DNA of 42,700 bases from assembly GCA_020629695.1 (NCBI GenBank), contig JAHDCV010000015.1, positions 30,236 through 72,935 of the forward strand, in the 5' to 3' direction. This DNA comes from Acidimicrobiales bacterium (lineage in GTDB: Bacteria; Actinomycetota; Acidimicrobiia; Acidimicrobiales; SZUA-35). The notes beneath the pieces are model-generated. The model worked only from the letters and a program-made list of their open reading frames with translations, did no database searches and had not been told where the DNA came from. Shown in pieces: positions 1 to 42,700 of the stretch (position 1 is its first letter; the number at the start of each line of letters is the position of its first letter). A program made the position numbers and the translations under genes.

Positions 1-2
1 GG

Positions 3-296
3 CGACCCCACCCGAGCTCCGCCCGGCCGGCGAGCGGACCGTGCATGGTCGTCACCGCCATCGTCGCCCTCTGCCCGATCGATGCCGGCAACGGCGGCAC
101 GCGACTCGTGCCGGGATCGCACCGACGGCCGGACCTCCAACGCCGTGCCGAGGCCTTGGAGTTGCACCCCGACGAGATCGTCCCGACGCTGACCGTCGGA
201 GATGCCCTCGTCTTCGACGGGCACCTGCTGCACTCCGGCACCCAGAACCACAGCGACGCCGATCGTCCGGCGCTCCAGATCGTGTGGCGCCGCTGA
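3..296 (+). CDS. Phytanoyl-CoA dioxygenase-like protein, C-terminal fragment
   Basis: The frame is open from the left edge, so only the last 97 codons of a gene beginning upstream are visible. The visible part reads as the second half of the PhyH double-stranded beta-helix. A segment with NGGTRLVPGSH is the usual turn before the distal strands, and the later GDALVFDGHLLHSGTQNHS carries the distal iron-binding histidine in an HSG context, followed by a C-terminal arginine-rich strand. Family members are Fe(II)/2-oxoglutarate oxygenases that hydroxylate varied substrates. The first iron-binding His-x-Asp pair lies outside the window, so activity cannot be judged. The gene ends four bases before the stop of the convergent SMP-30 gene, leaving no room for a separate terminator. 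Confidence 0.8.
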   Translation, partial: RPHPSSARPASGPCMVVTAIVALCPIDAGNGGTRLVPGSHRRPDLQRRAEALELHPDEIVPTLTVGDALVFDGHLLHSGTQNHSDADRPALQIVWRR

Positions 297-300
297 ACCC

Positions 301-1182
301 TCAGCCGGGGAAGATCGGCTCGTGCAGGCCGACGGCGTCGACGTCCAACTCGAGCAGGCAGCCGTCGGGAAACGCCGGGTCGGCGTCGGCCCGCTCGGTC
401 GAGATCGAGGTCACGACCAGTCGATCGAGCTCGGGTCCCACGAAGGCGGGCATCGTCGGGAGCAGCACCGGCACATCGATGATCCGATCGACCGACCCGT
501 CGGGTGTCGCCCGGAGTACGGCACTCCCGGTCACGCAGGCGACCCAGAGGCAGCCGTCGGCGTCGACACCTGCCCCGTCGGGCAGACCGGGCAGGTCGGT
601 GAAGTCCAGGAAGACCCGCTCGTTCGAGCGATCGCCGGTCTCCGGGTCGACGTCGTAGGACCAGACCGTCGAGGTCGGCGTGTCGGCCCAGTACATGACC
701 GTGCCGTCGGGGCTGAACGCCGTCGCATTGGCGACCCCGACGCCGTCGCGTTGTTCGTGGATCTCGACGTGACCATCGGTCACGGTGATCCGATGCAACC
801 GACCGCGGTGCCGGCCGGCCTCCGGCGGCAGGTCCATCGACCCGACCCAGTAACGGCCCGAAGGGTCACAGCGGCCGTCGTTCAGCCGGACCTCGGGATC
901 CGGGGTCTCGACGTCGCACAGCGCCGTGACCGCTCCGGTCGACCACCGGAGCTCCACCAACTCGTGCTCCATCGCCACGACGAGCCGGTCGGGGTCCGCC
1001 GTCAGCACGAACGAACCCGGTCGGCCGGGCAGGTCGCGCGTCTCGACGCCACCCGTGTCGATGTCGACCCGGTGGATCGCCCGTCCCTCGATGTCCTCGA
1101 GGAGCAGGCGCCCGAGGCGGCGGTCCCACACCGGGCACTCCCCCAGTTCGGTCACGAGGGATCCCACGCGACGGACGTTCAT
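301..1182 (-). CDS. SMP-30/gluconolactonase family protein
   Basis: A 293-residue six-bladed beta-propeller of the SMP-30/LRE/gluconolactonase family, the usual length. The metal-site residues are visible: Glu15 in GECPVW, Asn101-Asp102 in RLNDGRCDPSGRYWVGSMD, Asn152 in VANATAFSPDG, and Asp202 in PDGAGVDADG. Members hydrolyse sugar lactones or related esters with a divalent cation, and the exact substrate cannot be read from sequence. There is no signal peptide, so it is probably cytoplasmic. Its ATG overlaps the stop of the upstream gene (ATGA), so it is probably translationally coupled to the membrane-anchored protein encoded at 1179-2396. Confidence 0.88.
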   Translation of the reverse strand: MNVRRVGSLVTELGECPVWDRRLGRLLLEDIEGRAIHRVDIDTGGVETRDLPGRPGSFVLTADPDRLVVAMEHELVELRWSTGAVTALCDVETPDPEVRLNDGRCDPSGRYWVGSMDLPPEAGRHRGRLHRITVTDGHVEIHEQRDGVGVANATAFSPDGTVMYWADTPTSTVWSYDVDPETGDRSNERVFLDFTDLPGLPDGAGVDADGCLWVACVTGSAVLRATPDGSVDRIIDVPVLLPTMPAFVGPELDRLVVTSISTERADADPAFPDGCLLELDVDAVGLHEPIFPG

Positions 1183-2396
1183 CGGACGACCTCCAACAGC
1201 TCACCGTGGTCGACGTAGAGGTTGCGCATGTAGCGATCGAGCTTGATAAGCCGCCCCCGGAACTCGACGACGTCACCCCGCTGCACGTCGCCGCCGTGCG
1301 GCAACCGGACGACGGCGTCGACGGCCTGGGCGATGAAGCGTCCATCACCGAATTCACCGATCTCGACCGAGACCTTCGTGCCCTCGCCGTCGAAGACCGA
1401 GTCGTAGCGGAGCTCCTGCACCCGGTCGACCGTGCCCCGCCAGGTCACGACGGTGCCCTGGTAGGTCTCGAGGAAGTGGGCCTCGGTCTCGAAACCCATG
1501 CGCTTCGAGACGAACAGATCCTCGAGCACCGCCTGCTGACCGGGTCCGCCGGGCTCGGTCGTCACCGGCGCGACCGGCGCCGCCGCCCCGCCCGGAAGTG
1601 CGTCGACCACCGGCCCCCAGTCGGTCACGACCGGCGGTGGATGCTCGACGGCGCCGAGGACCTCCCGTGCGGCGACCGGATCGTCGTTGGCGACGTGCGC
1701 CTCGAGTTCGAGGAGCTGCGTGAACTCGTTCGGCTCGTCGACGTCGTTGAGCTCGTGGAACTCCTCGATCGCACGGTCGAGATCACCGACGTCCTGGTGG
1801 GTGAGCGCCCGGTCGACGTCACCCGGGGTGGCGACCACGACCGCGATGTCGGTCACGAAGCGGATGTGGCCGATCAGATCGTCGGCGGAACCGACCACAC
1901 CGTGCAGCTCGGCGGTCGTGCGTTGGTTGCCGATCTCGGCGTTCCGGTAGCCCTCGAAGAGCGTGAGCACGGCCATCCGGCGCGCCGGCGAGAGGAACGC
2001 GGCGACGGCGGTCGGGTCATCGCTGTCGATGGCCACCGCCTCGTCGAACGCCGGGTCGCCGATGACGAGATCGTTGCCACCGAAGCCGAAGGCCCGTTTG
2101 AAACGCCCACCGATGGAGTCCTTCCGGAGCCGGAGCGACGGTCCGGGGATCTGATGACGGACCTCGAAGATCGTCCACTTGCTCCGGTTGTCGCCACTCC
2201 CCCGGTACTCCACCCCGACCGTCACCGGCAGACCGCGCAGCGTGCCCACGAGCTGACCCGGCCCCTTGCCCGACCGCAGCTCGAGGCCGAGCTCGGTGGC
2301 CGCCTGCTGCCACGCGGTGCGCTGTCGCCCGCCCTTGATCCCATTGATCACGAACGTGACCACCGCGATGGCGATGAAGACCACGATGCCCGACAT
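1179..2396 (-). CDS. Uncharacterised membrane-anchored protein
   Basis: A 405-residue protein that I do not recognise. I chose the ATG at 2396 because a strong Shine-Dalgarno (GGGGAGG on the coding strand) lies about 6 nt upstream; the frame also extends 10 codons further up. Residues 3-19 form one hydrophobic helix (VVFIAIAVVTFVI), followed by a basic stretch GIKGGRQR, so the rest is probably cytoplasmic. The middle is acidic and helical (about residues 190-260). The last 100 residues look beta-rich (GTVVTWRGTVDRVQEL, then GDVVEFRGRLIKLDRYMRNL) and could be an OB-like fold, which is inference from pattern only. The gene is coupled by ATGA to the SMP-30 lactonase. Confidence 0.75.
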   Translation of the reverse strand: MSGIVVFIAIAVVTFVINGIKGGRQRTAWQQAATELGLELRSGKGPGQLVGTLRGLPVTVGVEYRGSGDNRSKWTIFEVRHQIPGPSLRLRKDSIGGRFKRAFGFGGNDLVIGDPAFDEAVAIDSDDPTAVAAFLSPARRMAVLTLFEGYRNAEIGNQRTTAELHGVVGSADDLIGHIRFVTDIAVVVATPGDVDRALTHQDVGDLDRAIEEFHELNDVDEPNEFTQLLELEAHVANDDPVAAREVLGAVEHPPPVVTDWGPVVDALPGGAAAPVAPVTTEPGGPGQQAVLEDLFVSKRMGFETEAHFLETYQGTVVTWRGTVDRVQELRYDSVFDGEGTKVSVEIGEFGDGRFIAQAVDAVVRLPHGGDVQRGDVVEFRGRLIKLDRYMRNLYVDHGELLEVVR

Positions 2397-2446
2397 GGCT
2401 GCCTCCCCGGCGCGGACTGTAACCACCTGGCGGTCGGTGCTTGTCG

Positions 2447-3517
2447 ATGCCCGTCCCGACCGACCAGCCTGTGCCGGTGGAGTTCAGCATCCAGCTCTCG
2501 GCCGACTACCCGGACAAGTCCTATGGTGCGGCCAACGTCTACGGCGACATGGTCGAGCAGGCCGTGCTCTGCGACCGGCTCGGCTACGACGCCGTCGGCC
2601 TCACCGAGCACCATCTGCTCAACTGCCTGATGAACCCCGCACCGCTCCAGCTCGCCGTGAAGATCGCGACACTGACCGAGCGGTTGAAGATCATGACCTC
2701 GGTGATCGTGCTCCCCCTGCACGACATGCGGATCCTCGCCGGTGAGCTGATCATGGCCGACGCCCTCACCGACGGCCGCCTGCTCGTCGGTGTCGGTCGG
2801 GGTGCCTTCCCGTACGAGATGGGTCGAATGGGTGTGCCGATGAACGAGACCCGGGCACGTTTCGACGAGTCGCTCGACGTGCTCGAGGCGCTCCTCACCC
2901 ACGAGGAGGTCTCGTGGGACGGTGAGTGGTATCGCTTCGAGCCGCTCACGGTCATGCCGCGCCCGGTCGCCCCGGGCCGTCCGCAGCTGATGATGGCCGT
3001 CATGAACCCCGAGGGCATCGCCGCCAGCACCCGACGGGGCTTCCACATCCAGACCACCGCTCTGTCGGGTGACCACTCGATGCTCGTCGGCCAGGTGGCC
3101 GCCCACAAGCAGGCCAAGATCGAGCTCGGCGATGACGGTGCACACCTGACGATCAGCCTCTCCCGGGTCGGGCTCGTCGCCCACGATGCCGCCCAGCGAC
3201 GGCGCCAGGTCGAGGCCGCCCACGCCTACTACGGCCGGTTCGACAACGTGTTCACCGGGCCGGGCATCGTCGACCACGGCATGATCCGTCCCCTGCCCCG
3301 GAGTCAGTCGATCGAGGACCTCGCCGAGAGCCTGCTCGTCGGTACCCCGGAGGAGTTGATCGAGAAGCTCGCCGTTTACGACGAGTTGGGGGTCGATCGG
3401 GTCATCGTCAATCCGAACATCGGCCTGCCGCAGGCCGAGACGCTCGAAACCATCGAGGCGTTCGCCGAACTCGTGATGCCTCACTTCACCGGGCGCCCCG
3501 CCGGCGTGGCCGCCTGA
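2447..3517 (+). CDS. LLM class flavin-dependent oxidoreductase
   Basis: A 356-residue luciferase-like monooxygenase, full length for the family. The early signature DAVGLTEHHLLN, the central DALTDGRLLVGVGRGAFPYE strand-turn and a C-terminal VGTPEELIEKLAVYDELGVD helix are typical of the TIM-barrel bacterial-luciferase family. Such enzymes use FMNH2 or F420H2, and the EHH motif is more common in the FMN-type branch, but cofactor and substrate are not decided here. I prefer the ATG at 2447 to the TTG two codons upstream. It is divergent from the gene at 1179-2396 across about 50 bp, which must hold both promoters, and its stop faces the stop of the alpha/beta hydrolase at 3530. Confidence 0.87.
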   Translation: MPVPTDQPVPVEFSIQLSADYPDKSYGAANVYGDMVEQAVLCDRLGYDAVGLTEHHLLNCLMNPAPLQLAVKIATLTERLKIMTSVIVLPLHDMRILAGELIMADALTDGRLLVGVGRGAFPYEMGRMGVPMNETRARFDESLDVLEALLTHEEVSWDGEWYRFEPLTVMPRPVAPGRPQLMMAVMNPEGIAASTRRGFHIQTTALSGDHSMLVGQVAAHKQAKIELGDDGAHLTISLSRVGLVAHDAAQRRRQVEAAHAYYGRFDNVFTGPGIVDHGMIRPLPRSQSIEDLAESLLVGTPEELIEKLAVYDELGVDRVIVNPNIGLPQAETLETIEAFAELVMPHFTGRPAGVAA

Positions 3518-3524
3518 CGCGGCC
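3508..3524. terminator. GC hairpin at a convergent gene end
   Basis: A perfect 6-bp inverted repeat, GGCCGC and GCGGCC separated by CTGAC, straddles the TGA stop of the LLM gene, just before the stop of the convergent hydrolase. No T-run follows, so it is at best a weak or assisted bidirectional terminator. Confidence 0.35.
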
Positions 3525-3529
3525 GGGCC

Positions 3530-4303
3530 TCAGACCTGTCGCAGGAGGAACTCCCGGACCGGGGCGATGACGCGGTCCGGTGCCTCGACGATGATCGAGT
3601 GACGCAGGCCGTCGAGGATCACGAGCTCCGAGTCGGGCAGCTCGGCGTGGATGAACTCGTTGTGCCGTGGGCTGCAGCCGGGGTCGTGCTCACCGGTGAG
3701 CACCAGGCACGGCGCCGCCACTTCGTGCAGCCAGGGCGCCATCTCGGTCTCGCCGTAGATGTCGAACACGCACAGGAAGATCTCGGCCGGGGTGCCGAGC
3801 ACCTGAGCGATCCGACGCTCGATGGCGTCCGGATTGGCGAGGCGGAAGTCGTCGGTGAACCAGCGGTCGACGAGGGTCGGCAGCACCTGATCGATGCCCT
3901 CGTCCCGCATGCGAGCGATGACCGCGGCGAGCTTGTGGCGGTCCTCCTCGGTGCGGCCGGCGGCTGTCGACAGGAGCACGACCGACGCCGTGTGCTGGGG
4001 GAATCGCTGGGCGTAGCGGGGCCCGATCTGTCCGCCGAGCGAGTGTCCGGCGACGTGGATCCGCTCGTGTCCCAGTCGCTGCCGCAGCGCCTCGAGATCG
4101 TCGACGAGATCGTCGAGGTCGAACGGCACCGGCGTGATCGGGCTGTCGCCATGACCCCGCTGGTCGTAGGCGACGCAGGTGGCGACGTCGGCGAGCCCGT
4201 CGACCAGCGGCTGCCACATCCCCCGTCGGGATCCGATCCCGTGCGCGAGGTACAGCGGTGGACCCGATCCGGTCACCTCGGCGACGACGTCCACGGCGCT
4301 CAT
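3530..4303 (-). CDS. Alpha/beta hydrolase
   Basis: A 257-residue alpha/beta-hydrolase fold protein. The oxyanion-hole motif LAHGIG follows the first strands. The nucleophile elbow is AGHSLGG (Ser88 counted from the ATG at 4303), the acid is Asp207 in TGEHDPG, and the base is His235 in GLRHSI, so the triad is complete. The closest architecture is the 3-oxoadipate enol-lactonase/epoxide hydrolase-like group, which is not enough to name a substrate. A GTG at 4345 would add 14 residues rich in Ala, Thr and Pro. I prefer the ATG because it begins right at the first beta-strand, though neither start has a convincing Shine-Dalgarno. No signal peptide is seen. Confidence 0.85.
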   Translation of the reverse strand: MSAVDVVAEVTGSGPPLYLAHGIGSRRGMWQPLVDGLADVATCVAYDQRGHGDSPITPVPFDLDDLVDDLEALRQRLGHERIHVAGHSLGGQIGPRYAQRFPQHTASVVLLSTAAGRTEEDRHKLAAVIARMRDEGIDQVLPTLVDRWFTDDFRLANPDAIERRIAQVLGTPAEIFLCVFDIYGETEMAPWLHEVAAPCLVLTGEHDPGCSPRHNEFIHAELPDSELVILDGLRHSIIVEAPDRVIAPVREFLLRQV

Positions 4304-4390
4304 CGTCGGAGAGGTCGGTGTCGCTGGTTCCGCATCGGCGGCCACGCTAGACCAGCGATCGCTCCCCGACCGTCGGACTCGTGGCCGACC

Positions 4391-5350
4391 TCACTCGTGG
4401 AGGTCCGCCAGCTGGTGGCCGATGTCCGCGGAGAACCGGGCGGCGGCTGCCGCGTCGAGATGGGTGAAATCGACGAAGTCGGACTCGGCGAACACCTCGT
4501 CGCTCTCGAGCAGCTCGACGTCCAGTTCCTCCGCCAGCCGTTCGAGTGCGGCGTCGACCCGGAGCGGGTCGGACGGATCGGCGAAGAGCTCGGTGAAGCG
4601 GTCGGGCAGGGGCATCCGGACGAACACCACCATCACGCCGTCGGCCTGCAGCTGCTGCGTGGTGCGGATGAGCGCCGCGAGGTCGTCCCGGTCCAGTTCC
4701 ATCGGCGTGATGCGGCCACGGATCTCCCGCGCCCGGACCTCGTCGACGGCCTGACGGAAGTCCACTCGTTCACCGTCGGGCCCGAGATCGGCCGCGGCGT
4801 CCTGCCAGGCCACGAGGCGACGGTCGGCGGCGACGCCGAACAGATCGTCCAGCGACCGGAGCACGGTGCGCTCGCGCATCAGCAACGAGGGTGCCGAGGC
4901 GCCGCGGTCGAGGGTCGCCAGTGCGCCCGGCCGGGTCTCGAGTGCGCTGCGGTAGGCGGCCAGAACCTCGTCGCCGTACACGTCGGAGACGTCGAGTGGC
5001 CCGAGTCCCCAGACGACGAGCTCGGGTGAGACCGTCGGCAGGAGCTGATCGATGAGCCATGGCTCCATCACCACGGGTACGCCGCCGTTGAGCGCCGCGT
5101 TGTACGTCGTTCCGACCCCGTCGACACCGGACATGACCTCCGGCACCAGCCCCTGCTGTGCCATGGAGGTGCCGAGCACCAGCACGTCGACGGCGTCGAG
5201 CTGCTCGATCTGGCCCACCTTCAACGCCGTCGTGTGGTCGTGCCACCGCAGGGCCGGGTTGTCCGTCCGCTCGACCAGAGCACGCGCTCCGACCTCGGCG
5301 CCGAGCACGACCACGAGCAGGGCGACGCCGGCCCGGAGCCACCACCTCAT
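4391..5350 (-). CDS. Membrane-anchored SGNH-fold protein of an acyltransferase operon
   Basis: A 319-residue protein with one N-terminal membrane helix (MRWWLRAGVALLVVVLG), probably exported with the body outside. VLVLGTSMAQQGLVP (Ser62) matches SGNH/GDSL block I. Near the C-terminus, DFTHLDAAAAARF supplies the Asp294-x-x-His297 pair of block V, so a Ser-Asp-His triad can be assembled. In alginate, cellulose and other O-acetylation systems, AlgJ/AlgX-type SGNH proteins transfer acyl groups supplied by an MBOAT protein, and this gene is third in such an operon. The ATG at 5350 overlaps the upstream stop (ATGA). The frame runs further upstream, but that part is the Arg-rich shadow of the preceding gene. 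Confidence 0.78.
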   Translation of the reverse strand: MRWWLRAGVALLVVVLGAEVGARALVERTDNPALRWHDHTTALKVGQIEQLDAVDVLVLGTSMAQQGLVPEVMSGVDGVGTTYNAALNGGVPVVMEPWLIDQLLPTVSPELVVWGLGPLDVSDVYGDEVLAAYRSALETRPGALATLDRGASAPSLLMRERTVLRSLDDLFGVAADRRLVAWQDAAADLGPDGERVDFRQAVDEVRAREIRGRITPMELDRDDLAALIRTTQQLQADGVMVVFVRMPLPDRFTELFADPSDPLRVDAALERLAEELDVELLESDEVFAESDFVDFTHLDAAAAARFSADIGHQLADLHE

Positions 5351-6855
5351 CCGCCGCCACCCAACCGCTCGATCGCCGTGGCCACCGCGTCGGTGTACCG
5401 GGCCGCGCCGTCCACCGTCGGATGGGTCAGGTCGCGCCAGACCGCTTCGTCGTCGAGCACGCCCGGCAACGGGACATAGACGCCATCGGACGCGATCACG
5501 ACACCCTCCAGTGCCGCGGCGGCTGCCGCGATCGTGTCGTCGTCTCGCCCGATCAGTGTCGTCGCGAGCGGGCTGACCGGCATCTCCAGCACAACGACCT
5601 CGACATCGAATCCACGCAGGCGTTCGATCACCTCGCCGATGATGACCAGTCGGTCGGGGCACGCCTCGGACCGGGGAGGTGTCGCCCCGTAGCCAGCCGA
5701 CTGTGCATCGATGTCGGCGACGATCGGCGCATCTCCGGACACGGCATCACCCATGTTGCCGTTGGGCTCGTGCACCCGACCGAGCACGACGTCGATGGGG
5801 TCGATCGTCGTGAACCAGCCGGACGAGGCGAACGCGAGACGTCGGGTCGCACGTCGTGCGAGGAACTGATCGACACGTTCGGTGTCGACGCAGTCGCCCA
5901 GCAGATCGACCGGGCCCATCGGCCACAGCACGATCGAGGGTGCGGTGTACCGGACGACCTCGTCGACCCAGTGCTGTTGGACTTCGGCCAGCGAGCCGGG
6001 AAGGAACGCGTTGCCGACCTGGCGACCCGTCGCCGAGGTGAGCCGATCGACCTCGATGGCCGCGCCGGCCTGCGAGGTGCCGATCACGACGATCTCCGGC
6101 GGGGCGATCGGTGAGCGCATCCACTCGTAGTTCGGCTTGGTGGAGAAGAAGTGGAACAGTCGCGACATCGACGATCCGGAGAGCACCCGATCGAACTCGC
6201 CGGCGGCCTCGGCCGTCCGTGAGGTCACCGTCAGGACCCGATCGAGCCGGGAGTCGTCCGAACCCAGTGGAGCGGCGACCCGGGCACAGCCGGGCTGGAC
6301 GACGACTCGCTCGAACACGGCACGCCCGACGGCTCGGAGCTCGGTGGATCCCGGTTCGATCTGCTCGGACCTCTCGACCGCCGTGACCATCCGGTCCAGT
6401 CGCGCCACGACACGTTCCATCGCGTCGAGCCACTCCTCCAGGTCGACCCCGCAGCGACCCTCGAGCTCGGCGACGTCGTCGACGAGGTCCCCCATCTCCT
6501 CGCCCAGCTCGGGCGGGACGGCCGGCGCGAGCGCTTCGAGCACGAACAGCGGGAGCAGGCCGTCCGCCTCGACGACCGCGTCGAGGTTCAGCGCGGCATC
6601 GGGGTCGAGGTCGGTGATCTCGGGAAGGTCGGTGGCGCAGCGGAGTGTGGTCGTCTCGAAGCCGTACTCGTCGGTCACGACGACGCGGGTGCATCCCGAG
6701 TCCTCCAGGGAGCCGGCGGCGGGCGGAGCCACCTCGTTGGCGTGGGCGACGACACGATCCGCGATCTCGTCTGCCGACTGGTCGCGCTCGTCGGGATCGG
6801 CACAGCCGCCCACGGCCACGGCGATGGAGAGGAGGAGCATGATCGATCGCTGCAT
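5347..6855 (-). CDS. SGNH-fold lipoprotein of an acyltransferase operon
   Basis: A 502-residue predicted lipoprotein. MQRSIMLLLSIAVAVGGC ends in a lipobox with Cys18 as the acylation site. Residues 20-230 are acidic and mostly helical with several cysteines (55, 73, 135, 190) that could form disulfides, and I recognise no domain there. The C-terminal half repeats the SGNH pattern of the next gene: VVIGTSQAGAAIE with Ser261, and DLTHPTVDGAARY with Asp475 and His478. It overlaps the MBOAT stop by one base (TGATG) and the following SGNH gene by four, so the three are one operon. The likely role is extracytoplasmic acyl transfer or acyl-ester handling on an envelope glycan. The acceptor is unknown. 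Confidence 0.78.
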   Translation of the reverse strand: MQRSIMLLLSIAVAVGGCADPDERDQSADEIADRVVAHANEVAPPAAGSLEDSGCTRVVVTDEYGFETTTLRCATDLPEITDLDPDAALNLDAVVEADGLLPLFVLEALAPAVPPELGEEMGDLVDDVAELEGRCGVDLEEWLDAMERVVARLDRMVTAVERSEQIEPGSTELRAVGRAVFERVVVQPGCARVAAPLGSDDSRLDRVLTVTSRTAEAAGEFDRVLSGSSMSRLFHFFSTKPNYEWMRSPIAPPEIVVIGTSQAGAAIEVDRLTSATGRQVGNAFLPGSLAEVQQHWVDEVVRYTAPSIVLWPMGPVDLLGDCVDTERVDQFLARRATRRLAFASSGWFTTIDPIDVVLGRVHEPNGNMGDAVSGDAPIVADIDAQSAGYGATPPRSEACPDRLVIIGEVIERLRGFDVEVVVLEMPVSPLATTLIGRDDDTIAAAAAALEGVVIASDGVYVPLPGVLDDEAVWRDLTHPTVDGAARYTDAVATAIERLGGGG

Positions 6856-8255
6856 CAGAACTGGAAGTAGACGAAGGGGCGGGGCGTGCCGCCGGAGAAC
6901 ACGACGATCAGGACGGCGGCGACGGCGGCGAGCGCACCGATCAGCTCGGGGCGCGACCGGACGGTGACCATCGCGGGACCACCACGGCGGGCGACCAGAT
7001 CGATCGCGAGCGCGACCGAACCGATCACCAGCACATGCATCGACGCCCAGCTCACGAGCACACCGTCGAACCGGCCGAGTGCGGCGAAGACCTCCGCGGC
7101 GTCACCGAACGTCTCGGCCCGGAAGAAGACCCAGATCGACCCGACGAGTAGCGCCGTCGCCAGCACCCGTGGGACCTCCACGAGCCGCACCCGGTCCGTG
7201 GGCGGTGTCGGCCGACCGATCGCCCGATGGACCGCGAGGGCGAGGCCGTGCAGGGCGCCCCACACGACGAACGTCCACGACGCACCATGCCAGAGCCCGC
7301 CGAGCAGCATCGTGAGCATCAGGTTCGCGTAGGTCCGAGCCGAGCCGTGACGGTTGCCGCCGAGCGGGATGTAGAGATACTCCCGCAGCCACGTCGACAG
7401 CGAGATGTGCCATCGCCGCCAGAACTCGGTGATGTTGCGACTCAGGTAGGGCTGGGCGAAGTTGAGCGACAGCTCGATGCCGAGGAGCCGCGAGACTCCC
7501 CGGGCGATGTCGGTGTAGCCGGCGAAGTCGCCGTAGATCTGGATCGAGAACGCGGCGATGCCGGTGAGGGCGGTCAGGACGTCGGCGGAACCCGGATCGT
7601 CGAACAGTGCGTCCGCCATCGGAGCCACACCATCGGCCAGCACGACCTTCCGGACCAGGCCGAGCACGATCAGGCCGACCCCTGACGCGACCTGCTCGGT
7701 CGTGATGCGCACACGAGGTGTCTCGAGCTGGGGCAGCAGAACCGTCGCCCGCTCGATCGGCCCGGCCACGAGCTGGGGGAAGTAGGCGACGTAGACCGCG
7801 AAGGTCAGGAGATCGTCCGTCGGTCGGAGGCGACCTCGAGCGACGTCGATCGTGTACGACATCGTCTGGAAGGTGTAGAAGCTGATCCCGACGGGAAGCA
7901 CGATCGAGAGCAACGGACTGCTCGGTGCCAGCGGTGTGTCGGCGACGAGCGACTGGAAGCTGGCCACGAAGAAGCCGAGGTACTTGAACGTGGCGAGAAT
8001 GCCGAGGTTCACCGCGAGTGACGTCCCGAGCAGCCAGCGCCGCCCCCGGATCGACGCCGTCGGCATCCGCTTGGCGGTCGTGAAGTCGACGAGGGTCGAG
8101 ATGAGCAACAGCGAACAGAATCGGACGTCCCAGGCGGCGTAGAACCCGTAGGACCCGACCAGCAGGAGGACCGTGCGTGCCCGATGCGGCACCGACCAGT
8201 AGACGGCCAGGACAACGGCGAAGAAGACCGCGAACTCGACGGAGTTGAACTGCAT
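6855..8255 (-). CDS. MBOAT family O-acyltransferase (AlgI/DltB-like)
   Basis: A 466-residue polytopic membrane protein with about ten hydrophobic segments. Diagnostic MBOAT features are FWRRWHISLSTWLREYLYIP (His283) and GGLWHGASWTFVVWG with the invariant His323, plus the earlier PVGISFYTFQTMSYTID and YFPQLVAGPIER. Length and order match AlgI/PatA-type proteins, which carry acyl groups across the membrane to acylate exopolysaccharide, peptidoglycan or teichoic acid. DltB is unlikely because no dltA or dltC is nearby. The gene heads an operon with two SGNH proteins directly downstream, the standard MBOAT plus AlgJ/X arrangement. Its promoter probably lies in the 92-bp gap at 8256-8347. Confidence 0.92.
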   Translation of the reverse strand: MQFNSVEFAVFFAVVLAVYWSVPHRARTVLLLVGSYGFYAAWDVRFCSLLLISTLVDFTTAKRMPTASIRGRRWLLGTSLAVNLGILATFKYLGFFVASFQSLVADTPLAPSSPLLSIVLPVGISFYTFQTMSYTIDVARGRLRPTDDLLTFAVYVAYFPQLVAGPIERATVLLPQLETPRVRITTEQVASGVGLIVLGLVRKVVLADGVAPMADALFDDPGSADVLTALTGIAAFSIQIYGDFAGYTDIARGVSRLLGIELSLNFAQPYLSRNITEFWRRWHISLSTWLREYLYIPLGGNRHGSARTYANLMLTMLLGGLWHGASWTFVVWGALHGLALAVHRAIGRPTPPTDRVRLVEVPRVLATALLVGSIWVFFRAETFGDAAEVFAALGRFDGVLVSWASMHVLVIGSVALAIDLVARRGGPAMVTVRSRPELIGALAAVAAVLIVVFSGGTPRPFVYFQF

Positions 8256-8347
8256 GGCGCTGCCCTGGAGGACGGCCGGCGGAGATCGCCCGCGGTGGGG
8301 ACGACGCTAGTCGGGTCCCGCGTTCGATCGGGCGACCGCCGAACCGC

Positions 8348-9187
8348 TCATCGGCCGGACGCGACGACCGTGTGGGTCGACCGTCCGACCGGCCCGAGCT
8401 CGTCGAGCACCCTCACGGTCGCAGCACCGGCCCCCTCGGCGACCTCGACGCGACCGTCGGTGAAGCCGACCCACTCCCCGACCGGCGGGCGGGACAGGTG
8501 CAGCGTGAGGTCGGCGTTCACGAGATGCATGCCGAGGTCCGCGTCCGCTGGCGAGACACCGGTCGACGCGGCGCGGAGCCGTGTCGCCGCCACGGTGGCC
8601 ATGTCGGCCAGCCCTGCGAATCGTTGGCCGGTCGTGAACGCGTCGCCCTCCGTGAGCCCGTCGAGCTGGGAGCGCAACCAGATGACCGGCGTCGGTCGCA
8701 GCGCCGTCCGCATCCGGAGGCTCCGGTGGAATCCCGGCGGAAGCATCCGGCGCATCTCGCCGCTGATGAAGTCCACCTCGTCGAGACCCGACCACGGCGC
8801 GACGGCGATCGGTCCCGGCGACACCTCGATCGAACCGGCGTCGGCCGTCCAGACGGACCGGCCGAGACCGACCACGGTGGCGCGTTCCGGATCGACCAAC
8901 TCGACGTCGACGACGCGGAGTCGCCGACCGTCCCGACGGGGCAGCACCGTGGCGACCAGCGGGCGTCGGGGTACCGGTCGCAGGAGTTCGACGGTGCTAC
9001 GCGTCAGCCGCCACGCGCCTCCGCCGTCGGGGGCGATCGATGCCTCCGCCAAGTGGGCGACGAGGGTCGAGACCGGGGCCCCGTGTTGTGCGTCGGCGCT
9101 CCAGGGGCTGCCGGTCCACCCCGTCGGATCGACGTCCCATGCATGGTCGTCGCGTCGGACGAGTGTGTAGAGATGCGACGGGGTCAC
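8348..9187 (-). CDS. Thioesterase-family (double hotdog) protein
   Basis: A 279-residue protein resembling TesB-like acyl-CoA thioesterases. The N-terminal half has HGAPVSTLVAHLAEAS followed by a strand-rich segment ending in LVDPERATVVGLGRSVW. The C-terminal half has HLVNADLTLHLSRPPVGEW and GRVEVAEGAGAATVRVLDELGPVG, the second hotdog. In the family these hydrolyse acyl-CoA or serve as non-catalytic acyl-CoA binders, and I cannot identify catalytic residues with confidence. The GTG at 9187 overlaps the stop of the phosphotransferase gene (GTGA), so the two are coupled. Together they suggest a fatty-acid or CoA-thioester context. Confidence 0.75.
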   Translation of the reverse strand: MTPSHLYTLVRRDDHAWDVDPTGWTGSPWSADAQHGAPVSTLVAHLAEASIAPDGGGAWRLTRSTVELLRPVPRRPLVATVLPRRDGRRLRVVDVELVDPERATVVGLGRSVWTADAGSIEVSPGPIAVAPWSGLDEVDFISGEMRRMLPPGFHRSLRMRTALRPTPVIWLRSQLDGLTEGDAFTTGQRFAGLADMATVAATRLRAASTGVSPADADLGMHLVNADLTLHLSRPPVGEWVGFTDGRVEVAEGAGAATVRVLDELGPVGRSTHTVVASGR

Positions 9188-10242
9188 AGCTCGGCGCCGG
9201 CACGAACCGCTTTGTCGATCGAGGCGACGGTCCGGAGTCGGAGCTGTTCCAGCTCGACCGGGTCGATCGCCTTCTGGCCGTTCAGATAGCGGGCATACAC
9301 CCCGTGCAGGATGCATGCCGTCTTGAAGTGGTTGAAGGCGAGGTAGAAGTCGAGGCGGCTCAGGTCCCGGCCGGTGCGCTCGGCATAACGGTCGGCGAGC
9401 ACGCTCCGAGGCGGCAGACCTTCGGCCAATGCCGCTGAGGTCTCCGGGGGCGGCGGGTCGTCGTCGGCCGACACCCAACCGTTGAGGAGGTAGGCGAGGT
9501 CGGCGAGCGGGTCCCCCAGCGTCGAGATCTCCCAGTCGACGATGGCGGTCACCGACCCGTCGCGGTCGAACATGACGTTGTGGAGCATGTAATCGCCGTG
9601 CACGAGGGTCGCCGGCCCCTGGTCGGGGACGAGCTCGGCGAGCCGGTCGTGCGCCGCGTGAATCCCGGGATCGTCGATCTCGGCGTATTCGATCGATGCG
9701 TTCCACGACCCGTACCAGGACCGAAGCTGTCGTGCGACGTAGCCGTCCGGTCGCCCGTGACGCTCGAGGCCGACGGCGATCGGGTCCACGGCGTGGAGGG
9801 CCGCGAGCGCGTCGACGATGTTGATGCCGAGGTCGCCACGGGCCGACTCCGGCACCCAGGCACGCACCTCGTCGGCGGAGTAGAAGGGCCGGCCGGGCAC
9901 GAATCCCATCACGTAGAAGCGTGCACCGGTGACCTCGAGGTCGAGGCAGAGTCCGTGCGGTTCGGCCACGGGGACCGGAGTGTCGGCGAGCGCCTCGAGG
10001 ACCCGCCACTCGCGTTCCATGTCGTGGGCCTTGGGCAGGAGCTCACCCTGTGGTGGCCGACGGACCACGGCACGTCGTCCGTCGGCGGCGGTGAGTGCGT
10101 ACGTCAGGTTGGAGTGGCCGCCGACGAGCCGCTCCCACTCGAACGGACCGGTCAACCCCGCCACGTGTTCGCTGATCCAGGCCTCGACGGCCGGGACGTC
10201 GAAACCGGCGATGGACATCTCGCGGGAGTCGTTGCTCGCCAT
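9184..10242 (-). CDS. APH-like phosphotransferase (ACAD10/11 kinase-domain family)
   Basis: A 352-residue protein of the aminoglycoside-phosphotransferase/choline-kinase fold. LVGGHSNLTYAL (about residues 39-50) forms the nucleotide loop. The catalytic segment is LVHGDYMLHNVMFD (His215, Asp217, Asn222), and the metal-binding Asp237 is in AIVDWEISTLGDPLADLAY. This subfamily is usually found with acyl-CoA dehydrogenases and short-chain dehydrogenases and relates to the kinase domain of ACAD10/ACAD11, which phosphorylates 4-hydroxyacyl-CoA. That role fits the coupled hotdog gene but is unproven here. The ATG at 10242 is preceded by a good Shine-Dalgarno (GAGGAGG, about 4 nt spacing). It is not expected to confer antibiotic resistance. 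Confidence 0.85.
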   Translation of the reverse strand: MASNDSREMSIAGFDVPAVEAWISEHVAGLTGPFEWERLVGGHSNLTYALTAADGRRAVVRRPPQGELLPKAHDMEREWRVLEALADTPVPVAEPHGLCLDLEVTGARFYVMGFVPGRPFYSADEVRAWVPESARGDLGINIVDALAALHAVDPIAVGLERHGRPDGYVARQLRSWYGSWNASIEYAEIDDPGIHAAHDRLAELVPDQGPATLVHGDYMLHNVMFDRDGSVTAIVDWEISTLGDPLADLAYLLNGWVSADDDPPPPETSAALAEGLPPRSVLADRYAERTGRDLSRLDFYLAFNHFKTACILHGVYARYLNGQKAIDPVELEQLRLRTVASIDKAVRAGAEL

Positions 10243-10304
10243 GGGCCCTCCTCGTGTGCCCGATCGTTGTAGTCGAGGCGGGTGGACCGAGGCGAACGAT
10301 CCGG

Positions 10305-11366
10305 TCAGGCCGGCCAGACCTCGACCTCGGTCGCCTTGATCGAGACCCAGACGTCGGCGCCCGGTGTGAGTGAGAGTGTGGCGATGGCCCCGGGCGTCAC
10401 ATCGGCCTGGAGACCGTCGGGTGCCTGGAGGGTCACCCGCACGACATCGCCCAGCGGCTCGATCCCCGCGACCCGGGTCCGCCACGCGTTGCGCGGGCTC
10501 CCGTGGGGCCGGTCCGAGTGGAGTGCGATCGCCTGTGGCGGGATCACGACGAGTGCCCGCCCCGAGACGCTCGTGTTCGCACTCGTGATCGTGACGTCGT
10601 CGTCGTCCAGGTCGATCCGGCCAGCGACACAGCTCCCGCGGAGCAGGTTGCGGCCCGCCAACGCCGCGACGTAGCTCGTGGCCGGACGGCGTCGCAGCTC
10701 CGCGGGGGTGCCGGTCTGGGTGATGCGCCCGTCTTCGACCACCGCGATCCGGTCGGCCAGCAGGAACACGTCGGTCGGGTCGTGGCTGATCAGCAGGCGA
10801 GGCCCCGGGAAGTCCCCGAGGATGGCCGCCAGATCGCGACGAACACCGGCCCGGCTCGCGACGTCGAGCGCGGACATCGGCTCGTCGAGCACGAGCATCT
10901 CGGGATCGGAGGCGAGTGCTCGGGCGATCGCGACCCGCTGGGCCTGCCCACCCGACAGCTCCGACGGGCGGCGATCGGCGAGCTCGGAGAGCTCGAAGCG
11001 ATGGATCCAGTCGTCGGCCGCGGCCCGGGCGGCACGTCGACGCCGCCCCGCGGCCTGCGGCCCGAACGCGACGTTGTCGCGGACCCGCAGGTGTGGGATC
11101 AGATGGTGCCGTTGGAACACCACGCCCATCCGACGCTGGTGGCTGGGCACGAACACCCCCGCCGCCGGATCGTCGAGCACTCGGCCGCCGAGCCGGATCC
11201 TGCCGTCGTCGAGGCCGACGATCCCGGTGAGGGCGTCGACGGCGGTCGACTTGCCGGCGCCGTTCGGACCGAGCAGCGCGAGCGTCGACCCGGGCTCGAC
11301 ATCCAGATCGACGTCGAGGTCGAAGTCGTGCCGACGGATCACCAACCGACCACGCAGACCGCTCAT
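10305..11366 (-). CDS. modC: Molybdate ABC transporter ATP-binding protein ModC
   Basis: A 353-residue ABC ATPase. Walker A is GPNGAGKST (Lys39), the signature is LSGGQAQ (137-141), and Walker B is MLVLDEPMSALD (Asp161, Glu162). After about residue 275 a C-terminal TOBE/Mop-type domain follows (SVSGRALVVIPPQAIAL, ending VWVSIKATEVEVW), which is characteristic of ModC and senses oxyanion in the cytoplasm. The ATG at 11366 overlaps the modB stop (ATGA); a GTG four codons upstream is possible but less likely. It energises ModB. Gene order modA-modB-modC supports molybdate, although tungstate cannot be excluded from the ATPase alone. Confidence 0.92.
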   Translation of the reverse strand: MSGLRGRLVIRRHDFDLDVDLDVEPGSTLALLGPNGAGKSTAVDALTGIVGLDDGRIRLGGRVLDDPAAGVFVPSHQRRMGVVFQRHHLIPHLRVRDNVAFGPQAAGRRRRAARAAADDWIHRFELSELADRRPSELSGGQAQRVAIARALASDPEMLVLDEPMSALDVASRAGVRRDLAAILGDFPGPRLLISHDPTDVFLLADRIAVVEDGRITQTGTPAELRRRPATSYVAALAGRNLLRGSCVAGRIDLDDDDVTITSANTSVSGRALVVIPPQAIALHSDRPHGSPRNAWRTRVAGIEPLGDVVRVTLQAPDGLQADVTPGAIATLSLTPGADVWVSIKATEVEVWPA

Positions 11367-12157
11367 CGGGCACCCCACCAGCGGCCCCGCAAGGCGACGA
11401 GCAGGACCAGCGAGATGACGACCAGGACGAGGCTGATCACGAGTGCGGCGTCGCGATCGGACTCGAGGGCGACGAACACCGCCAACGGAAGCGTCTGGGT
11501 GCGACCCTGCAGGTTGCCGGCGAACGTGACCGTCGCACCGAACTCACCGAGCGCGCGGGCCCAGGCGAGCAGCAGGCCCGCCCGCAGCGACGGCCCGATC
11601 GACGGCAGTGTGACCCGGGTGATCACCCGCATCGGGGTGGCCCCGAGGGATGCCGCGGCGTGTTCCACCCGCTCGTCGGCACTCACCAGCGCACCCTCCA
11701 CGGTGACGATCAGGAACGGGAGGGCGACGAACACGTTCGCCAGGATCACCGCCCAGATCGAGAACGGCAGCACGAAGCCGGTCGCGTCGGCCAGCGGTTC
11801 CCCGAACACGCCCCGCCGTCCGAAGGCGAACAGCAACGCCGCCCCACCGACGACCGGGGGCAGCACCATCGGCAGCGTCACCACGGCCCGGACGAGAGTG
11901 CGTCCGGGAAAGGGCACCCGGGCCAGCAACCACGCCAGCGGCACCCCGATGACCAGGCAGATCAGTGCCGCGCTCAGCGACGTCACCAGCGACAGGCGCA
12001 GGGCCTCGACCACGATCGGCGCACCGAGCAGGTCGGGCAGCCGCCGCCACGGCACGGCGAGTGCGAGGCCTGCGAGCGGTGCGACGATCAGCGAGAACGC
12101 GATCGCCGCCGGCACGACCACGAGCGCCGGTGCCCTCGGGCCGATCCGCCGACTCAC
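11363..12157 (-). CDS. modB: Molybdate ABC transporter permease ModB
   Basis: A 264-residue inner-membrane permease with five to six hydrophobic segments. The EAA loop that docks with the ATPase is visible as EHAAASLGATPMRVITRVTLP, and PMVLPPVVGGAALLFAFGRRG is a typical ModB stretch. LLAWARALGEFGATVTFAGN is the conserved C-terminal family signature. The GTG at 12157 overlaps the stop of modA (GTGA). The open frame continues upstream as Arg-rich sequence, which is the shadow of modA and not part of the protein. It forms the channel for molybdate with ModC. Confidence 0.92.
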   Translation of the reverse strand: MSRRIGPRAPALVVVPAAIAFSLIVAPLAGLALAVPWRRLPDLLGAPIVVEALRLSLVTSLSAALICLVIGVPLAWLLARVPFPGRTLVRAVVTLPMVLPPVVGGAALLFAFGRRGVFGEPLADATGFVLPFSIWAVILANVFVALPFLIVTVEGALVSADERVEHAAASLGATPMRVITRVTLPSIGPSLRAGLLLAWARALGEFGATVTFAGNLQGRTQTLPLAVFVALESDRDAALVISLVLVVISLVLLVALRGRWWGAR

Positions 12158-12912
12158 GGGCGCCCGAATCCGTGCGCGGCCAGGATCGCCTGGCCGTCGC
12201 TGCCGAGCACGAAGGCCGCGAAGTCCGCGGCGACGGCGTCGTCGGCGGGCCCGTCCACGAGGCGGGCGAGGGGGTACGACGTCGCAACGGCCACGGGGAG
12301 CTCGATGCCGAGGAGCCGGTCGCCGACGTCGTGCAGGTCGGTGCGATAGACGAGCCCCGCGTCGAGCTCGGCGTCCAACAACTTCGTTCGCACGGCGCGG
12401 ACGTTGGGCTCGCGGGTGTCGAGCGAGGCCGCCACACCGGCGGCGGCGAAGGCCGCGTCGGCGAGCCGACCACACGGCACATCGGCGGCGCACACCCCGA
12501 CGAGGAGGTCCGGATCGGCGAGATCGGACAACGCCTCGACACCACCCGGGTTGCTGGACGGGACCGCGAGCACCAGGTCGTTGGTGGCGATGACCACCTC
12601 CGTCCCTTCGATCGCTCCGTCCGAGCGCAGCGGCGCCATGGCGGTCGCGTCGGCGAGCACGATCAGGTCGGCCGGGGCACCACCGAGCACCTGCTCGCGC
12701 AGTGTCGCACTCCCGGCGAGGTTGACCCGGACGGCGACGCCGGGATGCTCCGACTCGAACGCGTCGGCCATCTCGTCGAAGGCGTCGGTGAGTGACGACG
12801 CGGCGAACACGGTCAGCTCGGTCGCCCGGTCCGTTGCCGGGGTCGAGCCGCACGCGACCAGCTGGGCGAACACCACCGAAGCGGCGCCGACGCGGAGGAG
12901 GTGGCCGGGCAT
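12154..12912 (-). CDS. modA: Molybdate ABC transporter substrate-binding lipoprotein ModA
   Basis: A 252-residue solute-binding protein. Starting at the ATG at 12912 gives a short lipoprotein signal ending in the lipobox LVAC (Cys21), whereas the TTG at 12948 would put extra residues before it. TVFAASSLTDAFDEMADAF and VRVNLAGSATLREQVLGGAPADL carry the serines that bind the oxyanion in ModA proteins, and a C-terminal VAVATSYPLARLVDGP follows. It captures molybdate outside the membrane and hands it to ModB. The gene starts 43 nt after the stop of a phytanoyl-CoA dioxygenase-like gene on the same strand, with little room for its own promoter. I saw no Moco riboswitch-like structure in this gap. 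Confidence 0.9.
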   Translation of the reverse strand: MPGHLLRVGAASVVFAQLVACGSTPATDRATELTVFAASSLTDAFDEMADAFESEHPGVAVRVNLAGSATLREQVLGGAPADLIVLADATAMAPLRSDGAIEGTEVVIATNDLVLAVPSSNPGGVEALSDLADPDLLVGVCAADVPCGRLADAAFAAAGVAASLDTREPNVRAVRTKLLDAELDAGLVYRTDLHDVGDRLLGIELPVAVATSYPLARLVDGPADDAVAADFAAFVLGSDGQAILAAHGFGRP

Positions 12913-12955
12913 GGGCAGCAGTGTCGTCCGCACGGGCCCGCGGAACAACCGTGGG

Positions 12956-13777
12956 TCACAGGGCGCGGCGTTGTTCGGCTCCGGCGTAGAGCACGTCGGC
13001 GAAGGCGGCGTTCGCCGCCGCCCGCGCCGCCCGCGCCGCAGGCCCGAACGCGACCGTCGGCGACGGGGCCTCCACGAACGAGGGATGCACGGGCCGACCC
13101 GAGATGTGCATCACGTGATGCTCACCGAGAGTCGGACGCACTCCGGCTCCCAGGTAGCTCTGCATGGCCACACCGACCCGGCGCCCGGCGGACCGGTTCG
13201 GCTGCGATCCGTGGACGAGCCACGGATGATGCAACGACATCTCGCCCGGGCGGAGCTCGAGGTGAACCGCCGAGGCGTCGTCGATGCCGTCCACCCGCTG
13301 ACCCCTCGTCAGGATGTTGTCGTCCGCATAGGTGTCGACGTGATCCCGCCGCTCGCGATGTGAACGCGGGATGACCGACACACAGCCACTCTCGACCGTC
13401 GACGGTGTCAGTGCGACCCAGGCGGTCACGAAGTCCGCCGGTTCGAGTGCCATGTAGCGAGCGTCCTGATGCCAGGACACGAACGCGCTGCTGTCCGGTT
13501 CCTTCGCGAACAACACCGTGCTCCACAGCGTCAGGTCGGGGCCGAGCAGCTGCTGCACGGGTGTCACGATGGCGGGATCCCGTGCGAGGTCGGCCAGGAA
13601 GGGCACGACCAGGTGCGGATTGTTCCGGTGCGTGGCGTGGAGATCCTCGGGTCGTTCGCGCTCGGCCCGACAGAGCTGCTCGTGGAGGTCGTCGGCTCGG
13701 GCTTCGCTCATGACCCGGATCGGCGCGAGCCACCCCTCACGCTCGTACTGGTCGATCTGGTGCGGTTCGAGGGACAT
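12956..13777 (-). CDS. Phytanoyl-CoA dioxygenase family protein
   Basis: A 273-residue Fe(II)/2-oxoglutarate oxygenase of the PhyH family. The iron ligands are His103 and Asp105 in SWHQDARYMAL and His189 in WLVHGSQPNRSAGRR. The arginine near residue 199 in the same strand is the expected 2-oxoglutarate anchor. The spacing and SGCVSVIPRSHRER before the distal histidine match the family. It lacks a signal peptide and is cytoplasmic. The hydroxylation target is unknown; relatives act on ectoine, phytanoyl-CoA or secondary metabolites. It lies 43 nt upstream of modA on the same strand and may lead that operon. It is divergent from the hydrolase at 13827 across 49 bp. Confidence 0.88.
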   Translation of the reverse strand: MSLEPHQIDQYEREGWLAPIRVMSEARADDLHEQLCRAERERPEDLHATHRNNPHLVVPFLADLARDPAIVTPVQQLLGPDLTLWSTVLFAKEPDSSAFVSWHQDARYMALEPADFVTAWVALTPSTVESGCVSVIPRSHRERRDHVDTYADDNILTRGQRVDGIDDASAVHLELRPGEMSLHHPWLVHGSQPNRSAGRRVGVAMQSYLGAGVRPTLGEHHVMHISGRPVHPSFVEAPSPTVAFGPAARAARAAANAAFADVLYAGAEQRRAL

Positions 13778-13826
13778 CGGCGGCGACGTTATGCGCTTCC
13801 GACCCACGCAGCTAGCGTCTTCGCAC

Positions 13827-14564
13827 ATGGCGGAGTTCCTGTTGGTGCACGGCGCATGGCATGGCGGTTGGTGCTGGAACGAGGTCGTCGATGGACTCGC
13901 CCGACGGGGCCATCGCGCCACCGCGGTCGACCTGCCCGGACACGATCGACCCGGCGACACGACCCGCCTGTGGAATCGGATTCCGGACTACACCGCCGCG
14001 GTCCGGGATGCGATCGAGGCCTGCCCGTCACCACCGGTCCTGGTCGGACACTCCATGGGCGGCTACGTGGTCCAACGGCTGCTCGAGACCGCGTCGGTGC
14101 CGCAGGCCGTGCTGGTCGCGTCGGTGCCCCGTCGTGGCGTGCTCGCACCCAATCTCCGGCTGGCCCGTGAGCACCCGATCGAGGTGCTCCGGGCATCGTG
14201 CACCCTCGACTACTCGGGTCTGGTGGCGGATGCCGACCGTGTCCGCGAGCTCTTCTTCCACGCCGGCACGCCCGACGCGACCGTCCGGGCGACCCACGCG
14301 TCGCTGCAGAACGAGTCGGCCCTGGCGATCCTCACGATGATCGCCCGCCCGCCACGGCCGAAGGCGGTCACGAGCCCGGTCACGGTCGTGGCCGCGGAGG
14401 CCGACGCCATCTTCACCGTCGCCGAACAGCAGGACCTCGCAGCGGCCTACGGGACGACCGCGAGGATCGTGCCGGGCGGGCACGACATCATGCTGGACAC
14501 CGCACGTGACACCCTCGTGGACATCCTCGACGGCGTCGCCGATCGCCGTTCGGAGGGCGCGTGA
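13827..14564 (+). CDS. Alpha/beta hydrolase (esterase/HNL-like)
   Basis: A 245-residue alpha/beta hydrolase. LLVHGAWHGGWCWNEVVDGL at the N-terminus is typical of the plant salicylate esterase/hydroxynitrile lyase-like bacterial branch. The nucleophile is Ser76 in LVGHSMGGYV, the acid is Asp193 in AEADAIF, and the base is His219 in PGGHDIML, so the triad is intact. No signal peptide is present. The ATG at 13827 is chosen because the catalytic fold starts immediately; longer upstream frames run over the divergent gene. Its TGA overlaps the start of the secreted DUF4214-DUF3048 gene (TGATG), so the two share a transcript. Substrate unknown. Confidence 0.88.
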   Translation: MAEFLLVHGAWHGGWCWNEVVDGLARRGHRATAVDLPGHDRPGDTTRLWNRIPDYTAAVRDAIEACPSPPVLVGHSMGGYVVQRLLETASVPQAVLVASVPRRGVLAPNLRLAREHPIEVLRASCTLDYSGLVADADRVRELFFHAGTPDATVRATHASLQNESALAILTMIARPPRPKAVTSPVTVVAAEADAIFTVAEQQDLAAAYGTTARIVPGGHDIMLDTARDTLVDILDGVADRRSEGA

Positions 14565-16195
14565 TGACCACACGACCGAGACAGCACCGACCGACCGTGT
14601 GGGTCGTGCTCGCCGGCTTGCTCACGTCACTGCTCGTCGCCGCACCCGCCGGCGCCGAAGACGAGTACCTGTCGTTCCCGTCGGCGGAGGAGTTCGTCAC
14701 GGCGCAGTATCAGGACTTCCTGGCTCGGGATCCCGATGCGGCCGGTCTGGCGTTCTGGGCCGGGGAACTGCGCCGCGGCGTTCCGCCGTCCGACATCGTC
14801 GAACAGCTCGCCCGCTCCCCCGAGTTCGGCCAGACCATGGCACCGCTCGCCCGCCTGTACGAGGCGTACTTCCTGCGCCCCGCCGACGCGGCCGGGCTGC
14901 AGTTCTGGGCGGGTCAGCGCCGCGCCGGGCGCTCGCTGAGCGATGTGAGTTCGAGGTTCGCCGAGTCGGCGGAGTTCGTCGGGCGCTACGGCGAACTCGA
15001 CGACACCGAGTTCGTCGACCTCGTCTATCGCAACGTGCTCGGACGCCCAGCCGACGAGGGCGGGTCGACGTTCTGGGTCGGTGAGCTCGCCCGCGGCCGG
15101 AGCCGGGGCGACGTGATGTTGGGCTTCAGCGAGTCGATCGAGTTCGACCGGCGCACCGAGCACCGGGTCCTCGCTTCGCTCCTCTATGTCGGGATGCTGC
15201 GTCGAACCCCCGACGTCGCCGGGCTGGAGTACTGGGCCGACCTGCTCGCCGACGGCGGCAGCTACGCCGAGGCGATCGAGAACTTCCTCCGGGCACCGGA
15301 GTACGAGCAACGCACCGCAGCCGTGTTCGACGAGCGAACGCCCCTCACCGGCGAGGCCCGACGCACCGCCCCCGATGGTCCCGCTCTGGTGGTCAAGGTC
15401 GACAACCACGACCGTGCCCGCCCGCAGATCGGCCTCAACGATGCCGACGTCGTCTACGAAGAGCTCGTCGAGGGCGCCATCACGCGGTTCGCTGCGGTCT
15501 TCCACTCCGACATCCCTCCGGTCGTCGGGCCGGTCCGTTCGATCCGCACCACCGACCTCCACCTCCTCGACGCACTCGGCACACCGCTGCTCGCCGCGTC
15601 CGGGGCGAACCCCGGCGTGCTGGCCCAGGTCGCCGCTGCGGACGTCGTGAACGTGAACGCACTCGTGGCCGGTGGTGCCTACCGCCGTGCGGCGGGGCGC
15701 AGCGCACCGCACAACCTCGTCGCCGACACGGCTGCGCTCATCGCGGCCGCGGATGGCCGTGGCGGCGAGGCCCCGTCGTTCGCCGAGTTCCGCGCACCCC
15801 GCAGCGATGCGGCCGGCTCGTCGGCCATCGGCGTCGACATCGACCTCGGTTTCACCGACGTCGGCTACCGCTGGAACGGCGTCGGTTGGGCGAGGACCCA
15901 GAACGGATCCGCCCACATCACCGCCGACGGGCGCCGGATCGCGCCCCCGAACGTGATCGTGCAGTTCACGATCTACGGCACCAACGCGATCGATGCCGAA
16001 TCGCCCGAGGCCATCACGACCGGCACCGGCGTCGCCTGGATCTACACCGGCGGCAATCGCATCGTCGGGACCTGGACGAGGGCGACGACGGCCGAGGCCG
16101 TCCGCTATCTCGACGGCGACGGCGACCCGGTGGAACTGGCGCCCGGGCGGACCTGGGTCACCCTGGCCGAGCCCGGCACGGCGGAGCATCGTTGA
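14564..16195 (+). CDS. Secreted DUF4214 repeat-DUF3048 fusion protein
   Basis: A 543-residue exported protein. A Sec signal (VWVVLAGLLTSLLVAAPAGA) ends with likely cleavage after Ala31. Residues about 41-250 hold four DUF4214-like repeats, each with a pattern such as FLARDPDAAGLAFWAGEL, FLRPADAAGLQFWAGQ, VLGRPADEGGSTFWVGEL or RRTPDVAGLEYWADLL. From about residue 273 a DUF3048 domain follows: VVKVDNHDRARPQIGLNDAD, EGAITRFAAVF and GPVRSIRTTDL are its standard motifs. DUF3048 includes YerB-like proteins of unknown function; DUF4214 modules occur in surface and S-layer-associated proteins. The fusion suggests a surface-attached protein. ATG 14564 has GGAGGG at 6 nt spacing and is preferred to GTG 14561. 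Confidence 0.88.
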   Translation: MTTRPRQHRPTVWVVLAGLLTSLLVAAPAGAEDEYLSFPSAEEFVTAQYQDFLARDPDAAGLAFWAGELRRGVPPSDIVEQLARSPEFGQTMAPLARLYEAYFLRPADAAGLQFWAGQRRAGRSLSDVSSRFAESAEFVGRYGELDDTEFVDLVYRNVLGRPADEGGSTFWVGELARGRSRGDVMLGFSESIEFDRRTEHRVLASLLYVGMLRRTPDVAGLEYWADLLADGGSYAEAIENFLRAPEYEQRTAAVFDERTPLTGEARRTAPDGPALVVKVDNHDRARPQIGLNDADVVYEELVEGAITRFAAVFHSDIPPVVGPVRSIRTTDLHLLDALGTPLLAASGANPGVLAQVAAADVVNVNALVAGGAYRRAAGRSAPHNLVADTAALIAAADGRGGEAPSFAEFRAPRSDAAGSSAIGVDIDLGFTDVGYRWNGVGWARTQNGSAHITADGRRIAPPNVIVQFTIYGTNAIDAESPEAITTGTGVAWIYTGGNRIVGTWTRATTAEAVRYLDGDGDPVELAPGRTWVTLAEPGTAEHR

Positions 16196-16237
16196 CCTGA
16201 ACGTGCACGCGACGGGCACGCCGACGACACTGCGGAG

Positions 16238-17134
16238 ATGAACCTCGGCATCTTCGGCTCCTCCCCCACGATCGACGGCCTCCGCGACGATGTCGCCGCT
16301 GCGCACGACGCGGGGTTCAGCAACTACTGGACCCCCCAGATCTTCGGCCTCGATGCTCTCACCGCGCTGACGGTCGTCGCGGCCAGCGTGCCCGACATCC
16401 GGCTCGGCACCGCGGTGATCCCGACCTATCCACGCCATCCGATGGCCCTGGCACAGCAGGCCCTCACGATGAACCAGATCACGGGCGGGCGACTCGACCT
16501 CGGGATCGGCCTCTCCCACAAACCCGTGGTCGAAGGCATGTGGGGCCTGTCCTTCGATCGTCCCGTTCGGCACATGAGCGACTACCTGAAGATCCTCATG
16601 CCGTTGCTGCACGACCAGAACGTCTCGCACGGAGGCGAGCTCGTGACCGGGCGCGGTGGCATCGGCATCCCGGGCGCCGAAGCGCCTCCCGTCTACGTCG
16701 CCGCACTCGGGGCCCAGATGCTGAAACTCGCCGGCAAGGCGGCCGACGGCACCATCACCTGGATGACGGGGCCGGCCACGGTGGCCGACCTCACCGCCCC
16801 CACCATCCGCGACGCCGCCGACGCCGCCGGTCGGGCCGCACCATCGGTCATCAGCGCCGTCCCGGTCTGTCTGACCGACGACGTCGACACCGCCCGGGCC
16901 CGCGCCGCCGAGGAGTACGCCATCTACGGCCAACTGCCCTCCTATCGGGCGATGCTCGATCACGAGGGACTGGCCGGGCCGGAGGACATCGCCCTCATCG
17001 GCGACCTCGACACCATCGAGGCGGGGCTGCGGGCATTCGCCGATGCCGGAGCGACCACGGTCGTCGCCAACCCGTTCGGCACCCGGGACGAGATCGCCGC
17101 TTCCCGAAGCGCCGTGGCGTCGCTCATCGGCTGA
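16238..17134 (+). CDS. LLM class F420-dependent oxidoreductase
   Basis: A 298-residue luciferase-like TIM-barrel protein of the short F420-type branch common in actinobacteria. Indicators are FSNYWTPQIFGLDALTAL, RLGTAVIPTYPRHPMALAQQ and GGRLDLGIGLSHKPVVEGMW, then PPVYVAALGAQMLKLAGKAADG. Such enzymes usually use coenzyme F420 for hydride transfer, a family-based inference. It begins 42 nt after the DUF3048 gene and ends 5 nt before the start of the 2OG oxygenase, so it probably belongs to one transcript with them. The substrate is unknown. Confidence 0.88.
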   Translation: MNLGIFGSSPTIDGLRDDVAAAHDAGFSNYWTPQIFGLDALTALTVVAASVPDIRLGTAVIPTYPRHPMALAQQALTMNQITGGRLDLGIGLSHKPVVEGMWGLSFDRPVRHMSDYLKILMPLLHDQNVSHGGELVTGRGGIGIPGAEAPPVYVAALGAQMLKLAGKAADGTITWMTGPATVADLTAPTIRDAADAAGRAAPSVISAVPVCLTDDVDTARARAAEEYAIYGQLPSYRAMLDHEGLAGPEDIALIGDLDTIEAGLRAFADAGATTVVANPFGTRDEIAASRSAVASLIG

Positions 17135-17139
17135 GCGTC

Positions 17140-18114
17140 GTGGTCCCACTCGTCGATCTCGCCTCGTCCGATCCGGGTCCGAGCCTCGCAGCGGGCCTGC
17201 GCTCGACCGGATTCGTCGAACTCGTGGGCCACGACATCGACCCGACGCGGTTCGACCGGCTGCGGACCGCAGCCGACGACTTCTTCGCACTGCCCGTCGA
17301 ACGCAAGGAACGCCACGTCCACGCCGATCCTCTCGGGAATCGTGGCTATCGGGGCCGTGGCAGCGAAGCGCTGGCGTACAGCCTCGGTGCGGACAGCCCA
17401 CCCGACCTGTTCGAGAGCTTCAACGCCGGCGACGACACCTCCGTCGACCCGCATGACCCCGCCGCCGACCTGCGTCCGCCGACCCCGTGGCCGGACGCCG
17501 ACGTGCCCGACTACCGGCCGGCGGCGTCGGCGGTGTTCGAGTCCTTCGGAGTCCTCGGCCGGCGCCTCGACACACTCATCGGCGACGCCATCGGCCTCGC
17601 CGACCTCGCCGCACGGTCGACCACGGGACCGGACATGCTCGCGACCATCGACTACCGACCCGGGCCCGACGGCACCGAGCCGGTCCTCGACGGGCAACAA
17701 CGCATGGGCGCACACAGTGACTACACGACGTTCACCCTGCTCCGTGCCGACCCCGTTCCCGGCCTCCAGATCGTGGCGCCGGACGGGACCTGGGTCGACG
17801 TCGTACCCCGGCCGGACAGCCTGCTGCTCAACGTCGGCGACCTGCTCGCCATGTGGACCAACGACGTCTGGCCATCCACGCTGCATCGCGTCGTCCCGAT
17901 GCGCGCCGGAGCGGCGGCCCGGCGACGTTCGATCGCGTGGTTCCACTACCCCGATCCGGGGGTCGTGGTGGCCCCGCTCGAGCCGTTCTGTGTGGCACGC
18001 CCGGCGCGCTACGCGGCGGTCACCGTCGAGGCCCACGTGCGCGGCAAGCTCGGCGCTCCGAAACGGCGCGAACCACCCACGAGCGCGTCGACGGCGGCCG
18101 ACCGGTCGATCTAG
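17140..18114 (+). CDS. Isopenicillin N synthase-like 2-oxoglutarate/Fe(II) oxygenase
   Basis: A 324-residue oxygenase with the DIOX_N plus 2OG-FeII_Oxy architecture. The N-terminal part has VPLVDLAS and the FFALPVERKERH segment. The iron triad is His192 and Asp194 in MGAHSDYTTFTLL and His249 in WPSTLHRVV, and the RRRSIAWF run supplies the expected Arg-x-Ser cosubstrate pair. The GTG at 17140 lies just after the LLM stop; CTG 17131 would overlap it. Family members include gibberellin-type oxidases and IPNS, so a small-molecule hydroxylation is likely but unspecified. Its TAG stop is shared base for base with the convergent copZ stop (CTAG). Confidence 0.87.
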   Translation: MVPLVDLASSDPGPSLAAGLRSTGFVELVGHDIDPTRFDRLRTAADDFFALPVERKERHVHADPLGNRGYRGRGSEALAYSLGADSPPDLFESFNAGDDTSVDPHDPAADLRPPTPWPDADVPDYRPAASAVFESFGVLGRRLDTLIGDAIGLADLAARSTTGPDMLATIDYRPGPDGTEPVLDGQQRMGAHSDYTTFTLLRADPVPGLQIVAPDGTWVDVVPRPDSLLLNVGDLLAMWTNDVWPSTLHRVVPMRAGAAARRRSIAWFHYPDPGVVVAPLEPFCVARPARYAAVTVEAHVRGKLGAPKRREPPTSASTAADRSI

Positions 18115-18311
18115 TCGACGTCGAACCCGGCCTCGTCGATCGCCGCGGCCACCGATGCGGCGTCGGCCGCCCCGACGACGGTCACGACCTTCGAGGCCAG
18201 ATCGACCGAGACCGATTCGACATCGGCGAGCTTGCCGACCTCGCTGGTGATGGCCTGGACACAGTGGTCACAGCTCATGCCGGAGACGGAGTAGGTCGCA
18301 GTGGTCGTCAT
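18111..18311 (-). CDS. copZ: Heavy-metal-associated copper chaperone (CopZ-like)
   Basis: A 66-residue single HMA domain with the metal-binding loop GMSCDHCVQAI, the size of CopZ chaperones. The family carries Cu(I) in the cytosol to CopA-type ATPases. I start at the ATG 18311, since the 20 extra upstream residues of the longer frame add nothing domain-like. It lies 25 nt downstream of copA on the same strand and probably shares its transcript. Its TAG stop coincides with that of the convergent oxygenase gene. Confidence 0.92.
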   Translation of the reverse strand: MTTTATYSVSGMSCDHCVQAITSEVGKLADVESVSVDLASKVVTVVGAADAASVAAAIDEAGFDVD

Positions 18312-18336
18312 GGTCGTCGCACCTCGGGGTGGCTGA

Positions 18337-20508
18337 TCAGCGGTCGTTGTGTCTCGATCCGCGGAAGCCACGGAGCCGAAGACTGTTGCTCACGACGAAC
18401 AGCGAGGACAAGCCCATCGCTCCCGCCGCGATCATCGGATTGAGCACGCCGAATGCCGCCAGCGGGATGGCGGCGGCGTTGTAGGCGAAGGCCCAGAACA
18501 GGTTTCCCTTGATGGTCGCCAGTGTCCGCCGGGAGAGCGCGATCGCGTCCACGACCGCACGGAGGTCACCGCTCACGACGGTGAGATCGGACGCTTCGAT
18601 GGCGACATCGGTGCCGGTGCCGATCGCGATGCCGAGATCGGCCTGGGCCAGGGCAGGGGCGTCGTTGATCCCGTCGCCGACCATCGCCACCCGCCGGCCG
18701 TCCGCCTGGAGTCGTTCGATCACGGCGACCTTGCCGTCGGGGAAGACCTCGGCGATCACCTCGTCACCGGCCCGCGTCCCGATACCGACCTGGGCGGCCA
18801 CCGCTGCCGCGGTCCGGCTGTTGTCGCCGGTCAGCAGGATCACGTCGAGCGCTTCGGCGTGGAACGCCGCCACGGCGTCGGACGACGATGCCTTGATCTC
18901 GTCGTGCACCACGAACGCGAGCTCGGCGGTCTCGGCCCGTCCGGCGAACACGACGGTCGCGCCGAGCGCCTCGGCGGCCTCGGCCTCGGCCGACAGTTGG
19001 GCGGGCACCTCGCCGAAGTGCGACCGACGACCGACCCGGATGGAGGTGCCGTCCACCCGGGCGACGACACCCGAGCCCGCTTCGTTCCGGAACTCGTCGA
19101 CGTCCAGCGGCTCACCGTCGACGGATGCCGCGACGGCCCGCGCGATCGGGTGCTCTGATCGATGCTCGGCCGAGGCGGCCAGCCGGTGGACCCGGTCGAG
19201 CGTTGCGTCGTCCAGGTCGCCGCGGAGCACCTCGTGCACGACCATGACCCCTCGGGTCACGGTGCCGGTCTTGTCGACGACCACGACGTCGACGTTGCGG
19301 GTGTCCTCGAGGACCTCGCCGCCCTTGATGATCAGGCCGAGCTGGGCGCCGCGTCCCGTCCCGACCATGATGCCGAGCGGCGTCGCGAGCCCGAGCGCGC
19401 AGGGGCAGGCGATGATGAGCACGGCGACGGCGGCGGTGAATGCATCGCCGACACCGTCTCCCCACACGAGCCAGGCGACCAGCGTCACCGCCGAGACGAG
19501 AATCGCCAGTGGCACGAACACGCCGGACACGCGATCGGCGAGTCGCTGGATCTCGGCCCGACTGCCCTGGGCCTCGTCGACCAGCCTGATGATCTGGGCC
19601 AGGGCGGTCTCGCTCCCGACCCTGGTGGCCTCGACGACCAGCGATCCGTTGGTGTTGATCGTGGCGCCGATCACCTCATCGCCCGGCCCCACCTCGACCG
19701 GAACGGGTTCACCCGTCACCATCGATGCGTCGACGGCCGCGTGGCCCTGCACGACGACCCCGTCGGTCGCGACTTTCTCCCCCGGACGAACGAGGAAACG
19801 CTGACCCGTCCGCACGAGTTCGAGGGGGATCTCCGTGCCGTCCTCGAGTGTCGCCGTGCTCGCTCCCAGGTCGGCCAGCGCCCGGAGCGCGTCGCCCGAC
19901 CGGCGCTTCGCCCGGAGCTCGAACCACTTCCCGAGCAGGATCAGGGTCACGATCACGGCGCCGGTCTCGAAATAGACGTGACCGTCTCCCAGGTCGCCGA
20001 CGAGCACGACCGCCGACCAGACCAGCGCCGACAACGATCCCATCGACACGAGCGTGTCCATGGTGGTCGATCCGTGGCGGAGGTTCATGGCTGCGGCACG
20101 GTGGAACAACCACCCGGACCACAGCACCACGGGTGTGGTCAGGGCCGCCACGACCCAGACCCAACCGTCGAAACGAAACGCCGGGATCATCGAGATCGCC
20201 ATCGCCGGCACCGTGAGTGCGACACCGACGACCAGTCGACGCCGGAGGTCGGCCTCGCGCCGTGCCTCGGCTGCTTCGGTCGCACCCGAGTCGATCACCC
20301 GATACCCGAGGGCCTCGACCTCGGCGCCGAGCACGCCTGCGTCCAGTGCGTCGTCGTGCATCACCGTCGCCCGACCGTTCGCGAAGTTCACCCTGGCCTC
20401 GGAGACGGCGTCGAGCTTTCCGAGCTTTCGTTGGATGCGATTCGCGCAGGCCGCGCAGGTCATCCCGTCGATGGTCAGATCAGAGCGGCGGTGCACCTCG
20501 ACGGACAT
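18337..20508 (-). CDS. copA: Copper-translocating P-type ATPase CopA
   Basis: A 723-residue P1B-type ATPase with one N-terminal HMA domain ([12 protein letters not shown], Cys18 and Cys21), eight predicted membrane helices, and all catalytic parts. The actuator has [11 protein letters not shown], and the transport motif [12 protein letters not shown] (Cys368, Cys370) lies in the sixth helix. The phosphorylation site is Asp412 in [10 protein letters not shown], and the hinge is [20 protein letters not shown]. The CPC motif together with the HMA domain indicates Cu(I) (or Ag(I)) export from the cytoplasm. It is followed directly by copZ. No CsoR or CueR regulator is found in the window. Confidence 0.95.
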
Positions 20509-20561
20509 ACCGTGATCGTACGGCCGACCGCACGAGGCGGATCAGCGTCGGCGCCGCTCGT

Positions 20562-21596
20562 TCACCAGTGGCGGAGGTCGATCGGCCATTCGTCCACGAT
20601 CGCGGCCCCTTCGGTCGGGTCGTCGTCGACGACCCACATCGTGCGATGCCGGGCGATCGTCGGATCGACGTGCCCCGGACGCAACAGCACCCGGTCGCCG
20701 ACGTGGTGATCGGCGAGTCGGTCCGGGCGGAGGGTGACGTGCTCGTCGGAGCAGAACATGACCGAGCCCGGCCCCACCCATGTCGGGTCGCCGTGGTCCA
20801 TCCCGAGGGCCTTCAACCCGGCGTCGGCGACGATCCACCCGCGAGGATTCACCGAGATGACCGTCGCCAACACACCGAGCGCGGGACGGAACGGCAGGTC
20901 GGAGCCGTCGTAGTGGGTGTCGAGCAGCGTGTAGCTGCCGGCCTGGACCTCGGTGCACCACTCGTTCAGGTCGAACGTGCCGGTGCCGCCGGCCGAGACG
21001 ACGTCGCCGCCGATCCTCGCATGTGCCTCGGCGAGCACGGCCATCGCCGCCTCGACCTTGGCCCGGCGTCGCTCCCGGTCGGGCACCATCATGAGGTGGC
21101 CCTCGTAGCCCATGACCCCGCGCACCTCGAGGCCGGCCGCTCGGGCTCGCGCCGCGAGCCGCTCGCCCGTCTCGGCGTCGCAGCCACATCGGGGCAGACC
21201 CACGTCGATGTCGATCAGGATCGAGCGGACGCCGCCGGCGATGGCCGCATCGAGGATCGGATCGGAGTCGACGGCGACGGTCACGACGGCGTCGGTCTCG
21301 AGCGAGCCGAGCCGGGCCACGTCGAGGGACTCGTTCGCCAGCAACAGGTCGTCGCCGACACCGGCGCGCACCATGCCCTCGATCTCCGCCGGTGTCGCCG
21401 CGCAGAATCCCCGATGACCCGCCCGATCGAGTTCCCGTGCGAGTGCGGTCGACTTGAAGGCCTTCACGTGCGGGCGGAGGGAGCGCCCCGGCCGGATCGT
21501 GTCCATCGCCGCGCAGTTGTCCTCGAAGGCCGCCCGATCGACCACGAGCGCCGGCGTGCGCAGGTCGGTCGTCGTCGCGGGTCCGGATGCGGTCAT
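20562..21596 (-). CDS. D-threonine aldolase/D-serine dehydratase-like PLP enzyme
   Basis: A 344-residue fold-type III PLP enzyme: alanine racemase-like N-terminal barrel plus a metal-binding C-terminal domain. LRPHVKAFKS holds the expected PLP lysine, Lys45. The barrel continues with FCAATPAEIEGMVRAG and ILIDIDVGLPRCGC. Near the end, PGHVDPTIARH supplies His309 and Asp311, matching the His-x-Asp metal site described for D-threonine aldolase, where D-serine dehydratase has His-x-Cys. The likely reaction is retro-aldol cleavage of a beta-hydroxy D-amino acid. Start is ATG 21596. It is the third gene in a minus-strand set with the M24 peptidase and the racemase-like gene. Confidence 0.85.
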   Translation of the reverse strand: MTASGPATTTDLRTPALVVDRAAFEDNCAAMDTIRPGRSLRPHVKAFKSTALARELDRAGHRGFCAATPAEIEGMVRAGVGDDLLLANESLDVARLGSLETDAVVTVAVDSDPILDAAIAGGVRSILIDIDVGLPRCGCDAETGERLAARARAAGLEVRGVMGYEGHLMMVPDRERRRAKVEAAMAVLAEAHARIGGDVVSAGGTGTFDLNEWCTEVQAGSYTLLDTHYDGSDLPFRPALGVLATVISVNPRGWIVADAGLKALGMDHGDPTWVGPGSVMFCSDEHVTLRPDRLADHHVGDRVLLRPGHVDPTIARHRTMWVVDDDPTEGAAIVDEWPIDLRHW

Positions 21597-21627
21597 CGAC
21601 CGACGGTAGGAGTGTCGGCCAGCGGGG

Positions 21628-22398
21628 TCAATCGCCCGCGCCCGGCATGCCGAGAGCGAACAGCCGACCGCCCACCGGCATGACGTCGTCGACGCCGGCG
21701 AGCCGCAACACGTGCCACAACAACGCGGTGTTCGACGACACGACCGGGAGATCGAGTTCCGCCTCGAGGTCGGCGACGATGTCGAGCACCCGCAGGCTCG
21801 TGCACGAGACGAACACCGCATCCGGGCGCCGGTCGGCGACGACCCGACGGACCGCCTCGGCGATCGAGGCGGGCGAGATCCTGGCGACGACGCTGTCCCG
21901 GGCCTCCAGGAAGGACGCCAGTGCGGTGACCTCGAGGCCCGAGGCCACCAGGCGATCGGCGATCGGCGCCGTCACCTCGGCGGTGTACGGGGTGATGATG
22001 GCGATCCGTCGGACGCCGAGCGCCCCGAGCGCCGTCGACGCGGCGCGGATCGGGTCCGTGCAGGCGATACCGGGGTGTGGCGTACGGATCGCGGCCGCGA
22101 CCCGGTCGCTTCCGATCAACGTCGAGGCCGAGGTGCATCCATAGGCGATGGCGTCGAAGCCGAACGTCGTCGGCAGCAGACGGGCGGCCTCCGGCAGCCG
22201 CGCCTCCATCGCGGTCAGCGTCGCTGGCGTGACCTCGTCGTCGTTGGGGATGCGGGAGTGGTACCACGCCACGCCCTCCGGCGCGACCGAGCGCGCCTCG
22301 ATCTCGAGTGTCTGGTCGCTCTCGAGCAGGATCAGGCCGATCCGGGCACGGGCGCCGAAGCCGTCGTCGACCTCGAACTCGAGTGGCAGGGGTTCCAT
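21628..22398 (-). CDS. Asp/Glu racemase-superfamily protein (maleate isomerase/AMDase-like)
   Basis: A 256-residue protein of the aspartate/glutamate racemase superfamily, closest in pattern to maleate cis-trans isomerase and arylmalonate decarboxylase. The two catalytic cysteine positions are occupied: Cys88 in IAYGCTSAST and Cys199 in VFVSCTSLRVLD. The paired Cys indicate isomerase or racemase chemistry rather than the one-Cys decarboxylase. EutA of ectoine-utilisation loci belongs to this same group. The ATG at 22398 follows a GGGGGAGA Shine-Dalgarno. It begins 17 nt after the M24 gene ends, so the two are one transcript. The substrate cannot be named. Confidence 0.83.
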   Translation of the reverse strand: MEPLPLEFEVDDGFGARARIGLILLESDQTLEIEARSVAPEGVAWYHSRIPNDDEVTPATLTAMEARLPEAARLLPTTFGFDAIAYGCTSASTLIGSDRVAAAIRTPHPGIACTDPIRAASTALGALGVRRIAIITPYTAEVTAPIADRLVASGLEVTALASFLEARDSVVARISPASIAEAVRRVVADRRPDAVFVSCTSLRVLDIVADLEAELDLPVVSSNTALLWHVLRLAGVDDVMPVGGRLFALGMPGAGD

Positions 22399-22415
22399 GG
22401 TCGTCTCCCCCGGCC

Positions 22416-23567
22416 TCAGATGATCGGGAGCTCGGGTGCGGCCCGACGGCTCAACAGCTCCGGCCCATCGGCGCGGACCACGAGATTCTCCTCGTGGACC
22501 ATCGCCTTCCCCGGCGCCCACATCAGACCCGGCTCCAGGGTCAGGACCATGTTCTCCCGGATCACGGTGTCGTCGCTCGCCGTGTGCGATGGCCATTCGG
22601 TCACCTGCATCCCGAGGCCGTGCCCCATCCGACCGACGTCGTTGCCGAGCGACCCGTTGGCCTTCAACACGGCGTTCATCGCCTCGAAGACCTGGGTGGT
22701 GGTCACGCCGGGACGCAGCATGCCCAGCGCCGCCTCGGTCGCCTCCCAGACCGCGCGATAGGCGTCCTCGGCTCCCCGGTCGGCGTGGGTGAACGCGAAG
22801 TTGCGATCGAAGTCGCTGAAGTAGCCGTCGATCGTCGAGCCCGTGTCGAAGATGAGCAGATCGCCGTCGGCGATCACGCGATCCGACGGTTGTCGGATGA
22901 TGTCGTCGATCCCGCCGGGGCCGGTCGCACCCACCAGGTACGGCACGTCGTCGACTCCCTGGCGCAGGATCTCCGCCCGGAACGCAGCGAACGCCTGACG
23001 CTCGGTCATCCCGGTCGACAGGATCGAGGGCAGCTCGTCGAACGCATCGGAGACCAGCCCGCAGACGTGGCGGTGCTTGGCGATCTCGCGTTCGCTCTTG
23101 ATCATCCGCAGACCGCTGATCACGTCCGTGACGTCCACGAACTCGCCGACGGTCTCCCGGAGGCGATCGACGTCCCGCAGCGGCATCCGCATGTGGGTCT
23201 CGGGTCCCATCGGCACACCGATCGGCCCGTCCCCGGCGATCGATCGCAGACACTCGGCCACGAGCGAGATGCCGTCGTCATCGGGCGCGGGCGACGACCA
23301 CGTCCGCACGTCGTCGATCCAGGTCTCGCTCATCGACGCCCGCCCGATCGACGGGATGACCGCGATCGGTTTGCCCGCCGCCGGCACGATGACGAACCAC
23401 GGCCGCGTGGGGCTCTGCCAGAACGGCGTGTGGAAGCCGGTGAAGTAGCGGACCTCCGGCTCGGTGCAGACGAGGATGGCCGCGAGCGACCGCTCGGCCA
23501 TCAGCAACTGGCAGCGACGAGTCCGTTCCTCGAACTCGTCGTCGGGGAAGCCCCGTTCGAACACCAT
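22416..23567 (-). CDS. M24 family metallopeptidase (Xaa-Pro peptidase/ectoine hydrolase-like)
   Basis: A 383-residue pita-bread enzyme with a creatinase-type N-terminal domain (CTEPEVRYFTGF) and a C-terminal M24 domain from about residue 155. The metal ligands appear complete: Asp241 in IFDTGSTIDG, Asp252 in YFSDFDRNF, His316 in MGHGLGMQVTEWPS, Glu345 in LTLEPGL and Glu360 in VHEENLVV. The family includes prolidases, aminopeptidase P, creatinase and ectoine hydrolase (DoeA/EutD). Being followed by a racemase-superfamily gene recalls eutD-eutA pairing, which is inference only. It starts the minus-strand operon and is divergent from the selenoprotein gene. Confidence 0.87.
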   Translation of the reverse strand: MVFERGFPDDEFEERTRRCQLLMAERSLAAILVCTEPEVRYFTGFHTPFWQSPTRPWFVIVPAAGKPIAVIPSIGRASMSETWIDDVRTWSSPAPDDDGISLVAECLRSIAGDGPIGVPMGPETHMRMPLRDVDRLRETVGEFVDVTDVISGLRMIKSEREIAKHRHVCGLVSDAFDELPSILSTGMTERQAFAAFRAEILRQGVDDVPYLVGATGPGGIDDIIRQPSDRVIADGDLLIFDTGSTIDGYFSDFDRNFAFTHADRGAEDAYRAVWEATEAALGMLRPGVTTTQVFEAMNAVLKANGSLGNDVGRMGHGLGMQVTEWPSHTASDDTVIRENMVLTLEPGLMWAPGKAMVHEENLVVRADGPELLSRRAAPELPII

Positions 23568-23685
23568 CTGGCGACCTCGCTTCTCCCGCCGCTCCCGGCG
23601 GGCCGACGGATTCTCGCTCTCCGATGCTCACCGGGCAATCGGTTCCCGGTCGACGGCACCGCCGGCCGACGGCCAGGATGGTCCG
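23568..23685. promoter_or_regulatory. Divergent intergenic region, M24 operon versus selenoprotein operon
   Basis: These 118 bp separate two divergent operons and must hold both promoters and any shared operator. I see no clear -10/-35 boxes. A perfect GC hairpin lies at 23585-23602, on the M24 side. An AGGA at 23675-23678 is a plausible Shine-Dalgarno for the selenoprotein ATG at 23686. Confidence 0.45.
23585..23602. repeat. Perfect 7-bp inverted repeat
   Basis: CCCGCCG and CGGCGGG are separated by CTCC. The repeat sits 18 bp upstream of the M24 start in the divergent region. It could be an operator or a 5'-UTR hairpin of the M24 operon. Such repeats also arise by chance in DNA this GC-rich. 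Confidence 0.4.
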
Positions 23686-24213
23686 ATGGTGACCTTCGTC
23701 GATCCCCGGGGTGTGCCGGCCACACCCGTCGAGTCCTACGACCTCTCGGTCGATCCCACCGCACCCGGGCGACGGGTGGGTCTGCTCGCCAACGGGTTCC
23801 CGGACTCGGTGCGCTTCCTCCGGGCCGTGGAACGGGCCCTCGCCGCCCGGCTCCCCGACGCCGAGTTCGAGTTGTTCGACAAACGGGACCCCACCACCGT
23901 CGTGAGCGACGTGCTGCGTGACCAGATCGACCAACGCTGCGACATGGTGGCCGCGGCCTACGGGCATTGAGGCAGCTGCACCACCGGCACCGTGCGTGAC
24001 GGCATCATCCTCGCCCGCAGCGGCGTCCCGACGGTGGCCCTCGTGACCAGCGAGTTCACTCCGCAGGGCGACTTCGTCGCCCGATCTTCGGGCATGCCCG
24101 ACATCCCCCGGGTCGAGCTGCCCCACCCCGTCGCGGGCACCGACGACGCGACGATGGCGACCATCGCCGCACACGCGGCCGACGCCGTCATCGACGCGTG
24201 GTCCGGTCGATGA
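23686..24213 (+). CDS. UGSC family selenoprotein (in-frame TGA read as Sec95)
   Basis: Read through one in-frame TGA (23968-23970), this is a 175-residue protein with selenocysteine at position 95 in GHUGSCTTGTVRDG, with Cys98 completing the U-G-S-C motif. VGLLANGFPDSVRFL at the N-terminus and SGVPTVALVTSEF plus GMPDIPRVELPHP after the motif fit the UGSC family, known to me as a selenoprotein family noted in marine metagenomes with Cys-containing homologues elsewhere. The frame does not shift, and both halves show normal coding bias. The U-x-x-C spacing suggests a thiol/selenol redox centre. Function is unknown. The final TGA overlaps the start of the next gene. The alternative is a nonsense mutation, which I find less likely. 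No sel genes lie in this window. Confidence 0.85.
23968..23970 (+). other. Predicted selenocysteine codon (UGA recoding site)
   Basis: This TGA is in frame with the ATG at 23686 and with the downstream sequence to the TGA at 24211-24213. The next three codons encode Gly-Ser-Cys, the exact motif for which the family is named. A standard gene caller would stop here or begin a separate gene downstream. Confidence 0.83.
23977..23996 (+). promoter_or_regulatory. Candidate bacterial SECIS hairpin
   Basis: Immediately after the Sec codon, TGCAC (23977-23981) can pair with GTGCG (23992-23996, one U-G pair), giving a 5-bp stem and a 10-nt loop. The loop contains GG at the 16th and 17th bases after the UGA. 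Bacterial SECIS elements are expected to be a hairpin within the coding region just downstream, with a G in the apical loop at about this distance. The stem is short and outward pairing is imperfect, so this is a weak prediction made by eye. Confidence 0.4.
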
Positions 24214-25271
24214 GCGTGCTCGAGGCCTCCGACGATGCCGCGGCGCTCGAGCTGCTGCACGAACTCGGATGTACCGACGGTCTTCCGGTCGTCGTCCCGA
24301 CCGAGGAACGGGTCGCCCGCATGGCCCTGGCGTCCGGGCTGGATCCGTCACTGTCGCTCGGTCTCATGGGCCCGGCGATGGCCGAGTGCACGGTGGAGCT
24401 GCTCGCAACGGCCGCCGTGATGGCGGGATGCCTGCCCGACCACATGCCGGTCGTCCTCGCCGCCGCGACCGCGGTGCTGGATCCCCGCTTCGACCTGACC
24501 GAGATGCAGGCGACGACCCATGCCACCACGCCGCTCGTGATCGTCAACGGCCCGGCCCGAGCCGCCGCCGGGGTCCACGCCGGCTTCGGCGCACTCGGCC
24601 CCGGCCACCGGGCGAACGCATCGATCGGCCGGGCCCTCCGTCTGGCGATGATCAACATCGGTGGCGGGCGCTCGGGCTCGTCCGACATGGCGCTGCTCGG
24701 CCATGGCGGCAAGTTCACGATGTGTCTGGCCGAGGACGAGGAGGCCAGCCCGTGGGAGCCGCTGCACGTCGCCCTCGGCCACGCCGCGACGAGCTCGACC
24801 GTGACGGTCATGGGCGCCGACGCACCCACCTCGGTGATCGGGACCGGCCAGGCGGGCACGACCGTCTATGCCGAACGACTCCTCACCTCACTTGCCACCG
24901 CGTTCCGTTCGATCGTGTCCAACAACGCAGCCATTCGGGGCGGCCAGGCGGCGCTCGCGCTCAACCCCGACCATGCGCACGCACTCCACTCGGTCGGCCT
25001 GGGCCGAGCCGACGTGCAGCGCGAACTCACCGATCGGGCGGTCGTGCCGGCGGATGTGATCGACGCGGCCGCCGGTCCGAGCCGGTCGGGCGGGCGGGAC
25101 CGACCGTGTTTCGCCGAGCCGGACGACCTGCTCGTCCTCGTCGCCGGTGGGACGGGCCTCTACTCCGCGGCATTCACCACCTGGTCGACGGGGCCTCACC
25201 GCAATCGGGCCGTCACGACACCGGTCCTCCTCGACCAGGCATGCGCCCTCCCGGGATCCGCGGGGCCGTGA
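24210..25271 (+). CDS. Uncharacterised protein coupled to the UGSC selenoprotein
   Basis: A 353-residue protein of a family I recognise only by pattern: CTDGLPVVVPTEERVARM near the N-terminus, then VMAGCLPDHMPVVLAA, TPLVIVNGPARAAAGVHAGF, GPGHRANASIGRALRL and FTMCLAEDEEASPWEPLHV. To my memory these occur beside UGSC-motif proteins in other bacteria, with no defined function. Cys21, Cys60, Cys74 and Cys172 are candidates for partners of the selenol. No signal peptide or membrane helix is present. The ATG overlaps the selenoprotein stop (ATGA), which strongly implies translational coupling and suggests a fixed stoichiometry or complex. The frame extends four codons upstream to a GTG, which I reject. 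Confidence 0.8.
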   Translation: MSVLEASDDAAALELLHELGCTDGLPVVVPTEERVARMALASGLDPSLSLGLMGPAMAECTVELLATAAVMAGCLPDHMPVVLAAATAVLDPRFDLTEMQATTHATTPLVIVNGPARAAAGVHAGFGALGPGHRANASIGRALRLAMINIGGGRSGSSDMALLGHGGKFTMCLAEDEEASPWEPLHVALGHAATSSTVTVMGADAPTSVIGTGQAGTTVYAERLLTSLATAFRSIVSNNAAIRGGQAALALNPDHAHALHSVGLGRADVQRELTDRAVVPADVIDAAAGPSRSGGRDRPCFAEPDDLLVLVAGGTGLYSAAFTTWSTGPHRNRAVTTPVLLDQACALPGSAGP

Positions 25272-25359
25272 GGCCGTGGGGGACGTGTGACGGACGACCC
25301 ACACATTTCGACGTGCACGATTCCACGCATATGTTGAGCTGAACATTACGTTCCGGGTC
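25272..25359 (+). promoter_or_regulatory. Intergenic region upstream of the mrp operon
   Basis: These 88 bp include a locally AT-rich stretch around 25305-25350 (with CATATG and ATTACG), unusual for this window and the most likely place for the mrp promoter. I could not define -35 and -10 boxes with acceptable spacing. No good Shine-Dalgarno precedes the mrpA GTG. Confidence 0.4.
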
Positions 25360-27618
25360 GTGCTCTGGACCCTCCTCATCGCGCACCTCGCCGGCATCGT
25401 CGTCGCCGGCGTCGCCGGTCGGCGCGGCATCCGAGCGGGCCTGGCCGCCGCGGCGATCGCACCGGCGGCCACCGCCACCTGGGCGATCAGCCGACTGGTC
25501 GGCGACGCCGACCCTGCCACGGCAGAACTGGTGTGGGTCGCGGGCCTGGATCTCGGCGTGTCCTTCCGGCTCGACTCGATGGCGCTCATGATGACCACGC
25601 TCGTCTCGGGCATCGGCACCCTCGTCTTCGTCTACGCCATCGGATACTTCTCGGCCGGGGCCGACGGCGGCGTGCGCTTCCCGACGGCACTGCTCGCGTT
25701 CTCCACGTCGATGCTCGGCCTCGTCTGGGCCGACTCGGTGTGGACCCTGTTCATCTTCTGGGAGTTCACCTCCATCACCTCCTTCCTCCTGGTCGGACAC
25801 AAGAACACCTCGGCCGACGTCTTGCGGGCGGCCCGGCGGGCCCTCATGATCACCGGCGCCGGCGGTCTGGTCCTGCTGGCCGGTCTCCTCCTCGTCGCCG
25901 AAGCCGCCGGCACGACCACGATCTCCGAACTCGGGCCGATCACCGGCTCCTCGGCGTCGGTCGCGGCGATCCTCGTCATGGTCGGGGCCGCCACCAAGTC
26001 CGCCCAGTTCCCCTTCCACGTCTGGCTGCCCGGAGCGATGGCGGCTCCAACTCCCGTCAGCGCCTACCTGCACTCGGCCACCATGGTGAAGGCCGGCGTG
26101 CTGCTCGTGGCCGTGCTCTCGCCCGCGATGATCGACGTCGATGCCTGGCTCTGGACGGGTCTCGCCTTCGGCGTCACGTCGATGCTGTGGGGAGCGATCG
26201 GCGCGCTGCGCCAGCGTGACGCGAAACTCATCCTGGCCTGGGGCACCGTGAGCCAGCTCGGCCTGCTCGTCACGGTGCTGTCGCTCGGATCGGGCAAGGC
26301 GTTGTTCGCCGGCATCTCGCTGCTGTTCGCCCATGCCCTGTTCAAGGCCGCACTCTTCCTCGTCGTCGGCGAGGTCGACATCCGAACCGGGACCCGAGAC
26401 ATCGCCGAGCTGGGCGGGCTCGCCCGATCGATGCCGATCGCCGCAGCGGTCGCCGCCCTGGCCGGGCTGTCGATGGCCGGCGTCCCGCCGCTGCTGGGCT
26501 TCATGGCCAAGGAGGCGGCGATCGAGGCGGGCCTCGGGTTGTCCGGTCCCGAGCGATGGATCGCACTCGGGGCGATCACCGGAGGTTCGGTCCTGACCGT
26601 GGCCTACACGCTGCGGTTCTGGATCGGCACGTTCGGGCCCGGCCCCGCCACCGAGGTCGCTCCTCGACGCCTCGCCATGACCGCGCCCGCCGTGCTCCTC
26701 GCGCTGGCCGGGGTGCTCGGCTACGTCTTCGCCGGTCAGGTCACCGACATCGTCGGCCCGGCGGCCGTCGAGGCGAACGAGAAGGCGTCGGTCTACGAAC
26801 TGATCCGCTGGCCGGGCCTGAAGACGGCCTTCGTGATCTCGATCGGCATCGTCGCAGCCGGTACCGCCCTCGGCTGGTTCCTGAGTGCCCGACCGGTCGG
26901 CGCGGCACCTCGAACCGTCGGTGCCGACGCCGCCGACGAGACCATCGAGGCCACCCTCCGCTTCGCGCCGGACATCACCGCCCGGGTGCAGCACGGATCG
27001 CTCCCCGTGTATCTCGCCACCATGATCATCGCCGTCATCGCCGCGACGATGCCGTTCTTCGCCTCGGCCGAGATCGACCACCTGGTGCTCTGGGATCGGC
27101 CGTTGCAGGCCGGTCTCGTCGCCGTGACGATCGTGGCCGCCGCCACCGGAGCGGTCGTGGGCTCACGGCTCGGAGCCACGCTCACCCTCGGCGCCGTCGG
27201 AATCGGCGTGTCGGGCATCTTCGTCGTCCACGGCGCCCCCGATCTCGCCCTCACCCAACTGGTCGTCGAGACCGTGATCGTCGTCGGGTTCGTGCTCGGA
27301 TTCGGCTCGCTGGCCCGCGAGTTCCCCCGGAGCTCGGAGTCATGGCAGACCATCCGACTCGTGCTCTCGGTCATCAGCGGGATCGGGATCATGAGCGCCC
27401 TCGCCTTCGCCGGGAGCCGTCCGACGGGGACCGCTCCGATCGAGGCGCTGACCGACGAAGCGGTGGATGTCGGCGGCGGCAAGAACGTCGTGAACGTGAT
27501 CCTCACCGACATCCGTGCGCTCGACACCCTCGGTGAGGTCGTCGTGCTCGCGACCGTCGCGGTCGGCATCCTCGCCCTCGCCCGGGTCCGGGCCGATGAA
27601 GTGGAGGCCGCGTCGTGA
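25360..27618 (+). CDS. mrpA: Mrp Na+/H+ antiporter subunit A (MrpA/MnhA)
   Basis: A 752-residue membrane protein with about 20 helices. The central proton-channel domain shows FPFHVWLPGAMAAPTPVSAY and LHSATMVKAGVLL with the family lysine. The later LFAHALFKAALFLVVGEVD and MAGVPPLLGFMAKEAAIEAG match the NuoL-like half. The C-terminus has a DUF4040/MrpA-C region (GVSGIFVVHGAPDLALTQL, then NVVNVILTDIRALDTLGEV), as expected for full-length MrpA. It is the largest subunit of the multisubunit cation/proton antiporter used for Na+ tolerance and pH homeostasis. The GTG at 25360 is the first plausible start, and the stop overlaps mrpB. Confidence 0.94.
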   Translation: MLWTLLIAHLAGIVVAGVAGRRGIRAGLAAAAIAPAATATWAISRLVGDADPATAELVWVAGLDLGVSFRLDSMALMMTTLVSGIGTLVFVYAIGYFSAGADGGVRFPTALLAFSTSMLGLVWADSVWTLFIFWEFTSITSFLLVGHKNTSADVLRAARRALMITGAGGLVLLAGLLLVAEAAGTTTISELGPITGSSASVAAILVMVGAATKSAQFPFHVWLPGAMAAPTPVSAYLHSATMVKAGVLLVAVLSPAMIDVDAWLWTGLAFGVTSMLWGAIGALRQRDAKLILAWGTVSQLGLLVTVLSLGSGKALFAGISLLFAHALFKAALFLVVGEVDIRTGTRDIAELGGLARSMPIAAAVAALAGLSMAGVPPLLGFMAKEAAIEAGLGLSGPERWIALGAITGGSVLTVAYTLRFWIGTFGPGPATEVAPRRLAMTAPAVLLALAGVLGYVFAGQVTDIVGPAAVEANEKASVYELIRWPGLKTAFVISIGIVAAGTALGWFLSARPVGAAPRTVGADAADETIEATLRFAPDITARVQHGSLPVYLATMIIAVIAATMPFFASAEIDHLVLWDRPLQAGLVAVTIVAAATGAVVGSRLGATLTLGAVGIGVSGIFVVHGAPDLALTQLVVETVIVVGFVLGFGSLAREFPRSSESWQTIRLVLSVISGIGIMSALAFAGSRPTGTAPIEALTDEAVDVGGGKNVVNVILTDIRALDTLGEVVVLATVAVGILALARVRADEVEAAS

Positions 27619-28055
27619 TCGCCACCCGCTCTCCGATCGTCCGGCTCGCGATCCAGACCGCGACGCCGATCGCGATCGTGCTCGGCACCTACCTGCTCTT
27701 CGCCGGCCACAACCGTCCGGGCGGCGGTTTCGCCGCCGGTCTCGTGTTCGGTGCCGTCGTCGTGCTCCGGACGATCGCAGGCCTCCAGCGCCCGCGCCAC
27801 GCCGACACTCTGATCGCCGTCGGCGTCGTCATCGCGGTGGCCGTGGCTGCGCTGCCGGTGCTGTGGGGCGATCCGTTCCTCGACATGAAGATCGTCGAGA
27901 CGACCGTGCCGCTGCTGGGCAAGATCAAGACCGGCTCGGCGCTGCCGTTCGACATCGGCGTGATGGCGATCGTCGTCGGACTGATCGTGGCGTTGCTCGA
28001 CGGCCTGTCGCTACCGACGGTCGACGACACCGGTACCGAGGCGGGCGCGGCATGA
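27615..28055 (+). CDS. mrpB: Mrp antiporter subunit B
   Basis: A 146-residue protein with four hydrophobic segments. SPIVRLAIQTATPIAIVLGT followed by LLFAGHNRPGGGFAAGLVFG is the MnhB-family signature. It starts with GTG overlapping the mrpA stop (GTGA) and its own stop overlaps mrpC. It is a structural subunit of the heteromeric Mrp complex. Confidence 0.93.
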   Translation: MIATRSPIVRLAIQTATPIAIVLGTYLLFAGHNRPGGGFAAGLVFGAVVVLRTIAGLQRPRHADTLIAVGVVIAVAVAALPVLWGDPFLDMKIVETTVPLLGKIKTGSALPFDIGVMAIVVGLIVALLDGLSLPTVDDTGTEAGAA

Positions 28056-28423
28056 GCATCTCACTGCTGATCGGTGTCGGCGCCCTCACCTCCATCGGGG
28101 TGTACCTGATCACCGCACGCACGCTGAGCCGGATCATCCTCGGCTTCGTGCTGCTCGGCCACGCCGCCGTGCTCGCCCTCCTGACCGCCGGGGGCCCGTC
28201 CGGCGCCGCGCCGATCGCCGGTGGCGACGCGGCGCTCGCCAATCCCCTCCCCCAGGCACTGGCGCTCACCGCGATCGTGATCTCGTTCGGTCTGACCCTG
28301 TTCATGCTGGCGCTCGCCGTGCGGCAACAGACCCTCACCGGCGACGACCTCGTCGAGGACGACCTCGAGGACCAGCGGATCGCGCAGCTCGCGGCCGAGA
28401 ACGAGCACGAGGCCGACCGATGA
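28052..28423 (+). CDS. mrpC: Mrp antiporter subunit C
   Basis: A 123-residue, three-helix NuoK-like subunit. GVYLITARTLSRIILGFVLL is the conserved first-loop sequence of MrpC/MnhC, and NPLPQALALTAIVISFGLTL contains the family's proline-rich entry to the third helix. The C-terminal 30 residues are very acidic and likely cytoplasmic. ATGA overlaps exist at both ends. Confidence 0.93.
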   Translation: MSISLLIGVGALTSIGVYLITARTLSRIILGFVLLGHAAVLALLTAGGPSGAAPIAGGDAALANPLPQALALTAIVISFGLTLFMLALAVRQQTLTGDDLVEDDLEDQRIAQLAAENEHEADR

Positions 28424-29898
28424 ACACCGTGCTGACCCTCATGCTCGTCGCGCCGCTGCTGTCGGCGGCCCTCGCCTTCGCCGTGCGCCGCCACGACCAG
28501 CTCCGCGATGCCCTCACGCTGGCCGGCCTCGGCACCGCGGCCGGTGCCTCGGGCGTCATGTTCGCGACGGTCGCCGCCGATGGGCCGTTCGTGCTCCGGG
28601 TCGGGGGATGGCACCCGGAGCTCGGCATCGTGCTCGTCGCCGACCGATTCGCCGCCCTCGTGCTTCCCGTGGCGCTCGCCATCATCTTCGTCGTCGAACT
28701 GTTCGCGATCGGACAACGCAAGACCGCCTGGGGCTCGAACCCGGAACTCTCCGGCCCGATGATGGGTGTGCTCACCGCCGGCGTGTCCCTGGCGATGTTG
28801 ACCGGCGACCTGTTCACCCTGTTCGTCGCATTCGAGTTGATCCTCGTGTCGAGCTACGTGCTCCTGACCCATCAGGGCCAGGCCGCCCAGCTTCGAGCGG
28901 GCATGACCTATGTCGTGATGAACCTGCTGGCATCGACGTTGTTCCTCTTCGGGCTCGCCTACGTCTACGCCGCCACGGGCACCGTGAACCTCGCACTCCT
29001 CACCGAACGCATTCCCGAACTCCCCGACGGCGTGCGTCTCGGCATCGGTGCCTGGTTCTTCGTCGTGTTCGGCACGAAGGCCGCCGTGTTCCCGCTCTTC
29101 TCATGGCTGCCCGACTCCTACCCCACCGCACCCACGACCATCACGGCCGTGTTCGCCGGGCTGCTCACGAAGATCGGCATCTACGCGATGATCCGCTTCC
29201 ACACGCTGATGGGGATGGATCAGCTCGGCAACACCATGCTGATCATCGCCGGCGTCACGATGATCGTCGGAGCGCTGGGTGCGCTGGCCCAGTCCCACGT
29301 CAAGCGGATCCTGTCGTTCCACATCATCAGCCAGATCGGCTACATGTTGATGGGACTCGGCCTGTTCACCGCCGCCGGCACGGCCGGAGCGATCCTGTTC
29401 CTGGTTCACCACATGCCGGTGAAGACGGTGCTGTTCCTCGTCGGTGGTCTGATCGAGAACGACCAGGGCACGGGCCGCCTCGATCGCACCGGCGGACTCG
29501 CCCGGCGTCGACCGCTCATCGCCGCCCTGTTCGCGGTGCCCGCGCTGAGCCTCGCCGGGCTCCCGCCCTTCTCGGGGTTCGTCGCCAAGTTCGCCGTGAT
29601 CTCCGCCGGCATCGAGGCCCGGGCCACCCCGTGGGTCGTGCTCGCCCTCGTGGCCGGAGCGCTCACGTTGTTGTCGATGACGAAGATCTGGCTCGGTGTG
29701 TTCTGGGGTGCCGATCCCGACCGTGTGTCGGTCCGTCGCCCGCCGGGTAACCGGCCGATGATGCTCGCCGCAACCGGCATCGCCGTCGCCGGAACCCTCA
29801 CCATCTCGGCCCTGGCGGGTCCGCTGTTCGACTTGAGCGTGGACGCCGCGGAGGATCTCCGTGACCCCGAGATCTACCGGACGGCGGTGCTGCGATGA
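28420..29898 (+). CDS. mrpD: Mrp antiporter subunit D
   Basis: A 492-residue NuoN/NuoM-like antiporter subunit with about 14 helices. FTLFVAFELILVSSYVLL carries the conserved glutamate of the fifth helix. KAAVFPLFSWLPDSYPTAPT and FAGLLTKIGIYAMIRF hold the conserved lysines and the WLPDSY motif. HHMPVKTVLFLVGGLIE and LAGLPPFSGFVAKFAVI complete the pattern. Together with MrpA it forms the proton path of the complex. It overlaps mrpC and mrpE by four bases. Confidence 0.94.
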   Translation: MNTVLTLMLVAPLLSAALAFAVRRHDQLRDALTLAGLGTAAGASGVMFATVAADGPFVLRVGGWHPELGIVLVADRFAALVLPVALAIIFVVELFAIGQRKTAWGSNPELSGPMMGVLTAGVSLAMLTGDLFTLFVAFELILVSSYVLLTHQGQAAQLRAGMTYVVMNLLASTLFLFGLAYVYAATGTVNLALLTERIPELPDGVRLGIGAWFFVVFGTKAAVFPLFSWLPDSYPTAPTTITAVFAGLLTKIGIYAMIRFHTLMGMDQLGNTMLIIAGVTMIVGALGALAQSHVKRILSFHIISQIGYMLMGLGLFTAAGTAGAILFLVHHMPVKTVLFLVGGLIENDQGTGRLDRTGGLARRRPLIAALFAVPALSLAGLPPFSGFVAKFAVISAGIEARATPWVVLALVAGALTLLSMTKIWLGVFWGADPDRVSVRRPPGNRPMMLAATGIAVAGTLTISALAGPLFDLSVDAAEDLRDPEIYRTAVLR

Positions 29899-30392
29899 GC
29901 TCGTTCGGGCCTCGCCGACTCAGCGCCGTGGTGGCGCTCACCGCCGCATGGTGTGCACTCTGGGGAGAGGTGAGCATCGCCAATGTGGCTGGTGGCCTGG
30001 TCGTCGCCGGCGCCGCGACGACGGCCGGCACGGCACCACCGTTGCACGGACCCATCCGTCCGCTCGCGCTGGCGAGGCTGGTCGGCATCGTGGTCGTCGA
30101 CCTCGCGAAGTCGACGGTCGCCGTCGCTCGAGAGATCCTCACCCCGACCGACCACACCGACGAAGTCGTCGTGGCGGTGACGCTCGGACCCGACGTGCGG
30201 GAGCACATGCTGCTCCTGACCGTCGCCGTCACCCTGACGCCCGGCACGGCGGTCATCGACGCCGACGCGGACACCGGGATCCTGACCCTGCATCTGCTGC
30301 ACGCCGATCAGACCGAGTCCACCATTGCCCACGTCAACCACCTCGCCCGGGCCGCGGCCGACGCGCTGCCCTCGCCGGAGGCCCGGTCATGA
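29895..30392 (+). CDS. mrpE: Mrp antiporter subunit E
   Basis: A 165-residue MnhE-type subunit. Hydrophobic segments at the N-terminus (AAWCALWGEVSIANVAGGLV) are followed by LVGIVVVDLAKSTVAVAREI, then a soluble domain with LLTVAVTLTPGTAVIDAD, the family signature. ATGA overlaps exist on both sides. MrpE supports assembly or stability of the complex in species studied. Confidence 0.92.
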   Translation: MSSFGPRRLSAVVALTAAWCALWGEVSIANVAGGLVVAGAATTAGTAPPLHGPIRPLALARLVGIVVVDLAKSTVAVAREILTPTDHTDEVVVAVTLGPDVREHMLLLTVAVTLTPGTAVIDADADTGILTLHLLHADQTESTIAHVNHLARAAADALPSPEARS

Positions 30393-30661
30393 TCTTCACC
30401 ATCGCCATCGTGGGCTTCGGGATCGCCGGCCTCTGCGGCGTGTATCGCCTGCTCATCGGACCGTCGCTGGCGGATCGGGTCATGGCGCTCGACATGTCTC
30501 TCATCTGCCTCATGGGGGCGGTCACCGTCGACGCAGCGGCCCGGAACGACACGACCTATCTGATTCTGCTCATCGTGATCGCGATCATCGGCTTCACCGC
30601 GACGGTCTCGGCCAGTCGCTTCATCGAGTGGGATCACGACGCACCGGAGAAGGACCGTTGA
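30389..30661 (+). CDS. mrpF: Mrp antiporter subunit F
   Basis: A 90-residue three-helix protein. GVYRLLIGPSLADRVMALDM is the conserved MrpF/MnhF motif between helices one and two, and FTATVSASRFIEWD closes the third helix. The ATG overlaps the mrpE stop, and the TGA overlaps the TTG start of mrpG. Confidence 0.93.
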   Translation: MIFTIAIVGFGIAGLCGVYRLLIGPSLADRVMALDMSLICLMGAVTVDAAARNDTTYLILLIVIAIIGFTATVSASRFIEWDHDAPEKDR

Positions 30662-30993
30662 CGACCGTGATCGCCTCGATCTTCCTGCTCCTCGGCGCCG
30701 GCATCGCCGTGATCGCCGGCGTCGGCATCCTGCGGTTCGACTCCGCCTTCGCCCGCTTCCACGCGGCGGGCAAGGCCAGCCCGATCGCCTTCCTCGCCGC
30801 CGCGGTCGGCGCGGGGCTCGAGCTCGGCCCGGCGGGCGCAGCGCTGCTGCTCATCGCAGCCGCCGCCATGACCCTCACACTCCCGTTCGGGGTGCACCTG
30901 CTGTTCCGAGCGGTGCATCGGACGACGGAGACCGCCGCCACCCCGACGGACCGGACGAATCGGCAAACGAACCAAGGAGACAACGAATCATGA
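30658..30993 (+). CDS. mrpG: Mrp antiporter subunit G
   Basis: A 111-residue MnhG-type subunit with three hydrophobic segments. GVGILRFDSAFARFHAAGKA is the family motif after helix one. I use the TTG at 30658 because it overlaps the mrpF stop in the same four-base manner as its neighbours; GTG 30667 is the alternative. The hydrophilic tail is rich in Thr and Asn. It completes a full seven-gene mrpABCDEFG set. Confidence 0.92.
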   Translation: MTTVIASIFLLLGAGIAVIAGVGILRFDSAFARFHAAGKASPIAFLAAAVGAGLELGPAGAALLLIAAAAMTLTLPFGVHLLFRAVHRTTETAATPTDRTNRQTNQGDNES

Positions 30994-31172
30994 ACACGCT
31001 CATCGTCGTCATCGGTCTCTGGGCCGGATCGGGTGCGTATGCCGCCGCCCGCTACCCGACTCGCTCCCACCGGTGGACGAGCTGGCTGCCGGCCGCTGCG
31101 ATGTTCGGGCCCCTGTGGCTGCCCGTCGCCCGGGAACAGCACGAACAGGACCACCCCGACGCCGAGACGTGA
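30990..31172 (+). CDS. Small membrane protein at the end of the mrp operon
   Basis: A 60-residue protein with two short hydrophobic stretches (TLIVVIGLWAGSGAYAAA and SWLPAAAMFGPLWLPVA) and a charged tail. The ATG overlaps the mrpG stop (ATGA) and has an AAGGAG Shine-Dalgarno about 9 nt upstream, inside mrpG. I recognise no family. The position suggests an accessory role with the Mrp complex, but that is inference. Confidence 0.7.
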   Translation: MNTLIVVIGLWAGSGAYAAARYPTRSHRWTSWLPAAAMFGPLWLPVAREQHEQDHPDAET

Positions 31173-31258
31173 GCGACATCGACCCGGAGGATCGACGACC
31201 GTTGCCCACGGACGGCGATCCCACATCACACACGTTCGACCATCAACGAGAGGAGTGA
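31169..31258 (+). CDS. Possible 29-residue peptide
   Basis: GTG 31169 overlaps the stop of the preceding small gene in the same GTGA style and opens a 29-codon frame of mostly charged residues (SDIDPEDRRPLPTDGDP), ending five bases before the next ATG. The overlap habit of this operon favours translation. The length and lack of a recognisable family argue for caution; it may simply be a leader or spacer. Confidence 0.35.
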   Translation: MSDIDPEDRRPLPTDGDPTSHTFDHQREE

Positions 31259-31262
31259 CTCG

Positions 31263-31556
31263 ATGAGCGACACCATCGAGACCACCTCGTGGAGTTTCCT
31301 CACGAACCACAGCCATGTGCTCGTCGTCATCGCTCGGAACCCCGACGCACGCCAGCGCGACATCGCCGAACTCGTCGGGTTGACGCCGGGTGCGGTGAAC
31401 CGGATCGTCCAGGACCTGGAACAGGCCGGCTATCTGCGCCACGAACGAGTGGGACGCCGCAATCGCTACGAGGTGGACCTCGAGCGCCCGCTCCGTCATC
31501 CGCTCGAGTGCGAGCACATGCTCGCCGAGATCATCCGACCACTCGCCGCGAGCTGA
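31263..31556 (+). CDS. Winged helix-turn-helix transcriptional regulator (MarR-like)
   Basis: A 97-residue DNA-binding protein consisting almost wholly of a winged helix. HVLVVIARNPDARQRDIAEL and TPGAVNRIVQDLEQAGYL form the helix-turn-helix, and RHERVGRRNRYEVDLE is the wing. No ligand-binding domain is present. GAGAGGAG lies about 7 nt before the ATG. It may share the mrp transcript and could regulate the mrp operon or the mttB operon that follows. Confidence 0.87.
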   Translation: MSDTIETTSWSFLTNHSHVLVVIARNPDARQRDIAELVGLTPGAVNRIVQDLEQAGYLRHERVGRRNRYEVDLERPLRHPLECEHMLAEIIRPLAAS

Positions 31557-31695
31557 CCCGACGTCCGACGTCCGAACCGTGCGCGATCGACGCGGTTGTC
31601 GGTCGGCCGCCTCCGGAGGTTGCCGCAGGCGACCGCGCCGAGGATGATGCAGCGATGCCGCGTTCGTGCCGCACGACACCTTCGGTTGCCTGGTC
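31557..31695 (+). promoter_or_regulatory. Intergenic region upstream of mttB homologue
   Basis: These 139 bp hold two tandem CCGACGT units at 31558-31571 and a perfect 10-bp palindrome CCTCCGGAGG at 31610-31619. The palindrome could be an operator, for example for the adjacent winged-helix regulator. No clear -10/-35 is seen. Confidence 0.4.
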
Positions 31696-33225
31696 ATGAC
31701 GGCCCGCCCGAAACGCCGCGGCGCCTCGCGCCGTGGGGCCGTCCAACACAGCGGACCAGCGATCACGACGCCTCCCGTCGGCGGCCGCTACGAACCGCTC
31801 GCGCCGCACGAATGCGAGGCCCTCGTCGAGCACGCCTTCGAGATCCTCGGGACCGTGGGCATGGCCGACGCGCCGACGCCCCTCGCCGAGGCGCTCACAG
31901 CCGCAGGGGCGAGCCGACGGAGCGATGGTCGGCTCCTCCTTCCGAGAGGGCTCGTCGAGGCCGCGCTGCTGCGTGCCCCCTCCATCGTCGAACTCCCGGG
32001 CCGGGACGACGACCACGGGTTGACGATCGGCGGTCCGGGACCGGTCCACATCGGGACCGGCGGCGCTGCGGTGCAACGGTTCGATGCCGACACCGGCACC
32101 TTCCGGGAGAGCTCGCTGGCAGACCTCCACGAGATGATGCAGGTGCTGGATGCCTGCCCGAACATCCACTACGGACTCCGCCCCCTCGTGGCCCGCGACG
32201 TCGCTCCGGAGCTCCTCGATCTCCACACCGCGTTCGCGCTCGCGACCGAGACGAGGAAGCCGACCGGCCTCAGCTTCGTCGGCGCCGACAACGTCGACCC
32301 CGTCATCGATCTGTTCGACATGGCACTCGGTGCCCCCGGCGCCTTCGCCCGTCGACCCCATGCGATGGCCGTGGTGGTCCATGTCGTGCCGCCGCTCCGA
32401 TTCGCCCCGGAGGGATACGAGATCATGGTGCGGGCGATCGAGCGCGGCATGGTCATCCAGACCTGTTCGGCCGGACAATCGGGAGCGACGAGTCCGGCAT
32501 CGCTCGCCGGCTCGCTCGCTCAGGGACTCGCGGAGATCCTCGCCGGCGTGGTGATGGCGGATGCGATCGCCCCCGGCCACCCCTGTATCCATGCGTTCAT
32601 GCCGTTCGTGTCCGATCTCCGGACCGGGGCGATGATCGGTGGCGGCGGAGAGGCCGCCGTCTCGAGCGCCGCCGCGGCACAGCTCCTCCGTCACCTCGGA
32701 CTTCCCCATGCGGTGTCGGCCGGCATCACCGACTCGAAAGTGCCCGATGCCCAGGCAGGCTACGAGAAGGGCTACACCGTGGCCCTCGCCGCCCAGGCCG
32801 GCGCCGAGATGGTGCAGCTCTCGGTCGGCATGCTCGGATCGATCATGGTCGCGAGCCCCGAGGCCCTGGTGATCGACGACGACATGTGCGGTGCGATCCT
32901 GCGCTCGGTGCGCGGCATCGAGATCTCCCCCGCCGTCCTCGATCTCGCGATCACCGAGGCCGTGGTCGGCGGGGACGGCCATTACCTCGGCCACGCGCAG
33001 ACCCTGGAACTCATGCGGAGCGAGTACGTCTACCCGAGCCTCGGCGATCGGACGTCGGTCGACGAGTGGATCGGCGCCGGCCGACCTTCACTCCTCGATC
33101 GTGCGAGCCGGCGGGTGACCGAGATCCTCGAACGCGAGCGGGACCCGATCGTCGACGACGACACCACGGCAGCCATCCGCGCCCGCTTCGGGCTGGACGC
33201 GGCATCGAAGGCGGTGAAGCGATGA
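31696..33225 (+). CDS. MttB-family (trimethylamine methyltransferase-like) protein, non-pyrrolysine
   Basis: A 509-residue member of the MttB superfamily. Typical elements are a first region ending FEILGTVGMADAPTPLAEAL, ASIG-like turns such as GPVHIGTGGAA, CPNIHYGLRPLVARDVAPEL, MIGGGGEAAVSSAAAAQLL and ITDSKVPDAQAGYEKGYT. The frame has no internal TAG, so it is not a pyrrolysine-type trimethylamine enzyme. Characterised non-Pyl members demethylate quaternary amines such as glycine betaine, passing the methyl group to a corrinoid protein. No corrinoid protein or reductive activator is nearby, so the acceptor may be encoded elsewhere. I start at ATG 31696; GTG 31666 is possible. The stop overlaps the next gene (ATGA). 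Confidence 0.87.
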   Translation: MTARPKRRGASRRGAVQHSGPAITTPPVGGRYEPLAPHECEALVEHAFEILGTVGMADAPTPLAEALTAAGASRRSDGRLLLPRGLVEAALLRAPSIVELPGRDDDHGLTIGGPGPVHIGTGGAAVQRFDADTGTFRESSLADLHEMMQVLDACPNIHYGLRPLVARDVAPELLDLHTAFALATETRKPTGLSFVGADNVDPVIDLFDMALGAPGAFARRPHAMAVVVHVVPPLRFAPEGYEIMVRAIERGMVIQTCSAGQSGATSPASLAGSLAQGLAEILAGVVMADAIAPGHPCIHAFMPFVSDLRTGAMIGGGGEAAVSSAAAAQLLRHLGLPHAVSAGITDSKVPDAQAGYEKGYTVALAAQAGAEMVQLSVGMLGSIMVASPEALVIDDDMCGAILRSVRGIEISPAVLDLAITEAVVGGDGHYLGHAQTLELMRSEYVYPSLGDRTSVDEWIGAGRPSLLDRASRRVTEILERERDPIVDDDTTAAIRARFGLDAASKAVKR

Positions 33226-35693
33226 GCGGCGCACGCCACGAGATCGCGATCGTCGGTGGCGGTGCCGTCGGGGCGTCCATCCTGTGGCACCTGGCCGAAG
33301 CCGGACGATCCGACGCCGTCCTCATCGAGAAGCACGAGCTCACCGCCGGGTCGACCTGGCACGCAGCGGGCAACGTGCCGACCTTCTCGAACTCCTGGCT
33401 CGGCCAACGGGCGGGCAACTACGCCTGGCGGCTCTACTCCGAGCTGGCCGCGGACCCCGACGACCCGATCACCTACCGCCACACCCGGGCCTTCTGGCCG
33501 GGGCACACCCCGGACCGCATCGACCACTTCCATCACCTGCTCGCGATCGCGACCGGTCTGGGGTTCGACCTCGCGCTGGTCTCCCCCGCGGAGATGGCCG
33601 CGATGCATCCGTTCTGGGAGGACGATGGCACCGTCATCGCCGGTCTGCTGGATCCGTACGAAGGCGACATCGACCCCAGCGGCCTCACGCAGGCCTTCGC
33701 CCGAAAGGCCCGGGCGCTCGGTGCCACGGTCCGTCGCCACACGCGCGTGGTCGGGATCGAACGGCGACCAGCGGGCGCCGACAGCAGGTGGCTCGTCCAC
33801 GTCGAGCACGCCGGCGAGACCTCGACCATCGAGACCGACATCGTGATCAACGCCGCCGGCTTCTACGGCGCCGACGTGGCGGCGATGGTCGGCGTCGACG
33901 CACCGCTCGCCGTGCTCGAACACCAGTATCTGGTGACCGGCGCCGTCCCGCAGCTCGACGGGGTCACCGAGCCGTTCCCGCTCGTCCGGGACCCCGAGAT
34001 CATGTTCTACCTCCGGCAGGAGAACGACCGCTTCCTCTTCGGCAACTACGGCCACGAGGGCCGAACCGTCTGGGAAGACGGTCGGCCCGAGGTGTTCGAC
34101 TCCTCGCTCTTCGCCGCCGACACCGACGGCATCGTCGAGGTCGCCGAGCAGGCGATGGCCCACGTTCCGATCCTGGGCGAGGTCGGCATCGCCGAGTTCG
34201 TCAACGGCCCGATCACCTACACCCCCGACATGAACCCGCTCATCGGCCCGGTCGCCGGTCTGGACGGCTTCTACCAAGCCGTCGGCGTGCAGATCGGCAT
34301 CACCCACGCCGCTGCGGCGGGCAAGGTCCTCACCGAGATGATCACCGGCGGCGACACCGAGTGGGACGTGTGGCCGTGGGATCCCCGACGGTTCGGTGAC
34401 TGGGCGACGGAAGGATCCGGCCGCAACAGCTACCCGAACGCCCGGGTGCGGGAGATGTACGAGCACCAGTACGGCGCCCCGTTCCCCCACCGCATGTGGA
34501 CCACGGCCCGCCCGGTGCAGCAGACCCCGCTCTACGACCGGCTCGCCGCCCAGGGCGCCCGGTTCGGTCAGATCGCCGGGTGGGAACGGCCGTTCTGGTT
34601 CGGGGCCGAGCCCTACCACCACTCGACGCTGTCCTATCGGGACGAGCACTGGCACGACGCCGTGGCGGAGGAGTGCCTGGCCGTTCGTGATCACGTCGGT
34701 GTGATGGACCATGGCGGGTTCACGAGATACGAGGTCTCCGGGCCCGACGCCGCAGCGTTCCTGGACCGCATGACCTGCACCCGCCTGCCGGCCGTCGGCC
34801 GCGTGCGACTGTCCTACTTCCTCCGACCGAACGGGACCGTGTGGAGCGAGGCGACGATCGCCCGGCTCGCCGACGACCACTTCCTGCTGCTCGGTCCGAC
34901 CGCCGCTCGGGAGCGTGATCTCGACTGGCTCCGACACCACGTGACACCGGACGACTCCGTCGAGGTCCGGCTCGGCACCCACCACACGTCGACGCTCATG
35001 ATCATGGGACCGTCGTCGCGCATCCTGCTCGAGCGGCTGAGCGACGACGACCTCTCGGCAGCGAGCGCGCCCTGGATGTCGGTCGCCGAGATCACCGTCG
35101 CCGGGGTGGTGAGCACGGCGCTGCGGGTCAGTTTCGTCGGCGAACTCGGCTGGGAGCTCCACGTCGCCGACCGCGACCTCGTCCTGCTCTACGACGCGCT
35201 GCACGAGGCCGGCGCCGACCTCGGACTCCGGGACTTCGGCTCGTACGCCCTGAACGCCATGCGCATCGAGAAGGGATACCACGGCTGGGGCAGCGAGTTC
35301 GGGGTGGAGTACACCCCCTTCGACGTCGGCATCGGGCGGTTCGTCGATCTCGGCAAGCCGGCGTTCGTCGGCCACGAGGCCGTCCGGGCGATGGCGGATC
35401 GACCGGCCGACTGGAGCTACGGCACCTGGACGGTCGACATGCGCGGTGCCCCTGGCCCGGTCGGTGATCCGCCACCGTCGGCACCGATCCGGGTCGACGG
35501 TGAGGCCGTCGGGTTCGTGACATCGGCGTCGATGGGGTTCCGGACCGGCCAGCGAGTCTGCCTCGGCTACGTCGAGGGCCGGTTCGCCGACCGGATGCAG
35601 GGCTTCACGATCGACGCCTGGGGGCACGACGCACCAGCCGAACGACACCCCCACGGCGTGTACGACCCCGACCACACCCGACCGCGCGGCTGA
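33222..35693 (+). CDS. Dimethylglycine/sarcosine dehydrogenase-like FAD protein with GcvT domain
   Basis: An 823-residue two-part enzyme. The N-terminal half is a DAO-type FAD oxidoreductase with the dinucleotide site IVGGGAVGASILWHL, then GSTWHAAGNVP, in which His47 is at the position of covalent FAD attachment in dimethylglycine dehydrogenase. The C-terminal half (about residue 430 onward) is FAO_M/GcvT-like: HVGVMDHGGFTRYEVSGPDA, SFVGELGWELHV and LRDFGSYALNAMRIEKGYHG. Family members oxidise an N-methyl group and pass formaldehyde to tetrahydrofolate. The ATGA overlap with the MttB homologue suggests successive demethylation of one N-methylated substrate, not identified. Confidence 0.88.
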   Translation: MSGARHEIAIVGGGAVGASILWHLAEAGRSDAVLIEKHELTAGSTWHAAGNVPTFSNSWLGQRAGNYAWRLYSELAADPDDPITYRHTRAFWPGHTPDRIDHFHHLLAIATGLGFDLALVSPAEMAAMHPFWEDDGTVIAGLLDPYEGDIDPSGLTQAFARKARALGATVRRHTRVVGIERRPAGADSRWLVHVEHAGETSTIETDIVINAAGFYGADVAAMVGVDAPLAVLEHQYLVTGAVPQLDGVTEPFPLVRDPEIMFYLRQENDRFLFGNYGHEGRTVWEDGRPEVFDSSLFAADTDGIVEVAEQAMAHVPILGEVGIAEFVNGPITYTPDMNPLIGPVAGLDGFYQAVGVQIGITHAAAAGKVLTEMITGGDTEWDVWPWDPRRFGDWATEGSGRNSYPNARVREMYEHQYGAPFPHRMWTTARPVQQTPLYDRLAAQGARFGQIAGWERPFWFGAEPYHHSTLSYRDEHWHDAVAEECLAVRDHVGVMDHGGFTRYEVSGPDAAAFLDRMTCTRLPAVGRVRLSYFLRPNGTVWSEATIARLADDHFLLLGPTAARERDLDWLRHHVTPDDSVEVRLGTHHTSTLMIMGPSSRILLERLSDDDLSAASAPWMSVAEITVAGVVSTALRVSFVGELGWELHVADRDLVLLYDALHEAGADLGLRDFGSYALNAMRIEKGYHGWGSEFGVEYTPFDVGIGRFVDLGKPAFVGHEAVRAMADRPADWSYGTWTVDMRGAPGPVGDPPPSAPIRVDGEAVGFVTSASMGFRTGQRVCLGYVEGRFADRMQGFTIDAWGHDAPAERHPHGVYDPDHTRPRG

Positions 35694-35757
35694 CCGACGC
35701 CGGCTGGCCCGGCCGGCTCGGTGTGAACGGCGGCCGGATGCGCGAGGATCATCGCCC

Positions 35758-35871
35758 ATGAGCACCTGGAACGATGTCGCCGACCCTCGGGACGACGATC
35801 CCTCGGTGCGGGCCGACCCCGACGCCACGGTGCCGGGCACCGGTCGTCGCCCCGCAGACCCGACATCGTGA
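35758..35871 (+). CDS. Possible 37-residue small protein
   Basis: ATG 35758 opens a 37-codon frame, Asp- and Pro-rich (DVADPRDDDPSVRADPD). It sits between the DMGDH-like gene and the polymerase-like gene. GAGGAT lies about 9 nt upstream. No family is recognised, and the coding call rests only on the start context and composition. Confidence 0.3.
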   Translation: MSTWNDVADPRDDDPSVRADPDATVPGTGRRPADPTS

Positions 35872-35881
35872 CACCTCGCCC

Positions 35882-37588
35882 GTGAACGAGCCGGTCTTCG
35901 AGCGATCGGAGTCGGTCGCGGTCGCCCTGGCTCCCGGGGTGGGGATCGGGTTGGCCAGCTCGGATCGGCGATGGTCACTGCCCACGATCGACGCCGCCGC
36001 GACCTTCCGCCGCATCCACGAGCGGTCGGCGCCCCGCTGGGTCTGGTGGGATCGAGCCACCGCCGAACTGCTCGCCGAGGCACGGGTCCCGATCGACCGA
36101 TGCTGGGACGTCGCCACGGTGCACCGCTTCATGCACGGCGGCTGGCGCACGCCACTCGGCGAGCTCTGGGCCCGTCACCACGGCTTGTCCCTCGAGGATC
36201 TGCCGACGATGGGGCAGCTCGACCTCCTGCGCGCCACCGACGACGAGGGGAATCCGGACGACCCCGTCCGTCCCGACGGCCACCTCCGACCGGAATGGCT
36301 GGACGGTGGCTTCACGACCTCACCCGAACGCCTCGCCGACTGGGCCGCGTTGGCACTGCAGGTCTCGATCGAGCAGGACCAGCGTCTCGGCGACCTCCCC
36401 GACCCCGAGCGAGCTCGATCGAGTGCGCGGTCGGAGTCGGCGGCCGACCTGCTCTGCGCCGAGTTGAGCGTCCACGGGCTGCCGGTCGACGAGCCCGGGG
36501 CGACGGCGCTCATCACCGACCTCGCCGGTCCGCCGACCCACTCGACAGCCGACGCCGACGCCGTGCGGGCCGAGCGTGACGAGCCGGTACTGGCGGCGCT
36601 CCGCCCTCGGAGCGAGGTGAACCTCCGCAACCCCGCCGAGGTGAAATCGATGTTGCGCCGGCAGGGATTCGACCTCCCCGACACCCGGGCATGGCGGCTC
36701 GAGCAGCTGCGGGAGAGCTCCCCGCTGATCGATGCGTTGCTCACGTGGCGCAAGGCCGAGCGGATCGCGACGACGTACGGCCACGAGTGGCTCGCCAGCC
36801 ACGTCGACGGTGGCCGGCTCCGCGGCGAGTGGGCGAGCTCGGACGGAGCGGCGGGCCGGATGACCGCATCCGCCGGTCTCCACAACCTGCCGTCGATGAT
36901 GCGGCCGATCGTGCGGGCCGAAACGGGCCATCGTCTCGTGCGCGCCGACCTCGGCCAGATCGAGCCGCGTGTCCTGGCCGCGGTCTCGGGCGATCGGGCT
37001 CTGATCGACGCAACGGTGCAGGATGATCTGTATCGACCGGTCGCCGCCCGCCTCGGCGTCGATCGGGAGCTCGCGAAAGTGGCCGTGCTCGGAGCGATGT
37101 ACGGCGCCACGACGGGTGCGTCGGCCGGCGCGCTCGCCGGCCTGCAGCGCAGCTACCCCGTGGCGATGGCTTTTCTGGAGGAGGCCGCCGAAGCGGGCCG
37201 TCGCGCCGAGGACGTGATGACCGCGGGTGGCAGGCGGGTGCGGATGTGGCATGACCCGTCGACCGAGGGGGATCTCGACCGTGCGATCTCCGTGGCGGCA
37301 TCGCGTGGTCGCTACGCCCGCAACGCCGTGGTCCAGGGGTCGGCGGCGGAGTTCTTCAAGGTCTGGGCGATCACCGTGCGCCGCCGGGGCCGGCCACTCG
37401 GGGCCGAGGTCGTGCTCTGCCTCCACGACGAATTGCTGGTCCACGTCCCCGCCGAGCACGCCGACGACGCGGCGACGATGGTCGCCGCAGCCGTCGACGA
37501 GGCGGCGCACTACTGGTCGCCGACGCCGGGCGTGCGCTTCGTCGCCGACGTCTCGGTCGTCGAACGGTGGTCGGAAGCCAAGGGCTGA
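35882..37588 (+). CDS. Family A DNA polymerase-like protein (bifunctional 3'-5' exonuclease/polymerase type)
   Basis: A 568-residue protein with a C-terminal family A polymerase fold. Motif A is VRADLGQIEPRVLA (Asp356), motif B is RELAKVAVLGAMYG (Arg395, Lys399, Tyr407) and motif C is LCLHDELLVH (His515, Asp516, Glu517). GRMTASAGLHNLPSMMRP matches the template-contact segment, and VVQGSAAEFFKVW matches the conserved Q-helix. The N-terminal 230 residues resemble a diverged exonuclease-like domain. The metal aspartates and the HDE motif remain, but motif B has Leu where Phe is usual. It lacks a 5'-nuclease domain, so it is not the main PolA. Actinobacteria commonly carry such paralogues of unclear role, possibly repair. 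I prefer GTG 35882, since the longer frame adds low-complexity residues. Confidence 0.82.
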   Translation: MNEPVFERSESVAVALAPGVGIGLASSDRRWSLPTIDAAATFRRIHERSAPRWVWWDRATAELLAEARVPIDRCWDVATVHRFMHGGWRTPLGELWARHHGLSLEDLPTMGQLDLLRATDDEGNPDDPVRPDGHLRPEWLDGGFTTSPERLADWAALALQVSIEQDQRLGDLPDPERARSSARSESAADLLCAELSVHGLPVDEPGATALITDLAGPPTHSTADADAVRAERDEPVLAALRPRSEVNLRNPAEVKSMLRRQGFDLPDTRAWRLEQLRESSPLIDALLTWRKAERIATTYGHEWLASHVDGGRLRGEWASSDGAAGRMTASAGLHNLPSMMRPIVRAETGHRLVRADLGQIEPRVLAAVSGDRALIDATVQDDLYRPVAARLGVDRELAKVAVLGAMYGATTGASAGALAGLQRSYPVAMAFLEEAAEAGRRAEDVMTAGGRRVRMWHDPSTEGDLDRAISVAASRGRYARNAVVQGSAAEFFKVWAITVRRRGRPLGAEVVLCLHDELLVHVPAEHADDAATMVAAAVDEAAHYWSPTPGVRFVADVSVVERWSEAKG

Positions 37589-37610
37589 CGCACCTGTCCT
37601 CTCGAAACCC

Positions 37611-39215
37611 TCAGCCGGTCGGGCGGAGCACCCGTCCGCCATGTGCGCCGGTCCGGTCACCGTCGGCGAAGACATGCGCACCGTTCACGAACACGTGCTC
37701 GATCCCCTCGGCGTAGACCGTCGGGTTCTCGAAGGTCGAGGTGTCCCGCATGCCGTCGAGATCGAGCACGACGACGTCCGCCGCCGAGCCCTCGGCGAGC
37801 GTCCCGCGGTCACGCAGGCCCAGCCGCTCGGCCGGGAGACCCGTGAGGCGCCGGATTCCGTCTTCGACCGTGAGCACCCCTTCGTCACGCACGTAGTGGC
37901 CGAGGAATCTGGGCACCCAGTTGTAGCCGAGCACGCTCATGACCCGGCCACCCAGGGGTCCATCGGTGGCGACCGCCATCGTGTCGGACTCGACCGCACA
38001 CAGCGGGTGTTCGAGTGCGAGCCGATTGTCCTCCTCTGCGAAGGCGTCGCTCGTGAGCATGAGCCCCTTCAGACGGACACCCTCGTCGGAGAGGAGCTCG
38101 AACAGCGTCTCCCAACCATCATCGGCCCGACGCGCCTCGGTCAGGTCGGCGATCGTGCGCCCGACGAGCTCACGATTCGCCGAGCAGGCGAGCAGCCTGA
38201 CGCGGTCCCACCGCTCCTCGGCGACGAGCCGCCACATCGGCAACGGGTTGTGCCGAAGGCGCCGACGGCCGGATGGCGAACGCACGAGAGCGAGCAGCTC
38301 GTCGTTCGACAGGGCGAACGCCCACGAGGGGAACATCGACACGGCATTCGTGTGGTTCCAGTTGGTCGGCATCATGTCCATCGCGACATCGACGCCCTCG
38401 GCCCGGGTCCACTCGATCATCTGGAGCGTGTTCGCCAGCGCGTCGGCGGGGCGCCCGTACTTCGGGTTGATGTGGGAGATCTGGAGCCGGACACCCGACG
38501 CCCGAGCGACATCGAGTGCCTCTCCGAATCCGACGAAGTACCTCGTGTCACGGTTGCGGGAGTGGGTGGCGTAGATCGCGTCGGCCGCGGCGGTGACCCG
38601 GCACAGTGCCGCCAGCTCGTCGAACTCCGCCGACTTGCCGGGGTGGTACTCGAGACCGGTCGTGAACCCGAACGCGCCGTCGTCGAGCGAGTCGGCGAGC
38701 AGACCACACATCGCCTCGACCTCATGGGTCTCGGCCGGGCGTGGCGCTTCGGGGCCCATCACGGCCGTGCGCAACGCGCGGTGTCCGACCATGCCGACCA
38801 CGTTCGTGGCGATCGCGGCGTCGTCCATGGCCTCGAGCAGCTCGCCGTAGGCGAGCCAGCTACCCCGGGGCCGCATCCCGGTCGCGGCGAACAGCGCGTC
38901 GCGATGTTCGGGCACGCACGGTCCCAGGCTCGTACCGCACTGCCCGACGGCCTCGGTCGTGACCCCCTGGCGGATCTGGCTCTCGGCCCTCGGATCGGTG
39001 AAGTGGGTCAGGTCCGAATGAGTGTGGATGTCGATGAAGCCGGGCGCGACGACCTTGCCAGCGGCGTCGATCTCGACCGCCGCCGTGGGTGCCGCCGACA
39101 GGTCGTCCACGGCGACGATCCTGCCCGCCGCGACGCCGACGTCGGCCGTGCGAGCGGGCCCACCCGTCCCGTCCACCACCCGCCCGTTGCGGATGATCGC
39201 GTCGAACCCGGTCAT
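37611..39215 (-). CDS. D-aminoacylase-type amidohydrolase 1
   Basis: A 534-residue metal-dependent amidohydrolase of the N-acyl-D-amino-acid deacylase family. PGFIDIHTHSDL has His64 and His66, VGQCGTSLGPC has Cys93 at the bridging-cysteine position, and the later THSRNRD and QISHINP histidines complete the metal set. The C-terminal composite beta-domain is visible (GLRDRGTLAEGSAADVVVLD). The family cleaves N-acyl groups from D-amino acids or dihydropyrimidine-like amides. Its start overlaps the stop of the upstream paralogue (ATGA). The PLP enzyme for D-amino acids at 20562 is far away and not obviously linked. Confidence 0.87.
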   Translation of the reverse strand: MTGFDAIIRNGRVVDGTGGPARTADVGVAAGRIVAVDDLSAAPTAAVEIDAAGKVVAPGFIDIHTHSDLTHFTDPRAESQIRQGVTTEAVGQCGTSLGPCVPEHRDALFAATGMRPRGSWLAYGELLEAMDDAAIATNVVGMVGHRALRTAVMGPEAPRPAETHEVEAMCGLLADSLDDGAFGFTTGLEYHPGKSAEFDELAALCRVTAAADAIYATHSRNRDTRYFVGFGEALDVARASGVRLQISHINPKYGRPADALANTLQMIEWTRAEGVDVAMDMMPTNWNHTNAVSMFPSWAFALSNDELLALVRSPSGRRRLRHNPLPMWRLVAEERWDRVRLLACSANRELVGRTIADLTEARRADDGWETLFELLSDEGVRLKGLMLTSDAFAEEDNRLALEHPLCAVESDTMAVATDGPLGGRVMSVLGYNWVPRFLGHYVRDEGVLTVEDGIRRLTGLPAERLGLRDRGTLAEGSAADVVVLDLDGMRDTSTFENPTVYAEGIEHVFVNGAHVFADGDRTGAHGGRVLRPTG

Positions 39216-40978
39216 CCGCTGTGCTGGTTCCGAGCGAGACGGCCCGGGCGGGCGCCGGTGTCGGCGTCGTTCGACCGAGTCTGCACACCGTGCACGAACG
39301 TCGCGAGGTAGCCGGTCACGGGCTGGAGGAACCGCATCCCGCCTGCGGGCAGATCGTCATGAGCCACGGGGGCCCGGACCGCCAGGTTCTCGTGATCGAT
39401 GACGTTCAGGTCGGCTCGCATGCCGACTTCGAGGGTCCCCCGGTCAGCGAAGCCGTAGAGGCGGGCGTTGCGCCGGGTCTGCTTCTCGACGACGAACTCG
39501 AGCGGCAGCTGCGGGCCCCGATGCCGGTCCCGGGTCCAATGCGTGAGCTGGGTCGTCGGAGCGGACCCATCGCAGATCAGCTTGACGTGAGCACCGGCAT
39601 CGCCGAGACCGGTGATCGTCGAGGGGTGAGCGAGCATCTCGTGCAGAGCGTCGTGGTTGCGCTCGACGTAGCCGGCACCGAACATCGACGACACGTTCGA
39701 CCCGTCGCCGGCGCAGAGATGGTCGTAGGCCGCCTCGAGGACGTCGATCCCCCGAGCCTCGGCGAGCGCGGCCATCGACCGCTCCCTTCCCGGCTCGTAG
39801 TCGACCACACCCTCGATCAGGTACATGTCCGGCAACCGTGCGAGGAAGGCCCCGTAGAGGTTCTCCATCGATCCCAGATCGTCCGGAGCGATGTCGACAT
39901 CGGCGAGGATCCGGGCCCGCAGCTCGGGGTCGCGCATCCGCGCGGCACGTTCGGCGCGCGGGAGATGAGCGATCTCGAGGTACGCGGCGCGGCGCATGAA
40001 GGCGTGGTAGCCGGCGAGGCTCGACAGGATCCCGATCGGTCGGCTCGCGACCTGGGGGAACAGCCGAGCCCCGCTCGCGGCGTCGCTCGTCACGTAGTCG
40101 AGCACCTTGCGCCAGTCCTCGGGCCGGTCCCGGTTCTGGACCGTCGTGAACGTGATCTTCTGACCGGTCGCCCGCGAGATCGATGCGAGGAGGTCGAGCT
40201 CGTGCTCCTGGCTGAAGCGCTCCCCACCGAAGGCCTCGAGGTCCCCGATCGAACTGGAGGTGATCGCCTCGAACACCCCGCCACCGCCGTCGGCCATGCC
40301 CTGCACGAGCGCGGTCAGCTCGTCGGGCGTTGCGTAGGTGCCGGGCACCGCGGTGCCGTCGATGGAGGTGTGGAAGATCGTGCGGGACGTCGAGAAGCCG
40401 ACCGCCCCCGCCGACGTCGCCTCGGCCACCAACCGCCGCATCTCGGCGAGATCCTCCGCGTTCGCATCCTCGTTGTTCGCCCCACGCTCACCCATCACGT
40501 GGAACCGCAGCGGACCGTGGGCGATCTGGGCGGCCACGTCGAGTGTGTACTCGCGGCCCGCCAGATGGTCCAGGTACTCGGGGAAGGTGGTCCATGCACC
40601 CCACGGCACGCCCTCGTGCAGCGCGACGCCGGGGATGTCCTCGACACCCTCCATCAGTTCGATCAGGGTGTTCTGCTCGCCGGGTGGGCACGGGGCGAAC
40701 CCGACGCCGCAGTTACCCATCACCATGGTCGTGACGCCGTTCGAGAACGACGGGTCGAGCTCGTCATCCCAGGTGACCTGGCCGTCGTAGTGGGTGTGCA
40801 CGTCGACCCAGCCGGGCGTGACGAGGGCGCCATCGGCGTCGATCTCCCGCACGCCCGAACACGTCCCGCCGACCGAGGTGATCACGCCCCCGTCGATGCC
40901 GATGTCGCCCGTTCGTGGTGCGGCGCCGGTCCCATCGACGATCGTGCCGCCCCTGATCACCATCTCGTGCTGGCTCAT
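39212..40978 (-). CDS. D-aminoacylase-type amidohydrolase 2
   Basis: A 588-residue amidohydrolase paralogous to its neighbour. TPGWVDVHTHYDGQ gives His61 and His63, VMGNCGVGFAPC gives Cys90, and GLGDAGAHVKLICDG supplies the C-terminal metal aspartate region. Where the sister has SRNRD and SHIN, this protein has EAITSSSIGDLE and a less standard stretch, so part of the usual metal set is not obvious and the chemistry may differ. Members of this longer branch are abundant in actinobacteria and rarely characterised. The ATG at 40978 has GGGAGA about 7 nt upstream. The open frame continues upstream without domain sense. Confidence 0.86.
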   Translation of the reverse strand: MSQHEMVIRGGTIVDGTGAAPRTGDIGIDGGVITSVGGTCSGVREIDADGALVTPGWVDVHTHYDGQVTWDDELDPSFSNGVTTMVMGNCGVGFAPCPPGEQNTLIELMEGVEDIPGVALHEGVPWGAWTTFPEYLDHLAGREYTLDVAAQIAHGPLRFHVMGERGANNEDANAEDLAEMRRLVAEATSAGAVGFSTSRTIFHTSIDGTAVPGTYATPDELTALVQGMADGGGGVFEAITSSSIGDLEAFGGERFSQEHELDLLASISRATGQKITFTTVQNRDRPEDWRKVLDYVTSDAASGARLFPQVASRPIGILSSLAGYHAFMRRAAYLEIAHLPRAERAARMRDPELRARILADVDIAPDDLGSMENLYGAFLARLPDMYLIEGVVDYEPGRERSMAALAEARGIDVLEAAYDHLCAGDGSNVSSMFGAGYVERNHDALHEMLAHPSTITGLGDAGAHVKLICDGSAPTTQLTHWTRDRHRGPQLPLEFVVEKQTRRNARLYGFADRGTLEVGMRADLNVIDHENLAVRAPVAHDDLPAGGMRFLQPVTGYLATFVHGVQTRSNDADTGARPGRLARNQHSG

Positions 40979-41116
40979 CGCTGGTCTCCCGACGCAGGTG
41001 TGGAGCCCCGAACGTAGTGACCGGTCCGGCGGCCGGGCAATCACCCGACCGGAACGCCGAGGCTCCCGACCGCCGGCGTACTTGCCGCACATCCGACCGC
41101 CGGAGAGGATGACGCG
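40979..41116. promoter_or_regulatory. Divergent intergenic region with an 11-bp direct repeat
   Basis: These 138 bp separate the amidohydrolase operon from the acyl-CoA synthetase gene and should hold both promoters. CCGACCGCCGG occurs twice in the same orientation, at 41066-41076 and 41093-41103, starts 27 bp apart. This may be a pair of operator sites. GAGAGGA then serves as the Shine-Dalgarno for ATG 41117. Confidence 0.4.
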
Positions 41117-42622
41117 ATGCGAGACCTCGCCCCGATGCAACTGTCCCCCGCTGCCGACCGAGACGCCCCGGCGGTCCGCCTCGGGCCCGAGACCCGGAGT
41201 TGGGACGACGTCGAGCGCCGGGCACGACGGCTCGCGGCGGCGCTCGACGCCGACCTCGACGTCGGCGCGGTGTGGGCGGTGTTGTCACACAATCGAACCG
41301 AATGGATGGAGTGGATGCTCGCGATGGCCCGTAGCGGCACGCGTCTCGTCCCGCTGAACTGGCACCTGACCGCCGTCGAGATCGCCGCCCTTCTCGGCGA
41401 CAGCGGGGCATCGCTCGTGATCGTCGGTCCCGGTCTGGAGGAACTCGCCGACGAGGCCGCCGCCCTGGCCGGCGTCGAACGGGTCGTCCGGGTGGTGGAC
41501 GACTACGAGGCGTGGATCGGCGCGCACCCCGACACACCGCTCGACGACCGCGCCTCGGGTTCGCCGATGCTGTTCACCGGTGGCACGACGGGACGTTCCA
41601 AGGGCGTCACCCGCTCGGACCAGTCGGCACCGGTCTCGAACTGGCCGAAGGTCTGGGGCGGATGGGGCGATCTCGTACGGAAACCCGCCGACGGCCCCAC
41701 CCTCATCTCGACGCCGCTCTATCACGCACTGGGCCTCGCGGTGTTCACGTCCTCGATCGTGCGCGGGCTTCCGGTCGTGCTCATGGACCGGTTCGATCCG
41801 GAGGGGGTGTTGGCGGCCATCGCCGAGCATGGGATCACCGCCACGCCGATGGTGCCGACGCAGTTCATCCGACTGTTGAAGCTGCCCGACGAGATCCGCA
41901 GCGCCGCCGACCTCTCCTCGCTCCAGTGGGTGCTCCACACCGCCGCTCCGTGTCCGGCCTGGGCGAAACGAGCGATGATCGACTGGTTCGGTCCGGTGAT
42001 CTACGAGATGTACGGCTCGTCCGAGGGCACCGGGCCGGCGTTGTGCACGAGCGAGGAGTGGCTCACCCACCCCGGCACGGTCGGCAAGGCGACGGCCCGG
42101 GTCACCTACTCGATCGTCGACGACGACGGCAACGACCTGCCGCCGGGCGAGATCGGCACGATCTACTGTCGACGCACCGACGGGCCGCCGGAGTACCACG
42201 ACGATCCCGAGAAGACGGCGTCCATCCGACTCCCCGACGGACGTTTCACGGTCGGGGATCTCGGTTGGCTCGACGACGAGGGCTTCCTCTATCTCGCGGA
42301 TCGCCGTGTCGATCTCATCATCACCGGTGGTTCCAACGTCTATCCGGCCGAGATCGAGGCGACCCTGATCGAGCACGCCGACGTCGCCGACGTCGCGGTG
42401 TTCGGCATTCCCGACCCCGAGTGGGGTCAGTCGATCATGGCGGTGATCGAAGCGCCGCCGGGAGTCACCGTCGACGTCGACGATGTCCGGGCCTTCGCCG
42501 CCGAACGCCTCGCCAGGTACAAGATCCCGGCGGTGTTCGAGGTGACCGACGCCCTGCCCAGGGAGGCGCACGGCAAGCTCAAGAAGCGGCTGCTGCGTGA
42601 CCCCCACTGGGCGGACGCCTGA
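41117..42622 (+). CDS. AMP-forming acyl-CoA synthetase
   Basis: A 501-residue adenylate-forming enzyme. The P-loop is FTGGTTGRSKGV (residues 153-164), A5 is YEMYGSSEGTG, and A7-A8 is VGDLGWLDDEGFLYLADRRV followed by DLIITGGSNVYPAEIE. The A10 lysine is in REAHGKLKKRLL. These residues give the usual fatty-acid or aromatic acyl-CoA ligase reaction (acyl-adenylate, then thioester); the chain specificity is not readable. It starts with a good Shine-Dalgarno and is divergent from the amidohydrolase pair. Its stop is followed within about 20 nt by a strong hairpin. Confidence 0.9.
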   Translation: MRDLAPMQLSPAADRDAPAVRLGPETRSWDDVERRARRLAAALDADLDVGAVWAVLSHNRTEWMEWMLAMARSGTRLVPLNWHLTAVEIAALLGDSGASLVIVGPGLEELADEAAALAGVERVVRVVDDYEAWIGAHPDTPLDDRASGSPMLFTGGTTGRSKGVTRSDQSAPVSNWPKVWGGWGDLVRKPADGPTLISTPLYHALGLAVFTSSIVRGLPVVLMDRFDPEGVLAAIAEHGITATPMVPTQFIRLLKLPDEIRSAADLSSLQWVLHTAAPCPAWAKRAMIDWFGPVIYEMYGSSEGTGPALCTSEEWLTHPGTVGKATARVTYSIVDDDGNDLPPGEIGTIYCRRTDGPPEYHDDPEKTASIRLPDGRFTVGDLGWLDDEGFLYLADRRVDLIITGGSNVYPAEIEATLIEHADVADVAVFGIPDPEWGQSIMAVIEAPPGVTVDVDDVRAFAAERLARYKIPAVFEVTDALPREAHGKLKKRLLRDPHWADA

Positions 42623-42630
42623 GTCGATGG

Positions 42631-42700
42631 TCAGCCGACCACGGTGCGGAGCAGCACCGTGTTGTCCACCTCGAGATCGGAGCCCCAGATCAGTTCGGCG
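42631..42700 (-). CDS. C-terminal end of an unidentified gene
   Basis: On the minus strand, 22 codons read AELIWGSDLEVDNTVLLR and a few more before TGA at 42631-42633. The gene continues past the right edge. The short stretch looks like real protein, but no family can be named. Confidence 0.5.
   Translation of the reverse strand, partial: AELIWGSDLEVDNTVLLRTVVG
42640..42661. terminator. Strong inverted repeat after acyl-CoA synthetase
   Basis: CACGGTGC and GCACCGTG form a perfect 8-bp stem with a 6-nt loop (GGAGCA), 18 nt after the synthetase stop and inside the end of the convergent gene. TTGT follows on the plus strand. This is a good candidate for termination of the synthetase transcript, with no long T-run. 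Confidence 0.45.

Follow-up and report, generated by a model that had tools for sequence, protein, structure and literature searches.

The question raised by this locus is how a reading frame interrupted by a TGA codon is translated, and what its product might do together with that of the adjoining gene. The window, by which we mean the whole stretch of 42,700 nucleotides analyzed, comes from a bacterium of the order Acidimicrobiales. The features concerned are the following:

23686 to 24213, plus strand: UGSC family gene, almost certainly encoding a selenoprotein (read-through translation, PF24696 match, AlphaFold2 model).
23968 to 23970, plus strand: in-frame TGA, predicted selenocysteine (Sec) codon of residue 95 (TGA conserved; Cys in four homologues).
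23984 to 24002, plus strand: SECIS-type hairpin, whose CCG/CGG and CAC/GUG stems flank a G.A mismatch, with a CGUGC loop (covariation, frozen codons).
24210 to 25271, plus strand: partner gene encoding 353 amino acids, with an invariant Cys74; it adjoins the UGSC gene in nearly all the loci.

The UGSC gene consists of a single frame of 175 codons plus a stop (TGA, 24211-24213), the sole internal TGA being that of residue 95. The codons following the latter (GGC AGC TGC) encode G-S-C, which gives U95 G96 S97 C98 on recoding. The original prediction that this TGA splits one continuous frame, and that recoding yields the U-G-S-C motif of a known selenoprotein family, was confirmed by the translation and by the Pfam UGSC model PF24696, which matched residues 5-173 of the read-through protein, spanning the TGA, at 148 bits (E-value 4e-43), the gathering score being 25, and which was the only match obtained in the Pfam scan. 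The score against the NCBIfam equivalog NF041046 (UGSC_fam) was 115.2 bits, and since the cut-off is 125, the protein is placed in the Pfam family and outside the equivalog. The 17 other members of the window subfamily sampled score about the same (the best E-value among the 18 was 2.2e-33), and this subfamily is probably missed by the NCBI naming rule. The original expectation that the gene would be split in automated annotation is plausible. The window protein is a new member of an already known, uncharacterized family of bacterial selenoproteins (PF24696, NF041046; Zhang and Gladyshev 2008, PMC2398784), with which it shares the sequence family, the position of the Sec and the UGSC motif. 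The window subfamily differs from the named family not only in scoring under the NCBIfam cut-off but also in having its own SECIS sequence and in the motif context, which is H-U-G-S-C-T-T-G in the window and HUGSCT[TS]GT in the subfamily, as against D-U-G-S-C-[TS]-S in the commoner members.

The genome from which the window originates is 97% complete and harbors the Sec machinery: a tRNA-Sec gene (67.2 bits, cut-off 47), selA and selB homologs located side by side on contig C25, and a selD homolog (C48:57425-58348), which carries an in-frame TGA of its own, so that SelD is probably itself a selenoprotein. In a search for near relatives, 80 loci were kept, which together with the window gave 82 UGSC genes, 81 of them identified by a motif search and one (in locus L155) read separately. 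All 82 genes carry TGA at the Sec codon, and 81 belong to the window subtype (H-U-G-[SG]-C), the exception being the second gene of locus L088. The gene in L155 shows the variant motif U-G-G-C (8283-8294), with both the TGA and the SECIS sequence retained. The column of residue 95 is invariantly Sec or Cys in the alignment: a Cys residue, aligned exactly at this position, occurs in four of the 60 distinct UGSC proteins from the window's order. The homologues continue past the TGA, and the residues beyond it are conserved.

UGSC genes were detected in 68 of the 148 genomes of the window's order. SelB occurs in 62 of these 68 genomes, as against 23 of the 80 without UGSC (Fisher p 2e-15), these lists having been compiled by hand and SelB called where the best E-value did not exceed about 1e-68, a line drawn by eye against the ordinary elongation factors; since genomes belonging to a single order are akin, p-values of this kind overstate independence. 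The six UGSC genomes in which SelB was not called comprise two with a Cys-encoded UGSC protein (G019 and G053), three drafts (G001, G063, and G099) and one with a weak match (G018). In other lineages, SelB was above the cut-off in all nine genomes carrying near relatives of the window UGSC gene, the records of which are titled Gammaproteobacteria, Deltaproteobacteria, Syntrophales, Myxococcota, and Acidobacteria. A tree built from 73 UGSC proteins separates the window subtype from the others by a branch with support of 100/99, and the fact that this subtype spans several phyla suggests that horizontal transfer has occurred. Carriers of such loci include the cultured marine gammaproteobacteria HTCC2143 and HTCC2080 (L125 and L157). 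A UGSC locus resembling those of environmental bacteria was also present in L161, whose record bears the title Klebsiella pneumoniae MAG and is probably a mislabelled bin.

The SECIS-type hairpin of the window subtype (5'-CCGGCAC-CGUGC-GUGACGG-3', 23984-24002) has a small apical loop containing a guanosine, as bacterial SECIS elements require, and this loop begins 21 nt past the UGA. In 53 sequences, 98.7% of the hairpin cells were paired, as against 37.4% or less in the slid controls, a comparison biased in favor of the structure because the latter was proposed after viewing the sequences. Covariation was found at two pairs (C-G to G-C in 6 sequences and C-G to U-A in 8), these changes possibly reflecting few events inherited by several sequences, and four pairs were invariant. 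A test on codon entropy, which makes no assumption about the hairpin, points in the same direction: among the 80 loci, codons +6 to +10 (GGC ACC GTG CGT GAC) are nearly frozen synonymously (0-0.1 bit), as compared with 0.29-2.4 bits at other conserved codons. The single deviating hairpin sequence, that of L143, differs only at loop positions 1 and 4. When folded alone, the window sequence showed an energy no better than that of its shuffles, and the case for a SECIS element is therefore a comparative one. The other UGSC subtypes carry a different, analogous hairpin, with a loop of the NGUNN type and a stem of 7 bp; five of the stem pairs are present in all 50 sequences, and at three of these five the bases vary. 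The four Cys-encoding homologues form just 1-5 of the 7 stem pairs, the hairpin of the other subtypes having been lost.

Were the TGA a genuine stop, or else an error of sequencing, the half lying beyond it would be a remnant or a separate frame. Formally there are indeed two ORF pieces, and the hairpin energy of the single sequence is unexceptional, but the frozen codons, the covariation, the complete Sec machinery and the conservation of the TGA and of the residues beyond it make this reading extremely improbable. Sequencing error in particular is excluded by the occurrence of the TGA in all 82 genes, which come from many assemblies. The reading of the UGA at 23968 as a predicted Sec, as judged from these comparisons of sequences, is almost certainly correct, and the original assignment to the UGSC selenoproteins thus stands on the PF24696 match, the Sec machinery and the conserved TGA alike.

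What kind of protein carries this Sec residue? AlphaFold2, run on 42 homologues, predicted a (beta-alpha)5 architecture, i.e., five beta-alpha units, with a pLDDT of 94.6, and the model matched flavodoxin-like, receiver-like, and PurE-like proteins with moderate scores in searches with Foldseek and VIA-align. PDB sequence matches to xanthine dehydrogenase-type subunits and carrier proteins were regarded as coincidences (E 0.1 or worse). One possibility would be a Sec-containing thiol-disulfide oxidoreductase of the thioredoxin or peroxiredoxin type, having a general redox role, in which UxxC acts like CxxC. The UxxC motif itself speaks for this idea, and a thioredoxin-like fold was suggested for the family in PMC2398784. 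Contrary to that suggestion, the predicted fold, with its five parallel beta-alpha units, does not seem to resemble that of thioredoxin, even if the absence of thioredoxin folds from the lists of structural matches is compatible with a relationship. In addition, the Pfam scan of the UGSC protein gave no match to a thioredoxin family, and a strict coupling to one partner along with several paralogous pairs per genome would be unusual for a general thioredoxin. A role of this kind seems unlikely.

The evidence points to a different relationship. An hhalign comparison with a profile built jointly from GrdB (8 sequences) and PrdB-like (13 sequences) Sec domains, all belonging to the window's class, gave a probability of 94.6%, with an E-value of 7e-8 and a score of 56.6, as against 16.7 for the reversed alignment and 19.3 for the best of 60 column permutations; with GrdB or the PrdB-like proteins alone, the probabilities were 75% and 69%, respectively. 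The score was still 51.2 when the UGSC motif was masked and 38.7 when the PHP motif was masked as well, the maximum of the permuted controls being 15.7 in the masked comparison, where one of the permuted values is possibly a duplicate. In the profile alignment, in which confident coverage is limited to UGSC residues 78-172, the two Sec residues coincide, as do the HP motifs, and the two families (PF07355 and UGSC) share a strand followed by U-x-x-C/T, a helix, GxP, and a later HP. The Pfam model PF07355 (GRDB) does not match the UGSC protein, the kinship being visible only from profile to profile, and no solved GrdB or PrdB structure was found for comparison. We conclude that the UGSC protein and the Sec domain of selenoprotein B (GrdB/PrdB) are very probably remote homologues. 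The UGSC protein differs from GrdB and PrdB in being much shorter, in lacking the N-terminal domain of GrdB and in lacking a pyruvoyl partner of the GrdE/PrdA type. The genome also carries three PrdB-like genes (PF07355) with an in-frame TGA and the motif P[VI]-U-P-x-C, on contigs C39, C114, and C68, which probably encode further selenoproteins.

The (beta-alpha)5 fold might also be that of an electron carrier resembling flavodoxin, or of a regulatory subunit that binds a ligand, with the Sec binding a metal or sensing redox conditions, and the top Foldseek match was in fact the FMN protein AzoR (E about 2e-4, TM about 0.45). These matches are loose, however (rmsd 5-7 A), CheY, PurE, and FtsZ being equally good, and the Sec residue starts the helix after strand 3, as in the GrdB/PrdB alignment. 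This explanation is improbable, even more so than the thioredoxin type.

As in GrdB and PrdB, the Sec gene adjoins that of a partner. In the window, the start of the partner gene overlaps the stop of the UGSC gene (ATGA). A profile search found the partner within reach downstream of every UGSC gene of the window subtype except in L126, and in ORF clustering the partner family was present in 81/81 loci of the window subtype and 35/36 loci of the other subtypes, mostly upstream of the UGSC gene in the latter. Within the 148 genomes of the window's order, the partner occurs in 65 of the 68 genomes carrying UGSC and in one of the 80 others. The genome studied has three UGSC-partner sets, which are of different subtypes; in the copy on contig C4, the two proteins are fused in one frame of 578 aa. 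A fusion of UGSC with a domain called Unknown_1 was reported in PMC2398784; this second-domain association is thus a further feature common to the family, and the partner is probably that domain. Tandem UGSC genes of different subtypes, about 600 bp apart and with partners on both sides, were observed in L037 and L088.

The invariant residues of the partner include Cys74, Arg141, Asp159, and Glu175. Its sequence gave no credible Pfam match and no relative in the PDB, and its fold, although confidently predicted, had no convincing structural match; the matches to the alpha domain of class I fumarases and to hydrolases with a Toblerone fold were weak (best Z 4.6; E 0.005 with Foldseek) and were not used. 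The partner does not appear to be a relative of GrdE/PrdA (hhalign probability 0.1%, below the permuted controls), and no relation to the domains of GrdB was found. Pyruvoyl subunits of the GrdE/PrdA type (PF09338) had no match in the genome studied, as against their presence in all eight genomes carrying a full-length GrdB.

The neighborhood of the pair is variable. Beside the UGSC gene, a divergent cassette on the minus strand (20562-23567) includes M24 peptidase, EutA-like/arylmalonate decarboxylase-like, and BhcC-like genes, resembling ectoine or amino-acid catabolism, and it was not found next to UGSC in the other loci. Genes for the alpha and beta subunits of nitrile hydratase lie a few kb from UGSC in 24 loci (including L101 and L107), which according to their titles are mostly from related marine Acidimicrobiia. 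Since the other neighbors vary and the ectoine-like cassette is not recurrent, no substrate is claimed. After the UGSC-partner pair, the window carries an Mrp/Mbh-type cation antiporter cluster (25360-30993) and, further on, an open MttB-family gene free of in-frame stops (31666-33225), inside which Rfam PYLIS_3 matched at 32725-32817 (51.5 bits); this match reflects homology with mttB and does not speak for pyrrolysine.

According to a review of the glycine and D-proline reductases (PMC10298544), their Sec protein presumably attacks a partner-bound substrate, forming a Se-C bond that is then reduced. By homology with GrdB/PrdB, we infer that the UGSC protein and its partner may form a physical complex carrying out nucleophilic reductive chemistry. 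SelB and the hairpin at 23984-24002 would direct ribosomes to read the UGA at 23968 as Sec; the partner would hold or activate a small substrate, possibly via Cys74; the selenolate at residue 95 would attack the bound substrate; Cys98 would resolve the adduct as a selenenyl-sulfide; and a reductant of the thioredoxin type would recycle the latter. We regard this Sec-dependent two-subunit reductase mechanism as a proposal falling slightly short of even chances. Since no GrdE/PrdA pyruvoyl subunit was found in the genome and the partner is not detectably related to it, the classical Schiff-base step is not simply transferable, and substrates other than amines are conceivable. A proposed attack on another C-X bond has been described for the GrdB-like proteins involved in fluoroacetate dehalorespiration (PMC10838667): FarB/FarE of Cloacibacillus likewise combines a GrdB-type Sec protein, for which a non-amine C-X attack is predicted, with an adjacent partner, but it differs from UGSC in that FarB is a full GrdB homologue, its partner is GrdE-like and its host is an anaerobe. 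By analogy, the three UGSC-partner sets in one genome would fit a series of substrate-specific protein B paralogues. Taken as a whole, the explanation combining a recoded UGA, a GrdB/PrdB-like Sec protein, and a two-subunit reductase formed with the partner is the one we favor by a modest degree; the UGA recoding, the Sec machinery, the homology with the GrdB/PrdB Sec domain and the near-obligate partner are the parts of it read from the sequences.

UGSC genes accounted for 8.2% of the selenoprotein genes in a later set (PMC9402790). The earlier statement that the biochemical role of the family is undescribed agrees with a 2026 review (PMC13188914), and no proposals going beyond a presumed thioredoxin-like redox function were found in the accessible literature. 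The additions made here are the subfamily with its SECIS element, the partner gene that almost always accompanies UGSC, and the relationship with the selenoprotein B Sec domain, which was not found stated in the accessible text of the open-access UGSC papers searched. The distinct SECIS sequence of the subfamily provides a marker by which to detect genes that may be split in annotation, and the homology with selenoprotein B, together with the near-obligate partner, gives testable predictions about complex formation, selenolate chemistry, and a small-molecule substrate. It is tentatively proposed that UGSC and its partner might constitute a further type of selenoprotein B-like reductase besides GrdB-GrdE and PrdB-PrdA, which would be compact, two-subunit, and non-pyruvoyl, widespread in marine bacteria, and present as paralogous pairs specialized for different substrates.
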